DNA from: Flavobacteriales bacterium
GTDB taxonomy: Bacteria; Bacteroidota; Bacteroidia; Flavobacteriales_E; Vicingaceae
Reading direction: 5' to 3'
Assembly (NCBI GenBank): GCA_020853105.1
Contig: JADYZM010000004.1
Span: 62,001-126,000 of the forward strand
DNA length: 64,000 bases
The stretch's first letter is position 1. Each line of letters begins with the position of its first letter. Both the position numbers and the translations under genes were made by a program. The notes below the pieces were generated by a model. The model searched no databases. It saw only the letters and a program-made list of their open reading frames with translations, and was not told where the DNA came from. Below, in pieces: positions 1-64,000 of the stretch.

Positions 1-2
1 TG

Positions 3-293
3 CTTAAAATGATGCGAAAAAGTAAAAATTATGAAGTATATAATGCATCATTTCCTGTAGCCGGAATATCAGGAACAGTGAGAAGTTTTGGTGCAAAAAC
101 TGCACTTGAAGAAAATGCAAGAATTAAAAGTGGATATATGGTACGAGTGAGAAGTTATGCGGGTTATATAAAAACAAAATCCAACCGAGAGGTTGGATTT
201 GCCGTTATGGTTAACAATTACAATTGTTCGCCACAAATGATGAAATTGATTCTTGAAAAACTAGTAACTAAAATCGCTGAAATAAATCAGTAG
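3..293 (+). CDS. dacB: D-alanyl-D-alanine carboxypeptidase/endopeptidase (PBP4, peptidase S13), C-terminal fragment
   Basis: The reading frame is open to the window edge, so this is the last ~96 residues of a longer gene whose start lies outside. The stretch SGTVRSFG..ARIKSGYMVRVRSYAGY resembles the C-terminal catalytic part of S13 (PBP4-type) penicillin-binding proteins. The KSG of ARIKSGY is the third active-site motif (KTG/KSG); the SxxK and SxN motifs would lie upstream, out of view. The family cleaves D-Ala-D-Ala ends or cross-links of peptidoglycan in the periplasm. The end FAVMVNNYNCS..LILEKLV is as expected for Bacteroidota members. The first visible ATG (position 9) is internal and should not be taken as the start. 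Confidence is good for the family and moderate for the exact symbol. Confidence 0.8.
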   Translation, partial: LKMMRKSKNYEVYNASFPVAGISGTVRSFGAKTALEENARIKSGYMVRVRSYAGYIKTKSNREVGFAVMVNNYNCSPQMMKLILEKLVTKIAEINQ

Positions 294-296
294 CGA

Positions 297-494
297 TTAT
301 ACTTCAGATAGTTTTCCGTTTTTAGATTTTCCTAAAACTACAACGTCTTTAACTCTTTCGTACTCTTTTATAGCACTAAGCATCGCTTCTCTGGAATCTC
401 TTCTGATTTTAATTCCAGTTTTAGAACCTTTGTTTCTGACTTCTATGTAGTAACCATCTTTTAATTTCGTTGGTTTTGTTGCCGGTCTTCCCAT
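297..494 (-). CDS. small basic protein of unknown function
   Basis: A 65-residue protein beginning MGRPATKPTKLKDGYYIEV, rich in Lys/Arg and with no signal peptide or membrane segment. The repeated beta-strand-like pattern (GYYIEVRNKGSKTGIKIRR) followed by a predicted helix (REAMLSAIKEYERV) could fit a small nucleic-acid-binding fold, but this is inference; I do not recognise a named family. It converges on the PBP4 gene with only 3 bases between the stop codons. It has an ATG start, its own ~90-base upstream gap, and codon use like its neighbours, which support it being real. Confidence 0.6.
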   Translation of the reverse strand: MGRPATKPTKLKDGYYIEVRNKGSKTGIKIRRDSREAMLSAIKEYERVKDVVVLGKSKNGKLSEV

Positions 495-585
495 AATTTT
501 AAATGTTATTTATAATGAGTCTAAATTAGTAATAAAAACTGGATAAATTAAATAAAATTGTGTCAAATTAACAAACTTTAACAAA

Positions 586-1596
586 TTAATTTTCAATTAT
601 TTGTTTGAAAGTTTTTTTATTCAGCAGGAAAGAGGCAAGCAGAGTGCTTTTTGGGATAATTCCAAATAAATTTGGAGAAGTAACTCGGTTGCGTTTTTTC
701 CTATTTTCTTTTAATCTGGAGTAAAAGCTAAAATGAGCTTGGATTATTGCAAAAGTATGTTTTGGTTTTCCTTCAAAGAGCAGTTTAATCCCAGCCATTC
801 CATCAAGAATCAGTCGTAAAAATAGTATTTTAAATCGTTTGTTTTTTTGTAGGTTTTTGTGCAAAACCAGTAAGTTGTTTCTAAAATTTAGATATGTTTT
901 TTTAGGGTTAATTTTATTTAAAGTTCCTCCGCCAACGTGATAAACAATTGATTCTGAGCAATACATAATTTGATAGCCTAAGTTTTTTAATCGCCAACAC
1001 AAATCAATTTCTTCCATGTGTGCAAAAAATTGTTCGTCGAATCCGTTTATTTCTTTGAAGAGTTTTGCACGAATAAAAAGTGCAGCTCCAGTAGCCCAAA
1101 ATATTTCAGATGTATCGTTGAATTGTCCGTTGTCTTTTTCCAAAGTATTGAAAATTCGTCCTCTGCAAAGAGGGTATCCTAAATAATCAATAAAACCTCC
1201 GGCTGCACCGGCATATTCGAAATACTCTTTTTTATAAAAATCTTTGATTTTGGGTTGGCAGGCAGCAATGTTCAGATTGCTATCCATAAGTTGGATTATT
1301 GGGGTTATCCAATTTTCAGTAACCTCAACATCAGAATTGAGCAATACAAAATATTCCGCATCAACTTGTTTGAGGGCTACGTTGTATCCTTTAGCAAAAC
1401 CGTAGTTTTTATCGTTAACAATAATTTCAATTTCAGGATAATTATCTTGGATAAATTGTATTGAATCATCGGTTGATTGGTTGTCGGCTACAACTATTCT
1501 AGCATCATGACTGCTATATTTTGTTACTGAAGGTAAAAATTGTTCTAAAAACTTTTTTCCGTTCCAATTCAATATGACAACTGCTGTTTTTTTCAC
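586..1596 (-). CDS. glycosyltransferase family 2 protein
   Basis: 336 residues. The N-terminus AVVILNWNGKKFLEQFLPSV is the nucleotide-sugar binding start of GT-A fold family 2 enzymes. VLLNSDVEV (~residue 85-93) supplies the metal-binding acidic motif, and EEIDLCWRLKNLGYQ (~195-210) the acceptor-side acidic motif typical of rhamnosyltransferase-like members. It probably adds a sugar to a surface polysaccharide at the cytoplasmic membrane; the substrate cannot be read from sequence. The start is GTG at 1596: no ATG lies nearby in frame, and MKKTAVVILNWNG is the normal family N-terminus. It follows the GWxTD gene after 9 bases on the same strand, so the two are probably one operon. Confidence 0.85.
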   Translation of the reverse strand: MKKTAVVILNWNGKKFLEQFLPSVTKYSSHDARIVVADNQSTDDSIQFIQDNYPEIEIIVNDKNYGFAKGYNVALKQVDAEYFVLLNSDVEVTENWITPIIQLMDSNLNIAACQPKIKDFYKKEYFEYAGAAGGFIDYLGYPLCRGRIFNTLEKDNGQFNDTSEIFWATGAALFIRAKLFKEINGFDEQFFAHMEEIDLCWRLKNLGYQIMYCSESIVYHVGGGTLNKINPKKTYLNFRNNLLVLHKNLQKNKRFKILFLRLILDGMAGIKLLFEGKPKHTFAIIQAHFSFYSRLKENRKKRNRVTSPNLFGIIPKSTLLASFLLNKKTFKQIIEN

Positions 1597-1605
1597 GAGT
1601 TGTGA

Positions 1606-3069
1606 TTATTTTGGCAAAACATAATATTCATCGGTTCGGTCTTGCGAATATTCTCTAGGATTTGTAGCGTTAAAGTCTCTGGGTTGATTGGTTCTTTTAT
1701 GTAAATCAACTCGCCATTGTGCATTGTATATTTCTCCTGGAAGTGTAGAATGTAGCATTTGATAATCATTAGAAACATCATCGGGGTTGTAAAATATAAA
1801 TCTCACGTTACTTCTTCCATTAATTCCGTAATAATGCCATATTTCATAAGGGTATGAACTGGGCTCGTTTTTCATTTCAGAGAGTGTATTTGGTTTTCCG
1901 TATTTCAAAAAAATTCTACCTCTGTCGGTTTCATATCCTTTTTTGATAGAAGTAGAAAATTGAGTTTCAGCGATTTGAACTAAATCCTGGTATTTTTTCC
2001 ATTCTTCTTCAGGATTTATAGAATTTCTATTGTACCAAAAATTATAAAAAAATTGTTGTTTCAAGGAATCATCGTTGTTATTCAATTGATTTTTTGCAAA
2101 ACTCAATTCAATTTGAGTAGAAATTGGAGCTAAGGATTTTATGTGCTCGATTAATTCATTTGATGGAATGGTTGAAACGAATGTATTAGAAGAACTATGG
2201 TCTAAAACGAAGTTGTTTGCTGGTGGGTTGCTGCGTTGAAAGAATACTTTTTTTAAAGCTATGCTCTTATTTTCTTTATTTCTAATTTCTATAACCAAAT
2301 TGTAGTTTCCGGAAGGTAGTTTTTTTATGTCAAACGAATTTAATAGGACAATAACCGGTTTTGGAGTTTCTCTTTTAAAGCCTTTGTAATTTCCTACAAT
2401 TTGTTTACTTTCAAAAGATTCAATAAAATAATTTATCAAGAATGGTTCGTCTTTTTCAAAAACTTTTTCAGAATTATAAATTTCATTATAGAACATAATT
2501 TTCTCAAAATCTTCAGGATAAAAATCGCTGGTGTATGGTGTTAAATCATATCCACTTTTGGTTAGAAATGTTTTTTTTGTTGATTTTACTGCTGATTCAA
2601 TCAAAGCAACATCAGAAAAACTGATGGTTGAAACATTAAAATCAATCTCAATTTCTTGGGTTGTTAAAAATGCTTTTTCAGTGCTATTTGTATCTCTGAT
2701 GCTAATTTCGAATTCATATTTACCAGATGGGAGAGAAATTCGTTGTTGATCGAAAAAATTAATCTTTTGAGAAGTGCTGTCGAGCAAAATCGGGCTGCTG
2801 ATTATATTTTTTCGGTAGTCAATAATTGAGTCGTTTTGTTTAAAGATAAATGTAACTTCAACAAATGCTTGTGATGTACTGTCCGGTTTAGTTTTGTATA
2901 TTAAAGAATTGCCTTGAAAAAGTAAATACGTTTCTAAATAGGGTAAATTTTCAGGAGAATTAAATGCACAATATGAAAAATTTGCTTGTAATTGTTGAGA
3001 TACAGACTGTTTAGAAAATAAAACGATAAAAAATAATAAAAATAAATTTTTCGTTGGGAAATTTCTCAT
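1606..3069 (-). CDS. GWxTD domain-containing secreted protein
   Basis: 487 residues with an N-terminal signal peptide (MRNFPTKNLFLLFFIVLFSKQSVSQ) and no lipobox. The C-terminal part contains GYETDRGRIFLKYGKP around residue 380, the signature of GWxTD-domain proteins (here GYETD, so the Trp of the name is Tyr). It continues with YEIWHYYGI..VRFIFYNPD, as the family does. The family is widespread in Bacteroidota, with no established biochemical role; export to the periplasm is inferred. Upstream, TAatTTCG (3074-3081, minus strand) lies only 4 bases before the ATG, so its transcript may be almost leaderless. The glycosyltransferase downstream is likely co-transcribed. Confidence 0.85.
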   Translation of the reverse strand: MRNFPTKNLFLLFFIVLFSKQSVSQQLQANFSYCAFNSPENLPYLETYLLFQGNSLIYKTKPDSTSQAFVEVTFIFKQNDSIIDYRKNIISSPILLDSTSQKINFFDQQRISLPSGKYEFEISIRDTNSTEKAFLTTQEIEIDFNVSTISFSDVALIESAVKSTKKTFLTKSGYDLTPYTSDFYPEDFEKIMFYNEIYNSEKVFEKDEPFLINYFIESFESKQIVGNYKGFKRETPKPVIVLLNSFDIKKLPSGNYNLVIEIRNKENKSIALKKVFFQRSNPPANNFVLDHSSSNTFVSTIPSNELIEHIKSLAPISTQIELSFAKNQLNNNDDSLKQQFFYNFWYNRNSINPEEEWKKYQDLVQIAETQFSTSIKKGYETDRGRIFLKYGKPNTLSEMKNEPSSYPYEIWHYYGINGRSNVRFIFYNPDDVSNDYQMLHSTLPGEIYNAQWRVDLHKRTNQPRDFNATNPREYSQDRTDEYYVLPK

Positions 3070-3205
3070 TCGACGAAATTACTATATTATCGCTAAATAT
3101 TTGCAACTCATTTTATTACAGTTTATATAACCAATTGATTGTAAGTTGAATTAAAAAAAATGAGGAAAATAATTAGAAAAAAAATGGTTATATAAAATCA
3201 ATTGT

Positions 3206-3213
3206 TAATTTTG
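3206..3213 (+). promoter_or_regulatory. -7 box of the tRNA-Ser(UGA) promoter
   Basis: TAATTTTG matches the Bacteroidota -7 consensus TAnnTTTG and ends 4 bases before the tRNA. The expected -33 position holds ATGG rather than TTTG, so the upstream element is weak. Confidence 0.5.
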
Positions 3214-3217
3214 CAGC

Positions 3218-3305
3218 GGAGAAATGGCAGAGTGGTCGATTGCGGCAGTCTTGAAAACTGTTGTACCGCGAGGTACCGGGGGTTCGAATCCCTCTTTCTC
3301 CGCCA
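3218..3305 (+). tRNA. tRNA-Ser (anticodon UGA), CCA encoded
   Basis: An 88-base class II tRNA. The acceptor stem ggagaaa/tttctcc is perfect, the anticodon loop is cttgaaa with anticodon TGA (reads UCA), there is a long variable arm, and the T arm is gggggttcgaatccctc. Discriminator G is followed by a genomically encoded CCA (3303-3305), unlike the other two tRNAs in this window. The next gene starts 12 bases after the CCA, so the tRNA probably heads a tRNA-mRNA transcript. Confidence 0.97.
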
Positions 3306-3317
3306 AAGTCAAAGACC

Positions 3318-4781
3318 ATGACAAACAAAATAAAATCCCTTCATATTCAATTATTTAGGGATTTTTTGTTTTCAGTAGTTCGCATAACATACACTTTATC
3401 AACAACCATAGTAGTAGGGCTAATTTTTCTTAGTTCTTGTTCTACAACAAAAAAAATAAATGCACTTAAACCGGAGTCGGATGAACCTACTCCTATTGTG
3501 TATAAAACAAACCCTTCATTTGTTAGCGTTCCTGTTGTAATTCAAGTTAAAGACATTGAAAGCATCGTTAATAAAAACCTTCAAGGATTGATATATGAAG
3601 ACAATAATATTGAAGACGATAACTTGATTATAAAAATTTGGAAACAAGCACCAATAATTCTTGAGAATAAAGAAGAAGGAAAAATAAAAACAATTTTACC
3701 CCTTAGAGCTGAAATAAAATATAGGTATGGGTTTAATAAATTAGGTATCTCGATAACCGATATTAAAGATATTGACCTTGACGGAAAAATAGAGCTGTTG
3801 AGTAATGTTGGTCTTATCGACTGGAAATTAAGTACACAAACCTCATTAAAATCATTGGATTGGAATAAAATTCCAACAATTTCTATTGGAGGTAACCCTT
3901 TAAATATTACCTTTCTTGTGAATCAGGCATTAAAAATTTTCAGAAAAAAAATTGAAACAAGTATTGATGATGCCGTGCGAAAATCTATGGATTTTAAACC
4001 TCGTGTTCTTGAAGCTGTTGAGAAGTTAGTGTCGCCTGTTGAGATTAGTAAGGAATACGAAACCTGGCTTAATATTTTCCCTTCAGAATTATACGCAACA
4101 AAAGCCACTCTGAAAGATGGAACTATTGGGATAGATTTAGGAATGAAGTGTAATATTGAAACTAAAGTTGGTCAGCTACCAAACGATAAGTTTGACAAAA
4201 CACAATTGGCACTAAAAACCGTTTCCTCATTGCCAGATAAAATTATGATAAATGTTGCTGCAGTTTCTACATTCACAGATGCCAAACGAATTTTATTAAA
4301 TAATTTTAAGGGACAAGAATTTGGTGATGGAAAAAGAAAAGTAACCATTCAAAATTTAGACTTGTGGCATAAAACAGGAAAAATAGTCATTGCTTTAGAA
4401 TTAGCAGGGAGTATAAACGGAACTGTTTATCTTGTAGGTGTGCCAAAATTTGATAATGCAACAAAAGAAATATATTTTGATCAGTTGGAATATGTTTTAG
4501 ATACCAAAAATAAATTACTCAAATCGGCAAATTGGTTACTTTCAGGCATTGTTCTTAAAAAGATAAATTCAGCTTGTCGTTATTCAATACAAGAAAATTT
4601 AGATGAGGCTAAAAATCAGCTAATAAAATACACTCAAAATTATTCTCCTTTTGAAGGAGTTTATATAAATGGCGAGTTGGGAGATGTTCAGTTTCAAAAT
4701 ATTCAAATAACCAATACTTCAACAATTGCTTTTATAAATATTGGTGGTAAAATAAGAGTTAAAGTTGACGGCTTAAAGTGA
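3318..4781 (+). CDS. DUF4403 family lipoprotein
   Basis: 487 residues from the ATG at 3318. An in-frame start further upstream lies inside the tRNA and is rejected. A long N-region and hydrophobic stretch end in the lipobox LSSC (Cys41), predicting a lipoprotein. The body matches DUF4403: [20 protein letters not shown] near the mature N-terminus, YEDNN, and the central [24 protein letters not shown]. From memory, DUF4403 resembles lipid-binding tubular (TULIP-like) folds, but no function is established. Its 3' end overlaps the convergent exonuclease III gene by 9 bases, and there is no terminator between them. Only 12 bases separate it from tRNA-Ser, so RNase processing of the tRNA would create its 5' end. 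Confidence 0.85.
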
Positions 4782-5546
4782 TGTATTAATTTCTATGCTA
4801 ACAGGACAATGGTCTGAACCATATTCGTTATCGTGTATTTCAGCATTTTTTATTTTATCTATAATTGATTTACTCACTAAAAAATAATCAATTCTCCAGC
4901 CTACATTTCTTTCTCGGGCACCACCTCTAAAACTCCACCAGGTATATGCTTTTTCTTTTTGTGGATTAAAGTAACGATAGGTATCTATAAAATCAGCTTT
5001 AATGAAATTATCCATTCCATCAATTTCTTCCTGCATAAATCCAGCGTATTTGTTGTAATTAGCCTTTGGATTTGCTAAATCAATCGGCTTGTGAGCCACG
5101 TTTAAATCTCCGCAAAAAAGTACCGGTTTTTTTTCTTCCAATTTCTTCAAGAATTTTAAAAATTCAGCATCCCAAATTTGTCTGTAATCCAAGCGTTTGA
5201 GTTCACTGCCGGAGTTTGGTACATAAACAACTGTTAAATAAAAATCATCAAATTCAGCAGTTATTACTCTTCCTTCTTGATCGTGTTCCTCAATTCCTAT
5301 CCCGTAAATTAAATTTAATGGTTGTTTTTTTGACAAAATTGCTGTTCCGGAATATCCTTTTTTTAAGGCTGAGTTTGAATAGATAAAATAGTTGTTTAAA
5401 TCTTTCAAAGCTTCTTTAACTTGGTCGTCTTGTGCTTTTGTTTCTTGTAAACAAAGTACATCAGGATTCATCTTTTTGATTTGGTCAAAAAAATCTTTTT
5501 TGGCAATAGCCCTAATACCGTTTACATTCCAAGAGATTAGTTTCAT
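4773..5546 (-). CDS. xth: exodeoxyribonuclease III (AP endonuclease)
   Basis: 257 residues, the usual length for ExoIII/AP endonucleases of base excision repair. The endonuclease/exonuclease/phosphatase fold motifs are in order: SWNVNGIRA at the N-terminus, LQETKAQ with metal-binding Glu35, GDLNVAH (~150) with the catalytic Asp and Asn, WRIDYFLVS, and the terminal GSDHCPV with the catalytic Asp-His pair. It cuts DNA 5' of abasic sites and removes 3' blocks. It lies 4 bases downstream of the prfB stop on the same strand, so it is probably co-transcribed with prfB. Its stop codon lies inside the end of the convergent DUF4403 gene. Confidence 0.96.
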   Translation of the reverse strand: MKLISWNVNGIRAIAKKDFFDQIKKMNPDVLCLQETKAQDDQVKEALKDLNNYFIYSNSALKKGYSGTAILSKKQPLNLIYGIGIEEHDQEGRVITAEFDDFYLTVVYVPNSGSELKRLDYRQIWDAEFLKFLKKLEEKKPVLFCGDLNVAHKPIDLANPKANYNKYAGFMQEEIDGMDNFIKADFIDTYRYFNPQKEKAYTWWSFRGGARERNVGWRIDYFLVSKSIIDKIKNAEIHDNEYGSDHCPVSIEINTSL

Positions 5547-5550
5547 TTTT

Positions 5551-6637
5551 TTAATTTTTACTGTATTCCATTAAATATGCTTTGAGAAATCCATCAATTT
5601 CTCCGTTCAAAACTTTATCCGGGTCATTGATAGTAAACCCTGTTCTATGGTCTTTCACTCTTCGGTCGTCTAACACGTAGCTTCTGATTTGTGAACCCCA
5701 TTCTATTTTTTTCTTATCTGCTTCAATTTCATTTCGGGCTTCTAATTTTTTTCTCAATTCCAATTCGTAGAGTTGCGATTTTAGAAGTTGAAGTGCTTTT
5801 TCTTTATTTCCAAGTTGAGAGCGAGTTTCTGTATTGGCTATCACTATTCCTGAAGGGGCATGATGAAGTCTGACACCGGTTTCAACTTTATTTACATTTT
5901 GACCGCCAGCACCACCACTTCTAAAAGTATCCCAAGTTATATCAGCCGGATTGATTTTAATATCAATTGTTTCATCAACAAGTGGGTAAACATAAACCGA
6001 AGCAAAAGATGTCATTCTTTTGCCTTGTGCGTTGAATGGACTAACTCTCACTAAGCGGTGAACACCATTTTCACCTTTGAGATAACCAAAGGCATATTCA
6101 CCTTCTATTTCTATTGTAACTGTTTTTATGCCTGTAACATCACCATCTTGAAAATCAAGCACTCTGATTTTAAATTTGTTTTTTTCTGCCCACATGTTAT
6201 ACATTCTGTATAACATTGACGACCAATCACAGCTTTCTGTTCCACCGGCTCCGGCAGTTATTTGAAGTACTGCACTAAGAGAATCTTCATCGGAACTGAG
6301 CATGTTTTTAAATTCAAGCTCATCTAAAGCCTCAACAACTAAATTGTATTGAATTTCTACATCATTCTCAGAACCTTCTCCATTTTTAAAAAAGTCATAA
6401 ATAATTTGTAAATCTTCTATTAGACCGGAAATTTTGCTGAAACCATCCGTCCAATATTTAATACTGCTAACTATTTTGAGCTGTTTTTCAGCCTCTTTTG
6501 GATTGTCCCAAAAGTTTGGATCCAAAGTTTTTTGTTGTTCTTCTTCGAGTTCTATAAGTTTAGAATCGATGTCAAAGATACCTCCTTAACGCACCGTGTC
6601 GCTCTGAAAGTTCTTTTATTATTTCTTGTGTTATCAT
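5551..6637 (-). CDS. prfB: peptide chain release factor 2, expressed by programmed +1 frameshift
   Basis: RF2 recognises UGA/UAA and releases the finished peptide. The frame-0 leader starts at ATG 6637 and encodes [21 protein letters not shown] before an in-frame TGA (6574-6572). A +1 shift at CTT-TGA reads GAC and joins the long frame (6573-5551), giving about 361 residues in total. SPF (in [10 protein letters not shown]), the stop-codon recognition tripeptide of RF2, and GGQ ([15 protein letters not shown]), the catalytic motif, are both intact. An ATG-started reading of only 6525-5551 would lack the N-terminal helices. xth follows after 4 bases. A -7 box (TAATTTTG, 6650-6643) ends 5 bases before the ATG, so the mRNA may have almost no leader. 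Confidence 0.95.
6572..6586 (-). promoter_or_regulatory. RF2 programmed +1 frameshift site
   Basis: Reading the minus strand from 6586: AGGAGG, TAT, CTT, then the TGA stop, followed by C. This is the classic RF2 autoregulatory site: a Shine-Dalgarno-like AGGAGG a few bases before the slippery CTT and a weak TGA-C stop context. When RF2 is scarce, ribosomes pause at TGA and slip +1 onto GAC. The AGGAGG is a better anti-SD match than the AGGGGG of E. coli. Confidence 0.95.
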
Positions 6638-6642
6638 GTTCC

Positions 6643-6650
6643 CAAAATTA
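6643..6650 (-). promoter_or_regulatory. -7 box upstream of prfB
   Basis: The minus strand reads TAATTTTG, matching TAnnTTTG, and ends 5 bases before the prfB ATG. No TTG is found 19 bases upstream, so support rests on the -7 box and its position. Confidence 0.4.
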
Positions 6651-6710
6651 ATTGTTGTATGGAAATAATTAGTTGATTATTGAATAAATTTGGGTAAAAA
6701 AAATAAAGCA

Positions 6711-7259
6711 ATGAAAATATATACCAAAACAGGCGATAAAGGAGAAACCTCATTGTTTGGAGGAAAACGAGTACCTAAGTATAATCTAAGAATTGAATCG
6801 TATGGTACTGTTGATGAATTAAATTCTCATGTTGGTTTATTAAGGTCTTACGAAAACTCAAAAGAAGTTAATGCTGCATTAATTGAAATACAAGATAGAT
6901 TGTTTACAATTGGCTCAAATTTAGCAACAGTTCCAGGCAACGAAAAAGTTAAGATACCGGGATTAAACGAGTCGGATATCAATTTTTTAGAAAATGAAAT
7001 TGATAAAATGAACGAAAAACTCCCCATAATGAAATCATTTGTATTACCGGGTGGTGATATTGTTGTTGCTCAATGCCATATTGCCAGATGTGTTTGCCGA
7101 AGAGCCGAAAGATTAGTTGTTCATTTGGCATCTGAGGAATTTGTTTCTGAAGATGTAATTAAATATTTAAATCGTTTGTCTGACTACCTTTTTGTTCTTT
7201 CCAGAATGATATCGGTAGAAAAAAGTGTAGAAGAAATTCCTTGGAAAGCCCGAATATAG
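6711..7259 (+). CDS. cob(I)yrinic acid a,c-diamide adenosyltransferase, PduO type
   Basis: 182 residues. The start MKIYTKTGDKGETSLFGGKRV is the ATP-binding N-terminus of PduO-type ATP:cob(I)alamin adenosyltransferases. Later motifs also fit: YGTVDELNSHVG, the helical FVLPGG, and CRRAERLVVHL..YLNRLSDYLFVLSR, which contains the R..ER and NRLSD active-site residues. It transfers the adenosyl group of ATP to cob(I)alamin to make adenosylcobalamin, probably for methylmalonyl-CoA mutase-type enzymes encoded elsewhere. The ATG at 6711 is preferred over an in-frame TTG at 6690. A TAAATTTG box (6685-6692) lies 18 bases upstream. It is divergent from prfB. Confidence 0.92.
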   Translation: MKIYTKTGDKGETSLFGGKRVPKYNLRIESYGTVDELNSHVGLLRSYENSKEVNAALIEIQDRLFTIGSNLATVPGNEKVKIPGLNESDINFLENEIDKMNEKLPIMKSFVLPGGDIVVAQCHIARCVCRRAERLVVHLASEEFVSEDVIKYLNRLSDYLFVLSRMISVEKSVEEIPWKARI

Positions 7260-7309
7260 TAGTATTTTAACAGATTATGGAGTTATCAACACTTGTGAAT
7301 ATCTTAATC

Positions 7310-7339
7310 TTGCGTGTGTAAACAAAAAAATTATTTTTG
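7310..7339 (+). promoter_or_regulatory. Bacteroidota-type promoter for the DUF2795 gene
   Basis: TTG (7310-7312), a spacer of exactly 19 bases, then TATTTTTG (7332-7339) matches TTG-N19-TAnnTTTG. The start codon is 76 bases downstream, leaving an untranslated leader that contains the short inverted repeat CCAAATT/AATTTGG. Confidence 0.7.
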
Positions 7340-7415
7340 CGTTAATCCAAAGCGGAGCCAAATTGGAAATTTGGTCGAAGAAAAATTTGTATTAACTCTT
7401 AATTTAGATTGAATT

Positions 7416-7637
7416 ATGTATTGGACGTTAGAACTTGCATCGTACTTAGAAGACGCCCCTTGGCCGGCAACAAAAGATGAATTGATTGATTTCGCTATAA
7501 GAACAGGAGCCCCCTTAGAAGTTGTTGAAAATTTACAAGAATTAGAAGAGGAGGGAGAGGCTTATGATAGCATTGAAGAAATTTGGCCTGATTATCCTAG
7601 TAAGGAAGATTTCTTTTTTAACGAAGACGAATATTAA
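7416..7637 (+). CDS. DUF2795 domain-containing protein
   Basis: 73 residues, strongly acidic. MYWTLELASYLEDAPWPATKDELIDFAIRTGA..EVVENLQELEEE..YDSIEEIWPDYPS is the conserved form of a DUF2795 protein found throughout Bacteroidota. The function is unknown. The high identity I recall among relatives and the strong promoter suggest an abundant housekeeping protein, but that is inference. It stands alone, with its own promoter and a perfect terminator hairpin shared with trxA. Confidence 0.88.
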   Translation: MYWTLELASYLEDAPWPATKDELIDFAIRTGAPLEVVENLQELEEEGEAYDSIEEIWPDYPSKEDFFFNEDEY

Positions 7638-7651
7638 TATATTTGCTACAG

Positions 7652-7694
7652 GCATAAAAAAAAACCTCACCATTGGTGAGGTTTTTTTTTATGC
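7652..7694. terminator. bidirectional terminator between the DUF2795 gene and trxA
   Basis: A perfect 20-bp inverted repeat: gcat, nine A, cctcacc, loop att, ggtgagg, nine T, atgc. It can serve the convergent genes on both strands. Confidence 0.95.
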
Positions 7695-7706
7695 AAAAAT
7701 ATCAGA

Positions 7707-8024
7707 TTACATAATCGCCTTTAATTTAGATTCAAGAGCATCTTTAGATGCTGCTCCTACAACTTTGTCAACAACTTCACCATTTTTGATAAATAAAATG
7801 GTTGGAATATTTCGAATAGCATACTTTTGAGATATATCAGGATTGTTGTCCACATCTAATTTTCCTACTATTGCTTTTCCTTGATATTCATTTGCTAATT
7901 CTTCTACAATTGGACCAACCATTCTACACGGACCACACCAAACTGCCCAAAAGTCAACCATCACTGCTTTGTCTGAGTTTAATACGTTTTCTGCAAAGTT
8001 TGCATCTGTTAATTCTAATGCCAT
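7707..8024 (-). CDS. trxA: thioredoxin
   Basis: 105 residues, the full thioredoxin length. VDFWAVWCGPCRMVGPI carries the redox pair Cys30/Cys33 in the WCGPC motif, and the cis-Pro region IRNIPTILFIKNG follows. It is a cytoplasmic disulfide reductase, reduced by thioredoxin reductase (a trxB gene lies at 53.3 kb in this window). It ends in the shared terminator with the DUF2795 gene and has a separate 135-base upstream gap from dnaE, so it is probably monocistronic. Confidence 0.97.
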   Translation of the reverse strand: MALELTDANFAENVLNSDKAVMVDFWAVWCGPCRMVGPIVEELANEYQGKAIVGKLDVDNNPDISQKYAIRNIPTILFIKNGEVVDKVVGAASKDALESKLKAIM

Positions 8025-8159
8025 AATTTATTTATTTAATGTTAATACTTTCTTTTCTTTTTCAATAAGTAAACCAATCGTAAAAAAAATGTCAAAATGT
8101 CATTTTACAAGTTGATTCCATTTTTATTTTTTCAAAATTAATTGAATTTGTAAATGAAT

Positions 8160-11100
8160 TTATTGAATCACAGAAAATTCTATTTCAGGAATTCTATTTA
8201 ATTCATCTATAAACTGATTTGATACATTTATTTTTTTTGTTCTTGAAAAAAGCCCAACAGTACCCTCTTCTATGTCAACAATATGAATTGAAAATTGAAA
8301 TTCACCAGGGTTTTTACTTACTATTTCATCTAATTGCCGAATAAGCTCATTTGTTACATCTGTAGAATTAATAGCAACGATAATACCTTTAGTTAATTTT
8401 TCTCGAACTTCAGAAAGCAATTGAACCATACTGATGTTAAATTCTAATTTTTCTTCTTGTACTTCATTTGGTTTTTTCCATTTGTTTTCTCTGGCTTTAA
8501 CCTGCCCTTTAACAAATAAAAATTGATCTTTGGTAAAATAAGGTTTGTATTTTATGTATTCATCACCAAAGAGTAAAAATTCAAATGAATCTGAAAAATC
8601 TTCAATCGTAATTATACCAAAAGGTAGGTTATTTTTTGAAACCCTTTCTTGTAAATTGGTGCAAATACCTGCAATTGAAAATGGCTTACCTTTTACTTGT
8701 TGAAAATCCTTAAGTTCAGAAAGTTGTCCGTTTGAAAAATGGGTAATCTCGAATTTAAAATCATCGAGAGGATGCCCAGAAATAAAGATACCAACAACTT
8801 CTTTTTCTTTTTTAAGCTTTTCAATTGTGCTCCAATCTTCAATTTTTGGGAACGGTGGTTCTTCAACATTTGATTCGGAATTATTCTCAAACATTTCAAA
8901 CATAGAAACTTGAGAAGAATTTTTACTTTCTTGCAGTTTGTTTCCGTATTTGATTATTTTATCCAGAAAAAGGGTGCCATCATCTTGAGGTGCAAAATAT
9001 TGGGCACGATGTGAGGTTTTGAATGAATCAAATGCTCCGCCCAATGCTAAACTTTCTAATGTTTTTTTGTTTGCTGCTCTTAAATCAATTCGGCTAACCA
9101 TATCAAATACAGATGAAAAATTTCCGTTTTTTTTCCTTTCAGAAATTATTGAATCAACTGCTTTTTCTCCAACGCCCTTCATTGCACCTAAACCAAAGCG
9201 TATTTCGCCATTTGAGTTTACTGTAAACTTATGTACTGATTCGTTTACATCCGGTCCCAAAAACGGTACTCCCATTCGTTTACATTCATCCATCAAAAAG
9301 GTAATTTGTTTGATGTCGTTCATATTGTTGCTAAGGGTTGATGCCATAAATTCAGCAGGGTAGTTTGCTTTTAAGTAAGCTGTTTGAAAAGCTATCCATG
9401 CATAACAGGTGGAGTGTGATTTATTAAATGCATAAGCAGCAAAAGCTTCCCAATCTTTCCAAATTTTTTCTAACTTTTCACCGGCATGTCCTTTTTCCAT
9501 GGCTTGTTGAATAAACTGAGGCTTCATTTTATCCAATACATTTTTTTGCTTTTTTCCCATGGCTTTTCTCAATACATCGGCTTCACCCTTAGTGAAACCA
9601 GCAAGCTTTTGTGAGAGTAGCATTACTTGTTCCTGATAAACAGTAATTCCATAAGTTTCTTGGAGATATTCTTCCATCTCATTAAGGTCGTATTCAATCA
9701 CTTCATCACCTTGTTTTCGTCTAATAAAAGACGGAATGTACTCCATAGGTCCTGGTCTGTACAAGGCATTCATTGCAATTAAATCTGCAAACACTGTTGG
9801 TTTTAAGCTCCTCAGGTGTTTTTGCATTCCGTTGGACTCGTATTGGAATATTCCTACGGTTTCACCGCGTTGAAATAGCTCGTAAGTCTTTTTGTCTTCA
9901 ATGTCAAATTTTTCGGGATCTAGTTCTAAATTATGCCGGTCTTTAATAATCTCAAGAGCATCTTTAATGATGGTTAGTGTTTTAAGTCCTAAAAAATCCA
10001 TTTTGAGTAGTCCGGCATTTTCAGCAACCGAATTATCAAATTGCGTACACATCATGTTAGATTCTTTTACAGAAGAAATAGGTACATAGTTGCTGATATC
10101 ATCGGGTGTGATAATTATTCCGCAAGCGTGAGTTCCTGTATTTCTAACAGCTCCTTCTATTCGCTCGGCATGTTGTATTGTTTTTGATTCTAATGAGTCT
10201 CCACTGAAATAATCTTTTAATAAAAGGGATTTATTTATATCGTCTCTCCGTGATTCAAGTTTTGTTTCAATCTCAGCATTCGTTAATTTTTTTACTTGGG
10301 TTAGAGATAATTCGCTAACTAGTCCAGCTAACTTTCCTGCGTCATTTAAAGGAAGTTCAAGTACACGTGCAGCATCTCTAATAGATGATTTTGCAGCCAT
10401 TGTACCATAAGTAATTATTTGGGCTACTTGATTTTTACCATATTTGTTTATCACATAATCAATTACTTTTTGTCGTCCTTCATCATCGAAATCTATATCA
10501 ATATCCGGCAATGAAACTCTGTCGGGGTTCAAGAATCTTTCAAAGAGTAAATCGTATTTAATCGGATCTATATTTGTGATTTTTGTGCAGTAGGCTACAA
10601 CAGAGCCGGCCGCAGAGCCTCTTCCTGGACCTACAGAAACACCCATTTTTCGTGCTTCTCTGATAAAATCTTCAACAATTAAAAAGTAGCCCGGATATCC
10701 TGTTTTTTTTATTACATCTAACTCAAAATCAATTCTTTCTTTTATATCAGATGTTATTGTTCCATATCTTTCTTCTGCTCCTTTATAGGTAATATGTCTT
10801 AAATAATTGTTTTCGCCAATTTTTAGTTTTGAGTCTTCTTCATCTTTTATTTCTACAAATTCTTCTGGTATATTAAATTTTGGAAGTAGAACATCACGTT
10901 CCAATGGGTAGCTTTCAATTTTATCTGAAATTTCTTTTGTGTTTTCAATGGCTTCCGGCAAATCTTTAAATAAAGCTGCCATTTCTGTTGATGATTTGAA
11001 GTAAAATTCAGAATTGGGTAATCCAAATCTGAATTCACGTCCTTTTGAACCAATGAATTTTTTTGGTTGTGCATAGGTTTTTCCGTCTTTAATACATGTT

Positions 11101-12464
11101 AAAATATCTTGTAGTACAGCATCATCTTTGTTAAGATAAAAATTGTTATTAGCAGCAACAATTTTAACTTGATGGCTTTTTGCAAATTCCAATAAAATTT
11201 CATTGATTTCATCTTCCTCAGAAATACCATGACGGTTGATTTCTATATAAAAGTCATCTTTAAAATTTTCTTTCCACCAAATCAGGGCTTCTTCGGCTTG
11301 TTTTTTTCCTTCAAAAAGTATTTTATTGGGTATTTCTCCCCAAATACCTCCGGAGAGAGCCACTAAATCAGATTTATATTTAATCAAAAGTTCGCGGTCA
11401 ATTCTAGGAAAATAATACATGCCTTCAGAATTAGCTAGAGAAATCAGTTTGATTAAATTTTGATAGCCTTTTTTGTTTTTTGCCAATAAAACGGTTTGAA
11501 ATCCATCGTCTTTTACAGTTTTATCAAGCCTGTTTTTACACAAATAAAACTCACAACCAACTATCGGTTTTATTTCGGCTTTTGTTGCTTCTTTAACAAA
11601 TTGAAAGGTAGCCATCATGTTTCCTGTGTCTGTAAGGGCAACTGCTTTCATTCCGAATGATTTTGCTTTATTCACTAAATCTTGAATTTTTGTTGATGCT
11701 TGGAGTATAGAAAATTCAGAATGATTGTGTAAGTGAGTAAACAAAATATCAGAAAGTACTTCATCAACTTGAGTATCTTCTATTGTAGCCTTATTACTCG
11801 TTTCATGTTTTTGTAAAGACTCAAAATTAGTTGATGTGAGGGTGGGGGACTCGTATTTTATCTCCTCGAGTTTTGAAATTCCGTTAGGTTTAATTATTTG
11901 CTTTTTAAGTAATTCAAAAAAGCATCGAGCAGTGGCATCAACGTCATAAGAAGCATCATGTGCGTCACCAAAACCTTTTTGAAAAAGTTTGTTGTGTAAA
12001 TCGGTTAATGAAGGATATTTGAAACCACCGCCTCTTCCTCCAGGAATTGCACAAAATTCAATGCTCGAGTGCATGGTGTCCAATACTTTTTTATTTGAAA
12101 TATCCGTTGCATTTTTCAATCTGAATAATTCGGCTCCAACAATGTTTATGTCAAATTCAACATTATGTCCAACAAAGAAGGTTGATTTTTCTACATCTGA
12201 CAAAAATTCATGAATTACGCTTTCCAAATTTTGTCCAAGTGAATTGGCTTTTTCTGTTGTAATTCCATGAACTTTTGATACTCCGATTGGAATGTCAAAA
12301 CCTTCCGGTTTTATGATAAAGTTTTTTTGGCAAATTAATGAACCGTCAACTTGGTGTAATTGCCAAGCTAATTGCACCATTCGAGGCCAGTTTTCTGAAT
12401 CTGAAACAGGTGCTTTGTAATTTCGGGGTAATCCGGTTGTTTCCGTATCGAAAATTAAAAACAT
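8160..12464 (-). CDS. dnaE: DNA polymerase III alpha subunit with fused N-terminal proofreading exonuclease
   Basis: 1434 residues. Residues ~1-190 are a DnaQ-like DEDD exonuclease: FDTETTGLP (Exo I), GHNVEFD (Exo II), HDASYDVDAT (Exo III). Residue ~240 starts the PHP domain (HLHNHSEFS), in which the usual TDHGN reads TDTGN. The C-family polymerase palm has PDIDIDFDDEGR (~650) with the catalytic Asp residues, and RPGPMEYIPSF marks the fingers region. An OB fold (~1215-1300) lies near the C-terminus. This is the main replicative polymerase, synthesising and proofreading in one chain. Such fusions are the norm in this phylum as far as I know. The gene stands alone, with an ATG start. Confidence 0.95.
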   Translation of the reverse strand: MFLIFDTETTGLPRNYKAPVSDSENWPRMVQLAWQLHQVDGSLICQKNFIIKPEGFDIPIGVSKVHGITTEKANSLGQNLESVIHEFLSDVEKSTFFVGHNVEFDINIVGAELFRLKNATDISNKKVLDTMHSSIEFCAIPGGRGGGFKYPSLTDLHNKLFQKGFGDAHDASYDVDATARCFFELLKKQIIKPNGISKLEEIKYESPTLTSTNFESLQKHETSNKATIEDTQVDEVLSDILFTHLHNHSEFSILQASTKIQDLVNKAKSFGMKAVALTDTGNMMATFQFVKEATKAEIKPIVGCEFYLCKNRLDKTVKDDGFQTVLLAKNKKGYQNLIKLISLANSEGMYYFPRIDRELLIKYKSDLVALSGGIWGEIPNKILFEGKKQAEEALIWWKENFKDDFYIEINRHGISEEDEINEILLEFAKSHQVKIVAANNNFYLNKDDAVLQDILTCIKDGKTYAQPKKFIGSKGREFRFGLPNSEFYFKSSTEMAALFKDLPEAIENTKEISDKIESYPLERDVLLPKFNIPEEFVEIKDEEDSKLKIGENNYLRHITYKGAEERYGTITSDIKERIDFELDVIKKTGYPGYFLIVEDFIREARKMGVSVGPGRGSAAGSVVAYCTKITNIDPIKYDLLFERFLNPDRVSLPDIDIDFDDEGRQKVIDYVINKYGKNQVAQIITYGTMAAKSSIRDAARVLELPLNDAGKLAGLVSELSLTQVKKLTNAEIETKLESRRDDINKSLLLKDYFSGDSLESKTIQHAERIEGAVRNTGTHACGIIITPDDISNYVPISSVKESNMMCTQFDNSVAENAGLLKMDFLGLKTLTIIKDALEIIKDRHNLELDPEKFDIEDKKTYELFQRGETVGIFQYESNGMQKHLRSLKPTVFADLIAMNALYRPGPMEYIPSFIRRKQGDEVIEYDLNEMEEYLQETYGITVYQEQVMLLSQKLAGFTKGEADVLRKAMGKKQKNVLDKMKPQFIQQAMEKGHAGEKLEKIWKDWEAFAAYAFNKSHSTCYAWIAFQTAYLKANYPAEFMASTLSNNMNDIKQITFLMDECKRMGVPFLGPDVNESVHKFTVNSNGEIRFGLGAMKGVGEKAVDSIISERKKNGNFSSVFDMVSRIDLRAANKKTLESLALGGAFDSFKTSHRAQYFAPQDDGTLFLDKIIKYGNKLQESKNSSQVSMFEMFENNSESNVEEPPFPKIEDWSTIEKLKKEKEVVGIFISGHPLDDFKFEITHFSNGQLSELKDFQQVKGKPFSIAGICTNLQERVSKNNLPFGIITIEDFSDSFEFLLFGDEYIKYKPYFTKDQFLFVKGQVKARENKWKKPNEVQEEKLEFNISMVQLLSEVREKLTKGIIVAINSTDVTNELIRQLDEIVSKNPGEFQFSIHIVDIEEGTVGLFSRTKKINVSNQFIDELNRIPEIEFSVIQ

Positions 12465-12612
12465 AAATTGTGAAAATTTTTGTGATTTTGTTGAGCTATA
12501 AAGTTAACCAATCGTCAATCAAAAAGGTATGTTGAAAGAATTAGTTTTTAACATTTTGATAAACGTTTAACCAATTTATTAGGAACAACTTATGGTGTAA
12601 CTTACAAAAGAA

Positions 12613-13326
12613 TTAAGAAAATAGAACTGCAAAAACTTGTTTAGCTTCTTTCCATAACGGGTCACTTTGTGGGGGAGGTGCTGTTATAACCATCGGTGTA
12701 TTTCCAACGGGGTGATTGAATTCAATTTTTAAAGCGTGCAAGCAAATTGAAGTATCTAAATTTGGTCTGTCTGCACCGTATTTCAGGTCGCCTTTTATCG
12801 GACATTTTATTGCGGAAAGTTGAGTTCTTATTTGATGATGACGCCCTGTTAATGGTTTGATTTCCAGTAAAAAATAATTATTAAATTCATGTATTACTTT
12901 ATAGTCTAATTCTGATTTCTTGGAATGGGCTACTTCCTTAAAAAAAGCTTTTGATTTATTTTTTGCTTGATCTTTTATTAGATAATGGGTGAGTCTTCCT
13001 TCTACAGCAGCAGGTTTATTTTTTACAATAGCCCAATAGGTTTTTTGAATGATTTTTTTTGCAAACATCGCATTCATTCGTTCGAGAGCTTTGCTTGATT
13101 TTGCAAAGAGGATAACACCACTAACTGGGCGATCAATTCTATGGATAGTCCCTAAAAAAACGTTGCCGGTTTTATTGTATTTTTTTTTTAAATACGATTT
13201 TACTATTTCATTCAGTGGTTCATCACCTGTTTTGTCGCCTTGAACAATGTCTGAAGGTCTTTTATTTACGGCTATTAAGTGATTATCTTCGTATAAAACA
13301 TCTATTAAGTTTGACTTGTCTGTCAT
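12613..13326 (-). CDS. RluA-family RNA pseudouridine synthase
   Basis: 237 residues. GTIHRIDRPVSGVILFAKS holds the catalytic Asp65 in the HRIDRPVSG motif of the RluA/RluC/RluD family, and LTGRHHQIRTQLS is the second conserved RNA-binding motif. No S4 domain is present; the enzyme begins directly with the catalytic core (VLYEDNHLIAVNKRP). It isomerises uridine to pseudouridine in rRNA or tRNA; the exact site cannot be assigned. The ATG overlaps the stop of the upstream TPR/PD40 gene by 4 bases (ATGA), implying translational coupling. Confidence 0.92.
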   Translation of the reverse strand: MTDKSNLIDVLYEDNHLIAVNKRPSDIVQGDKTGDEPLNEIVKSYLKKKYNKTGNVFLGTIHRIDRPVSGVILFAKSSKALERMNAMFAKKIIQKTYWAIVKNKPAAVEGRLTHYLIKDQAKNKSKAFFKEVAHSKKSELDYKVIHEFNNYFLLEIKPLTGRHHQIRTQLSAIKCPIKGDLKYGADRPNLDTSICLHALKIEFNHPVGNTPMVITAPPPQSDPLWKEAKQVFAVLFS

Positions 13327-14921
13327 TTTTTATCTTCTTGCATGGATTCGGTGTCGGTAAAGTTAATTTGAATATTTTGGTTTATTTCTGATTTGTATTG
13401 TTTTCTTCCTTTAATTTCTATTTTTTGTTTGTATTGCTTATTGTCAAACACATCAATCAATAATTCGTATTTTCCAACAGGAAGTATCATGATAAAATTA
13501 CCTTTGGTTTTGTTTTCGTAAATCCCTTGCAAATCTCCTGTAACCGAGTTAAAAACTTCGATTCGATGGGGTTGATTAAAAACTACAGAATCTTGGTTAA
13601 CAAGGTTTCCTTTTAGTGTTGTCAACTGAGGGGATTCGTCGTTAAATGTAACTTTATATATATCATATTCGCCGTAAGAATCTTTCCTATATGCACTAAT
13701 ATAAGCTGTGTTTTTTTGCGAGTTAAAGCAAATAGAATAATCGTTCCAAGGAGTGTTGATTGGATAACCTATATTTTCAGCCGCACCCCATGTTTTTGTG
13801 TTTTCGTTATATTCACTTTTAAAAATATCATATCCTCCAATGCTCGAATGCCCTTCAGATGCAAAATATAATGTTTTGCCATTGTTTGACAAATAGGGAT
13901 AATTTTCATTGAAAGGAGTGTTTATTTCATTTCCTATATTTTGAGGTGCAGACCAACTTCCATTTGGGAGTTTGTTTGAAAAATATAAATCGAATCCACC
14001 TTTTCCATTTGAAATGTTGCTGCTAAAAATCATTAAATCTTTTGAATTTGAAACAGTTGCCGAAATTTGTTCGCTTTCTTTTGTATTTATGAATTTTTCT
14101 TTGATTGAGACAGATTTTTTATAGGCAGATTTAGTTTTTTCTGCAATTTGTAAATTATTTTTACTGTCGGGATTGTTTACGTAGTAGAAAATAATGTCTC
14201 CGTTTTCTGAAATACCTGCTGTTTGTTCATTTCCATAGGAATTTGGAAATCCAATAGATGAAGCTTTACTCCATGCGTTTGTCTTAAATTTAGAATGGTA
14301 AATATCGGCGGTGTAATTTTCTTCCAAGTCATACACTTTTCCTGTAGTTCCTTCTCTTCTGGTTGTAAAGATTAAATAGGATTCCATGTCGGTTATATAG
14401 GGCAAGAAATCTTTCCCTTTTGAATTAACATTTTCGCCTAAATTTTCAAAGGTTACATTTAAGGGAGTTTTGATTAACTTTTTTGCATTTTCGCACATTT
14501 CTATGCTTCTGGTTGCTTCTTTATTTAATACTGGATTTGAATTATTTTTTAAAAATTTCTGATAGAGTTCAATGGCTTTATCAAAGCGAAGAATATAGTG
14601 ATAACCTTTTGCTAAATGATACCAAACTTCATTCGGACATGCCGGTTTTTGAGTTATTTTTTCCAGCATTTTTATTCCGTTTTCCGGTTCAAAGGTGTGA
14701 ATCATGCAAACACCAAAATGATAAGTGGTGCTAATATCTAGCATATTTTTCTTGTAGTGTTCTCTGTATAACTCTTTGGCTTTAGTATAGTTGCCTGAAT
14801 TAAAAAGCCGTCCGGCATTCTCAGGAAGTTCATAGTGAAGTTTTTGCGAAAAACCCAAATGAATGTTAAAAATTATAACAAAATATAATAAAACAGAAAT
14901 TCTAATTTTCATTTTTAACAT
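13323..14921 (-). CDS. secreted TPR and PD40 beta-propeller protein
   Basis: 532 residues; the start could also be the ATG at 14912. A signal peptide (KIRISVLLYFVIIFNIHLGFSQ) is followed by TPR helices (~25-150, for example AGRLFNSGNYTKAKELYREHY). Then come PD40/WD40-like blades with repeating YLSNNGKTLYFASEGH and GGYDIFKSEY motifs (~180-430), and a C-terminal carboxypeptidase-regulatory-like beta domain (LKGNLVNQDSVVFNQPHRIEV). This is the arrangement of PorE/OmpA-like envelope proteins but without the OmpA peptidoglycan-binding domain. It probably acts in the periplasm or outer membrane; the role is unknown. It is coupled to the pseudouridine synthase by an ATGA overlap and lies 42 bases downstream of panB, so the three may form one operon. 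Confidence 0.82.
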   Translation of the reverse strand: MLKMKIRISVLLYFVIIFNIHLGFSQKLHYELPENAGRLFNSGNYTKAKELYREHYKKNMLDISTTYHFGVCMIHTFEPENGIKMLEKITQKPACPNEVWYHLAKGYHYILRFDKAIELYQKFLKNNSNPVLNKEATRSIEMCENAKKLIKTPLNVTFENLGENVNSKGKDFLPYITDMESYLIFTTRREGTTGKVYDLEENYTADIYHSKFKTNAWSKASSIGFPNSYGNEQTAGISENGDIIFYYVNNPDSKNNLQIAEKTKSAYKKSVSIKEKFINTKESEQISATVSNSKDLMIFSSNISNGKGGFDLYFSNKLPNGSWSAPQNIGNEINTPFNENYPYLSNNGKTLYFASEGHSSIGGYDIFKSEYNENTKTWGAAENIGYPINTPWNDYSICFNSQKNTAYISAYRKDSYGEYDIYKVTFNDESPQLTTLKGNLVNQDSVVFNQPHRIEVFNSVTGDLQGIYENKTKGNFIMILPVGKYELLIDVFDNKQYKQKIEIKGRKQYKSEINQNIQINFTDTESMQEDKK

Positions 14922-14963
14922 TAAATCAAAAAATTGTTATACCATAAAAGTATAACTTTTGAT

Positions 14964-15779
14964 TCAATATTGTTCTTTCTTGTTTGGAAAATCTAAACTT
15001 TTTACGTCAGCAATATAGTTTTCAACGGCTAATTTAATTTCGTCGTATAAATTTGCGTATCTTCTAAGAAATCGTGGGCTGAATTCATGGGTAATTCCAA
15101 GCATATCGTGCATAACTAGTACCTGTCCGTCAACACCATTTCCGGCACCAATACCAATTACAGGAATCTTAACTTCTTTGGCTACTTTTTCTGCAAGTTT
15201 TGCAGGAATTTTTTCTAATACAATTGCAAAACACCCTGCAGATTCTAATAATTTAGCATCTGAAATTAGTTTTGCTGCTTCTTCTTTTTCTTTTGCACGG
15301 ACTGTATATGTTCCAAATTTATAAATGGATTGAGGTGTTAATCCCAAATGCCCCATAACAGGAATTCCGGCAGATAATATTCTTTTAATTGATTCTAAAA
15401 TTTCGTCACCTCCTTCTAATTTTACAGCATGAGCACCAGATTCTTTCATAATTCGAATTGCTGATGATAAAGCTTCTTTAGAATTTCCTTGATCGGTACC
15501 AAAAGGCAAATCAACTACAACCAAACATCTTGAAATTGCTCTTATAACTGATGAGGCATGATAAATCATTTGGTCTAATGTAATGGGACGAGTAGTTTCA
15601 TGTCCAGCCATTACGTTAGAAGCTGAATCACCAACTAAAATAATGTCTATTCCTGCATTGTCGATGATTTTTGCCATAGAAAAATCATAACCTGTAAGCA
15701 TTGAAATTTTTTCTCCTCTGAATTTCATTTCTTGAAGGACATGTGTTGTTACTCTTTTTATATCTTTATGAACCGACAT
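14964..15779 (-). CDS. panB: 3-methyl-2-oxobutanoate hydroxymethyltransferase
   Basis: 271 residues, normal for PanB. It adds a hydroxymethyl group from 5,10-methylene-THF to alpha-ketoisovalerate, the first step of pantothenate synthesis. Recognisable motifs are [33 protein letters not shown] (metal-binding Asp), [17 protein letters not shown] and [24 protein letters not shown]. The ATG is at 15779. A TAGATTTG box lies on the minus strand at 15838-15831. It leads a probable operon with the TPR/PD40 protein and the pseudouridine synthase. Confidence 0.96.
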
Positions 15780-15898
15780 GGTATAAAAAATTTGGAATTA
15801 ATATATTGAGTTGACAAAAAATTAATCAGGCAAATCTACAAATTAACTTTGTTTTAATTTTAAATGATAAATTTGCTCATAAAAATTACAAAAGTAAA

Positions 15899-17038
15899 AT
15901 GTTAAATTCTTATAAGTATAGTATTCTTGCTTTAACTGTTCTATTCTTAACATCTTGTGAAACAGAAATTGACGTTAATGCTGAATATAAAGATGTTGCA
16001 ATAGTTTATGGATTATTGAATCCAAACGATTCTGTACATTATATAAAAGTTACTAAAGCTTTTAGCGGAAGTGGTAATGCAAATGACATGGCTGCAAATG
16101 CTGAGAGTTTTAATTATCCTGCAGGTGAACTAGATGTTAAAATTGATGAGTACAACTCCTCTGATGTTTTTGTTAAATCGTTTACACTTTCCAGAACAGT
16201 GAACGAAGTGCCTAAAGACAATGGGATTTTCTCAAGCAACACAAACGTATTGTATAAATTTGTTGAGCCCAATTTAAAAAAGGATTACATCTATAAATTA
16301 AACATTCACAATACAAAATTAGATAAAGACATTACCTCTGAAACCAATCTGGTAAATGCTCCAACTTTAGCCAGTCAAAACGAGTTGAATAAAGTAAAAT
16401 TGTTTACAGCCACCGGTCAATCACTAACACATGCCTTTTCAATTAAACCCAATAAAAACTCAGGTAGGGTAAAAGTAAATTTTGTGTTTAGTTACACTGA
16501 ACATTATACCGATACTACTATTACACCCGTAACAAAAGAAATTAAAATTTCTTTGGGCGAACAAAAAACAACATCAAATGAAGGCGGAGATATTTTACAA
16601 TTCACATTAGAAGGCTCTAACTTTCTTTCAGCTATTCAAAATGAAATAACAGCAAATGTTCCAAATCTCCAAAGAAGAAGGATTAATAATTGTACAATAG
16701 AAATAATAGTTGCCGGTATTGACTTAAGCACCTATATCGCAGTAAACGAACCATCAACTTCAGTTAACCAAAATAAACCAGAGTTTACTAATTTAACAAA
16801 TGCACTTGGTGTTTTTTCATCGAGAATAAAAACCTATTATAGTTCACCGATAGCAACAAATCCAAATGGATTTAATTTAGATGGGTCTGTAAATTATCAC
16901 GATGACACACTAAGAAAACTTTTGGAAATGGGATTAGATTTTTGTAACCCAAGAAACAATTCCGTTGGACTACCGTTTCCACCTCTACAAGTTAGATGTG
17001 AAGATGTGATTTCAAACTGGAGTACTTTCAATCCTTAA
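15899..17038 (+). CDS. lipoprotein of unknown function, possibly DUF4249-like
   Basis: 379 residues. MLNSYKYSILALTVLFLTSC places a lipobox Cys at position 20. The mature start ETEIDVNAEYKDVAIVYGLLNPND, followed by beta-rich Ig-like sequence, resembles DUF4249-type lipoproteins of Bacteroidota, but I hold that assignment loosely. It contains three Cys in the C-terminal 120 residues (NNCTIEI, DFCNPR, VRCED). A TAAATTTG box at 15868-15875 lies 23 bases before the ATG. It lies between divergent panB and dnaK with its own spacing, so it is probably a single-gene unit. Confidence 0.7.
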   Translation: MLNSYKYSILALTVLFLTSCETEIDVNAEYKDVAIVYGLLNPNDSVHYIKVTKAFSGSGNANDMAANAESFNYPAGELDVKIDEYNSSDVFVKSFTLSRTVNEVPKDNGIFSSNTNVLYKFVEPNLKKDYIYKLNIHNTKLDKDITSETNLVNAPTLASQNELNKVKLFTATGQSLTHAFSIKPNKNSGRVKVNFVFSYTEHYTDTTITPVTKEIKISLGEQKTTSNEGGDILQFTLEGSNFLSAIQNEITANVPNLQRRRINNCTIEIIVAGIDLSTYIAVNEPSTSVNQNKPEFTNLTNALGVFSSRIKTYYSSPIATNPNGFNLDGSVNYHDDTLRKLLEMGLDFCNPRNNSVGLPFPPLQVRCEDVISNWSTFNP

Positions 17039-17195
17039 AACCCATTCATAAGTATTGTTTTCTGACTATTTGACAGCCGAATGTGTCATATTTTATACAG
17101 TTTATTTTTTATTACTGTCATTTTTTCTATAAAAACAAGTTAATTGCTAATGGCATATCCTTTGACTAAACAATGGAAAACTAAAAATTAAACTT

Positions 17196-19103
17196 ATGAG
17201 CAAAATTATTGGAATAGATTTAGGAACTACCAACTCATGTGTTTCTGTTATGGAAGGAAACGAACCGGTTGTTATCCCTAATGCAGAAGGTAAAAGAACT
17301 ACACCGTCAATTGTAGCATTTCTTGAAGGTGGAGAAAGAATTGTTGGAGATCCAGCAAAACGTCAAGCAATTACAAATCCCAAAAAAACAATAGCATCTA
17401 TAAAAAGATATATGGGTAATTCGTTTGACCAAGTAAGCACAGAAATTAAGCAATCTGCTTACGATGTTGTTCGAGGAGATAACAATACCCCGAGAGTAAA
17501 AATTGACGATAGATTATATACTCCACAAGAAATTTCAGCTATGGTTCTTCAAAAAATGAAGAAAACTGCTGAAGATTATTTAGGACAAACTGTTTCTGAA
17601 GCAGTTATAACAGTTCCTGCATACTTTAATGATGCTCAACGTCAAGCTACTAAAGAAGCTGGTGAGATTGCAGGTCTTAAAGTAAAAAGAATAATCAATG
17701 AACCAACAGCATCAGCACTAGCTTACGGACTTGATAAAAAAAGTCAAGATTTAAAAATTATTGTATTTGACTGCGGTGGAGGAACTCATGACGTGTCAGT
17801 ACTAGAATTAGGTGATGGTGTTTTTGAAGTAAAATCAACCGATGGAGATACGCATCTTGGTGGTGATGACTTTGACCAAACCATTATCAATTGGTTGGCT
17901 GAGGAATTCAAAAAAGATGAAAATGTTGATTTAAGATTAGATGCAATGGCACTTCAACGATTAAAAGAAGCTGCTGAAAAAGCTAAAATTGAACTATCCA
18001 GCACAACTCAAACAGAAATTAACTTGCCTTATGTTACGGTTACAGCTAGCGGACCTAAACACTTGGTTAGGACATTAAACAGAGCTCAATTTGAACAATT
18101 GGCTGATAATTTGATTAAAAGAACAATTGAGCCTTGCAAAACTGCTTTAAAAAATGCTGGTTATTCTACTTCAGATATCAATGAAGTTATACTTGTAGGT
18201 GGTTCTACACGAATTCCGGCTATTCAAGATGCTGTTAAAAAATTCTTTGGAAAAGAACCAAGCAAAGGTGTTAATCCAGACGAAGTTGTAGCAATTGGAG
18301 CTGCAATTCAAGGTGGTGTTTTAACAGGAGAAGTAAAAGATGTATTGCTATTAGATGTTACTCCACTTTCGTTAGGAATTGAAACAATGGGTGGAGTGTT
18401 AACTAAATTAATTGAAGCCAATACAACAATACCGACTAAAAAATCAGAAACTTTTTCAACTGCTTCTGACAATCAACCTGCTGTTGACATACACGTTCTT
18501 CAAGGCGAACGTTCAATGGCAAAAGACAATAAATCTTTAGGAAGATTTCAATTAACTGATATACCACCTGCACCAAGAGGTGTACCTCAAATTGAAGTTA
18601 CATTTGATATTGATGCCAACGGTATTATGCAAATTTCTGCTAAAGATAAAGCAACAGGAAAACAACAAAGTATTCGAATTGAAGCATCATCCGGTTTGAG
18701 TGATGAAGAAATTGCAAGAATGAAACGTGAAGCTGAAGAAAATGCAGAAGCTGACCGAGTGGCTAAAGAGAACGTAGATGTTATCAACCAAGCTGACAGT
18801 TTAATTTTTCAAACCGAAAAACAATTGAAAGAATATGGAGATAAAATTCCTGCTGACAAAAAACAACCAATTGAAGATTCTTTGGCAGAGTTGAAAAAAG
18901 CATACGAATCAAAAGATGTTGCTTCAATGAAAGCTGGTATTGAAAAATTAAATACAACATTCCAAGCAGCTTCGCAAGAGATGTACAATGCTCAACAAAA
19001 TTCAGGGTCTAATCAATCAACCGGTTCAAATTCTGGAGGAGCTTCAGGCTCAGATGAAGTTACTGATGTGGATTTTGAAGAGGTACCTGATGAAAAAAAA
19101 TAG
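17196..19103 (+). CDS. dnaK: molecular chaperone DnaK (Hsp70)
   Basis: 635 residues. The ATPase domain begins [18 protein letters not shown]. The phosphate-2 motif reads [13 protein letters not shown], with His where most DnaK have Phe; this His is usual in Flavobacteriia as I recall. It continues with [14 protein letters not shown] and the interdomain linker [15 protein letters not shown]. The substrate-binding domain and helical lid follow, ending in a Gly/Ser-rich tail and the acidic [15 protein letters not shown]. It folds client proteins with DnaJ and GrpE, neither of which is adjacent. A perfect 15-bp terminator follows. Confidence 0.98.
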
Positions 19104-19120
19104 AAAATTTAGTTGAATAA

Positions 19121-19155
19121 CAAAAAAGGCTCTTAAAAATTAAGAGCCTTTTTTG
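19121..19155. terminator. bidirectional terminator between dnaK and the M4 protease gene
   Basis: A perfect 15-bp stem, caaaaaaggctctta / taagagccttttttg, with a 5-base loop. The flanking A and T runs allow termination in both directions for these convergent genes. Confidence 0.95.
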
Positions 19156-19172
19156 TTGTACGAAACCGGTTA

Positions 19173-22100
19173 TTATTTAACTAGTTTAAATGAATAGGAA
19201 TCTGTTTTTGAAGATACTTTTATTAAATACACACCATTAGTTGAATTTGAAATATCAATTAATTTTTTGAATTCATTTTCTGAAACAGCAAATTCTTCTT
19301 GATATACTACTTGTCCAACCAAATTATATACATGAATATTATAATTACCAACTTTAGTATTATTCATAAACAATTCAATATCTTGGTTTGTTGAGTTGTA
19401 AAACACATTAATATTTTCCTGTAAATTAAAGTTATTTACATCTGTACACACACTCACTTGTGCTGTAACTGGAGTTCTTAAACTTTTACAATCAACACCT
19501 TTTACGCTCCAATTGTAGAAATAATAGTAATAATTAAGTCCAGCACTACTGTTTTTAATAGAGGCTAATCCATTTAAAGAGTAAGGAAAGGTAACTCCTG
19601 CATTGTTTCGATATAAGTCTAATACACTAGAAGTGCCTAACAAAATAAGTTTGTAGTCATTTCCGGGTGGAACATTAAAAAGCAATGTTACTGTTTTTAA
19701 ACCTGCAGCAATTGTTAAAGTTCTTGTAGCTATTACTGTTCCTAAACTGTTTTGAAGTTGAATGGTTCTAGAACCAGAAGTATTTGCATAAACCTCTACA
19801 GATTGAATAAACATAGGTTGGAAAACGTCAAAAATTAGATAATGTTCATTGCTTAAATATCCACCACCTCCAGTATTATTTGTTTTACCTAAACTTTGAA
19901 TTGAAGCTGGAATATAATCTTCAACATAATATGTAGTCGTATTGCTTAATACAGGAGTTGTGTAATTTGTTCCGGTATATATTGAACTACCACCTGTTTG
20001 GGCTGTGTACCATTTTAATGTTCCAACGCCTGATGCAGATAGGTTTGCAACATTGTTTTGACAGATACTGTCTCCTATAACTACAGGTACTGCCGGCATA
20101 TCAACAAAAACAAAATTTGTTTTGGTTACAGAGTCAGAACCTACAATATTTGTTGCAGTTAGTTTCACATTGTATAAGCCTGGATTGGAGTATGTATGAC
20201 TTGGATTTTGTAGAGTAGAAGTATTTCCATCTCCAAATTCCCAAAACCAAGTAGAAGCACCATTAGCTGTTAAATCAGTGAATTTAACAACTCCAGTACA
20301 AGTTGTATCCATATCAACTGCAAAATCAGTATTTGGAGCTAATGAAGGCAAGTCACAAGTCCAGTCAATTTGGTATCCTGATAATTCTAAGCCTGGGTCA
20401 GCCATAAACCAAATGGTTATCGAACTGCTAGTTGAAGAAATTGTTGCTGGTGGAAGGTTGTTGTTACAATAGGTTCCAATTAATGGTGAAGATGTTGTTG
20501 GACCATCATAAATTTTCATATTGTCGTAATTACAAATTGTTCCACCTTGGTCGCCTTCTTCAACATTAAAAAATGTAAAATTCAAATGAACTTTTCCGGC
20601 ACCGGTAGGGGAGATAGTAACTTGAGACGTTTGATTTGGTCCGTATAACGAACATGGCCCACCGCTGTCGTATAGAGTTCCTGAGCAAGAAGTTAATGTT
20701 TTTGAACCGGAAGTAGGCATTAATTCTGTACAAGCTAAATTAGAATCAATAGTAATAAAGGCAATTTTGGTTGTTGTGTCAGAACCACATGAAGGACCGC
20801 CATCAGCAAAAAGCTCAACAGTATAAGTCCCGAAGGAGGTATAGGTATGAGAAGGATTCATAATAGTACTGTTTCCTCCATCGCCAAAATCCCACGCAAA
20901 AGTATTTCCATTAACACTGGTATTATTGAAGTTTACAGTATATGGAATGGAACAAGAAGATGTTATACAAGCATCAAAATCACTTACTGTGAAAGGTTGA
21001 TAGGCAGAACCTACACCAACTGCATACCAGGCATTTGTTACGGATTCAACTTCTGGAGTGCAGGCTCCAAATAAATCAATTGCCGATTGAATTGCATAAA
21101 ATCTAGCATCAGCATACACTGAGTTTGTTGTAAGGTAAACAGTTAAATTTCTAAATGCTACTTGGGAGGCTTTATCTAATCCTAGACCAACAACGTTGTA
21201 GCTATCTCCATTATCATTTGTTCCTGTACCTCCTGATGTAAGAAGATAATACCAAAAATTTTGAACTCCACTGTTGGTGTGAACTCCGCCATTATCAGCG
21301 CCACCTAAAGCAGCCCAATAGGTTCCCATATATGTATCAGGATCACTTTTTGAGTTGGGATTCTGCATATTTCGAATAGTAAAACCTAAGTCTTCACCCA
21401 TTAACCAGTTTGAATTTCCTGGTCGAGCAAAAAATTCTACAGAAACTCCAAAAATATCACTGAATGATTCGTTTAATGCTCCAGACTCATCTTGATACAC
21501 TAAATTAGCAGTAAATGTTGTTAGACCGTGTGAGATTTCATGTCCTGCAATATCAAGAGCTGTAAATGGTGATGTTCCGGAGCTTCCGTCGCCATAAGTC
21601 ATGCGCTGTCCGTCCCAAAATGCATTACCAAAATTAACATCATAATGTACATAGCTGTCTAGTCTAAAACCAGCATTATCAATACTATTTCTTCCGTGTT
21701 TTATGAAAAAATAATCATAAGTTGATTCAGCACCCCAATGGGCATCTGTGGCATATTTATCGGTTCCTGATAAATTCCAATTGCTTGAATTGTTTGTGAA
21801 ATCAGTATTTGTATAATTCGTTGTAGTTCCACAATTGAATGTGCGTACTCCATTTCCGCGACCTGTTTCTTGTAAGGTATAAGTACCGCCTCCGGCATTA
21901 TTACAAGTCATGGTTTGAGTTCCGCTATATCCTGTTACAGCAGAACCGACAACGTCTGCATGATGAATTTTATTTTCCGACCAAAGAACTTCTCCGTTTA
22001 CTGCATCAATATATATTTCTTGTCTGGATAATGGTTCCTGAGCATATACATTAAAAACATAAGCCAATCGAACTTCATTTTCGGGTTTTCCACCTTTTTG

Positions 22101-22667
22101 AATGTAAGTTAAAATTCCTTTTGGAAAGTAGGTAGCGTTTGGATTGTTTTCGCTCCATTTTAAATGATTTTCTTCTGATATAATTTCCCATTTGTATTTG
22201 TTTGCTCCAATGTAGTTCAAAGCTTTAGTAAGAGCAGATGATTCGCTTATTGATGCTATAGTATTACTGATTTGAGGATTAAAAAATTCACCATTCATTG
22301 AAACCACCATTCCGTTTTTTACGTGGGCAATATACATACCCAGTTTAACAGGAATGTTGTCTATGGTTTGTCTGTACCTGTAATGTGTAAAACCTAAACG
22401 GTCTGTTTCACTACTCAAGAGTTGCAGTCCAAATTTTTGATCCGAGCTAAAATATTGTGCAAACCAATTTTCCAGTTTATTTAAAGGAAGTTCTTTTCCG
22501 GATTTAAATCGTACAAAATTTGGTATTTCTGTAAAACTTTTATAACGAACTACTTCGCTGCCAGTTATTTTTTCATCTGCTTTTTTGCCATATAATTCAT
22601 AAGCTTCAGCACTACTGTTTAGCATAGAAAAACCCATTGCCAAAACGAATATTGTATGTTTTATCAT
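19173..22667 (-). CDS. secreted M4 (thermolysin-like) metalloprotease with PKD and CUB domains and T9SS sorting signal
   Basis: 1164 residues. A signal peptide is followed by an FTP/PepSY-type propeptide (~40-235). The M4 catalytic domain has zinc motif HEISH (376-380), the third ligand in GALNESFSDIFG, and GVHTNSGVQNFWYYLL. Then come a PKD domain (~575-640, FAWDFGDGGNST), a CUB-like domain (~650-770), a second PKD domain (~775-855, WFWEFGDGNTST) and an Ig-like segment (GTLKWYTAQTGG). Last is a T9SS type A sorting domain (~1085-1164, ending NGVYLIKVSSKTDSYSFKLVK). It is probably exported across the outer membrane, proteolytically matured, and used to degrade extracellular protein. Confidence 0.93.
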   Translation of the reverse strand: MIKHTIFVLAMGFSMLNSSAEAYELYGKKADEKITGSEVVRYKSFTEIPNFVRFKSGKELPLNKLENWFAQYFSSDQKFGLQLLSSETDRLGFTHYRYRQTIDNIPVKLGMYIAHVKNGMVVSMNGEFFNPQISNTIASISESSALTKALNYIGANKYKWEIISEENHLKWSENNPNATYFPKGILTYIQKGGKPENEVRLAYVFNVYAQEPLSRQEIYIDAVNGEVLWSENKIHHADVVGSAVTGYSGTQTMTCNNAGGGTYTLQETGRGNGVRTFNCGTTTNYTNTDFTNNSSNWNLSGTDKYATDAHWGAESTYDYFFIKHGRNSIDNAGFRLDSYVHYDVNFGNAFWDGQRMTYGDGSSGTSPFTALDIAGHEISHGLTTFTANLVYQDESGALNESFSDIFGVSVEFFARPGNSNWLMGEDLGFTIRNMQNPNSKSDPDTYMGTYWAALGGADNGGVHTNSGVQNFWYYLLTSGGTGTNDNGDSYNVVGLGLDKASQVAFRNLTVYLTTNSVYADARFYAIQSAIDLFGACTPEVESVTNAWYAVGVGSAYQPFTVSDFDACITSSCSIPYTVNFNNTSVNGNTFAWDFGDGGNSTIMNPSHTYTSFGTYTVELFADGGPSCGSDTTTKIAFITIDSNLACTELMPTSGSKTLTSCSGTLYDSGGPCSLYGPNQTSQVTISPTGAGKVHLNFTFFNVEEGDQGGTICNYDNMKIYDGPTTSSPLIGTYCNNNLPPATISSTSSSITIWFMADPGLELSGYQIDWTCDLPSLAPNTDFAVDMDTTCTGVVKFTDLTANGASTWFWEFGDGNTSTLQNPSHTYSNPGLYNVKLTATNIVGSDSVTKTNFVFVDMPAVPVVIGDSICQNNVANLSASGVGTLKWYTAQTGGSSIYTGTNYTTPVLSNTTTYYVEDYIPASIQSLGKTNNTGGGGYLSNEHYLIFDVFQPMFIQSVEVYANTSGSRTIQLQNSLGTVIATRTLTIAAGLKTVTLLFNVPPGNDYKLILLGTSSVLDLYRNNAGVTFPYSLNGLASIKNSSAGLNYYYYFYNWSVKGVDCKSLRTPVTAQVSVCTDVNNFNLQENINVFYNSTNQDIELFMNNTKVGNYNIHVYNLVGQVVYQEEFAVSENEFKKLIDISNSTNGVYLIKVSSKTDSYSFKLVK

Positions 22668-22845
22668 TTATTTTAGATTAAAAAATTGAAGCCTAAAAGT
22701 AACTATTCTTAAGACATGAAAACTTATTTTTTTAATAAATTATTGGATTGTTGAAACCTATATGTGGTGTTAATAAGTTTATATTTATTACAATTCTCTT
22801 ATCCGGTTTTATGAGTAAAATTGTAAAAAATAAAAAAAATAATTT

Positions 22846-24597
22846 ATGAAAAAATCTTACAATTCTATTTTAAGCTTGGGAATTGCAATGGCTATATCCA
22901 CTGTATCTTTTGCTCAAGCAATTAATGAAGGTTTTGATGATGTTACAACTTTGCCTGGTTCAGGTTGGGCTCAACAAAACTTAAGCACACCTATTGGAAC
23001 AAATCCAACCTGGGGACAAGGAAGCACCTCTGTATTTACTTCAAATTCAGGAGCAGGTAATTCTTATGTTGCAGCTAATTACAACAGTGTAGCAGGTGCA
23101 GGAACAATCAGCAACTGGTTGTTTGCACCAACAAGAACATTTAATAATGGTGATATTGTTCGCTTTTATGCTCGATCAGCAGGATCTTTTGCTGATAATA
23201 TTCAAGTTCGTTTGAGTTTAAATGGAGCAAGTGTAAATGCTGGTTCAACCAATGTTTCGGTTGGTGATTTTACAACTTTATTATTAGAAAACAATGCAGC
23301 AATGGCTCCAAATGGTTTTCCAACAGTTTGGACCCAATATTCTGTAACAATTACAGGTCTTGGAGCACCAACTTCAGGAAGAATTGCAATCAGATATTAT
23401 GTAACTGATGGTGGTCCAAGTGGTTCTAATTCTAATTATATCGGTATTGATGATTTCGAATATATTCCTTTTGGAACTCCAGCAACACCTGATGTAACAG
23501 TTATTAATCCACTTATGAACAGATATCCGATTGTTCCAATTTCACAATTGGCTCCTATTGCATTAGGTGCAACAATCAAAAATGTTGGATTAGCTGCAGC
23601 CACTGATGCTCAAATGACTGTTAATGTATATGAAATTCCAAACCCAACACCGGTTTATACTGAAACTTCTACTGCTGCTGCTTTAGCTGTTGGAGCTACT
23701 TCAGCTGTAAACTTTACTCCGTTTATGCCTACTGCAACTGTTGCTGATTATTACATAGAATATGTTTCTACATGCACAAACAACACTTCAAATGTATCTG
23801 ACTCAGCAGAAGTAATTTTTCAAGTAGATGACTCAACTTATGCAAGAGATTATGCAAATGTGTTAAGCGTTGGTGGTTATTTAGGAATTGGTGCCGGAGC
23901 TGGTCAAGATGCTCGATTAGGTCAAACATTTACATTAGTTAATGCTGATACATTAACTTCGGTTGATATATTTATTGGTAATGGAAATGGTAGTTTGAAT
24001 GGTCAACCTTTGAGAGTTCATATATATTCTACAGCTTCAGGCGTTCCAACAAACACTGTTTTAGGTACTTCTAATACAATTACTATGGGAATGGGAGAAG
24101 ATTCTTTATATAATTTAAGTTTTGCTAGTCCTGTTATTCTTTCAGCAGGTACTTTTGCTGTTGCAGTAGAAGAAAACGATTCAAACATTACTGTAGGTAA
24201 TTGCCCTCAGGTTTTTGAAAATAATTCTATTTATGTAAAATGGAATGGTAATGCCGGTGGAGCATGGACTGCAGTAGAAAATTTTGGAGCTAACTTTTCA
24301 AAACCGTTTGTAATTAGACCAAACTTTGGTGTTGTTCCTGTTGGTGTTGGAATTAATCAGTTAAGCAATGCAGAATTTTCAGTATATCCAAATCCGGCAA
24401 CAGAACAAATTTTAATTAATAATGCTGTTGTAGGTTCAACTGTTGAAATTATTAATGCAATTGGTCAGTCTGTTTATTCTAATGTTATCAATAGCAATAA
24501 CCACAATGTAAATGTGGCTAATTACGAAAAAGGAATGTACATAGTTAGAATTTCGAAAGACAAAGAAATAACTACTAACTCTTTTGTAAAACAATAA
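22846..24597 (+). CDS. choice-of-anchor J domain protein with T9SS sorting signal
   Basis: 583 residues. The signal peptide is MKKSYNSILSLGIAMAISTVSFAQ. Residues ~25-205 (INEGFDDVTTLPGSGW..YIGIDDFEY) form a jelly-roll/MAM-like module of the choice-of-anchor J type. A CARDB-like domain (~215-330, QLAPIALGATIKNVGLAAAT) and a further beta domain follow. The last ~75 residues (AEFSVYPNPATEQILINN..GMYIVRISK) are a type A T9SS sorting domain. It is probably a cell-surface or secreted adhesin or binding protein; no catalytic motif is seen. It is divergent from the M4 protease with a 178-base gap. Low-complexity Ala/Gly/Asn/Thr composition and few charges are typical of T9SS cargo. Confidence 0.88.
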   Translation: MKKSYNSILSLGIAMAISTVSFAQAINEGFDDVTTLPGSGWAQQNLSTPIGTNPTWGQGSTSVFTSNSGAGNSYVAANYNSVAGAGTISNWLFAPTRTFNNGDIVRFYARSAGSFADNIQVRLSLNGASVNAGSTNVSVGDFTTLLLENNAAMAPNGFPTVWTQYSVTITGLGAPTSGRIAIRYYVTDGGPSGSNSNYIGIDDFEYIPFGTPATPDVTVINPLMNRYPIVPISQLAPIALGATIKNVGLAAATDAQMTVNVYEIPNPTPVYTETSTAAALAVGATSAVNFTPFMPTATVADYYIEYVSTCTNNTSNVSDSAEVIFQVDDSTYARDYANVLSVGGYLGIGAGAGQDARLGQTFTLVNADTLTSVDIFIGNGNGSLNGQPLRVHIYSTASGVPTNTVLGTSNTITMGMGEDSLYNLSFASPVILSAGTFAVAVEENDSNITVGNCPQVFENNSIYVKWNGNAGGAWTAVENFGANFSKPFVIRPNFGVVPVGVGINQLSNAEFSVYPNPATEQILINNAVVGSTVEIINAIGQSVYSNVINSNNHNVNVANYEKGMYIVRISKDKEITTNSFVKQ

Positions 24598-24612
24598 AAT
24601 AAAATTTCATTC

Positions 24613-24650
24613 AAAAAAAAAGGCTCTGTGATTTTCGCAGAGCCTTTTTT
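24613..24650 (+). terminator. terminator of the anchor-J gene
   Basis: The stem aggctctgtg / cgcagagcct (with one G-T pair), preceded by an A run and followed by six T, lies just after the stop codon at 24597. Confidence 0.9.
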
Positions 24651-24651
24651 G

Positions 24652-24659
24652 TAATTTTG
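24652..24659 (+). promoter_or_regulatory. -7 box for the small lipoprotein gene
   Basis: TAATTTTG begins 2 bases after the preceding terminator and ends 6 bases before the ATG at 24666. No clear TTG lies at -33; that position falls inside the hairpin. Confidence 0.5.
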
Positions 24660-24665
24660 ATTTTT

Positions 24666-25073
24666 ATGAAACAACTTATTATTTTAACGCTAACTATTTT
24701 TCTTATTACTTCCTGTAAGTCTGGCAAAAATTCCAATTCCACATTGAACAAACAAGAGATTCAATTGAAGAAAAATCAGTTTTTGGGTACCGTAAAATTT
24801 TCTACCCCAGTTAATTCATCAAGAGAAGCTAGTCAACATTCCAAAAAGGAGTATTACATTGAAATTAACAACGAATATTATTTTGTAAAATTTTCAGAAG
24901 GTTTTGTAAAAGAAAATACTCTTTCAAAATACATAGATAAAGAAATTATTATAAAAGGTGAAATAAAGAATGGGAAATGGGAAGACGGAACTTCAGGTTC
25001 AATTGCAAATAAAACTATTGCTGTTCAACCCAGAATTGGAAAATATGTTACAATTGATAAGATTATTAAGTAA
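24666..25073 (+). CDS. small lipoprotein of unknown function
   Basis: 135 residues from the ATG at 24666; an in-frame TTG at 24657 overlaps the promoter box and is rejected. MKQLIILTLTIFLITSC gives a lipobox with Cys17. The remainder is Lys-rich and probably beta-stranded (YYIEINNEYYFVKFSEG, IIIKGEIKNGKWEDG), suggestive of a small OB- or barrel-like domain, but I recognise no family. It converges on hutI with only 2 bases between the stop codons. Confidence 0.7.
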   Translation: MKQLIILTLTIFLITSCKSGKNSNSTLNKQEIQLKKNQFLGTVKFSTPVNSSREASQHSKKEYYIEINNEYYFVKFSEGFVKENTLSKYIDKEIIIKGEIKNGKWEDGTSGSIANKTIAVQPRIGKYVTIDKIIK

Positions 25074-25075
25074 TT

Positions 25076-26326
25076 CTAATCTATTTTCTTACCATTTATA
25101 TAAACACTTTCAATGCAGTTTTTACCAAAATAATAAGGTAAAAAAGCAATCGATGGTATTTCTTCAGTAATGAAAAAATTGGCTTTTTTTCCAACAGTTA
25201 TACTACCTTGAGTGTGTTCTATTCCCATTGCATAAGCAGCATTAATAGTTGCAGCATTAATAGCTACTTCAGGAGTTATCTTGTATTTAATACAAGCCAA
25301 TGAAATCACAAAATTCATATTTCCAGAAGGTGTTGAACCTGGATTAAAATCAGATGCTAAAGCAAAAGGTAATCCATAATCCTTGATTTTTTTTGCAGGT
25401 GAATAGGGAATACCCAGAAAATAAGAACAGGTAGGCAGAAGGGTAGGCATACATTCAGAATTTATAAGAATTTTGTAATCATCTTCTTTCATAACCTCAA
25501 GGTGGTCAACAGATAAGGCGTTGTGTTTTATTCCAATATGAATTCCACCAATAGAAGAAAACTGATTAACATGAATTTTTGGAGTTAATCCATATTTTAA
25601 TCCTGCAGCCAAAATCCTATCAGTTTCTTCTACTGTATAATAATTGGTTTCACAAAAAACATCAATATAATCAGCCAATTTTTCTTCTTTAATTTTTGGT
25701 AACATTTCATTGATAATTAAATCAATATAAGCTGTTCTGTTTTCTTTGAATTCAACAGGAATGGCATGAGCTCCTAAAAAAGTAGCTTTAATTTCCATTC
25801 CAGTTGTTTGTTTTAATTTTTTGATTACCCGAAGCATTTTCAGTTCGGCATCAACACTAAGTCCATAGCCACTTTTAATTTCAACAGCACCCGTTCCCAT
25901 TTGTTGTATTTCTTGAATTCTTTTTAATGCATCGTTGTAAAGTTCTTCTTCAGTTTTTGTTTGTAATTTCTTAGCTGAGTTTAAAATACCACCACCTTTA
26001 GCTGCAATATCTTGATACGTAAGTCCCTTAATTCTATCTACAAATTCTTCTTCTCGGCTGGCTGCAAATACTAAATGTGTGTGCGAATCACACCAAGTTG
26101 GGAAAACCATTTTTCCTGTTGCATCAATAACTTTAAGGTTGGTCCAATCTGAAATACCTTCCCAGTTTTCCATTTTGCCAAAACCAACAATTAAATCATC
26201 TTCAATAGCCAACCAAGCATCTTTAATTGTCGATAAACTATCCATTTCTTTACCTGACAGTTTTTTCACCTGTGGTTCCAAAACTTGAACCAACTCTTTA
26301 ATGTTTTTTATGAGTAGTCTTCCCAT
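25076..26326 (-). CDS. hutI: imidazolonepropionase
   Basis: 416 residues. It hydrolyses 4-imidazolone-5-propanoate to N-formimidoyl-glutamate, the third step of histidine degradation. Amidohydrolase-superfamily motifs are present: FPTWCDSHTHLVFAASREEEF with the metal-binding HxH, the GGGILNSA loop, EIKSGYGL, and the metal ligands in THINFLGAHAIP-like (here KATFLGAHAIP) and ALASDFNPGSTP. No other hut genes lie nearby. It is divergent from aroC with an 86-base gap. Confidence 0.95.
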   Translation of the reverse strand: MGRLLIKNIKELVQVLEPQVKKLSGKEMDSLSTIKDAWLAIEDDLIVGFGKMENWEGISDWTNLKVIDATGKMVFPTWCDSHTHLVFAASREEEFVDRIKGLTYQDIAAKGGGILNSAKKLQTKTEEELYNDALKRIQEIQQMGTGAVEIKSGYGLSVDAELKMLRVIKKLKQTTGMEIKATFLGAHAIPVEFKENRTAYIDLIINEMLPKIKEEKLADYIDVFCETNYYTVEETDRILAAGLKYGLTPKIHVNQFSSIGGIHIGIKHNALSVDHLEVMKEDDYKILINSECMPTLLPTCSYFLGIPYSPAKKIKDYGLPFALASDFNPGSTPSGNMNFVISLACIKYKITPEVAINAATINAAYAMGIEHTQGSITVGKKANFFITEEIPSIAFLPYYFGKNCIESVYINGKKID

Positions 26327-26395
26327 TTCATTTTCTTTAATGCCCGAAGTTAGTAAAAAAATGAAAGAGCCTTTAAAATGTTGTATTTTTAGCCT

Positions 26396-26403
26396 TATTT
26401 TTG
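26396..26403 (+). promoter_or_regulatory. -7 box of the aroC promoter
   Basis: TATTTTTG matches TAnnTTTG and ends 9 bases before the aroC ATG at 26413, implying a leader of only a few bases. The -33 region is TTTA-like, not TTG. Confidence 0.45.
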
Positions 26404-26412
26404 AAATACTTT

Positions 26413-27504
26413 ATGGGAGGAAACACATTTGGACATCTTTTTAAACTAACCACTTTTGGTGAATCACACGGTTCGGCAATAGGAGGTGTTATTGATGGGT
26501 GCCCGTCAGGATTAAAAATAGATTTTGATTTTATTCAACAACAGTTGGATAGAAGAAAACCCGGACAATCAAAAATTACTACTCAACGAAAAGAAAGTGA
26601 CACGGTAGAATTTTTAAGCGGTATTTTTGAAGGTGTTACAACAGGAACTCCTATTGGGTTTATCATAAAAAACGACAATCAAAAATCGATAGATTACGAA
26701 CAGATTAAAGATAAATTTCGTCCTTCTCATGCAGATTATACATACTGGGCTAAATATGGAATTAGAGACTACAGGGGTGGAGGAAGAAGCTCAGCAAGAG
26801 AAACTGCTTGTAGAGTTGTAGGTGGAGCAATTGCTCAACTACTTCTTAATATGTTTTCAATTTCTGTGAATGCCTTTGTTACCCAAATTGGAGGAATTTC
26901 ATCCGATAAACATTATTCTACGCTTGACTTTAATTCGATTTATAAAAATGAAGTGAGATGTGCTGACGCTGAAATGATGGATAAATTTAAGTCTTTAATA
27001 GAATCAACAAGAAAAGATGGCGATACTATTGGTGGCAAAATTTGTTGCGTGATAAAAAATGTACCATCAGGGCTTGGTAGTCCAGTTTTTGACAAACTTG
27101 AAGCAGATTTGGCAAAAGCCATGTTTAGCATAAATGCTTCAAGAGGTGTAGAATTTGGTTCCGGATTTTTAGGTTCAACTCAAAGAGGTTCTGAGCAAAA
27201 TGATGAAATGTTCATTGGAAATGGAAAGATTAGAACTAAAACTAACAATTCAGGGGGAATTTTGGGTGGAATTAGTAATGGTGAAGACATATACTTTAAT
27301 ACTGCTTTCAAACCCGTGGCTACTATCATGAAAAAACAAACTACAGTTGATGTTAACTTTAATGAAGTTGAGATTACTGGCAAAGGAAGACATGATTCCT
27401 GTGTATTGCCAAGAGCAGTTCCGGTTGTAGTAGCAATGGCTTCAATTGTTATTGCAGATCATATTTTATTAAATAAGACATCAAAACTTAAATCAATAGT
27501 ATGA
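26413..27504 (+). CDS. aroC: chorismate synthase
   Basis: 363 residues from the ATG at 26413 ([20 protein letters not shown]). An in-frame TTG at 26401 overlaps the -7 box and is rejected. It converts EPSP to chorismate, the last step of the shikimate pathway, using reduced FMN. The three signatures are GESHG near the N-terminus, [13 protein letters not shown] (FMN/substrate binding), and the C-terminal [18 protein letters not shown]. The stop overlaps the next ATG by 4 bases (ATGA). Confidence 0.97.
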
Positions 27505-28928
27505 AAAATAGCAAATCGTTAGCACTTCATTGGAAAATTATTATAGGACTAATTTTTGGTATTCTCTGGGCAATTCTCTCAGCTAATATGGGGTGGGCTG
27601 CATTCACAAAAAACTGGATAGAACCTTTTGGAGTAATTTTTATTAATCTGTTAAAATTGATTGCAATACCACTCGTTTTGTTTTCAGTAATTACAGGCAT
27701 AGCTGGATTGAAAGATATTAATAAACTAGGTAGAGTAGGGCTGAAGACAATGATAGCTTTTGTATCAACTACAATTTTTGCCGTTTCACTCGGATTGGTG
27801 TTGGTAAATGTTTTTAAACCAGGAAATAATTTGCCAGAAAATCAACGCATTAAAAACAGAATTACCTATGAATTATGGGCAAACGAAAGTGGAATTACTG
27901 TAAAAGACCATAAATCATTTTTAACTGATGAAAAATACTCCGGACATATTAATGAAGCCACAACTAAATTTCAACAAGATAAAGCCGAAGCAGAAAACAG
28001 CCAAGATTACAACCAAAGAAAAACTGAAGCTAAACAAACAAAAGAAGCAAGTCCGATGTCGTTTTTGGTAGATATGGTACCGGACAATATTTTCTTATCC
28101 TTATCCAACAATAAATTGATGTTGCAAGTTATATTTTTTGCCATATTTTTTGGAGTTGTTTTAATTCAAATTGAAAAATCAAAATCAAAAGACATAGAAT
28201 CCATATTGATTGCTTTTAATGATATTTTTTTAAAAATGGTTGATATTATAATGAAAGGAGCTCCATTTTTTGTTTTTGCATTAATGGCATCTAAATTGTC
28301 TGAAATGGCTGGAAACAATCCTACTGTGATTAAAGATATGTTATTAAATTTAGGAGGATATAGCTTAGTTGTTGTGTTAGGATTATGTACTATGGTTTTT
28401 ATGGTATATCCGTCTTTAATCAGATTATTTGTCGGCAAATTTGCATATTTCGATTTTTATAAAAAAATTAGCCCTGCACAATTGTTGGCATTCTCTTCCA
28501 GTTCAAGTGCAGCAACTCTTCCTGTTACAATGGAGTGTGTTAATGATAATTTAAAAGTTCCCGAAGAAGTCTCAAGCTTTGTGTTACCGATTGGTGCTAC
28601 AGTGAATATGGATGGAACAAGCCTTTATCAAGCTGTTGCAGTTGTATATTTAGCCCAAATTCACATGGTAGATTTAGATATAACCCAACAATTAACCATT
28701 GTTTTAACTGCAACATTAGCATCAATAGGTTCTGCTGCAGTACCTAGTGCAGGTCTTGTAATGCTAATGATTGTTTTGGATTCGGTTGGATTAAATCCAG
28801 CATGGATAGCTATAATTTTTCCAATAGACAGAATATTAGACATGTGCAGAACCGTTGTTAATGTTACAGGTGATATTATTGTATCAGTAATAATTGCAAA
28901 AACAGAAAAGAATAAAATTGGAAAATAA
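27501..28928 (+). CDS. dicarboxylate/amino acid:cation symporter (DAACS family)
   Basis: 475 residues, an inner-membrane symporter of the GltP/GltPh type. The reentrant-loop signature [19 protein letters not shown] and the [14 protein letters not shown] motif of TM7 are intact, and the C-terminal [11 protein letters not shown] matches substrate-binding TM8. It probably takes up glutamate, aspartate or C4-dicarboxylates with Na+ or H+. Between early membrane segments (residues ~110-195) it carries a hydrophilic, charged insertion ([12 protein letters not shown]..) making it longer than the ~420-residue archetype. It is coupled to aroC by an ATGA overlap, although no pathway link is obvious. 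Confidence 0.93.
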
Positions 28929-28983
28929 TCATAATTAATCTTTAAATAAATTTGTTTTATAAAAACACTAAACATACATCACA

Positions 28984-31794
28984 ATGAAAAAATTTCTTAA
29001 AATTTCAGGAATATCAATCTTAGTACTTCTTCTAATCATAGTGGCATTGCCGTTCATTTTTAAAGGAAAAATAGTTGAAATTGTTAAAACAGAAACCAAT
29101 AATATGCTAAATGCAAAAGTTGATTTTGGTGATTTCGATATGGGATTATTGAGTTCTTTTCCAGATTTTAATTTTTCAATTAACAACGTAAAGGTTGATG
29201 GTGTTGAAAAATTTGAAGGAACTACATTAGCTAGTCTCGATAATTTGAAGTTAAAAGTTGATTTAATGAGCGTTATTAGTGGTGATGAAATAAAAATAAA
29301 ATCTATATATATCCTTAACCCGAGTATAAATGCACTAGTTCTAGCTGACTCCTCTGCAAACTGGGATATAATGAAAGATACAGGAGAAGTTGAAGATACT
29401 ACAGTTTCTGAGCCATCTGCTTTTAAATTGGGACTTAATGATTTGACAATTGAAAATGCTAGAATTACTTACACAGATGAAACAGGAAATTTAAAAGCTG
29501 AGTTATTTGGAGTAAACTTCAATTTAAGAGGTGATATGACAGCCGATTTTACATCATTAAAAACTACTACAACTGCTGATACCGTAAACATTTCAATGAC
29601 TGGTATCAATTACATGAAAAATGCAAAAATTGAAGCAAAAGCAGATATTGATGCCGATTTAGCTAATTCAAAATATACATTTAAAGAAAATGAATTTAAA
29701 GTAAATGAGTTGGTAATGGGATTGGATGGTTGGGTTGCAATGCCAACCGAAGACATTGATATGGATTTAAAATTTAATGCCAAAAAAACCGATTTCAAAA
29801 ATATATTATCAATGGTTCCCGCAGTTTATATGAAAGACTTTAACAAAGTTAAAACATCTGGAAAACTTGCGTTAGATGGGTTTGCAAAAGGAATTTTTTC
29901 TGAAACGAAGTTACCAGCCTTTGCATTAAATCTTTTAGTTGAAAATGCAATGTTTAAATACCCCGATTTACCTAAATCAGTAAACAATATTGATATTGAT
30001 TTGCACATAGAAAATAAAGACGGAGTTGAAGATCATACTGTTATTGATTTAAGAAAATTCCACATGGAAATGGCAGGTAACCCTGTTGATGCAAAATTGC
30101 TTCTAAAAACTCCAATTTCAGACCCCAACATTTTTGCTAATTTAAAGGCTAAACTTGATTTATCAACAGTTAAAGATGTAATGCCGCTTGAAAAAGGCGA
30201 TGAGTTGAATGGTATTTTTACATCTGACGTTACTGTCAAAGGTAAAATGTCGGCAATAGAAAAGGAAAAATACGATGAATTCCACGCTGAAGGTACAATG
30301 AAACTTGAAAATATGAACTACAAATCCGATTCACTTCCTTACTCAGTTCTTATAAAAGCAATTGGATTAAACTTTTCTCCACAACACGTTGAACTTTCTC
30401 AATTTGATGCAAATGTTGGAAAAACAGATTTACAAGCAAACGGCAGAATTGATAATATTTTGTCTTATGTATTCAGTGACGACCAAGTGCTAACAGGAAA
30501 ATTCAATGTAACATCCTCTAACCTTGATGTAAATGAGTTTATGAGCAATTCTGAGGCTTCATCTAACCCTACCGACTCCGCTGAAACCGACGAACCGCTA
30601 TCGGTTTTTGAAGTACCTAAAAATATTGACTTTACACTAGTTTCAAACTTTTCAAAAATTATATACGACAGCTTAACAATCAATAATGTTAAAGGTTTAC
30701 TTATAGTTAAAGATCAAAAAATTGATATGCAAAATTTAAGCATGGATTTATTAGGAGGAAGTATGATTATGAGTGGTTTTTATGAAACAACAAATCCAAA
30801 AGAACCTGGAATTAAATTCAATATAAACATAAAAGATTTTGATGTTCAAACTGTTGCAAACAATTTTAGTTCAGTTGCTGAAATGGCTCCAATCATCAAA
30901 CAAACCTATGGAAAATTTAATACAAAACTTGACGTTAAAGGAGTGTTAAATGACAAAATGGAACCAAACCTTAAAACCCTGAATGGAAACGGATTTTTAC
31001 AAACTCAGAACATTGAAGTTAGGGAATTTAAACCTATGGTTAAATTAGCTGATGTTTTGAAAAATGATAAACTCAAAAATTACAGTTTAAACAATACAAA
31101 TATCACTTATGAAATCAAAGACGGAAGAGTGTTTACCCAACCATTTGATGTGAAACTAGGGAACTCAACAGGAACAATGTCAGGCTCTAGTGGTATTGAT
31201 CAAACCATAGACTATAAGATGGCTCTAAAAATTCCTAGCAAAGATTTGGGTATGAGTGAAGCTTATAACAAATTAAATGCTCAAGCATCAGGAATAGGTT
31301 TGAATTTGAAAGCTGCAGAGCATGTAAATGTTGATGTGTTGATTGGAGGTACTTTTACAGACCCAAAAATTTCAACAAGCCTAAAAGGTGCTGTAGGAGG
31401 TATAGTTAGCGATGTAAAAGAACAAGTGAAAGAAAAAATAAATCAAGAAATTGATAAGGCTAAGGAACAAGCTATAGCGAAAGCCAAAGAAGAAGCAGCT
31501 AAATTAGTTGCTGAAGCAAAAAATCAATCTGATAAATTACGAGCTGAAGGAAAAAAAGCAGGCGATTTATTACGTAGCGAGGCAGAAAGTCAATCTCAAA
31601 AGCTAATGAACGAAGCCGGTGGTAACCCAATTAAAAAGAAACTTGCTGAAGAAGCCGGCAAAAAACTAAAACAAACTGCTGAAAAAAATGCTCAAAAACT
31701 AGAAGCTGAAGCCAATGAAAAAGCTAATCAAGTTGATATAAAAGCACAAGAAGAAGCCAATAAACTCATAGCAAAAGCTGAAGCTCAAAAATAG
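28984..31794 (+). CDS. AsmA-like family protein with a long charged helical tail
   Basis: 936 residues. One N-terminal membrane anchor (ISILVLLLIIVALPFIF, ~8-27) is followed by AsmA-type beta-repeat sequence (VDFGDFDMGLLSSFPDFNFSINNVKVDG near the N-terminus). An AsmA_2-like C-terminal region includes LNGNGFLQTQNIEVREFKPMVKLADVLK. AsmA/TamB/YhdP-type proteins are inner-membrane-anchored periplasmic bridges for phospholipid transport. Residues ~830-936 are an Ala/Lys/Glu-rich amphipathic helix or coiled coil (AKAKEEAAKLVAEAKNQ and similar), which is not part of AsmA. Only 7 bases separate it from the PorE-like gene, so they are co-transcribed. Confidence 0.85.
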   Translation: MKKFLKISGISILVLLLIIVALPFIFKGKIVEIVKTETNNMLNAKVDFGDFDMGLLSSFPDFNFSINNVKVDGVEKFEGTTLASLDNLKLKVDLMSVISGDEIKIKSIYILNPSINALVLADSSANWDIMKDTGEVEDTTVSEPSAFKLGLNDLTIENARITYTDETGNLKAELFGVNFNLRGDMTADFTSLKTTTTADTVNISMTGINYMKNAKIEAKADIDADLANSKYTFKENEFKVNELVMGLDGWVAMPTEDIDMDLKFNAKKTDFKNILSMVPAVYMKDFNKVKTSGKLALDGFAKGIFSETKLPAFALNLLVENAMFKYPDLPKSVNNIDIDLHIENKDGVEDHTVIDLRKFHMEMAGNPVDAKLLLKTPISDPNIFANLKAKLDLSTVKDVMPLEKGDELNGIFTSDVTVKGKMSAIEKEKYDEFHAEGTMKLENMNYKSDSLPYSVLIKAIGLNFSPQHVELSQFDANVGKTDLQANGRIDNILSYVFSDDQVLTGKFNVTSSNLDVNEFMSNSEASSNPTDSAETDEPLSVFEVPKNIDFTLVSNFSKIIYDSLTINNVKGLLIVKDQKIDMQNLSMDLLGGSMIMSGFYETTNPKEPGIKFNINIKDFDVQTVANNFSSVAEMAPIIKQTYGKFNTKLDVKGVLNDKMEPNLKTLNGNGFLQTQNIEVREFKPMVKLADVLKNDKLKNYSLNNTNITYEIKDGRVFTQPFDVKLGNSTGTMSGSSGIDQTIDYKMALKIPSKDLGMSEAYNKLNAQASGIGLNLKAAEHVNVDVLIGGTFTDPKISTSLKGAVGGIVSDVKEQVKEKINQEIDKAKEQAIAKAKEEAAKLVAEAKNQSDKLRAEGKKAGDLLRSEAESQSQKLMNEAGGNPIKKKLAEEAGKKLKQTAEKNAQKLEAEANEKANQVDIKAQEEANKLIAKAEAQK

Positions 31795-31801
31795 AAAAGG
31801 A

Positions 31802-33799
31802 TTGAAAACAATTGTAATTAGCATTTTTTGTTTGTTTGTTTTTTCTTTATACGCTCAAGATGAATCTTGTCCTGAGCCTAAAAAGAAAGCTGTTAAAATG
31901 GTTGAATCTGCCAAACAAAGGGATATGAATGCTTATTACAAAGCCTTGATTGATGCAATCAAGTTAGACCCTAACTATTTAGAAGCCTACGATGAATTAG
32001 CTAAAATTAACGAAAGAAAATCTGCTACAGCAAAACCTGGAAAAGAGGTTGAGCAATATGTAAATAGAGCTCTGGAATATTACAACAAGATTATTGAAAT
32101 ATGTCCCGAATATAGAGGTTTTTATGCTCCTATGAGACTAGGAGATTATTACTTTAGTTTAAAAAAATATGCACAAGCAAGACCTTTTTACGCAACAGTT
32201 GTCAGTTCACACAAAGCATATAAAGAAGATGAAAGAAAAGCTCAAGATAGAATTGAAAAAATTGACGTATATTTTCAACTGTTAAAAGACTCTGTTCCAT
32301 TCAATCCACAAATTGTAGTCGGTCCGGCAACCCACAGAGATGAATATTTACCAATGTTGTCACCTGACAATAAGTATTTATATTTTACTCGTAAAATGCC
32401 AGATGAAACAAAGGGGCCAGTTGATGGTGGAGATAAAGAATTGTTTGTTGTCAGTAGGCAAATTGCAAAAGATAAATTCTCAGGTGGAATTCCTATGCCA
32501 TCTCCTTTTAATTTAGGTCAGTTTCAAGGCGGCGTGAGTGTTTCGGTAAACAACAAAATGATTTTTATTACAATTGTAGATGTAATTCCATATCGTGGAA
32601 AAAATCCACTTGGCAGAGGGCAAAAATTTGATAATGCCGATATTTTTTATTCAGAATTGATTGATGGTGAATGGACTAAACTTCAATCGATTGGCAGTAA
32701 TATCAACACAGAAACAACTTGGGAAGCACAACCTTCAATTTCTGCTGACAATAAGACGCTTTATTTTACACGTGTTGTAGATCCGTTTGCACCTGATATG
32801 GATATTTATAAATCTGAAAGACGTAGTGATGGATCATGGGGCGACCCAATAAATTTAGGAACTACAATAAATACAGTTGGAGAAGATGAAAAGTCTCCAT
32901 TTATGCATTCTGACAGTTATACTTTGTATTTTTCATCTACAGGACACATTGGTTTGGGAGGTTTTGATGTGTTTTATTCAAAATTTGACCCAAATACTCA
33001 ATCTTTTTCAAAACCAAAAAATATTGGATACCCAATAAACACTGAAAATGATGAACATGGTTTTTTTGTAAATCGAGACGGAGATAAAGCATATTACAGC
33101 TCTGAAGATAAAACTTCAAAAGATTTGAATATTTTCTCATTTGATTTGCATGAAAAAGCCAGACCAGAAAAGGTGTTGTTTGTGAATGGTGAGATAAAAA
33201 ACAACAAAGGAGAAGTTCCAGAAGGAGCAAAAGTATTACTGAAAAACACGAAAACAAACAGAGAGGTTGAAGGGGTTATAGATTCAAAAACCGGAGAATA
33301 TGTTGCAGTTATTACTGTAAATAATAATGAAGATATAATGCTGACAGCTAAAAAACAGGGATTTGCCTTTAGTTCACAACTGATTGGTTCTGATGAAATA
33401 GTGATAGGAAAACCAATTAACACTCAAAAAATTGAAATAAAGCCAATAGAAGTCGGTGAAGCATATAAAATCAACAATATAAACTTTGCAACAAACTCGT
33501 ATGAAATTACCCCAAAAATCACTCTTGTTTTGAACGAATTTATATCTTTCTTAAAAGAAAATCCAAAAGTAAAAGTAGCTATTCATGGTCATACGGATAA
33601 CATAGGAGATTCAAACGAGAATCTTGTTTTGTCTGAAAATCGTGCAAAAGAAGTATTTAACTACTTAATATTGGAAGATATTGACCCAACAAGATTATCA
33701 TTCAAAGGGTTTGGAGCATCTAAACCAATTGCTGATAACAAAACAGAAGAGGGTAGAGCAAAAAACCGTAGAACTGAGTTTGTTGTTGTTGAAAAATAA
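31802..33799 (+). CDS. OmpA-family protein with TPR, PD40 propeller and regulatory beta domains (PorE-like)
   Basis: 665 residues starting at TTG (31802). No ATG is near, and KTIVISIFCLFVFSLYAQ is a clear signal peptide. In order: TPR helices (~20-150), PD40 propeller blades (~180-430; LPMLSPDNKYLYFTRKMP, TLYFSSTGHIGLGGFDVFYSKF), a carboxypeptidase-regulatory-like domain (~445-540), and an OmpA C-terminal peptidoglycan-binding domain (~555-665; VAIHGHTDNIGDSNENLVLSENRAKEV). Length and domain order match PorE, the T9SS protein thought to link the secretion machinery to peptidoglycan. Paralogues with the same architecture are common, so the assignment is not certain. Two T9SS cargo genes lie upstream in the window. 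Confidence 0.88.
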   Translation: MKTIVISIFCLFVFSLYAQDESCPEPKKKAVKMVESAKQRDMNAYYKALIDAIKLDPNYLEAYDELAKINERKSATAKPGKEVEQYVNRALEYYNKIIEICPEYRGFYAPMRLGDYYFSLKKYAQARPFYATVVSSHKAYKEDERKAQDRIEKIDVYFQLLKDSVPFNPQIVVGPATHRDEYLPMLSPDNKYLYFTRKMPDETKGPVDGGDKELFVVSRQIAKDKFSGGIPMPSPFNLGQFQGGVSVSVNNKMIFITIVDVIPYRGKNPLGRGQKFDNADIFYSELIDGEWTKLQSIGSNINTETTWEAQPSISADNKTLYFTRVVDPFAPDMDIYKSERRSDGSWGDPINLGTTINTVGEDEKSPFMHSDSYTLYFSSTGHIGLGGFDVFYSKFDPNTQSFSKPKNIGYPINTENDEHGFFVNRDGDKAYYSSEDKTSKDLNIFSFDLHEKARPEKVLFVNGEIKNNKGEVPEGAKVLLKNTKTNREVEGVIDSKTGEYVAVITVNNNEDIMLTAKKQGFAFSSQLIGSDEIVIGKPINTQKIEIKPIEVGEAYKINNINFATNSYEITPKITLVLNEFISFLKENPKVKVAIHGHTDNIGDSNENLVLSENRAKEVFNYLILEDIDPTRLSFKGFGASKPIADNKTEEGRAKNRRTEFVVVEK

Positions 33800-33811
33800 A
33801 GATTAACTTTA
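33783..33811 (+). promoter_or_regulatory. promoter of tRNA-Ser(GGA), inside the end of the OmpA-family gene
   Basis: TTG (33783-33785), an 18-base spacer, then TAACTTTA (33804-33811), near the TAnnTTTG consensus, lies 11 bases before the tRNA. The -33 element is within the last codons of the upstream gene. Confidence 0.45.
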
Positions 33812-33822
33812 CAACTCGATTA

Positions 33823-33907
33823 AGAAGAGTGGCCGAGTGGTTTAAGGCGCACGCTTGGAAAGCGTGTATACAGCAATGTATCGGGGGTTCGAATCCCTTC
33901 TCTTCTG
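33823..33907 (+). tRNA. tRNA-Ser (anticodon GGA)
   Basis: An 85-base class II tRNA with acceptor stem agaagag/ctcttct, anticodon stem cacgc/gcgtg, loop ttggaaa with anticodon GGA (reads UCC/UCU), a long variable arm, T arm gggggttcgaatccc, and discriminator G. No CCA is encoded. Confidence 0.97.
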
Positions 33908-33913
33908 CAACAT

Positions 33914-33936
33914 AGCTCCAATTCAGGAGCTTTTTT
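33914..33936 (+). terminator. terminator after tRNA-Ser(GGA)
   Basis: The stem agctcc/ggagct with loop aattca is followed by six T, 6 bases after the tRNA. It overlaps the stop codon of the convergent membrane-protein gene by two bases. Confidence 0.85.
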
Positions 33937-34474
33937 ATTTTATAAAACTTCTATTTTTGATGACAATATATCCAAACAAACCATGTGCAGTTGTAATTTC
34001 AACAGAATCTGACATGGCATTTTCACTGAAATCAATATCACTCACAATTTTTATTTTTTGATTTTCTGAGCTGATTTTTGGAGATAAATCTAAATGCACA
34101 TCCATACCTTTCACTTCTATTCCTCGGATTTCATACGTAACTAGTTTAGGATTTGAACTAAAAATAAAATTTAACAATAAAAAAATTCCGGTTAATAATG
34201 GACCTATTCCAATCAGGTTTATTATAATCATTTCATACTTGATGACATGAAACCATTTTGAATACAATCGTAACGGTATCAAAAAACCGATTACTGCAAA
34301 ACCAACATAAAATTTTGATAATGAAAATAAATCAATCAACGTTTGAGAATAAAAGAATACAACAAGAGAAAAACCTATGAAATAGGCTACTATTGACCAT
34401 AGTAAAGCTTTATTGCTTTTATCTTTTATTGGCTGATAAATACTTGTTGTTTTATTTTGAATTTTGTTTTGCAA
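33935..34474 (-). CDS. membrane protein of unknown function
   Basis: About 179 residues from a TTG at 34474. Three or four hydrophobic segments (ALLWSIVAYFIGFSLVVFFYS, FYVGFAVIGFLIPLRLY, MIIINLIGIGPLLTGIFLLLNFIF) precede a soluble C-terminal domain (VTYEIRGIEVKG..FGYIVIKNRSFIK). The frame stays open upstream to ATGs at 34537 and 34597, but those lie inside the MBL-fold gene. The TTG just after that gene's stop codon is the most economical start, though it is not proven. I recognise no family. It probably follows the MBL hydrolase in one transcript. Confidence 0.6.
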   Translation of the reverse strand: MQNKIQNKTTSIYQPIKDKSNKALLWSIVAYFIGFSLVVFFYSQTLIDLFSLSKFYVGFAVIGFLIPLRLYSKWFHVIKYEMIIINLIGIGPLLTGIFLLLNFIFSSNPKLVTYEIRGIEVKGMDVHLDLSPKISSENQKIKIVSDIDFSENAMSDSVEITTAHGLFGYIVIKNRSFIK

Positions 34475-34481
34475 ACATGAA

Positions 34482-35120
34482 TCAGTTGAGAAATGGGTTG
34501 TATTTTTTTTCGTTTCCGATAGTAGTTGTTGGTCCATGACCGGTATGAACTTCATAATCATCAGGCAAACAAAACAACTTATTTTTAATACTTTCAATCA
34601 GAGTATTATGGTTTCCACCGGGAAGGTCTGTCCTGCCAATACTTCCTCTAAAAAGTACGTCTCCGTTAATAATAAATTTTTGCTTGTGGTTGATAAAAAC
34701 CACATGACCAGGAGAATGACCCGGAGTAAAAACAACTTCCAGTTCTGAATTTCCAAATTGTATGATTTGTTTGTCTTCTAAAAAACTTGAAGGAGTTGGA
34801 GATTTATCAACAGAAAATCCATACAAATGCCCATATTCTGTTGTGGATTCTAAAGTCGGCAAATCAAGCTTGTGAATGGATAGTCCGATATTAAATTTTT
34901 TACTAATAAAATTATTACCCAGTATATGGTCGATATGACAATGTGTGTTTAAAAGATGAACCGGTTTATAGTTGTTTTTAATAATAAAGTTAAACAACTC
35001 GTGCTGTTCCTCAGATGAATAACATCCAGGGTCTATTATTACTGCCTCATTGGTTTCATCAACTAATACAAAAGTATTTTCTTGAAAGCCGTTATAAACG
35101 AATGTATGTATAGTAATCAT
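34482..35120 (-). CDS. MBL-fold metallo-hydrolase (glyoxalase II-like)
   Basis: 212 residues. The metallo-beta-lactamase motif HCHIDH (60-65) supplies His60, His62, Asp64 and His65 for the binuclear metal site. Further ligands appear in TPGHSPGHVVF (His), INGDVLFRGSIGRTDLPGG (Asp) and the C-terminal VHTGHGPTTTIGNE (His). This small size and pattern match the YcbL/glyoxalase II-like group of thioester hydrolases. It has no signal peptide, so it is cytoplasmic. The true substrate is unknown. Confidence 0.92.
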   Translation of the reverse strand: MITIHTFVYNGFQENTFVLVDETNEAVIIDPGCYSSEEQHELFNFIIKNNYKPVHLLNTHCHIDHILGNNFISKKFNIGLSIHKLDLPTLESTTEYGHLYGFSVDKSPTPSSFLEDKQIIQFGNSELEVVFTPGHSPGHVVFINHKQKFIINGDVLFRGSIGRTDLPGGNHNTLIESIKNKLFCLPDDYEVHTGHGPTTTIGNEKKYNPFLN

Positions 35121-35275
35121 AATATGAACTTGTGATTTTACTTGTAAAGTTACACTATTAATTTAGGTTTTTGAGTTGTAGTTTCTGTAGAAAATTGTGT
35201 TTGAAAATTGATTATTTTTACACGTTTAACCGATAACATCATTGAGTTATAAAAAATATCAAAACATATTTTCGT

Positions 35276-38200
35276 TTGTGCTATTCAGCGATACAAGTTG
35301 GAATACTGCTCGTGATGTTTTCAAATTCAACATCGGCTCAGTTTTATAACGGAACAAATACAGGCTTTGGAAAAAATAGAGTTCAATTCAAAAATTTTGA
35401 ATGGAAATTTTATCGGTTTGAAAACTACGAAACCTATTTCTACACAGGAGGTAGTGAATTGGCTACATATACATCAAAATTAGCACCTCAATACATCGAA
35501 GAAATGGAAGATTTCTTTGATTTTGATTTGAAAGAAAAAATTCAGTTCATTATCTATAACAAGCATTCTGATTTTAAACAAAGCAATTTGGGTCTAAGCA
35601 TAGAAAATGGTGAAATAGCTGGTATTACTCAAATTATGGGTTCAAAAGTATTTATTTATTTCAATGGAAGCCATGCCGATTTTGATAAACAAATCAAACG
35701 TGGAATTGCCGCTGTTTTGATTAATCAGCAAGTGTATGGAGCAAGTTGGGCAGCTGTTGTTAAAAACTCCAGTTTATTAAATATTCCAGAGTGGTACATA
35801 GATGGATTATCATCATTTATGGCTGAATCATGGAACCCTGAAATAGAAAACCAAGTGAGAGATGGTATCATTACAGGAAAATATAAAAAAATTAATAGAC
35901 TAACCAATGATGAAAGCGTAATAGCCGGACATTCAATCTGGTCATATATCTCAAATACATACGGAACATCTGTAATTCCAAATATTCTGTATATGACAAG
36001 ATTAACACAAAGCCTTGACAGAGGATTTTTGTATGTTCTTGGAGTGCCTTTAAAAACATTAAGAGCCGACTGGATTGAATATTACAAACAAGAATTTGAA
36101 AACTTACCTGATAACAATAAGGTTTATAAGGAATTTGAAATTTTAAAAATAAAAAAAAGAAGAGAGTATAAACAATTCAAAGCAAGTGCAGATGGAAAAT
36201 CGTTTGCTTTTGTTACAGACCAACTTGGAAAGTATAAAATATACGTGTATTATCTCGACGATAAAAAACAGTATAAGATATACAAAAGAGAGCATAAAAT
36301 GTTCCGTATTAATGATAAATCTTACCCCATTTTAAGTTGGCATCCTTCAGGAGAAATACTGGCATTTTTAACTGAAGAAAAAGGATTATTGATGATGCAC
36401 TATTTTGATATTAATACAGGAGGAATTCAGGTAAAAGCATTGTTTAATATTGAAAAAGTGTTAGATTTCGCATATTCAGATGATGGAAAGCAGCTGATTT
36501 TATCAGCTGTTTCTAAAGGACAATCCGATTTGTTTTTATATAATATTGCTTCAAATTCACAAAAGAATTTAACCAACGATATATTTGATGATATCAATCC
36601 TCGTTTTATTGACAATTCAACAAAAATTGTTTTTTCTTCAAATAGAACCTCAGATACACTAGAAACTAAAGAACATCAAAAAGATTTAGCTTCAAAACAA
36701 TTTGATATTTGGGTTTTAAACCATACAGCAAACGAAAAAACATTATTCAAAGTAAGCAACACATTAAAAAGCAATGAAAAACAACCTTTTGGCGTTGATA
36801 CTTCTCTGTTTTACTTGGGAGTTGAAGATAACATATACAAACGCTATCATTCTGTAAAAGATAGTTTTATTGTAAATATTGACACAACAATTCATTATCA
36901 TCGATTTTATGAATCAAAACCAGCACCACAAAACAACAGTAGAGGAATTAGTGAGCAAAATATCAATCAAAACGGGAATTTTACTGAAATTTTTGTAGAT
37001 AATTTTCAATACAAATTAATCAATAAGAATTACGATAAAATTTTAATGCCCTATATAGATAGCAATATTGCTAATCAAAAAATAAATACAGATACTGTTT
37101 TAAGTAAAAATCAAACAACTAACAATTTTATTTTATTCCATGTTTTGCCAAACTCAAAATCAGACACAAATACCCACACTGTTAATATCGATAAATACGT
37201 GTTTGATAAAGAACTGGATAAAATAAATAAAAAAAATCAACAGGTTTCCTCATTAAAGCAGAACAGTAGAGACACTATTCAAAAAGAATTTAAAATGCCT
37301 AATCAGCGAAACTATAACCTTTCTTTTTTTAACGACAATTCATCATTGAAATTAACAAATTCTTTCACAAACCAAGAATATCAACTGTTCACCGGTGGTC
37401 CATTTACCGGTCCGGATATTGGAGGGGTTTTAAAACTAGGTATAGTTGATTTATTTGAAGATTATAAACTATTTGGTGGTATTCGAGTTTCCTCCGGATC
37501 ACAAGAATACTTTATGACACTTCAAAATTATGCACAACGCAGAGACAAAGAATATACTTTCGCAAGAATCAATTCTGATGCAACAGATGGTGTTGATGTT
37601 TTTGGAGTAACCAGCAACACACTTAAATATTCTGTAAAATACCCTTTTAGCGAAGTCGCCTCACTTCAATTTTCAACAGGACTTAGAAATGACCATGTTG
37701 TGGTTAAATCAATTGACAAAACATCTTTACTTGCTCCAAATTTCAATGAATATAGAGGGACATTAAAAGCAGCCTATGTTTTTGATAACTCGTTGCCAGT
37801 AATGACTAATATATATTACGGAACCAAACTAAAAATATTTGCTGAATATTTTCAAGAAGCATTAGACGATAACGATGGCTTAAATGGCAACACTCAAGTA
37901 ATTGGACTTGATTTTAGACACTCGTTGCAAATTCATAAAGAATTAATTTGGGTTAACAGAATTGCTGCAAGTACTTCATTAGGTAAAGAGAAGCTAATAT
38001 ACTATCTTGGAAGTTTAGACAATTGGTTTGACCAGTTTAGTAATAGCCCCAGATTTGTTAATCAAGAGGATATTAAAGTGGAAAATAATTATCGATTTCA
38101 AGCATTGGGAGCAAATCTTAGGGGATTTTCTCAAAACATCAGAAGAGGGGCAAATTTTTCAGTAATAAATAGTGAAATTCGATTTCCAGCGTTTAGATAT

Positions 38201-38512
38201 TTTATTAGAAGACCTATTCGTTCTGAATTTATTAAAAACTTTCAATTAATTGGATTTGCAGATGCTGGAATGGCTTGGGATGGGTTAAACCCATACAGTG
38301 AAGAAAACACACTTACAAAAGAATATTATGAAGACGGTCCATTGTTGGTTGTTGTGTATAAAGAATCTTACCCAATAGTAGGTGGATATGGATTTGGAGC
38401 TAGAACATCAATTTTTGGATACTTTGTAAGGGCTGATTGGGCTTGGGGTATTGAAAATGGCGTAGTTAACGAACGACCTGTATTTTATTTGTCATTAAGT
38501 TTAGATATATAA
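35276..38512 (+). CDS. large envelope protein: gluzincin-like domain, beta-propeller and outer-membrane barrel
   Basis: 1078 residues from a TTG at 35276. The frame has a stop at 35243-35245 and no ATG before 35315, so the start is unresolved. A hydrophobic signal (IQVGILLVMFSNSTSAQ) leads a domain resembling peptidase MA/gluzincins (~40-270). The expected HExxH is LINQQ (148-152) and the downstream glutamate motif is PEWYIDG, so zinc proteolysis is unlikely. TolB/PD40-like blades follow (~290-480; SADGKSFAFVTDQLGKYKIYVY). A C-terminal barrel of BamA/Omp85-like type (~710-1078) ends in VNERPVFYLSLSLDI. It is probably anchored in the outer membrane with the rest periplasmic. Relatives occur in Bacteroidota without a known role. 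Confidence 0.75.
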   Translation: MCYSAIQVGILLVMFSNSTSAQFYNGTNTGFGKNRVQFKNFEWKFYRFENYETYFYTGGSELATYTSKLAPQYIEEMEDFFDFDLKEKIQFIIYNKHSDFKQSNLGLSIENGEIAGITQIMGSKVFIYFNGSHADFDKQIKRGIAAVLINQQVYGASWAAVVKNSSLLNIPEWYIDGLSSFMAESWNPEIENQVRDGIITGKYKKINRLTNDESVIAGHSIWSYISNTYGTSVIPNILYMTRLTQSLDRGFLYVLGVPLKTLRADWIEYYKQEFENLPDNNKVYKEFEILKIKKRREYKQFKASADGKSFAFVTDQLGKYKIYVYYLDDKKQYKIYKREHKMFRINDKSYPILSWHPSGEILAFLTEEKGLLMMHYFDINTGGIQVKALFNIEKVLDFAYSDDGKQLILSAVSKGQSDLFLYNIASNSQKNLTNDIFDDINPRFIDNSTKIVFSSNRTSDTLETKEHQKDLASKQFDIWVLNHTANEKTLFKVSNTLKSNEKQPFGVDTSLFYLGVEDNIYKRYHSVKDSFIVNIDTTIHYHRFYESKPAPQNNSRGISEQNINQNGNFTEIFVDNFQYKLINKNYDKILMPYIDSNIANQKINTDTVLSKNQTTNNFILFHVLPNSKSDTNTHTVNIDKYVFDKELDKINKKNQQVSSLKQNSRDTIQKEFKMPNQRNYNLSFFNDNSSLKLTNSFTNQEYQLFTGGPFTGPDIGGVLKLGIVDLFEDYKLFGGIRVSSGSQEYFMTLQNYAQRRDKEYTFARINSDATDGVDVFGVTSNTLKYSVKYPFSEVASLQFSTGLRNDHVVVKSIDKTSLLAPNFNEYRGTLKAAYVFDNSLPVMTNIYYGTKLKIFAEYFQEALDDNDGLNGNTQVIGLDFRHSLQIHKELIWVNRIAASTSLGKEKLIYYLGSLDNWFDQFSNSPRFVNQEDIKVENNYRFQALGANLRGFSQNIRRGANFSVINSEIRFPAFRYFIRRPIRSEFIKNFQLIGFADAGMAWDGLNPYSEENTLTKEYYEDGPLLVVVYKESYPIVGGYGFGARTSIFGYFVRADWAWGIENGVVNERPVFYLSLSLDI

Positions 38513-38516
38513 GACA

Positions 38517-39704
38517 ATGAATATAGAACTAATTAAAAACATAAAACACAGAGCAAACGAAATTCAAAATGAAATAATTGAAATAAGAAGGTATTTGCAT
38601 CAACATCCTGAATTATCTTTTAAAGAGTTCAATACAGCCGATTTTATTGAAAAAACACTCAAAGATTATGGAATTACTAACATCTATAGAATGGTTGAAA
38701 CCGGTGTTGTTGCTGAAATAAATGGAAAAAATCCGACAAAAAAAGTTTTAGCCCTTCGTGCTGATATTGATGCTCTTCCTATTCAAGAGGAAAATAATAC
38801 AAGTTATACTTCTAAAAATAGCGGAATTATGCATGCCTGTGGTCATGATATACATACAGCTTCATTATTGGGTGTTTCTAAATTATTGAACGAAAATAAA
38901 CACCTATTTGAAGGTACAATAAAGCTTATTTTTCAACCCGGTGAAGAAAAGCTACCCGGAGGAGCCTCATTAATGATAAAAGAAGGGGTTCTTGAAAATC
39001 CCACACCATCTGTGATTATTGGTCAACATGTTTTTCCAGAACTTGATGCAGGAAAGGTTGGCTTTCGGTCAGGAATGTATATGGCAAGCACAGATGAACT
39101 GTATCTGACAGTAAAGGGTAAAGGCGGACATGCTGCCTTACCACATAAATATAACAATCCAATACTCATTGCTTCAAAAATACTTTTAGAAGTAGATAAA
39201 GAGTTTATGAAAGATAAGGCAAAGTTAAAAATCCCAACAGTTGTAGCCTTTGGAAAAATGATAGCAAATGGTGCTACCAATATAATACCAAATGAAGTTC
39301 ATATTGAGGGAACATTTAGAACCATGAATGAAGAGTGGCGGGAAAAAGCACATTCTATCATGAATGAGATTGCACAAAAAGTATGTAAGGAGATGGAAGG
39401 GGAGTGTAACTTTAGAATTGAAAAAGGGTATCCTTTTTTGGTAAATGACACTGATTTAACGAATAGATTAAAAGAAATTTCTATTGAATTTTTGGGAAAA
39501 GAAAACGTGATTGATTTAGAAATGAGAATGACTGCTGAAGATTTTGCTTATTATTCACAAGTTAAACCTTCTTGTTTCTATAGGTTGGGTGTTGGTGCCT
39601 CTTCAGGATTACACACATCAACATTTGAAGCTAATGAAAATTCATTATCAACATCTGTTGGATTGATGACTTATATAGCAATCACTGAATTGAATAACAT
39701 TTAA
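38517..39704 (+). CDS. M20-family amidohydrolase (N-acyl amino acid hydrolase type)
   Basis: 395 residues. MHACGHDIHTASLLG gives metal ligands Cys108 and His110. The catalytic Glu-Glu lies in FQPGEEKLPGG, and further ligands are in IIGQHVFP and, near the C-terminus, RMTAEDFAYY and GLHTSTF. This is the M20D pattern of hippurate, IAA-amino-acid and N-acetyl-amino-acid hydrolases; the acyl substrate is not readable. It has no signal peptide and is cytoplasmic. It starts 4 bases after the stop of the large barrel protein, so it is co-transcribed with it. Confidence 0.92.
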   Translation: MNIELIKNIKHRANEIQNEIIEIRRYLHQHPELSFKEFNTADFIEKTLKDYGITNIYRMVETGVVAEINGKNPTKKVLALRADIDALPIQEENNTSYTSKNSGIMHACGHDIHTASLLGVSKLLNENKHLFEGTIKLIFQPGEEKLPGGASLMIKEGVLENPTPSVIIGQHVFPELDAGKVGFRSGMYMASTDELYLTVKGKGGHAALPHKYNNPILIASKILLEVDKEFMKDKAKLKIPTVVAFGKMIANGATNIIPNEVHIEGTFRTMNEEWREKAHSIMNEIAQKVCKEMEGECNFRIEKGYPFLVNDTDLTNRLKEISIEFLGKENVIDLEMRMTAEDFAYYSQVKPSCFYRLGVGASSGLHTSTFEANENSLSTSVGLMTYIAITELNNI

Positions 39705-39788
39705 TTTTCTTTTTTCTAAAATTTAAGTAAAATCGAGTACATTTTTTTATATTTGCTTAGATATGAATATTTTTAATACAATTTAACT

Positions 39789-40046
39789 ATGGGAAAAGGA
39801 GATATTAAAACTAAAAAGGGAAAAATTGCCAATGGTAGTTATGGAGTAACTAGGAAAAGAAAAAGTAACTCAAAAGCAAAATTAGCAGTTAGTTCAAAAC
39901 CTAAAAAAGAAAAGGTATCTAATGTGAAAACTCCAGAGCCTGTTGTTGCAAAAACTACGACCAAAAAAGCAGCCTCTACAACAACCAAAAAAACTGCATC
40001 AGCTTCGGAAAAAAAGACTACTACAAAGAAAACTACTAAAAAGTAG
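39789..40046 (+). CDS. 30S ribosomal protein THX with long basic tail
   Basis: 85 residues. MGKGDIKTKKGKIANGSYGVTRKRK is the conserved THX core, a small 30S-head protein known from Thermus and annotated widely in Bacteroidota. The last ~45 residues are a low-complexity Lys/Thr/Ala tail (repeated TTKK and KKTA), which roughly doubles the usual length. A hairpin aaaactac/gtagtttt overlaps the stop codon. Its own 84-base upstream gap suggests an independent promoter. Confidence 0.85.
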   Translation: MGKGDIKTKKGKIANGSYGVTRKRKSNSKAKLAVSSKPKKEKVSNVKTPEPVVAKTTTKKAASTTTKKTASASEKKTTTKKTTKK

Positions 40047-40050
40047 TTTT
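40028..40050 (+). terminator. hairpin overlapping the THX stop codon
   Basis: The stem aaaactac / gtagtttt with a 6-base loop spans the last codons of the THX gene. The T run is short, so this is a weak terminator or a 3' stabilising hairpin. Confidence 0.5.
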
Positions 40051-40065
40051 AGCTAAGCAACTTCA

Positions 40066-40093
40066 TAAAAAAAGCCTAGAATATCGAGGCTTT
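40066..40093. terminator. bidirectional terminator between the THX gene and clpC
   Basis: An A run, then agcct / aggct (extended with one mismatch), then eight T, lies between the convergent THX and clpC genes. Confidence 0.85.
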
Positions 40094-40096
40094 TTT

Positions 40097-42652
40097 TTAT
40101 TCTTTTTCAGATTCAGAATTGTTTTTCTTTTTCTTTGCTTTGGTAATGTTGATAACCAATTCCTTATTATCTTTTAAATCTACATTGATTATATCTCCTT
40201 CATTCAATTTGGATTGAATAATTTCTTCAGCCAATGGGTCTTCCAAATACTTCTGAATTGCTCTTTTTAAAGGTCTTGCTCCAAATGAAGAGTCATACCC
40301 TTTGTCGGCAATGAAATTTTTGGCAGCTTCAGTGAGCACAATTTGATAACCCAATTCAATAATTCTTTTATATAAACTTTGAAGTTCAATATCAATAATC
40401 TTGTGTATATCTTCCAATGATAGATGATTAAACATTACTACATCGTCGATTCTATTTAGGAACTCAGGGGCAAAAGCTTTTTTAAGTGCATTCTGAATTA
40501 CAGAAGAAGCATGTTCATCAGCTGAATCTTTTTTGGCAGCTGTAGCAAACCCAACACCTTGACCAAAGTCTTTTAATTGGCGGGCTCCAATATTAGAAGT
40601 CATGATAATTATAGTGTTTTTGAAGTTCACTTTTCTACCCAAGCTATCTGTTAGTTGTCCATCATCTAAAGCTTGTAAAAGAATATTAAACACATCTGGA
40701 TGAGCTTTTTCAACCTCATCAAGTAGCACTATTGAATAGGGTTTTCTTCTTACTTTTTCGGTTAATTGACCACCTTCTTCATACCCAACATACCCGGGAG
40801 GTGCGCCAACAAGTCTCGACACAGCAAATTTTTCCATGTATTCACTCATGTCAATTCGAATCAGTGAGTCCTCTGAATCAAATAAATATTTTGCTAAAAC
40901 TTTTGCTAATTGAGTTTTTCCAACTCCGGTAGGACCTAAAAATATAAAAGAACCTATTGGTTTGTTAGGATCTTTAAGTCCGGCTCTGTTTCTCTGAATG
41001 GCTTTAACTACTTTCTTTATAGCATCATCTTGACCAATTACTTTTCCTTGAATTTGGTCATACATTTTATATAATTTTTCCCCTTCTGCTTGTGCAATTC
41101 TTTGTGTTGGAATACCTGTCATCATTCCTACAACTTCGGCAACGTTGTCTTCAGTAACAGTTTCCTTATGATTTTTTGTTTCTTCGTCCCAAGCATTTTT
41201 TGCATTTTCTAAATCTCGAAGTAAATTTCTTTCAGAATCCCTTAATTGAGCAGCTTCTTCGTACTTCTGACTTTTAACAACTTGATTTTTTTGCTCTTTG
41301 ATGTCTTCAATTTTCTTTTCTATATCAAGAATGTTTTTTGGAACTTTAATATTCGTTATATGAACTCTTGATCCCGCTTCATCTAATGCATCTAAAGCTT
41401 TATCAGGTAAATGTCTGTCTGTAATATATCTGTCAGTAAGTTTAACGCAAGCAACTATCGCTTCAGGAGTGTAAATTACATTGTGGTGATTTTCGTATTT
41501 TTCTTTTACATTGTTAAGAATGGTAATAGTTTCCTCCACTGTTGTAGGCTCAATCATAACCTTTTGGAATCTACGCTCTAAAGCCCCATCTTTTTCAATA
41601 TATTGACGATATTCATCTAAAGTAGTAGCACCAATACATTGAATTTCACCTCTGGCTAAAGCCGGTTTAAACATGTTTGATGCGTCTAATGAACCTGAAG
41701 CACCTCCTGCACCAATTATAGTATGAATCTCATCAATAAATAGAATGATATCCGGTGATTTCTCAAGTTCATTCATCACTGCTTTCATTCTTTCTTCAAA
41801 TTGACCTCTGTATTTTGTTCCAGCTACCAACGACGCTAAATCTAGTGTTACAATTCGTTTGTTAAACAATACACGGGATACCTTTTTTTGAATTATTCGT
41901 AAAGCCAGTCCTTCAGCAACTGCTGATTTACCAACACCAGGTTCTCCTAATAATATCGGGTTATTTTTTTTACGTCTGGATAAAATTTGTGATACTCTTT
42001 CAATTTCTTTTTCACGACCAACGATAGGATCTAATTTTCCTTCTTCTGCATATCTGGTTAAATCTCTTCCAAAATTATCTAATACCGGTGTCTTTGATTT
42101 TGTTTCTCCTGCTTTTGTAGGTCCAGAGCCACCTCCCCCCATAAATCCTTTATTGTCATCTTCATCATCATTATCCGAGCTTGGAAATTCAGATTTTGGA
42201 GATTGGTCATCTTCAATCAAATTCATCGATTTAATTTCGTCTTTTACATCTGCATAATTGATGTTATATTGATTTAATATTTTTGTAGCAATATTGTTAT
42301 GCTCTTTTAAAATTGAAAGTAGTAAATGCTCTGTACCAATTACATTATTCTTTAAGTCTTGAGCTTCCAAATATGTAATTTTAAACACTTTTTCAGCTTG
42401 TTTGACAAGTGGAATATTTGTTGTTTGATTTACAACTGCTTCACCGGGTTTAATCGAAGTTTCAATTTGGACTCGTAATTCTTTTAAATCTACACCAAGT
42501 GATTTAATAATTTTTACTGCTAAACCATCACCTTCTCTAATTATTCCTAATAACAAGTGTTCAACTCCAATAAAATCATGTCCCAATCTTACTGCTTCTT
42601 CTTTGCTGTAAGAAATTACATCTCTAACTTTTGTCGAAAAATTTGCATCCAT
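40097..42652 (-). CDS. clpC: ATP-dependent Clp protease ATP-binding subunit ClpC
   Basis: 851 residues. Two N-terminal Clp repeats (~1-150, YSKEEAVRLGHDFIGVEHLLLGI) are followed by AAA+ module 1 with Walker A GEPGVGKSAVAEG. The middle domain has a UvrB/C-like motif (YEEAAQLRDSERNLLRDLE). AAA+ module 2 has GPTGVGKTQLAKVLAKYLF and a C-terminal D2 small domain. It unfolds substrates for ClpP, and the middle domain normally binds adaptor proteins. It has a promoter with TTTG-N19-TAacTTTA on the minus strand and a shared terminator with the THX gene. Confidence 0.95.
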   Translation of the reverse strand: MDANFSTKVRDVISYSKEEAVRLGHDFIGVEHLLLGIIREGDGLAVKIIKSLGVDLKELRVQIETSIKPGEAVVNQTTNIPLVKQAEKVFKITYLEAQDLKNNVIGTEHLLLSILKEHNNIATKILNQYNINYADVKDEIKSMNLIEDDQSPKSEFPSSDNDDEDDNKGFMGGGGSGPTKAGETKSKTPVLDNFGRDLTRYAEEGKLDPIVGREKEIERVSQILSRRKKNNPILLGEPGVGKSAVAEGLALRIIQKKVSRVLFNKRIVTLDLASLVAGTKYRGQFEERMKAVMNELEKSPDIILFIDEIHTIIGAGGASGSLDASNMFKPALARGEIQCIGATTLDEYRQYIEKDGALERRFQKVMIEPTTVEETITILNNVKEKYENHHNVIYTPEAIVACVKLTDRYITDRHLPDKALDALDEAGSRVHITNIKVPKNILDIEKKIEDIKEQKNQVVKSQKYEEAAQLRDSERNLLRDLENAKNAWDEETKNHKETVTEDNVAEVVGMMTGIPTQRIAQAEGEKLYKMYDQIQGKVIGQDDAIKKVVKAIQRNRAGLKDPNKPIGSFIFLGPTGVGKTQLAKVLAKYLFDSEDSLIRIDMSEYMEKFAVSRLVGAPPGYVGYEEGGQLTEKVRRKPYSIVLLDEVEKAHPDVFNILLQALDDGQLTDSLGRKVNFKNTIIIMTSNIGARQLKDFGQGVGFATAAKKDSADEHASSVIQNALKKAFAPEFLNRIDDVVMFNHLSLEDIHKIIDIELQSLYKRIIELGYQIVLTEAAKNFIADKGYDSSFGARPLKRAIQKYLEDPLAEEIIQSKLNEGDIINVDLKDNKELVINITKAKKKKNNSESEKE

Positions 42653-42693
42653 ATTTTAAATAAATTACAACTATAACACATTAAATGTTGTAG

Positions 42694-42725
42694 TAAAGTT
42701 ACGACTAATTGTAGTCAATTCAAAA
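42694..42725 (-). promoter_or_regulatory. clpC promoter with an internal palindrome
   Basis: The minus strand reads TTTTG (42725-42721), a 19-base spacer, then TAACTTTA (42701-42694), 41 bases before the ATG. Between the two boxes sits GACTA-CAAT-TAGTC (42716-42703), a 5-bp-arm palindrome that could be an operator. Confidence 0.6.
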
Positions 42726-42893
42726 GTAAAGATTACTCATTGATTGAATAACCATTAAAAATCCTCATTTTTCAACAAAATTTTGTTAGTAAGTAAACAG
42801 AAAAAAAATAAAGCAAACCTAGAGTAAATGCGTATTTTCGAAGGTCTTTAAAAGATAGTAAAAAAAACAGTATAAACCCAATAATAACAAGAT

Positions 42894-45440
42894 ATGGCTG
42901 AAGGAGAAAAAATACTAAAAATTAATATTGATGAAGAAATGAGATCAGCATACATTGATTACTCAATGTCGGTTATCGTTTCAAGAGCACTTCCAGATGT
43001 TAGAGATGGTTTAAAACCCGTACATCGAAGAATATTATATGGAATGATGGATTTAGGAGTTCGAGCCAATAGCCCGTATAAAAAATCTGCAAGAATTGTT
43101 GGGGAAGTTCTCGGTAAATACCACCCACATGGAGATACTGCTGTATATGATTCAATGGTTAGAATGGCTCAGGAATGGTCGTTACGATATATGTTGGTTG
43201 ATGGTCAGGGTAACTATGGTTCTGTTGATGGCGATAGCCCTGCCGCAATGAGATATACTGAAGCTCGTTTAAGAAAACTGGCTGAAGAAATGCTAGCTGA
43301 TATAGACAAAGAAACTGTTGATTTTAAATTAAATTTTGATGATTCAATAGAAGAGCCAACCGTTTTGCCATCAAGAGTTCCAAACATACTTGTAAATGGA
43401 GCTTCCGGTATAGCGGTTGGTATGGCAACAAACATGGCACCTCACAATTTATCTGAAATAATTGACGGAGCTGTTGCTTATGTGAAAAATCGAGAAATTA
43501 GTATTGAAGAGTTGATGAATCATATAAAAGCTCCTGATTTTCCAACAGGAGGTATTATCTATGGATACGGAGGGGTAAAAGAAGCTTTTGAAACCGGTAG
43601 AGGAAGAATTGTAATTCGTGCAAAAGCTGAAATTGAAGAAACTGAATCCGGTAGAATGCAAATTATTGTTAATGAAATTCCATATCAAGTTAATAAAGCT
43701 GAAATGATTAAAAAAACGGCTGACTTGATAAACGAGAAAAAGATTGAAGGAATTTCTGACATCAGAGATGAGTCGGATAGAAATGGAATGAGAATTGTTT
43801 ACGAACTAAGAAGAGAAGCTATTCCAAACGTAGTATTAAACAATCTTTTTAAATACACCTCTCTACAAACCTCATTTAGTGTAAATAATATAGCATTGGT
43901 AAAAGGAAGACCAATGTTACTCAATCTAAAAGACCTTATAACCGAATTTATTGAATTTAGACATGAAGTTGTAGTACGTAGGTCAAAATATGAGTTAAAG
44001 AAAGCTGAAGAAAGAGCCCATATACTAGAAGGATTAATTATTGCTTCAGATAATATTGATGAAGTAATAAAAATAATCAGAGCATCATCTAGCCCTGATG
44101 AAGCAAGAGAAAATTTAATAACTCGTTTTAACTTGTCTGATATTCAATCTCGAGCAATTGTTGAAATGAGATTAAGACAATTGACCGGTTTAGAACAAGA
44201 TAAATTGCGAGCTGAATATGACCAAATCATGAAATTGATTGAAGATTTGAAAGATATCTTATCAAACGAAGCTCGAAGAATGCAAATTATAGTTGATGAA
44301 CTACTTGAAATCAAAGAAAAATACGGTGATGAAAGAAGAAGTGAAATCGAGTACGCAGGTGGTGATTTCAGTATTGAAGATATGATTCCAGATGAGGAAG
44401 TTGTTGTTACAATTTCTCATTTAGGATATATGAAAAGAACCTCATTGTCTGAGTATAAACTACAAAATAGAGGAGGCGTAGGTTCAAAAGGAACAGCCAC
44501 AAGAGATGAAGATTTCCTTGAACATTTGTTTGTTGCAACTACTCATAATTATTTACTCGTATTCACAGCTAAAGGAAAATGCTATTGGATGAGAGTATTT
44601 GAAATTCCTGAGGGTACAAAACAATCGAAAGGAAGAGCTGTTCAAAACCTTATAAACATTGAGCCAGATGATAGAATATTAACATTTATCAATGTGAAAG
44701 ACCTGAAAGACGAAGAATATATAAACAACAACTTTATTATAATGTGTACCCAAAAAGGTGTAATTAAGAAAACCACATTAGAAGCTTATTCCAGACCAAG
44801 AGCAAATGGAATTAATGCGATAACTGTTAGAGAAGGAGATAACCTTTTGGAAGCCAAATTAACTTCAGGAAAAGACGAAATTGTTATGGCAATCAAGTCC
44901 GGTAGAGCTATTCGATTCAATGAATCAACAGTAAGACCAATGGGAAGAAACGCTTCAGGAGTTAGAGGAATTTCAATACCTGAAAATGGTGAAGTTATTG
45001 GTATGATAACCGTTACAGACCCAGCAAATGAAACCATATTGGTTGTATCTGAAAATGGATACGGAAAACGATCTAATATTGAAGATTATCGTGTAACAAA
45101 TCGTGGAGGAAAAGGAGTAAAAACAATAAATATTACTGATAAAACAGGAGATTTAATTGCCATTAAAAATGTTACAGATATCAACGATTTAATGATTATC
45201 AATAAATCAGGAATTGTGATTAGACTTGCTGTAAAAGACCTTAGAGTGATGGGAAGAGCAACACAAGGCGTTCGTCTGATTAATTTAAGAAATGGTGATT
45301 CAATTGCTGCAGTAACTCGTGTTGACCACGACGATGAAGTCAACGAAGAAAACCAAATTCAAAATACATCTGATTCTATTGAAAATGATTATTTTGGCAA
45401 GGAGATTGATAACAATGAAGAAAATAACTTAGAAGATTAG
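42894..45440 (+). CDS. gyrA: DNA gyrase subunit A
   Basis: 848 residues. It is the DNA-cleaving subunit of gyrase: the N-terminal winged-helix/tower region has catalytic Tyr121 ([10 protein letters not shown]), and the quinolone-region motif is [10 protein letters not shown], with Thr82 at the E. coli Ser83 position. The C-terminal six-bladed pinwheel starts near [15 protein letters not shown]. The GyrA box needed for DNA wrapping in E. coli reads QNRGGVG rather than Q(R/K)RGG(R/K)G. The tail is acidic. The TPR protein starts 17 bases downstream. A TATTTTCG box lies at 42833-42840. Confidence 0.97.
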
Positions 45441-45457
45441 AAACAAAAAATAATTTT

Positions 45458-46729
45458 ATGAAAAAAACAATTTTAATAATTTCAGCCATTTCGAGTTCAA
45501 TGTTTGTAAATGCTCAAAAGGCAGAGGTGGTTAGTGCTTATAATTATAATAAAGCTTACGAACGTTCTTTAAAGTGTAGTGAATTACAAAATGGCTTAAC
45601 ATCTATAAACAAAGCCACAGAAGACGCTACTACAAAAGAATGGGCAAAAACTTGGTATTATAGAGGTAATTTGTATTACAATGTACTAGCCAGCAAATCA
45701 GCAAAAGAATCTTGTATTGCTTTTGATGCTGATGCTTTAGAAAAATGTACAGATTCATACATGAAAGCTATGGTACTCAACTTTCAAGATCCTGAATTAA
45801 AAAAGCTAAATTTAGAGAAAGATGAAGATGTAATGAAATTCTTTATGGCACTTCAAAACCAAAGTAAAGTTGATGATGAAATGTTTACTATGGACATTAT
45901 CGGTAGAAAATTACCTGGAATAGCAGGTGAATACGGGAATAAAGGTATCACTGAGTTTCAAGCAAAAAATTACAAAGCAGCTCAAGAAAATTTCGGTAAA
46001 TCAATGATGATTTCCCAACTAACAGGTAGAGTTGATACAATGATGATATACAATGCAGCGTTGGCTTCTGAGTTAGCTGGAGACAATGAGGCAGCAAAAC
46101 AAATGTATGACGGATTGATAAAGTTGAAATATAACGTTGACGGAAATGGTCCAAATTTATACCGCTCAATTGCAAGCATCTATAAAAAAGAAGGAAAATT
46201 AGATAAATCAAAAGAATATATCCGAATGGGTAGAGAGGCGTACCCAAATGATTATAACTTGATAGTTACTGAATTGGATATTTACATAGCAGAAGGCAAT
46301 CACTCTGAAGCTTTAGAAAATTTAGATTTAGCAATAAAAAACAATCCTAAAAACGAAGTGTTATATTTTGCTAGAGGAACAGTTTTTGAAAATTTAAAAC
46401 AACCTGAAAATGCTATAAAGGACTACAACAAAGCAATTGAACTCAAACCTGAATATTTTGATGCTAACTTTAACTTGGGTACATATTATTTTAATGCCGG
46501 TGCTGAAAAAATTAACGAGGCAAACAAATTACCATACAATGAAACTAAAAAATTTGAAGCATTAAAAGGTGAAGCAAAAGTTTTGTTTGAAAAAGCAATT
46601 CCTTCCATTGAAAAAGCAAATCAAATTAATCCCAATGACGTTGATGTAGCAAATATGTTAATTAAAGTTTATACACAAACTGAACAATACGACAAAGCTA
46701 AAGCTACAAAAGCAAAATATCAGAAATAA
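45458..46729 (+). CDS. secreted TPR-repeat protein
   Basis: 423 residues. The signal peptide is MKKTILIISAISSSMFVNAQ. TPR units run through the chain, clearest near the C-terminus (PKNEVLYFARGTVFENLKQ, ENAIKDYNKAIELKPEYFDANFNLG). TPRs mediate protein contacts, so a periplasmic scaffold is inferred; no enzyme motif is present. It is directly downstream of gyrA (17 bases) with a strong terminator after it, so it is almost certainly co-transcribed with gyrA. This gyrA-TPR pairing is, as I recall, common in Flavobacteriales. Confidence 0.85.
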   Translation: MKKTILIISAISSSMFVNAQKAEVVSAYNYNKAYERSLKCSELQNGLTSINKATEDATTKEWAKTWYYRGNLYYNVLASKSAKESCIAFDADALEKCTDSYMKAMVLNFQDPELKKLNLEKDEDVMKFFMALQNQSKVDDEMFTMDIIGRKLPGIAGEYGNKGITEFQAKNYKAAQENFGKSMMISQLTGRVDTMMIYNAALASELAGDNEAAKQMYDGLIKLKYNVDGNGPNLYRSIASIYKKEGKLDKSKEYIRMGREAYPNDYNLIVTELDIYIAEGNHSEALENLDLAIKNNPKNEVLYFARGTVFENLKQPENAIKDYNKAIELKPEYFDANFNLGTYYFNAGAEKINEANKLPYNETKKFEALKGEAKVLFEKAIPSIEKANQINPNDVDVANMLIKVYTQTEQYDKAKATKAKYQK

Positions 46730-46746
46730 AGAAAAATTAACCCGAA

Positions 46747-46787
46747 AAAACAAAAAGGGTAGTGATTTTCACTACCCTTTTTGTTTT
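46747..46787. terminator. bidirectional terminator after the gyrA operon
   Basis: A perfect ~19-bp stem whose core is gggtagtga / tcactaccc with loop ttt, flanked by aaaacaaaaa and tttttgtttt. It serves the gyrA-TPR operon and the convergent LysE gene. Confidence 0.95.
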
Positions 46788-47406
46788 AAAAATATTTATT
46801 CAAAATATGATATAAAACCCAAACTCCGAATATAATCAAAATGATGCCGAAAATTTTATATGTTTTAGAAAGGTATTCAGGACGTAAGAATTGTTTAATA
46901 CGATGTGCAGTTAACACCTTTAAAAAATCTGTGGTAAAAATACCGGCTAATGCAGCAGCGAGAAAAAGATAGAAATCATTTGAATTTCCATATTCAGCTT
47001 TAGCATTGCTGGTTATTACTATCCAAATTACAAAAACAAATGGGTTAACAAAATTGATTAAGAAGCCTTGCGTAAAAAATGAAACATAGTTTGATTTAGA
47101 TAACTTAACGGGTTCATTGGATTGTGAAAAAACAGAAGGTTTTAATATGAATTTTAGTCCTAAAAAAAATAAAATAATACTACCCAAAAGCCCTAACCAT
47201 AATTGAATTTCTTTATTCTCAAAAAATGCAATTGCACCTAATGAACATATTGAAATACATAAAAAATCGGCAAATACAATCCCTAATGCAACAGAAAGTC
47301 CTGAGCTAAATCCAGAATCTAAAGTGCATTTAAGCAAATAAAAGAATACAGGTCCTAGAAAAATCACAAAACCTAATCCTAATAAATATCCTTGAAGTAG
47401 TGCCAT
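46786..47406 (-). CDS. LysE family amino acid exporter
   Basis: 206 residues from the ATG at 47406; an in-frame TTG at 47415 is less likely. It has five to six hydrophobic segments. The N-terminus GYLLGLGFVIFLGPVFFYLL followed by GFSSGLSVALGIVFADFLCI matches the LysE/RhtB translocator family (GPxxF and the G...G..D pattern). It exports amino acids or small metabolites across the inner membrane; the substrate is unknown. Its stop codon lies in the T-rich flank of the shared terminator. Confidence 0.88.
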   Translation of the reverse strand: MALLQGYLLGLGFVIFLGPVFFYLLKCTLDSGFSSGLSVALGIVFADFLCISICSLGAIAFFENKEIQLWLGLLGSIILFFLGLKFILKPSVFSQSNEPVKLSKSNYVSFFTQGFLINFVNPFVFVIWIVITSNAKAEYGNSNDFYLFLAAALAGIFTTDFLKVLTAHRIKQFLRPEYLSKTYKIFGIILIIFGVWVLYHILNKYF

Positions 47407-47421
47407 TAATGACAAATTTAT

Positions 47422-47452
47422 AAAAAAAGCCTGAACATTTGTTCAGGCTTTA
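47422..47452 (-). terminator. terminator of the three-gene envelope operon
   Basis: The stem aaagcctgaac / gttcaggcttt (11 bp, loop attt). On the minus strand it is followed by TTTTTTTA, ending transcription from the operon upstream and lying just before the LysE gene. Confidence 0.9.
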
Positions 47453-47470
47453 ACAATACTGTGTTTGAAT

Positions 47471-47734
47471 TTATTCTGTTGATGTTGAATCTGAAACTTC
47501 TGAATGATTTCCACATTCTGATTTTTCTTTTTTACAACAAGATTTTTCTTTTTCTGATTCACATTTTTCCATTTTTTTGCAATCAGTTGATTCAGATTTA
47601 CATTCAGATTTTGACTTTGAGCAGGAAGATTTCCCCTCACAATTTCTACAACACATTTTTACAACAAAAAAAGCAACAAGAAGGGTTACTATTGTTGTGA
47701 TTACAGATGTAATAATTACTTTTTTATTGTCCAT
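47471..47734 (-). CDS. Cys-rich single-pass membrane protein
   Basis: 87 residues. One membrane segment (~7-26, IITSVITTIVTLLVAFFVVK) is followed by a Lys/Glu/Ser-rich tail with ten Cys (28, 29, 32, 38, 45, 52, 58, 66, 67, 74) and a terminal GNHSE. The 6-8 residue spacing and two CC pairs suggest metal or thiol chemistry, or palmitoylation-like anchoring, but no known metal-binding fold is recognised. Charge near the membrane segment does not settle topology. It is the last gene of an operon, 5 bases after the secreted protein's stop. The cysteines and matching codon use argue against a chance frame. Confidence 0.7.
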   Translation of the reverse strand: MDNKKVIITSVITTIVTLLVAFFVVKMCCRNCEGKSSCSKSKSECKSESTDCKKMEKCESEKEKSCCKKEKSECGNHSEVSDSTSTE

Positions 47735-47739
47735 AGTTC

Positions 47740-48204
47740 TTAAAATTTATAACCCATTAAAAATACAATACATCCTTCACTTCCAACAGCACCATTTTCA
47801 GGTATTATGTATGTTACATATACAGGTACAGATTTTTCAGGTTCAAAAGCATAAAGTCCTTCTTTTGCATTCTTTCCTTTTGAGGTATAAAGTAAATTTC
47901 TTCCTGATTTACCTGCAGGTTTGTCGTAAACAAAAATTTCAACACCAGGAGCAGCAGAAGCATTAAACAAAAGTTTATATTTTTCACTGGCAAATAATGG
48001 AACTTCTATTTCTTTTCCTTGTTTTTCTGATTTATAACTAAACGTTGTAATTGTTGAGGAGTCATACTTATAAATTGGCATCAAAAATGGTTTTAATGTT
48101 GCTTTTAATGAAGTTGCATCACAATTGTCTGTAGTTTCTTGAGCATTTAGTTGCGAAAGCCCAGTGAATAGTATAGATAAAAATAAATATTTTATAGTTT
48201 TCAT
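47740..48204 (-). CDS. secreted protein of unknown function
   Basis: 154 residues with signal peptide MKTIKYLFLSILFTGLSQLNAQ. The mature part begins DNCDATSLKATLKPFLMPIYKYDSS and continues as a probable beta sandwich (KEIEVPLFASEKYKLLFNASAAPGVEIFVYDKP), closing YVTYIIPENGAVGSEGCIVFLMGYKF. Two Cys (in DNCD and EGCIV) could form a disulfide across the domain. I recall similar proteins in Flavobacteriales, all uncharacterised. It sits 8 bases after the lipoprotein gene and 5 before the Cys-rich gene, so it is co-transcribed with both. Confidence 0.75.
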   Translation of the reverse strand: MKTIKYLFLSILFTGLSQLNAQETTDNCDATSLKATLKPFLMPIYKYDSSTITTFSYKSEKQGKEIEVPLFASEKYKLLFNASAAPGVEIFVYDKPAGKSGRNLLYTSKGKNAKEGLYAFEPEKSVPVYVTYIIPENGAVGSEGCIVFLMGYKF

Positions 48205-48212
48205 ATCTGATT

Positions 48213-49028
48213 TTAGCCTTTAGTGATATTATTTCGAATGTCAGTTACAGTAGTTTTTAATTCATTTAATTTTTCTGGAGTTAGAGCACCATTAGCATCA
48301 GTAGCTGATAGACTCGTATTGATTTTCTCTAAATCAGAAACTAAGTTATTTAAACTTCCGTCCTCGTTTGCTTGTTTAACCGCATTAATAATGTTTGAAA
48401 CAATGATTGATTGTTCTGCTAATCGATTGTTAAGTTTTTCGTTTGAATTTTTGTTAGCATTCAAAGCTAGATACATAGATTCAATCCAAGCACCTGCAAA
48501 AATAACTGAACCTGTATTGCTAGAACCGTTTTCTTCAAGATATTGATCCATGTCCATTTGTAAATCAGCCATTATACTTGTTAAAGAATCTTCGTTTCCA
48601 ACATTTTTTTCTAATCTACCAGCCAATCCAATGCAATTGATAATATCTGTCATCCAAATTTTTTCAGACATTTTTCTAAGAGCATTTAGGTAGTTGATTG
48701 CTTCTTGAGTTTGGTTGTTTGTTATTGCATAAGCCATATCAGCAGAGAAAATCCCAAAATTTACTTTCTGAGTTGATTTGTCGTTGTATTTATTGGCATT
48801 ATCAATAGGATTTGTTAAACTTCCTACATATTCCAATCCCGCACTTTTGAACAAGTTAACAATTTGAAGCGGAGAAGGTAAAACATAAGTGGTTTCATTT
48901 TCATCTACTTTTACTTCTTCAGTTGTTGTTTCTTCAACCTCTTTGGGTTCTTCATTTCCTCCACAAGAGTAGATAATAGCACTAGATACAATTGCTATTG
49001 ATATTAATTTAAAAGATAATTTTTTCAT
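48213..49028 (-). CDS. helical lipoprotein of unknown function
   Basis: 271 residues. The lipobox is in SSAIIYSC (Cys22), followed by an acidic Glu/Thr linker (~25-48). YVLPSPLQIVNLFKSAGLEY then starts an almost entirely helical domain (FGIFSADMAYAITNNQTQEAINYLNALRKMSEKI). It is probably anchored in the outer or inner membrane facing the periplasm. The VLPSPLQI motif and following helices recur in Flavobacteriales proteins without assigned function, as far as I recall. It is the first gene of the three-gene operon, 73 bases downstream of the carboxylase gene. Confidence 0.78.
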   Translation of the reverse strand: MKKLSFKLISIAIVSSAIIYSCGGNEEPKEVEETTTEEVKVDENETTYVLPSPLQIVNLFKSAGLEYVGSLTNPIDNANKYNDKSTQKVNFGIFSADMAYAITNNQTQEAINYLNALRKMSEKIWMTDIINCIGLAGRLEKNVGNEDSLTSIMADLQMDMDQYLEENGSSNTGSVIFAGAWIESMYLALNANKNSNEKLNNRLAEQSIIVSNIINAVKQANEDGSLNNLVSDLEKINTSLSATDANGALTPEKLNELKTTVTDIRNNITKG

Positions 49029-49101
49029 ATTGTTTTTCTGTTAGTGAATTAATAATACAAATAAATGAAAATTAGATGGTTTCAACAAAATTTATTTTTT
49101 A

Positions 49102-50739
49102 TTAAGTTTGAATTATGCCTACGTTGTATTTTTCTATCGGAGCATGGTTTGCTGCTTCAATCCCCATTGATATCCATTTTCGCGTATCTAATGGATTAAT
49201 AATTGCATCAGTCCATAATCTTGCAGCACTATAGTAGGGTGAAATTTGTTTGTCGTACTTATTTTTAATTGTATTAAATAATTCGGTTTCCTTTTCTTTG
49301 CTAATTTCTTCACCTTTAGCTTTTAATGAAGCTACTTCAATAGATAATAATGTTTTAGCTGCAGATGCACCGCTCATAACGGCAAGTTGTGCTGTTGGCC
49401 ATGCAACTATTAATCTTGGGTCGTAAGCCTTTCCACACATTGCATAATTCCCTGCTCCGTATGAGTTACCAATTATTACCGTAAATTTTGGTACTACAGA
49501 ATTTGCTTGAGCATTTACCATTTTCGCTCCATCTTTTATTATTCCACCGTGTTCTGACCTAGAGCCAACCATAAACCCACTAACATCTTGAAGAAAAACC
49601 AATGGAATTTTCTTTTGGTTGCAATTCATGATAAATCTGGCTGATTTGTCCGCAGAGTCTGAATAAATGACTCCACCAAATTGCATTTCACCTTTTTTTG
49701 ATTTAACAACAACACGTTGGTTGGCAACAATTCCAACTGACCATCCGTCAATTCTAGCATAACCACATACTATTGTTTTTCCGTATTCTTCTTTATATTC
49801 GTCAAATTCAGAATTATCCACCAATCTTAATATTATATCCTTTATATTATATGGTTTTTCTCTACTATCGGGTAATATTCCAAAAATTTCGTTTGGATCT
49901 AATTTTGGTTTTTGTGATTTTTTTCTGTCAAATCCAGATTTTTCGTAATCACCTAATTTATCCATTATTTTCTTTAGTCTATCTAAACAATCTTGGTCGT
50001 CTTTACATTTATAATCGGTTACACCGGATATTTCACAATGTGTTGATGCACCACCTAATGTTTCATTATCAATAGTTTCTCCAATTGCAGCTTTTACTAA
50101 GTATGAGCCGGCTAAAAATATAGAACCTGTTTTATCAACGATCATCGCTTCATCACTCATAATTGGCAAATACGCTCCACCAGCAACACAACTTCCCATA
50201 ATCGCAGCAAGTTGTGTTATGCCTAAAGCAGACATTTTTGCATTATTTCTGAAAATTCGCCCAAAATTCTCTTTATCAGGAAAAATTTCGTCTTGCATAG
50301 GCAGATAAACACCTGCGCTGTCAACTAAATATATAATTGGTAAACGGTTTTCAATTGAAATTTCTTGAAGTCTCAAATTCTTTTTTCCGGTTATTGGAAA
50401 CCAAGCTCCAGCCTTAACTGTGGCATCATTTGCAGCAACAATACATTGTCTCCCTGACACGTAACCGATTACGCCAACAACTCCGCCAGAAGTACACCCG
50501 CCATGTTCCGGATACATATCCTCACCGGCAAACGCACCAATCTCAATTTGAGGCATATCTTTATCCAATAAGTAATTTATTCTTTCTCTTGCGGTTAATT
50601 TTCCTTTTTCGTGTTGAGACTCAATTCTTTTTTTTCCTCCACCCAAATAAATCCGTTCCAAATTTCTATTCAATTCTGAAACAAGCTGTTTATTTATATC
50701 TTCATTTTTATTAAACTCTAAGTCCTCTTTTTTTGCCAT
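49102..50739 (-). CDS. acyl-CoA carboxylase beta (carboxyltransferase) subunit
   Basis: 545 residues. It belongs to the biotin-dependent carboxyltransferase family (propionyl-/methylcrotonyl-CoA carboxylase beta). The N-half has ERIYLGGGKKRIESQHEKGKLTARERI and the acyl-CoA-binding GSCVAGGAYLPIMSDE. The C-half has FLQDVSGFMVGSRSEHGGIIKDGAKM and GNSYGAGNYAMCGKAYDPR for carboxybiotin. The opening and length lean towards methylcrotonyl-CoA carboxylase (leucine breakdown), but substrate is not certain. The biotin carboxylase/carrier subunits are not nearby. A TACCTTTG box lies on the minus strand at 50769-50762. Confidence 0.92.
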   Translation of the reverse strand: MAKKEDLEFNKNEDINKQLVSELNRNLERIYLGGGKKRIESQHEKGKLTARERINYLLDKDMPQIEIGAFAGEDMYPEHGGCTSGGVVGVIGYVSGRQCIVAANDATVKAGAWFPITGKKNLRLQEISIENRLPIIYLVDSAGVYLPMQDEIFPDKENFGRIFRNNAKMSALGITQLAAIMGSCVAGGAYLPIMSDEAMIVDKTGSIFLAGSYLVKAAIGETIDNETLGGASTHCEISGVTDYKCKDDQDCLDRLKKIMDKLGDYEKSGFDRKKSQKPKLDPNEIFGILPDSREKPYNIKDIILRLVDNSEFDEYKEEYGKTIVCGYARIDGWSVGIVANQRVVVKSKKGEMQFGGVIYSDSADKSARFIMNCNQKKIPLVFLQDVSGFMVGSRSEHGGIIKDGAKMVNAQANSVVPKFTVIIGNSYGAGNYAMCGKAYDPRLIVAWPTAQLAVMSGASAAKTLLSIEVASLKAKGEEISKEKETELFNTIKNKYDKQISPYYSAARLWTDAIINPLDTRKWISMGIEAANHAPIEKYNVGIIQT

Positions 50740-50940
50740 ACTTATTTATAAAATTTTTTTCCAAAGGTATAATTATCTATTGCGATTTAAAACAAAATAT
50801 GAGTTTGATTTTTAAATGTTTTATGAATAAAGTTTAAAAATTTTAGTTCCTAATCAAAAAAATAATTTTTATTCTATACACTTGATTTGGTTGATTTTAT
50901 ATATATAGAACCATTTTTTTCAACAGACAAATCAGTTTAT

Positions 50941-51014
50941 TTTTTCGATGAATATAAAAAATATTTCGACAAATATTTTTATTTCGATAAAAGTTGTATA
51001 TTTGTAGACGAAAT
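50941..51014 (+). promoter_or_regulatory. promoter with TTTCGA repeats upstream of the 46-residue membrane peptide
   Basis: The -7 box TATATTTG (50997-51004) is followed by TAGACGAAAT. Upstream are three direct copies of a TTTCGAyrAA motif with CG centred at 50946, 50967 and 50985. An inverted copy (AGACGAAAT, CG at 51009) lies downstream of the box. The canonical -33 TTG is missing, which fits an activated promoter. The rest of the gap (50740-50940) holds only the carboxylase gene's -7 box and otherwise nothing I can identify. Confidence 0.5.
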
Positions 51015-51038
51015 AATTGATAATTAGTATTAATTTTT

Positions 51039-51179
51039 ATGTTAGTTTTTATTTTGATAGTTTCGATTGTTCTAGTTTTACTCTATATTTTAAAGGGTGA
51101 AGGAAGCACTTATGGAAACAGTATTAATGAGAATCTTAAAAATAAGATGAATTATAAAGAAAAGAAATACTTTTCATAG
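51039..51179 (+). CDS. 46-residue single-pass membrane peptide
   Basis: This short gene lies in the largest gene-free gap. MLVFILIVSIVLVLLYILKGEG gives one N-terminal membrane helix (~2-18), then a Lys/Asn-rich soluble tail (NENLKNKMNYKEKKYFS). It is supported by a -7 box ending 34 bases upstream, an ATG start, and a terminator 48 bases after the stop. No family is recognised. The order of hydrophobic helix then basic tail suggests N-out, C-in topology. It could be a regulatory small membrane protein or a toxin-like peptide; neither is shown by the sequence. Confidence 0.55.
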   Translation: MLVFILIVSIVLVLLYILKGEGSTYGNSINENLKNKMNYKEKKYFS

Positions 51180-51227
51180 TTATTGCAAATCTGTACCCCC
51201 TTTTTTTAGATAAGTTTTATGTTAATT

Positions 51228-51259
51228 AAAGCCCGAGGCAATCGCAACGGGCTTTTTTT
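51228..51259 (+). terminator. terminator after the 46-residue peptide gene
   Basis: The stem agcccg / cgggct with a 12-base loop, preceded by AAA and followed by seven T. Confidence 0.85.
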
Positions 51260-51302
51260 ATTAAATTTAGTTAAAATTAACTTTTATAGCTATAACATTT
51301 TC

Positions 51303-51310
51303 TATCTTTG
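51303..51310 (+). promoter_or_regulatory. -7 box of the outer-membrane-like protein gene
   Basis: TATCTTTG matches TAnnTTTG exactly and ends 8 bases before the ATG at 51319, implying a leaderless or nearly leaderless mRNA. The -33 position is TTAAC-like. Confidence 0.5.
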
Positions 51311-51318
51311 GTGTGTAA

Positions 51319-51951
51319 ATGAAATTATTAAGAGTTTGTCATATTGTATTTTTATCATTTAGTATTCAATCTGCATTTGCACAAGAAAATACTAAAGCTC
51401 CTGAAGAATATGTGCTTCCTTTTGACTCTATTAAAACTAAAGATAAAATAAGTTATAGCTTTTCAACTGGTGTTGAGATGGGATTTTCAGGCAAATCGTC
51501 TAGCAGCTTTTCAACATTTTATTCTCCGAGAATAAATTATGAAATTTCTCCGAAACTTGAAATATCAGCAGGATTAACCTATATAAATTCAAGCATCAGA
51601 AATTCAAATAATATAAATGATATAAACTTTATTCCATTTAATGGTAATATTTCACAATATTATACTTCTGTTTCAGCCAGATATCGCTTGACTGATAAAA
51701 TAAAAATAGGAGGGGGAATCCATTACAATTTAACGGATATTAATTCAGCACAGTTTAAACAAAATCAAAACAGCACACAATTTGACAGAATAGGTTATTC
51801 GGCTTTTTTTGAATATAAGATAACCGAAAACACATATTTACAAGGAGAAATTAGATTCAATGATACAAGGAGAAATTATTCAGGAAATTTTTTTAACAGT
51901 ATAGGTGCTGATTTTGATAGTCATAATTCGTTTTTTAATTCTCCATTCTAA
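51319..51951 (+). CDS. probable outer-membrane beta-barrel protein
   Basis: 210 residues. A signal peptide (MKLLRVCHIVFLSFSIQSAFAQ) is followed by alternating amphipathic strands (ISYSFSTGVEMGFSG, INYEISPKLEISAGLTYINSS, YYTSVSARYRLTDKIKIGGGIHYNLT, RIGYSAFFEYKITENTYLQGEIRFND) typical of a small outer-membrane barrel. The last residues (FNSPF) end in Phe, as barrel proteins often do. No specific family is recognised. It is flanked by its own -7 box and a separate promoter for siaB, so it is probably a single-gene unit. Confidence 0.7.
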   Translation: MKLLRVCHIVFLSFSIQSAFAQENTKAPEEYVLPFDSIKTKDKISYSFSTGVEMGFSGKSSSSFSTFYSPRINYEISPKLEISAGLTYINSSIRNSNNINDINFIPFNGNISQYYTSVSARYRLTDKIKIGGGIHYNLTDINSAQFKQNQNSTQFDRIGYSAFFEYKITENTYLQGEIRFNDTRRNYSGNFFNSIGADFDSHNSFFNSPF

Positions 51952-52047
51952 AGATAATATAGTTAGTTTTTTAATTTAGAATCATAACTAAATCAGATTA
52001 ATTAAAAAATAAATTAAAGAAAAGTTAAATTATTCGAGCAAATTAAT

Positions 52048-52055
52048 ATCTTTGA
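52048..52055 (+). promoter_or_regulatory. -7 box of the siaB-siaC promoter
   Basis: TATCTTTG, followed by AAGACGAAAT, lies 29 bases before the siaB ATG. Sixteen of 18 bases match the 46-residue peptide promoter (50997-51014). A TTCGA motif (CG at 52036) sits at the same 12-base distance upstream of the box as in that promoter. Confidence 0.55.
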
Positions 52056-52084
52056 AGACGAAATTCAATTTTTAAGGTATCTAA

Positions 52085-52633
52085 ATGAGAGATATACATG
52101 ATTTTTACAACATGATGGAAGACGGAAAGATAATGTTGTCTTTTAATGGTGAAGTAACTTCGGATTTATTGACATCTATACTTCAGATTATGGAATCTAA
52201 GATGGAAAACTTAGATGAATCTCCAAAAATTAAAAAGAAGGTTTATAATATATTGGTAGAATGTTTGCAAAACCTCTACCATCATATAGATGAAGACGAT
52301 ACATTAACAGCAGCTAATGAAAAAACAGCTTTGTTTATGATTCGAAAAAATGAAGATGGTGAATATTCTATCATGACGGGTAACTATATTGCAAATGAAA
52401 ATATCCATTTGTTGAAATCAAAATTGGATAAGATTAACAGTATGGATAAGGAAGAGTTGAAAGATTATTACAAAGAAGTGTTGAATAATGGTGAAATGTC
52501 TTCTAAAGGTGGGGGCGGATTAGGAATGATTGATATCGCCAGAAAATCAGGAAAAAAGTTAGATTATAATTTTAAAAATGTTGACGAAAGATTTTCGTTT
52601 TTTAGTTTAATAGTAAAAATTTCTCAAAATTAA
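52085..52633 (+). CDS. SiaB family protein kinase
   Basis: 182 residues. It is a GHKL-type (histidine-kinase-like ATPase) protein of the SiaB family (DUF6272). The N-box helix contains ILVECLQNLYHHID with the Mg/ATP-binding Asn, and the glycine-rich ATP lid is SSKGGGGLGMIDIARKSG. In Pseudomonas, SiaB phosphorylates the partner SiaC on a threonine, opposed by the SiaA phosphatase. It is cytoplasmic, with no other domain. Upstream AAGG lies 7 bases before the ATG. siaC starts 4 bases after its stop, so the two are expressed together. Confidence 0.88.
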   Translation: MRDIHDFYNMMEDGKIMLSFNGEVTSDLLTSILQIMESKMENLDESPKIKKKVYNILVECLQNLYHHIDEDDTLTAANEKTALFMIRKNEDGEYSIMTGNYIANENIHLLKSKLDKINSMDKEELKDYYKEVLNNGEMSSKGGGGLGMIDIARKSGKKLDYNFKNVDERFSFFSLIVKISQN

Positions 52634-52637
52634 AGAT

Positions 52638-53021
52638 ATGGAAGAGTTAGTAATAGATGGTACACCAAAAACACCAATAATTAAGTTTAATCCGAGTAAT
52701 GGATATTTGCTTGTTCGTGGAAGATCAATTCCAGAAAATTCAATAGAATTTTATAAACCATTGGTAGATGCTTTAGAAGCATACAATAAAAGTGCTAAGC
52801 CTCAAACTAACGTTGATATTCAGTTGGAATATTTCAATACGAGTTCGTCAAAATGCATTCTTGATGTTTTTAAAAAGCTTGAAACTATTAATTCAGGAAG
52901 TAGTCAGGTAACAATAAATTGGTTTTATGAAACTGATGATGAGGATATGCTTGAAGCAGGAGAAGATTATCAGGCAATAATCAGTGTGCCTTTCAAAATG
53001 GTCGAAGTAAACGAAGAATAG
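52638..53021 (+). CDS. SiaC family regulatory phosphoprotein (DUF1987)
   Basis: 127 residues of the DUF1987/SiaC family. LEYFNTSSSKCILDVFKKLE contains Thr68, the same position phosphorylated in Pseudomonas SiaC. The N-terminal TPKTPIIKFNPSNGYLLVRGRSIPENSIEFY is the conserved family opening. In Pseudomonas, unphosphorylated SiaC activates the diguanylate cyclase SiaD. No cyclase or SiaA-type phosphatase gene is adjacent here, so the output partner is unknown. Terminator and tRNA-Pro follow. Confidence 0.9.
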   Translation: MEELVIDGTPKTPIIKFNPSNGYLLVRGRSIPENSIEFYKPLVDALEAYNKSAKPQTNVDIQLEYFNTSSSKCILDVFKKLETINSGSSQVTINWFYETDDEDMLEAGEDYQAIISVPFKMVEVNEE

Positions 53022-53036
53022 TTAATTTTAGATAAC

Positions 53037-53073
53037 AAAAAAAGCTCTTAAAAATTTTAAGAGCTTTTTTTTT
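53037..53073. terminator. terminator shared by siaB-siaC and tRNA-Pro
   Basis: aaaaaaagctctta / taagagcttttttt (14-bp stem, extendable into the A/T loop) lies between siaC and the convergent tRNA-Pro and can act in both directions. Confidence 0.93.
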
Positions 53074-53074
53074 G

Positions 53075-53148
53075 TCGGGATGACAGGATTTGAACCTGCG
53101 ACCACACGCCCCCCAGACGTGTACTCTACCAAGCTGAGCTACATCCCG
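53075..53148 (-). tRNA. tRNA-Pro (anticodon GGG)
   Basis: 74 bases on the minus strand. Acceptor stem CGGGATG/CATCCCG, D arm GTAGCTCAGCTTGGTAGAG, anticodon stem CACGT/GCGTG with loop CTGGGGG (anticodon GGG, reads CCC/CCU), T arm GCAGGTTCAAATCCTGT, and discriminator A. CCA is not encoded. A weak -7-like TAGACTTG lies 11 bases upstream. Confidence 0.96.
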
Positions 53149-53213
53149 AAAAGAGACTGCAAGTCTAATGAAAAAATGTTATTTTTTTTACATTTATTGT
53201 GTATAAATTATAA

Positions 53214-53243
53214 TTGGTAAAATGGGCTATTTAATTAATTTTG
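53214..53243 (+). promoter_or_regulatory. trxB promoter
   Basis: TTG (53214-53216), exactly 19 bases, then TAATTTTG (53236-53243), a full match to the Bacteroidota consensus. The leader is about 20 bases. Confidence 0.75.
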
Positions 53244-53268
53244 TAACGAAAATCAATAATAAAATTCA

Positions 53269-54216
53269 ATGTCAGAAGTAGCAGAAAAAGTAAAATGTTT
53301 AATAATAGGCTCTGGTCCATCTGGATATACAGCAGCTATTTATGCAGCCAGAGCAAATATGAAACCTGTTTTGTATCAAGGAATGCAACCCGGAGGGCAA
53401 CTAACCACAACCAATGAAGTAGAAAATTTTCCTGGATACCCTGAAGGTGTAACAGGACCTGAAATGATGATTCAATTAGAGGCTCAGGCGAAAAGATTTA
53501 ATACTGATATTAGAAGTGGTTGGGTAACAAAAGTTGATTTTTCAGGAACTGTATTAAAAGCTTGGATTGAAGATAAAAAAGAAATTCACGCGGATACAGT
53601 GATTATTTCTACAGGAGCATCAGCAAAATATTTAGGATTACCATCTGAACAACATTATTTAAAATTAGGTGGCGGAGTTTCTGCTTGTGCTGTATGCGAT
53701 GGATTTTTTTATAGAAATCAAGAAACTGTTATTGTTGGAGCAGGGGATTCAGCATGCGAAGAAGCTCACTATTTATCAAATATTTGCAAAAAAGTAACCA
53801 TGTTAGTTAGACGAGATGAGTTTAGAGCGTCAAAAATTATGGCAGACCGAGTAAAAAATACTCCAAATATTGAAATTTTGTTCAATACAGAAACTGAAGA
53901 AATAATTGGTGAAAATGACTTGGTTACCGGAGTGAAAGTTAAAAATAGTGTTACAGGAGAACAGAAAATTATTCCCTGTACAGGATTTTTTGTGGCGATT
54001 GGACACCAACCCAATACTGAAATTTTTAAACCATTCATCGATATGGATGAAGTTGGTTACATCAAAAATATTCCAGGCACATCAAAAACAAATATTCCTG
54101 GAGTTTTTGTTGCTGGTGATGCAGCCGATAAAAACTATCGTCAGGCAATTACTGCCGCAGGAACAGGATGTATGGCAGCCTTAGATGCCGAACGATATTT
54201 GGCAATAAAAGAATAA
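53269..54216 (+). CDS. trxB: thioredoxin-disulfide reductase
   Basis: 315 residues. An FAD-binding GSGPSGYTAAIYAAR (~14-28) and NADPH-binding GAGDSACEEAHYL flank the redox pair Cys140/Cys143 in SACAVCDGFFY. The C-terminal VAGDAADKNYRQAITAAGTGCMAALDAERY binds FAD. It passes electrons from NADPH to thioredoxin (trxA is at 7.7-8.0 kb in this window). It has a consensus promoter, and hbd follows 24 bases downstream and may be co-transcribed. Confidence 0.97.
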   Translation: MSEVAEKVKCLIIGSGPSGYTAAIYAARANMKPVLYQGMQPGGQLTTTNEVENFPGYPEGVTGPEMMIQLEAQAKRFNTDIRSGWVTKVDFSGTVLKAWIEDKKEIHADTVIISTGASAKYLGLPSEQHYLKLGGGVSACAVCDGFFYRNQETVIVGAGDSACEEAHYLSNICKKVTMLVRRDEFRASKIMADRVKNTPNIEILFNTETEEIIGENDLVTGVKVKNSVTGEQKIIPCTGFFVAIGHQPNTEIFKPFIDMDEVGYIKNIPGTSKTNIPGVFVAGDAADKNYRQAITAAGTGCMAALDAERYLAIKE

Positions 54217-54240
54217 AAATTAATCTATAAAAATAAAAAG

Positions 54241-55128
54241 ATGAAAAAAGTAGCAGTAATTGGAGCCGGAACCATGGGAAATGGTATTGCACACACATTT
54301 GCTCAAAAAGGATTTAGTGTAAATATGATTGATATTTCTCAAGCAGCTTTAGATAAGGCGATTGGAACAATCACAAAGAATTTAGATAGAATGGTTGCGA
54401 AACAAACTATTTCTGCCTCTGATAAAGCCAATACTTTGATGAATCTAAAAACATATACAGAAATTTCTGAGGGTGTAAAAGATGTTCAATTAGTTGTAGA
54501 AGCTGCTACAGAAAATATTGATTTGAAACTTAAAATTTTTAAAAATTTAGATGAGATAACATCTCCAGATGTTATTCTAGCAACTAATACTTCTTCAATT
54601 TCTATTACAAAAATAGCATCAGTAACTACTCGTCCTGATAAAATTATTGGAATGCATTTCATGAATCCTGTTCCTGTTATGAAACTGGTTGAAATTATTC
54701 GAGGGTATTCAACTTCTGATGAAACGACAATTTCAATCATGGAAATGTCAAAAGAATTGGGTAAAGTTCCGGTTGAAGTAAATGATTATCCGGGTTTTGT
54801 AGCCAACAGAATACTTATGCCTATGATAAACGAAGCAATAATAACCTTATACGAAGGAGTTGCCGGAGTAGAAGAGATAGATACTGTTATGAAATTGGGA
54901 ATGGCTCATCCTATGGGACCTTTACAGTTGGCTGATTTTATCGGGCTAGATGTTTGTTTATCAATTCTAAATGTAATTAATGAAGGTTTTGGAAACCCAA
55001 AATACGCACCTTGTCCGTTGTTAGTCAATATGGTAACAGCCGGAAAATTAGGTGTTAAATCCGGTGAAGGATTTTACAACTGGAACCACACAACAAAAGA
55101 TTTGATAGTTTCAAGCCAATTTAAGTAA
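54241..55128 (+). CDS. 3-hydroxybutyryl-CoA dehydrogenase (3-hydroxyacyl-CoA dehydrogenase)
   Basis: 295 residues. The Rossmann start VAVIGAGTMGNGIAHTFAQKG binds NAD. The catalytic His is in IIGMHFMNPVPVMKLVEIIRG, and the dimerising C-terminal domain has DYPGFVANRILMPMINEA and GMAHPMGPLQLADFIGLD. Single-domain length matches HBD/PaaH-type enzymes, which oxidise 3-hydroxyacyl-CoA in beta-oxidation, butyrate or aromatic-acid metabolism. It probably follows trxB in the same transcript. A hairpin caagttaa/ttaacttg (55156-55177) lies 27 bases after the stop but lacks a T run. Confidence 0.94.
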   Translation: MKKVAVIGAGTMGNGIAHTFAQKGFSVNMIDISQAALDKAIGTITKNLDRMVAKQTISASDKANTLMNLKTYTEISEGVKDVQLVVEAATENIDLKLKIFKNLDEITSPDVILATNTSSISITKIASVTTRPDKIIGMHFMNPVPVMKLVEIIRGYSTSDETTISIMEMSKELGKVPVEVNDYPGFVANRILMPMINEAIITLYEGVAGVEEIDTVMKLGMAHPMGPLQLADFIGLDVCLSILNVINEGFGNPKYAPCPLLVNMVTAGKLGVKSGEGFYNWNHTTKDLIVSSQFK

Positions 55129-55212
55129 ACTGTACACGTTAGAGTTTAATGTTCTCAAGTTAAGATTATTTAACTTGATAATGATGTAACTTCAAAAAAA
55201 ACTGAAAATACT

Positions 55213-55941
55213 TTAAAAGCGAAGTGAATAGCAAATCATAGTTTCAGAACCGTTATAATAAGGGAAGAAAGACATTTCATTTTTTTTATTTGAAAAGGAT
55301 AATTTTTTAAGAGGCTCTAAATGATAAACTATGTTGGTCATTAATAAACCAACACCGGCACCAAACACTACATCTGAAAGCCAATGTCTATTGTTAATAA
55401 TTCTGAATGCCCCTGTAGTTGCAACAAAAATATACCCACTATATGCCAAAAGGGGTTTTTCATCTTTAAATTCATGAAAAAGAACTGTAGCTCCTACAAT
55501 AGATTGCGATGTATGTCCTGATGGGAAAGAGTTTGCTGTGTGGTCGGGTCGCTCTTTTTTTAGCCCAAATTTAATTGTATGCACAATTAGAGCTGTTGTC
55601 AATTGACTTAAAGCTAAATATTTTGTTTGGTTTTTCCAATTATTTTTTGAAGCAACACTAAAAGCATCTGCGGCATAAATTTCAACCATTGGAAGATATT
55701 GAATATAATCATCTATTTTAAATTGATAATCATTACCTACTGTATTCCGAACATCTATTGCTAACTTTTTTTCAAGTGTACTTCCGTTAAGTGCAACTCC
55801 ACCAACAATAAATGCTGCTGGCAGGATAATATTTATTGGACTTTTATTGTTATTTTCATGAGTCGAAGGTGTTTGAGCATTAGAAAAGATGGTAAATCCC
55901 ACAAAAAACGAACAAAAAATTGTTTTAAAGAATGCAATCAT
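55213..55941 (-). CDS. PAP2 family phosphatase
   Basis: 242 residues from the ATG at 55941 (MIAFFKTIFCSFFVGFTIFSNAQ, a signal peptide). An in-frame start at 55992 falls before the upstream gene's terminator and is rejected. The three PAP2 motifs are present: KKERPDHTANS (KxxxxxxRP type), FPSGHTSQS and HWLSDVVFGAGVG, containing the catalytic His residues. It probably dephosphorylates lipid phosphates such as phosphatidic acid, or undecaprenyl pyrophosphate, at the periplasmic face; soluble acid phosphatase activity is also possible given the cleavable signal. Confidence 0.85.
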   Translation of the reverse strand: MIAFFKTIFCSFFVGFTIFSNAQTPSTHENNNKSPINIILPAAFIVGGVALNGSTLEKKLAIDVRNTVGNDYQFKIDDYIQYLPMVEIYAADAFSVASKNNWKNQTKYLALSQLTTALIVHTIKFGLKKERPDHTANSFPSGHTSQSIVGATVLFHEFKDEKPLLAYSGYIFVATTGAFRIINNRHWLSDVVFGAGVGLLMTNIVYHLEPLKKLSFSNKKNEMSFFPYYNGSETMICYSLRF

Positions 55942-55959
55942 ACAAACAAAGCTAAAAAA

Positions 55960-55990
55960 AATGAGGCTGATTATTACAATCAGCCTCAAC
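55960..55990 (-). terminator. terminator upstream of the PAP2 gene
   Basis: The stem gaggctgatt / aatcagcctc (10 bp, loop attac). On the minus strand it is followed by ATTTTTTT. It ends the transcript carrying the 66-residue protein gene. Confidence 0.9.
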
Positions 55991-56011
55991 AATCTGTTTG
56001 AATTTCAATTT

Positions 56012-56212
56012 TTAGTTATTAATTATTTCAATGTGTTGCACATATTTTGATTTTTTTATCGATAGTGCTTTTGAATAATTTAAAATTAAATCAATACTAC
56101 GTTTGCTTGGAGAGATAGATTTACTAGTTTCTTCAGCAGGGTTTTGTAGTTTGTTGATTTTTTTTTCGTTTTTAGTTTGTTCTTGAAATTCAAAATGTGT
56201 AAAGTTTTGCAT
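56012..56212 (-). CDS. 66-residue hydrophilic protein of unknown function
   Basis: MQNFTHFEFQEQTKNEKKINKL opens a highly charged, Ser/Lys/Asn-rich sequence with no membrane segment or signal peptide. No family is recognised. Support comes from its position between two terminators (56274-56308 and 55960-55990), an ATG, and codon use like its neighbours. It could be a small regulatory protein; its location just downstream of the sigma factor gene gives no firm clue, because a terminator lies between them. Confidence 0.5.
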   Translation of the reverse strand: MQNFTHFEFQEQTKNEKKINKLQNPAEETSKSISPSKRSIDLILNYSKALSIKKSKYVQHIEIINN

Positions 56213-56273
56213 AGGCAGTTTTTAAAATTTATACATTATCTAAACGAAATGTTTTTTGGTTTAGTATGTATAT

Positions 56274-56308
56274 AAAAAATAAATCCCGAATTTTTTTTGG
56301 GATTTATT
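56274..56308 (-). terminator. terminator of the sigma factor gene
   Basis: The stem aataaatccc / gggatttatt (10 bp) with an A/T loop. On the minus strand a T run follows. It lies 25 bases after the sigma factor stop. Confidence 0.85.
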
Positions 56309-56332
56309 CAGATTAATCTAAAAACAAAAAAA

Positions 56333-56920
56333 CTACTTAACTACTAATGAAATATTTTTTTCTTCAATCAGTTTTCTTAAATTTATTAAAGCATAACGCA
56401 TTCGTCCAAGAGCTGTGTTTATGCTCACGTTTGTCATTTCTGCAATTTCTTTGAAACTCATATCAAAATAGATTCTCATGATGATTACTTCTTTCTGGTC
56501 AAAAGGTAATTTTTTAATTATACTTTTCAAATGCTTGTGCATTTGAGTAGTTTGAATGTTTTGTTCAATATTTTTTTCAGGAATTCCAATTACATCAAAA
56601 ATATTAAAATCGTCATTTCCTTTAACCATTGGCATTTTTGAATTTTTTCTAAAGCAATCAATGATTAAATTATGAGCAATACGCAATAGCCATGGCAAAA
56701 ATTTTCCCTCATCATTATAAGCTCCTTTTTTAATAGTGTTAATGGCTTTTATGAAGGTGTCTTGAAATAAGTCTTCAGCGAGCTCTTCATCTTTGACTTT
56801 GTAGTAAATATAGTTGTAAACTCGATTCTTATGTCTTAGAACCAGTTGCTCGAGTGCATTTTCATTGCCATTTTGATAGGCATGAATCAACTCTTGTTCG
56901 GAATAATTGGATAGTAACAT
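56333..56920 (-). CDS. RNA polymerase sigma factor, ECF (sigma-70) type
   Basis: 195 residues. Region 2 includes LVLRHKNRVYNYIYYKVKDEELAEDLFQDTFIKA (core binding and -10 recognition). Region 4 includes LPFDQKEVIIMRIYFDMSFKEIAEMTNVSINTALGRMRYAL, a helix-turn-helix for the upstream promoter element. No anti-sigma gene is adjacent: downstream is a terminator and a 66-residue gene, and upstream lies divergent uvrA. As I recall, Flavobacteriales often carry this sigma next to uvrA; target genes are unknown. The divergent gap to uvrA is 219 bases. Confidence 0.92.
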   Translation of the reverse strand: MLLSNYSEQELIHAYQNGNENALEQLVLRHKNRVYNYIYYKVKDEELAEDLFQDTFIKAINTIKKGAYNDEGKFLPWLLRIAHNLIIDCFRKNSKMPMVKGNDDFNIFDVIGIPEKNIEQNIQTTQMHKHLKSIIKKLPFDQKEVIIMRIYFDMSFKEIAEMTNVSINTALGRMRYALINLRKLIEEKNISLVVK

Positions 56921-57139
56921 AACATCTACTTTTAACGGTTAATAATTAGAAAAACCTTTAATTTTTTTTTAAAAAAGTAGAGTATGTCTTATAGGCGAAT
57001 TTTCTTTTTTATTGACTAAACGAAAATAAATTAAAAATGTTGCATCAAAACTTTTTAAAAGTAAAAAGTTAGCTGACAAAACTACAAAAAAGAAATGTTA
57101 ATTTTGCTGTTCTAATAAAAAATACCTCCTTTTATTGTG

Positions 57140-59974
57140 ATGGAATTGACCGAAAATCAAAAAATAAAGACTAAAAATTACATTTATATAAAGGGGGCAA
57201 GAGTTCACAATCTTAAAAACATAGATGTTGAAATTGAGCGAAATAAACTAACGATAATTACAGGACTTTCTGGCTCTGGAAAATCATCATTAGCATTTGA
57301 TACATTATTTGCCGAAGGGCAGCGTAGATATGTAGAAAGCCTTTCGGCGTATGCACGCCAGTTTCTTGGCAAAATCGAGAAACCAGATGTTGACCATATT
57401 GTAGGAATATCACCTGCTATTGCCATTGAACAGAAGGTGAATACAGTAAACAAACGCTCCACAGTTGGAACATCAACTGAAATTTATGATTATTTAAAGT
57501 TGTTGTTTGCACGAATAGGAAAAACATATTCACCCATTTCTGGAAATCCAGTAAAAAGAGAGCAGGTAAATGATGTTTTTACCTGGATAATTCAGTTAAA
57601 ACCTCAATCCAAAGTATATATACTCTCATCTATTCAAAATTCAGATAAAACTGCGAAAGAGCAATTGGAGTTTCTACTTAAACAAGGATACAGTCGTATT
57701 TGGTATAACAATAAGATTGAAAAAATTGAAACTTTCAATTTGACATTACTTGACAAAAATAATATAGAAGTATTGATTGACCGCTTTGTTATTGACTCAG
57801 AAAACAGCGAGTTGAACAGCAGAATTTTTGATAGTATTGAAACGGCATTCTATGAGGGAAAAGGTTCTTGTAAAGTTATTGTTGATTCAATTGAAGAATA
57901 TCAAACCAGAACATTCAATAATAAGTTTGAACTAGACGGGATGAATTTTATTGAGCCTGACACCAATTTTTTTAGTTTTAACAATCCTGTTGGAGCTTGT
58001 AAAAACTGTGAGGGATATGGAAGTGTTATTGGAATAGACGATAAATTAGTTATACCAAATCCTGCATTGTCAGTTTTTGAAGATGCAATTGTTTGTTGGA
58101 AAGGTGATAAAATGAAATATTTCAAAGAACAATTAATACTAAATGCTTTTGAGTTCAATTTTCCTATTCATAAGCCTATTGAGTTACTTACTGAAGAACA
58201 GTATAAGTTATTATGGAGCGGGAATAAATATTTTGACGGGATTGATAAGTTTTTTAAAATGTTGGAAGGAGAAAGTTATAAAATTCAATACAGAGTTATG
58301 CTTTCACGCTATCGAGGAAAAAAAGTGTGTACAGATTGCAAAGGAACACGCCTTCGAAAAGATGCAGGATATGTGAAAATTAATACTAAATCCATTACCG
58401 ATTTGGTGTTGATGCCTATTAGTGATTTGAGTTTATTTTTTGATGAACTGAAGCTTACAAAAAATGAATTGGCTATTGCAAACAGACTTTTAATTGAAAT
58501 ACGCAGCAGATTAAAATTCTTAACTCATGTTGGATTGGGCTATTTGACACTAAACCGATTATCATCTACTCTTTCCGGTGGAGAATCTCAGCGAATAAAT
58601 TTAGCTACTTCGTTGGGAAGCAGTTTGGTGGGGTCAATGTATATTCTTGATGAACCTAGCATTGGTTTACATTCAAAAGATACTGAACTATTAATTGAAG
58701 TGCTGAATAATCTAAAAAAAATTGGAAATACGGTGATTATTGTTGAACACGATGAAGAAATTATTCGAGCGGCTGATAATATTATTGATTTGGGACCCTA
58801 TGCCGGTCATTTGGGCGGAGAATTGGTTTTTCAAGGAAAAATTAATGAATTGCTTAAGAACAAAAAAAGTTTAACAGCCAAATACTTGAACGGAGATGAG
58901 AAAATTCCATTGCCTAATCAACGGAGAAAATGGAGTAAATTCATCGAAATTTCAAATGCAAATGAAAATAATCTTAAAAATCTAACTGTTTGTTTTCCTT
59001 TACAGGTTTTATCTGTAGTAACTGGTGTTAGCGGCTCTGGAAAATCAACATTAGTTAAAAATTGTTTACTTCCAGCATTAAAAAGAAAATTTGATGGTTA
59101 TCACGATTTATCATCTAATCCCACAAACTTATCCGGTGATTTATCTCGTTTAAAAGGAGTCGAATTTGTAAATCAAAATCCGATAGGAAAATCGTCGCGT
59201 TCAAACCCGGCAACATACATAAAAGCTTACGACGACATCAGGAACTTATTTTGTGCACAGAAGTTAGCAAAATCAAGAGGATTAAAGCCATCACATTTTT
59301 CATTTAACATTGATGGTGGTCGGTGTGAAACTTGTAAAGGTGAAGGCGAAATTACGGTTGAAATGCAGTTTATGTCTGATGTTCATCTTAAATGTGAAGA
59401 ATGTAATGGTAAAAGGTTTAAAGAAGAAATATTAGAAATCAAAATCAATGATAAATCAATTTCTGATATTTTAGATTTAACTATTGATGAGGCTATAGAT
59501 TTTTTTAATTGTATTCATGATAATTATTCGGAAAAAATAATTCAGAAGTTAAAAACATTACAAGAAGTAGGGCTTGGATATGTTCATTTAGGGCAATCAT
59601 CTAGTTCATTAAGTGGAGGTGAAGCTCAACGAGTTAAATTGGCTTCATTTATAGGAAAACGAGACGAGTCTGATAATCTGCTTTTTATTTTTGATGAGCC
59701 TACTACAGGACTTCATTTTCATGATGTAAAAAAACTATTAACAGCCTTTGACGCGTTGATTCAGAAAGGACATTCATTGCTAGTCATTGAGCATAATTTA
59801 GATGTTATAAAATCTGCAGACTGGATTATTGATATTGGACCTGAAGGAGGAAAAAACGGAGGAAATATCGTTTTTGAAGGTACCCCGGAAGAAATTATTC
59901 GAAGCGAAAGTTCTTTTACAGGTAAGTATTTAAAAAACAAACTTATTTCAACAACTCATTCAAAAATTGAATAA
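57140..59974 (+). CDS. uvrA: excinuclease ABC subunit A
   Basis: 944 residues from the ATG at 57140, with a GTG directly before it. UvrA finds DNA damage for nucleotide excision repair with UvrB/C. It has two ABC ATPase modules: Walker [13 protein letters not shown] near residue 37 and [11 protein letters not shown], and signatures LSGGES and LSGGEA. The zinc modules are [17 protein letters not shown] and [29 protein letters not shown] and [10 protein letters not shown] are further family motifs. A TAATTTTG box at 57099-57106 lies upstream. It is divergent from the sigma factor gene. Confidence 0.97.
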
Positions 59975-59989
59975 ATATAAAGGTATATT

Positions 59990-61207
59990 GTGAATTATTA
60001 TTTTAACAATTTTCCAAATAATTATTCTAATCAAATAGAAGTTTCTCCCAGTAAAAATTTAGCTATATGTATTGTAATTCCATGTTTCAACGAATTAAAT
60101 TTGATTGAATCTCTTGAAAGTATTAATTCTTGTAAATTATTTGGTGTAGAGGTGGAGATAATAATTATTTTCAATACTTCTGAATCTACTCCGGAAATTA
60201 AACTTGTTAATGAAAATGCTAAAAAACACGCTGAGTTATGGGCTAAATTGAATGCTGAACCAGGGTTGTTCTATTATTTTGTTGAAGCCAATAATTTACC
60301 ACAAAAAGAAGCAGGAGTTGGATTAGCACGTAAAATTGGAATGGATATAGCGGCTTATCGTTTCGAAACCATTAATAAAGATGGAATAATTGCTTGTTTT
60401 GATGCTGATTCTGTTTGTTCCTCTAACTATCTAATTGAACTCCATAAACATTTTAAAACCTATCCAAAATCACCGGCTTGTTCTATTCATTTTGAACATC
60501 CACTATCCGGGACAAATTTCCCTGTTGAAAACTACAAGGCAATTGAGGCTTATGAATTACACTTACGAGTTTATAAAAATGCTTTGAAATTTTGTGGTTT
60601 TCCGTATGCTTTTCATACTATTGGTTCAAGTATGGCGGTGAAAAGCAGAGCTTATCAAAAACAAGGAGGAATGAATAAACGAAAGGCAGGGGAAGATTTT
60701 TATTTTCTTCAAAAAATGATGCTTCTCGGAAATTTCACTGAATTGAAAACTACTACAATTTTCCCATCACCCAGAATATCTGACAGAGTACCATTTGGAA
60801 CGGGAAGAACCATGAAAAAAATCTTAGAATTTCCTAACGACACGTTTCTTACTTATTCAATAAAATCATACTTGGACTTAAAAGATTTAGTTGATAAAAT
60901 AGACCTTTTATTTGAAGATGATATTGAGCTTTCATCAACTATTAGCCAATTTCTAAAAACTATTGATTTTGAAGAAAATTTAAAAAAAATTAGACTAAAC
61001 AGTACTTCAAAAAGCCATTTCAAACAACTTTTTTTTAATTGGTTCAATGCTTTTAAGGTGTTGAAATTTGTTCATTTTGCAAAACACCATTTTTATCCGG
61101 ACACACCTGTTTTTGATACTTCAAAAGAACTGCTATTACTTTTAAATGAACCGCTTAAAAATGATGAAGAATTAATTTATTTATACAGAGAATTGGATAA
61201 AAGATAA
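59990..61207 (+). CDS. glycosyltransferase family 2-like protein
   Basis: 405 residues starting at GTG 59990, with AAGG 6-9 bases upstream. There is no nearby in-frame ATG, and CIVIPCFNELNLIESLESIN fits a normal GT2 N-terminus about 35 residues in. FDADSVCSSNYLIELHKHF supplies the DxD metal site (~130), and MNKRKAGEDFYFLQKMMLLG the acceptor-side acidic motif. The C-terminal ~130 residues are charged and helical, not obviously catalytic. No membrane segment is seen. It follows uvrA by 15 bases and ends one base before the convergent methylase gene; its role is unknown. Confidence 0.78.
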   Translation: MNYYFNNFPNNYSNQIEVSPSKNLAICIVIPCFNELNLIESLESINSCKLFGVEVEIIIIFNTSESTPEIKLVNENAKKHAELWAKLNAEPGLFYYFVEANNLPQKEAGVGLARKIGMDIAAYRFETINKDGIIACFDADSVCSSNYLIELHKHFKTYPKSPACSIHFEHPLSGTNFPVENYKAIEAYELHLRVYKNALKFCGFPYAFHTIGSSMAVKSRAYQKQGGMNKRKAGEDFYFLQKMMLLGNFTELKTTTIFPSPRISDRVPFGTGRTMKKILEFPNDTFLTYSIKSYLDLKDLVDKIDLLFEDDIELSSTISQFLKTIDFEENLKKIRLNSTSKSHFKQLFFNWFNAFKVLKFVHFAKHHFYPDTPVFDTSKELLLLLNEPLKNDEELIYLYRELDKR

Positions 61208-61208
61208 T

Positions 61209-61916
61209 TTAGCCGATTAAAAACATACAAGGACGTTTGTGTAAATCAATCTGAGTTTTTTTCCATTCACTTACTGTTTTTGTTTGAATACTTTCATCTG
61301 TAGTAGTAATATCAACAGCGATACATAACATTGAGTTTGAGTTTAATGTTTGAAGTATATCTTTCATGAGTTGATTATTTCTAAATGGAGTTTCTATAAA
61401 AAGTTGTGTTTGTTTTTCTTTGAAAGCCAGTCTTTCCATATCTTTTAATTTACTAATTCGGCTCTTATTCTCTATTGGTAAATAGCCATGAAAACAAAAA
61501 TTCTGTCCGTTAAAACCGCTAGCCATCAATGATAATAAAATAGACGAGGGACCAACCAAAGGAACAACATTATATCCTTTTTCCTGAGCTAATGCCACTA
61601 AAGCAGCTCCAGGGTCAGCAATACCTGGACAACCGGCCTCCGATAAAACACCTATATTTTTTCCTTCGGAAAGGTATTTGATATAAGTAGGGTATTTTTC
61701 AGTTTCACCGTGTTTGCCAATTTCAAATAATACTATTTCATGAATGGGTTTTTCAATGTTAGATTGTTTTAAAAACCGTCTAGCAGTTTTGATGTTTTCA
61801 ACCAAAAAAATATCTATTTGATTTAACACATTAAAGTTGTATTCCGGAATTACCTGATTAATTGGTGTTTCACCTAATGTTACAGGAAAAAGATATAGTT
61901 TTCCTTGTTTATTCAT
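61209..61916 (-). CDS. RsmI-like SAM-dependent methyltransferase (tetrapyrrole methylase fold)
   Basis: 235 residues. GKLYLFPVTLGE at the N-terminus, IGVLSEAGCPGIADPGAALVALAQEKG and VPLVGPSSILLSLMASGFNGQNFCFHGYLP match the RsmI branch of the tetrapyrrole methylase family, which 2'-O-methylates C1402 of 16S rRNA. It is shorter than classical RsmI (~280) and lacks its C-terminal domain, a form I recall from Bacteroidota, so the target may differ. The start codon overlaps the end of the phosphatase gene by 8 bases, so translation is probably coupled. Confidence 0.85.
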   Translation of the reverse strand: MNKQGKLYLFPVTLGETPINQVIPEYNFNVLNQIDIFLVENIKTARRFLKQSNIEKPIHEIVLFEIGKHGETEKYPTYIKYLSEGKNIGVLSEAGCPGIADPGAALVALAQEKGYNVVPLVGPSSILLSLMASGFNGQNFCFHGYLPIENKSRISKLKDMERLAFKEKQTQLFIETPFRNNQLMKDILQTLNSNSMLCIAVDITTTDESIQTKTVSEWKKTQIDLHKRPCMFLIG

Positions 61917-62373
61917 TTTTCAATGTATTAATAAACTCGATACACGTTGAGTTTAAAATTTGATAAACTGTCTCAAAATCCTTTTCATTTCCATAATAAG
62001 GATCGGGTACGTTTTTGAAGTTAATTTGTGAGGATTGTTCTAAAAGTAACGATACTTTTTTTCTTTCATTTTCATTTTTAGCCATCAATATAATGGTATT
62101 GAAATTGTTTTGGTCCATAGCAAAAATATAGTCGAAATTATGGAAATCATCACGAGTAAATTGTCTTGCTTTCTGGGTAGAGATGTTTATGTTGTGTTCT
62201 TTGGCTTTTTTTTGCATTCTAATATCAGGAGCTTCGCCAACATGATAGTTTGAGGTGCCTGCAGAATCAACTGACAGATTCAGGTTATTTTGTTTTGAAA
62301 GTTGCTCTAACACTCCTTGGGCCATTGCCGATCTACAAATATTACCTAAACAAACAAATAATACCCTTTTCAT
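61909..62373 (-). CDS. low-molecular-weight protein-tyrosine phosphatase
   Basis: 154 residues. The P-loop VLFVCLGNICRSAMAQGVL near the N-terminus carries the catalytic Cys and Arg of the CX5R motif, and DPYYG near residue 125 the general-acid Asp. It is a complete cytoplasmic LMW-PTP; targets may be protein phosphotyrosines or capsule-regulating kinases, and none is nearby. The ATG overlaps the upstream tiny membrane gene by 4 bases (ATGA), and its end overlaps the RsmI-like gene by 8 bases. Confidence 0.94.
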   Translation of the reverse strand: MKRVLFVCLGNICRSAMAQGVLEQLSKQNNLNLSVDSAGTSNYHVGEAPDIRMQKKAKEHNINISTQKARQFTRDDFHNFDYIFAMDQNNFNTIILMAKNENERKKVSLLLEQSSQINFKNVPDPYYGNEKDFETVYQILNSTCIEFINTLKNE

Positions 62374-62507
62374 AGGTAAAACGAAAAAATATAAATAAAA
62401 GTAAGTATAAGAATTCCAATCATAAAATAAAAAATAATTGATTGCCCTTTTTTACCAATAGGTTTGTAGTGATGAGGAGTTTCATATTTTCTGTTGAGTA
62501 AACCCAT
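62370..62507 (-). CDS. 45-residue membrane protein coupled to the phosphatase gene
   Basis: The chosen start is the ATG at 62507; a longer frame to 62555 would run through the dnaA terminator. MGLLNRKYETPHHYKPIGKKGQS is followed by one membrane helix (IIFYFMIGILILTFIYIFSFYL) at the very C-terminus, like a tail anchor. The stop overlaps the phosphatase ATG (ATGA). No family is recognised. The coupling suggests it is translated and may recruit the phosphatase to the membrane, but that is inference. Confidence 0.6.
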   Translation of the reverse strand: MGLLNRKYETPHHYKPIGKKGQSIIFYFMIGILILTFIYIFSFYL

Positions 62508-62510
62508 TAA

Positions 62511-62544
62511 AAAGAAAAACAGGAACCCGAAAAGATTCCTGTTT
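62511..62544 (-). terminator. terminator of dnaA
   Basis: The stem aaacaggaa / ttcctgttt (9 bp, 10-base loop). On the minus strand it is followed by a T-rich run. It lies 18 bases after the dnaA stop. Confidence 0.85.
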
Positions 62545-62562
62545 AGAAAGTGCAATTTAGAA

Positions 62563-63999
62563 TTATTGTAAACTTATTTTTTTCTTTAAATCTTCAATGT
62601 AGCTTCTGAAACGCTTGTCAGTATCCATTAAATTATTGACAGTTTTGCAAGCGTGTAGAACTGTTGCGTGGTCTTTTCCTCCACAATGCATACCAATTGT
62701 TGCTAAACTGGATTTTGTGAGTTGTTTTGAAAAATACATTGCAATTTGTCTAGCTTGAACTACTTCTCTTTTTCTAGTTTTTGATTTTAAGTGGTCTATT
62801 GGCATTTCAAAATAATCGCACACTACTTTTTGAATAAAGTCTATTGAAACTTCTCTAGCAGTGTTTTTCACAAATTTATCTACCATTTGACGGGCTAACT
62901 CTAAGTTTATAGCCTTTTTGTTCAATGATGATTGAGCTAATAAAGAGATTAGAGCACCTTCTAATTCTCTAACATTAGTGGTGATGCTGTATGCAATGTA
63001 TTCGACAACGTCTTTAGGAAGTTCGAGCCCTTCGTTGTACATTTTCATTTCTAAAATGGCTATTCTTGTTTCAAGCTCAGGAGCTTGTAAATCGGCTGCT
63101 AATCCCCATTTAAAACGAGATAACAATCGTTGTTCCATTCCAATAATTTCAACAGGAGCTTTATCGGCAGTTAAAATTATTTGTTTTCCAGATTGGTGTA
63201 AGTGGTTGAATATATGGAAAAATACATCTTGGGTTTTCGCTTTATTTGCAAAGAATTGAACATCATCAATAATCAATACATCTATCATTTGATAGAAGTG
63301 AATAAAGTCGTTTTGCTCATTGTTTCTAACCGCTTCAATAAACTGATGTGTGAATTTTTCAGATGAAACGTATAAAACTGTCTTATTTGGAAATTTATTT
63401 TTCACATCAATTCCAATGGCATGAGCAAGGTGTGTTTTTCCTAAACCAACGCCGCCGTATATTAACAATGGATTAAATGCTGTGCCACCAGGATTTTTAG
63501 CAACAGCAAAACCAGCAGAACGAGCAAGTCTATTACAATCGCCTTCAACAAAGTTTTTGAAAGAGTAGTTAGGGTTTAATTGTGAGTTTACATTTATTTT
63601 TTGTAATCCGGGTATTATAAACGGATTTCTTATGCCTTTTTCTTTATTGATGTCAATTGGCATATTTACCGGATTGTTTTTTGTCGCTTGGCTATTTGTA
63701 GCCGGTATTTTAACAGTATATGGTTTGTTTGTATTGTTTTGAGTGTTTTCCATAACAATACTATACTCTAATCTGCCTTCAGAGCCAAGTTCTTTTTTAA
63801 TGGTTTTCTTTAAAATCGCTACATAATGTTCTTCTAGCCATTCGTAAAAAAATTGGCTTGGCACTTGAATAGTCAATACATTATCTTTCAATTTTACAGC
63901 TTTTATTGGCTCAAACCATGTTTTGTAACTTTGTAAATTAACGTTGTCCTTGATGATTTGGAGGCAATTTTCCCACACTGTTGTAAAATCTTTCTGCAT
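62563..63999 (-). CDS. dnaA: chromosomal replication initiator protein DnaA
   Basis: 478 residues, complete, with the ATG one base from the window end. Domain I (~1-90) is VWENCLQIIKDNVNLQSYKTWFEPIKA, followed by a variable linker. The AAA+ domain III has Walker A GGVGLGKTHLAHAIG and Walker B VLIIDDVQFF. Domain IV binds DnaA boxes with the signature GGKDHATVLHACKTV. It loads the replicative helicase at oriC. The origin may lie just beyond the window's right edge; I see no cluster of DnaA boxes inside the window. Next in the same direction after the terminator are the tiny membrane protein, LMW-PTP and RsmI-like genes. Confidence 0.98.
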   Translation of the reverse strand: MQKDFTTVWENCLQIIKDNVNLQSYKTWFEPIKAVKLKDNVLTIQVPSQFFYEWLEEHYVAILKKTIKKELGSEGRLEYSIVMENTQNNTNKPYTVKIPATNSQATKNNPVNMPIDINKEKGIRNPFIIPGLQKINVNSQLNPNYSFKNFVEGDCNRLARSAGFAVAKNPGGTAFNPLLIYGGVGLGKTHLAHAIGIDVKNKFPNKTVLYVSSEKFTHQFIEAVRNNEQNDFIHFYQMIDVLIIDDVQFFANKAKTQDVFFHIFNHLHQSGKQIILTADKAPVEIIGMEQRLLSRFKWGLAADLQAPELETRIAILEMKMYNEGLELPKDVVEYIAYSITTNVRELEGALISLLAQSSLNKKAINLELARQMVDKFVKNTAREVSIDFIQKVVCDYFEMPIDHLKSKTRKREVVQARQIAMYFSKQLTKSSLATIGMHCGGKDHATVLHACKTVNNLMDTDKRFRSYIEDLKKKISLQ

Positions 64000-64000
64000 T

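Follow-up and report, generated by a model that had tools for sequence, protein, structure and literature searches.

A conserved gene pair for a predicted helical lipoprotein and an exported protein, repeatedly duplicated in Bacteroidia

Two adjacent genes, here called A and B, in a 64,000-nucleotide stretch of DNA from a Flavobacteriales bacterium of the Vicingaceae (contig JADYZM010000004.1, positions 62,001 to 126,000; hereafter the window) almost certainly represent a conserved two-gene module of Bacteroidia that has been duplicated repeatedly. Because the two genes are nearly always adjacent, and often present in several copies per genome, they probably act jointly in the cell envelope. 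The overall reading that we favor, with some reserve, is that A would tether B at the membrane, the two forming a paired complex that binds a ligand, with the third gene of the cluster, C, standing outside it. No description of an A-B pair was found in the family libraries or in the part of the literature that was covered.

Results

The three genes lie on the minus strand, and the ORF calls agree with a preliminary description of this locus in placing gaps of 8 bases between A and B and 5 bases between B and C. Gene A (48213..49028) encodes a lipoprotein of 271 aa, gene B (47740..48204) an exported protein of 154 aa, and gene C (47471..47734) a protein of 87 aa with one hydrophobic span and a tail rich in Cys, Lys and Glu; the reading frames of A and B are backed by relatives in many genomes, and that of C by relatives in few. 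The outlines given earlier for the three products (a helical lipoprotein, a secreted beta-rich protein and a Cys-rich single-pass protein) all held up, in that A has a lipobox at Cys22 and an AlphaFold2 model consisting of helices only, B has a signal peptide (assigned by eye) and a modeled beta-sandwich, and C has one hydrophobic stretch (also assigned by eye) and, by count, 10 Cys. As had been stated, the proteins belong to no recognized family: none of the three matched a Pfam or NCBIfam family above its cut-off.

Beyond the 3' end of C lies an intrinsic-terminator-like hairpin of 11 pairs with a T-run (47426..47451, minus strand). A pattern scan returned 1 site against 0.7 +/- 0.8 in shuffled sequences, a count that is unremarkable by itself, and folding gave -17.3 kcal/mol (z -4.3), which none of 200 shuffles equaled, bearing out the claim that a strong terminator closes the genes. 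The terminator is followed by a gene for a LysE-type exporter (46786..47406, minus strand), for which the ORF list gives a TTG start at 47415; the ATG at 47406 is likelier and fits the relatives (window 47404-47415). On the other side, 73 bases upstream of A on the same strand, is an mmdA-type carboxyltransferase gene (49102..50739, minus strand); congeners and a second genus of the family likewise have an mmdA-type gene 5' of A, and we treat it as local context outside the module. A candidate Bacteroidota-type promoter of A (49058..49089, minus strand) reads TTTG, 20 bases, TTTATTTG, which departs by one mismatch from TTTG/TANNTTTG, the sequence that we take to be the consensus.

Relatives of A and B were not scattered without co-occurrence. 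Counting as adjoining any same-strand gene that matches the B profile at -60 to 150 bases from A, we found a B beside 84 of the 86 distinct A genes in 80 loci, these being the best 80 of at least 578 relatives, retrieved with A only and leaning to close relatives. One of the two misses is true (L173), and the other (L190) is an artefact in which the gene caller had extended the B ORF upstream. When all loci are pooled, having been reached by several routes (from A hits, from B hits, and from genomes in which B gave no hit), a same-strand B adjoins 136 of the 145 distinct A genes, which leaves nine solitary A genes. The order is A-B in 126 of these pairs and B-A in 10, adjacency being kept regardless, and short or overlapping junctions are common.

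The same association is evident at the level of whole genomes. Among 100 related genomes, matches to A occur in 82, and matches to B in 55 when a single sequence is used, a number that rises to 72 when the search is made with a profile built from 43 Bs; a comparison of the two tables places all 72 B-positive genomes among the 82 A-positive ones. In the ten genomes that were A-positive and B-negative, an iterated B profile recovered an adjoining B for 8 of 15 A genes, in seven of the ten genomes, leaving 7 A genes without B. Across an even sample of the phylum, A is present in 5 of 296 genomes and B in 5 of 296, the same five, and the pair is therefore patchy across Bacteroidota and common in lineages near the window. 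The named relatives, again among the best 80 of at least 578, are mostly metagenome-assembled genomes (MAGs) titled Flavobacteriales, Crocinitomicaceae, Vicingaceae, Bacteroidetes, Bacteroidia or Bacteroidales. As such, the suggestion that these proteins are conserved in Flavobacteriales proves too broad, in view of the phylum sample, and also too narrow, in that record titles of Bacteroidales- and Chitinophaga-type lineages are represented.

The genome from which the window derives contains four A genes, each with a B-type gene after it. At the three loci other than our own (L081, L082 and L083), a small exported protein begins 29, -17 and 43 bases from A, and a B profile built without these three proteins finds them with E-values of 1.1e-7, 5.4e-10 and 6.7e-7, respectively. 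The pair at L081 is preceded by a sodium/solute symporter gene and followed by an ABC transporter gene, polA comes before the pair at L082, another symporter gene comes before that at L083, and the window's own pair groups with pairs in thrS, murQ and carboxyltransferase contexts. There are, then, four old paralogous loci, marked by thrS/murQ, by polA, by a symporter and an ABC transporter, and by a second symporter, each with its own A and its own B. Some of the neighbors (thrS, polA) are housekeeping genes that offer no functional hint. Tandem A-B arrays occur at L137, L138, L149, L150 and L163; these comprise two or three A-B units, and when the loci are compared, upstream and downstream units mostly cluster according to their position. 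A different genus of the family has one A accompanied by two or three tandem Bs.

The four loci have kept their partners separate. A single clear context class could be assigned to 75 of the 136 pairs (45 in class I, 12 in II, 13 in III and 5 in IV), and in every case, 75 of 75 for A and 75 of 75 for B, the nearest relative in another locus shared the protein's class, against at most 44 (A) and 47 (B) when classes were shuffled. This shows that partners have not been exchanged among the four loci. Tree distances among A proteins correlate with those among B proteins (0.78 over 136 pairs, 0.71 within class I), and hierarchical clusters of A and B agree modestly (adjusted Rand index, ARI, 0.16-0.33, at most 0.12 when permuted); the exact nearest neighbor agreed in only 58 of 106 pairs, the class-level test being the stronger one. 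Shared descent of neighboring genes by itself yields matching trees, and it contributes here. We also observed, at L081 (5155-7936 and 1556-4615), that the class III pair is flanked on one side by the sodium/solute symporter and on the other by a protein of 1019 aa that carries ABC and ABC-2 membrane domains, and that this layout recurs in several other loci.

A possible explanation for such an association is that A and B stay together so as to be regulated or inherited jointly, as an operon, and act separately in the envelope, without touching each other. Genes of both kinds do occur alone, and contact of A with B is at present a prediction. However, the adjacency survives inversion of the gene order and holds at four paralogous loci without exchange of partners, it extends to nearly all A loci, which is more than operon inertia usually gives, and the frequent short or overlapping junctions likewise count against separate action; we regard this explanation as unlikely. 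It is likely, instead, that A and B form a physical complex at the membrane, so that the undescribed complex proposed for this operon may well exist for these two proteins, but not with C as a member.

The distribution of C is altogether different from that of the pair. Clear relatives (E below 1e-7) were detected, among 47 genomes, in the window's genome and five others, and in all five of the latter C and A-B are on different contigs. In three genomes (G001, G019 and G025), C comes after pseudouridine-synthase-like and S4-like genes (by eye); in G001 about 3 kb separate it from LysE, and in a congener (G002) it is followed directly by LysE, with a hairpin of different stem sequence at the same place between them. 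Because G002 keeps this hairpin between C and LysE, the terminator belongs to C. The A-B loci inspected in other places lacked C, which does not qualify as a third member. Judged by these gene orders, the LysE gene is ancestrally linked to C and not to A-B, and the B-C junction is specific to the window's lineage; the C-LysE block was probably joined to the A-B module recently, and in the window C may be co-transcribed with it. What stands of the three-gene operon is thus the two-gene module: across neighborhoods in Bacteroidia, A and B co-occur and adjoin far beyond chance, and C is found apart. That A, B and C constitute one conserved envelope complex would accord with the 5-base gap and the shared terminator in the window, but with C missing from the other A-B loci, its five clear relatives on other contigs, and the terminator forming part of a C-LysE block in G002, we consider this extremely improbable.

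The A protein consists of the lipobox, an acidic linker, and a conserved core that starts at an LPSP motif (residues 50-53). The lipobox Cys is present in 99% of 145 aligned A proteins, as is characteristic of bacterial lipoproteins, and a strict regular expression for the lipobox fits 79 of 108. Over the same 145 proteins, G92 (100%), E183 (100%) and R265 (99%) are nearly invariant, and P51-S52-P53, D97, Y100, D147, W181 and Q206 also stand out. With the helical AlphaFold2 model (pLDDT 83.6, pTM 0.80), Foldseek returned nothing at E <= 0.001 (the best match had 0.84), and the A sequence, used singly, has no relative in the PDB; searches of the PDB with the A and B profiles returned best E-values of 0.47 and 0.66, which are unconvincing, and a scan of viral contigs with A found no relative. 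We rejected a fold name for A, in that the best VIA match (Z 7.7 over 86 residues) was to a designed cage.

Signals for export of lipoproteins to the cell surface, located right after the Cys, have been described as being of the C-X-K-(D/E)2 or the SDDFE/SDDDD type (PMC5080379). The window's A reads C-G-G-N-E-E, which corresponds to neither type, and these signals may not be those of the host's own family. Among 79 A proteins, the frequency of D/E at positions +2 to +6 is 0.03, 0.22, 0.32, 0.32 and 0.16, and that of K/R at +3 is 0. Because its N-terminus does not fit the published export signals, our default guess is that A would be anchored facing the periplasm. The linker of A is acidic overall, an enrichment that was measured against a baseline of only 27 crude lipoproteins and that we do not count as evidence.

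The B proteins have two conserved cysteines, one near the mature N-terminus (Cys28, in 93% of 190 Bs) and one in the last strand (Cys145, in 94%), which from their conservation would form a disulfide; Y76 (97%), G144 and G151 are also conserved. The AlphaFold2 model (pLDDT 88.2, pTM 0.77) comprises one helix and an eight-stranded beta-sandwich, a predicted fold that lies near GOLD/PPC-type folds, although the second-look matches all fall within or just above the Z range that the tool calls common for sandwiches. The best structural score was to the GOLD domain of p24 proteins, which are eukaryotic cargo receptors (5azy; Z 8.8, 91 residues aligned, 2.5 A); there is no sequence relation (about 10% identity) and the cell biology is another, the likeness being at the level of fold only, and the Pfam matches of the window's B, taken as far as E 1, included no GOLD family. 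PPC/collagen-binding domains (PF04151; 5sv5, 3jqw) resemble B in the size and topology of the sandwich (5sv5: Z 7.6, 2.8 A, 92 aligned), with other sandwich folds scoring equally high. PF04151 matched one of 43 B relatives (E 3.4e-4), none of eight paralogous Bs at E up to 0.1, and, even with E-values up to 1 admitted, not the B of the window, which thus falls outside this family. B, moreover, is no protease appendage: it is exported as a protein in its own right, and it has an N-terminal helix and a conserved pair of cysteines. We rejected a toxin reading because the enterotoxin C-terminal domains that head the Foldseek list rank, on second look, among many unrelated sandwiches (Z only 7.0-7.1).

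Two of the remaining fold matches bring with them alternative roles for B. Ena endospore-appendage subunits have a jelly-roll fold with cysteines, and Ena2A (9i0y) is among the best matches to B (Foldseek E 1.1e-3; Z 8.1, 99 aligned, 3.9 A), raising the prospect that B is a disulfide-polymerized extracellular subunit and A its membrane base or assembly factor. The placement of the two Cys, near the mature N-terminus and in the last strand, and the two or three tandem B genes at some loci would suit such a polymer. But Ena proteins form fibers on Bacillus spores and have no sequence relation to B; Ena has a free N-terminal connector, whereas the residues after Cys28 are modeled with confidence as a packed helix; and GOLD, PPC and CUB folds score about equally, all of which makes polymerization rather improbable. 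Alternatively, B might inhibit or sense cell-wall hydrolysis, in the periplasm or at the surface, in the manner of the lysozyme inhibitor PliG, and be tethered by A. The fold matches do include PliG (4dzg; Z 7.5), and at 11 of 145 A loci the neighboring gene, on the opposite strand, is murQ, which encodes MurNAc-6-phosphate etherase. A Z of 7.5 is unspecific, however, and the murQ neighborhood is confined to a few branches and does not occur at the polA, symporter or thrS loci, so we hold this role to be very improbable.

Discussion

To return to the paired ligand-binding complex that we favor, A would be lipidated and anchored, probably at the periplasmic face of the outer membrane, and its helical body would hold B at the membrane. 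B would act as a disulfide-bonded beta-sandwich binding domain, and each of the paralogous A-B pairs would handle a different ligand; C would have joined the module in the window's lineage without becoming a member of it. That B binds a ligand and A provides the anchor is a guess from the modeled folds.

A bolder proposal, which we put forward tentatively and consider rather unlikely, is that the pair constitutes a new class of envelope complex, in which a helical lipoprotein without a known fold relative presents a small disulfide-bonded sandwich, and of which at least four paralogous pairs were distinct early in Bacteroidia, two of them dedicated to transporters. If this were true, the A-B pair would be a general, exchangeable binding or adaptor unit of Bacteroidia envelopes, and two of at least four early-distinct pairs would be tied to transporters (a symporter plus an ABC transporter, and a second symporter). 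In any case, an anonymous operon is replaced by a defined and testable gene pair with several copies per genome. Pairs such as this one, which have no family name, are prime candidates for components of the Bacteroidota envelope that await description, and starting points are offered by the neighborhoods with a symporter and an ABC transporter and by those with gldBC.

The gldBC neighborhood involves B genes that stand alone. We chose 40 loci around B-profile hits near which no A had been listed; among the 41 Bs in them, 21 had an adjoining A after all and 20 did not. Eleven of these 20 solitary Bs are directly upstream of hemN (L215, L216, L218-L224, L227 and L230), and the order is gldB-gldC-B-hemN wherever the contig extends far enough, with the identities of GldB, GldC and HemN confirmed by NCBIfam at L216. 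In this one genus, then, a solitary B paralogue sits in the setting of the GldB-GldC gliding operon, between gldC and hemN; neither A nor B is itself GldB or GldC, and the link is limited to one branch of B. Because an A-B pair lies upstream of hemN at L217, the solitary B could be explained simply by A having been lost in the other genus. The position of this B beside gldC and hemN indicates a possible link to gliding genes in that one genus.

A further type of solitary B was observed near a large mutase-like gene (icmF-like by eye) at L225, L228 and L229, with small 128-aa proteins also near it at L225 and L229. In addition to those already mentioned as assigned by eye, the dihydroorotase-like, infC, rpmI and rplT neighbors were named in this way. 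Two records carry titles that may be at odds with their contents. One of them, CP034120.1 (L182, 5974-9897), bears the title Glaciecola amylolytica chromosome and yet shows the Bacteroidota arrangement, in which thrS- and infC-like genes come after A-B; either a wrong title or a transferred block may be responsible. At L142, in a MAG titled Verrucomicrobia bacterium, A takes the same position as in G004:C21, from the window's family, and the title is probably wrong.
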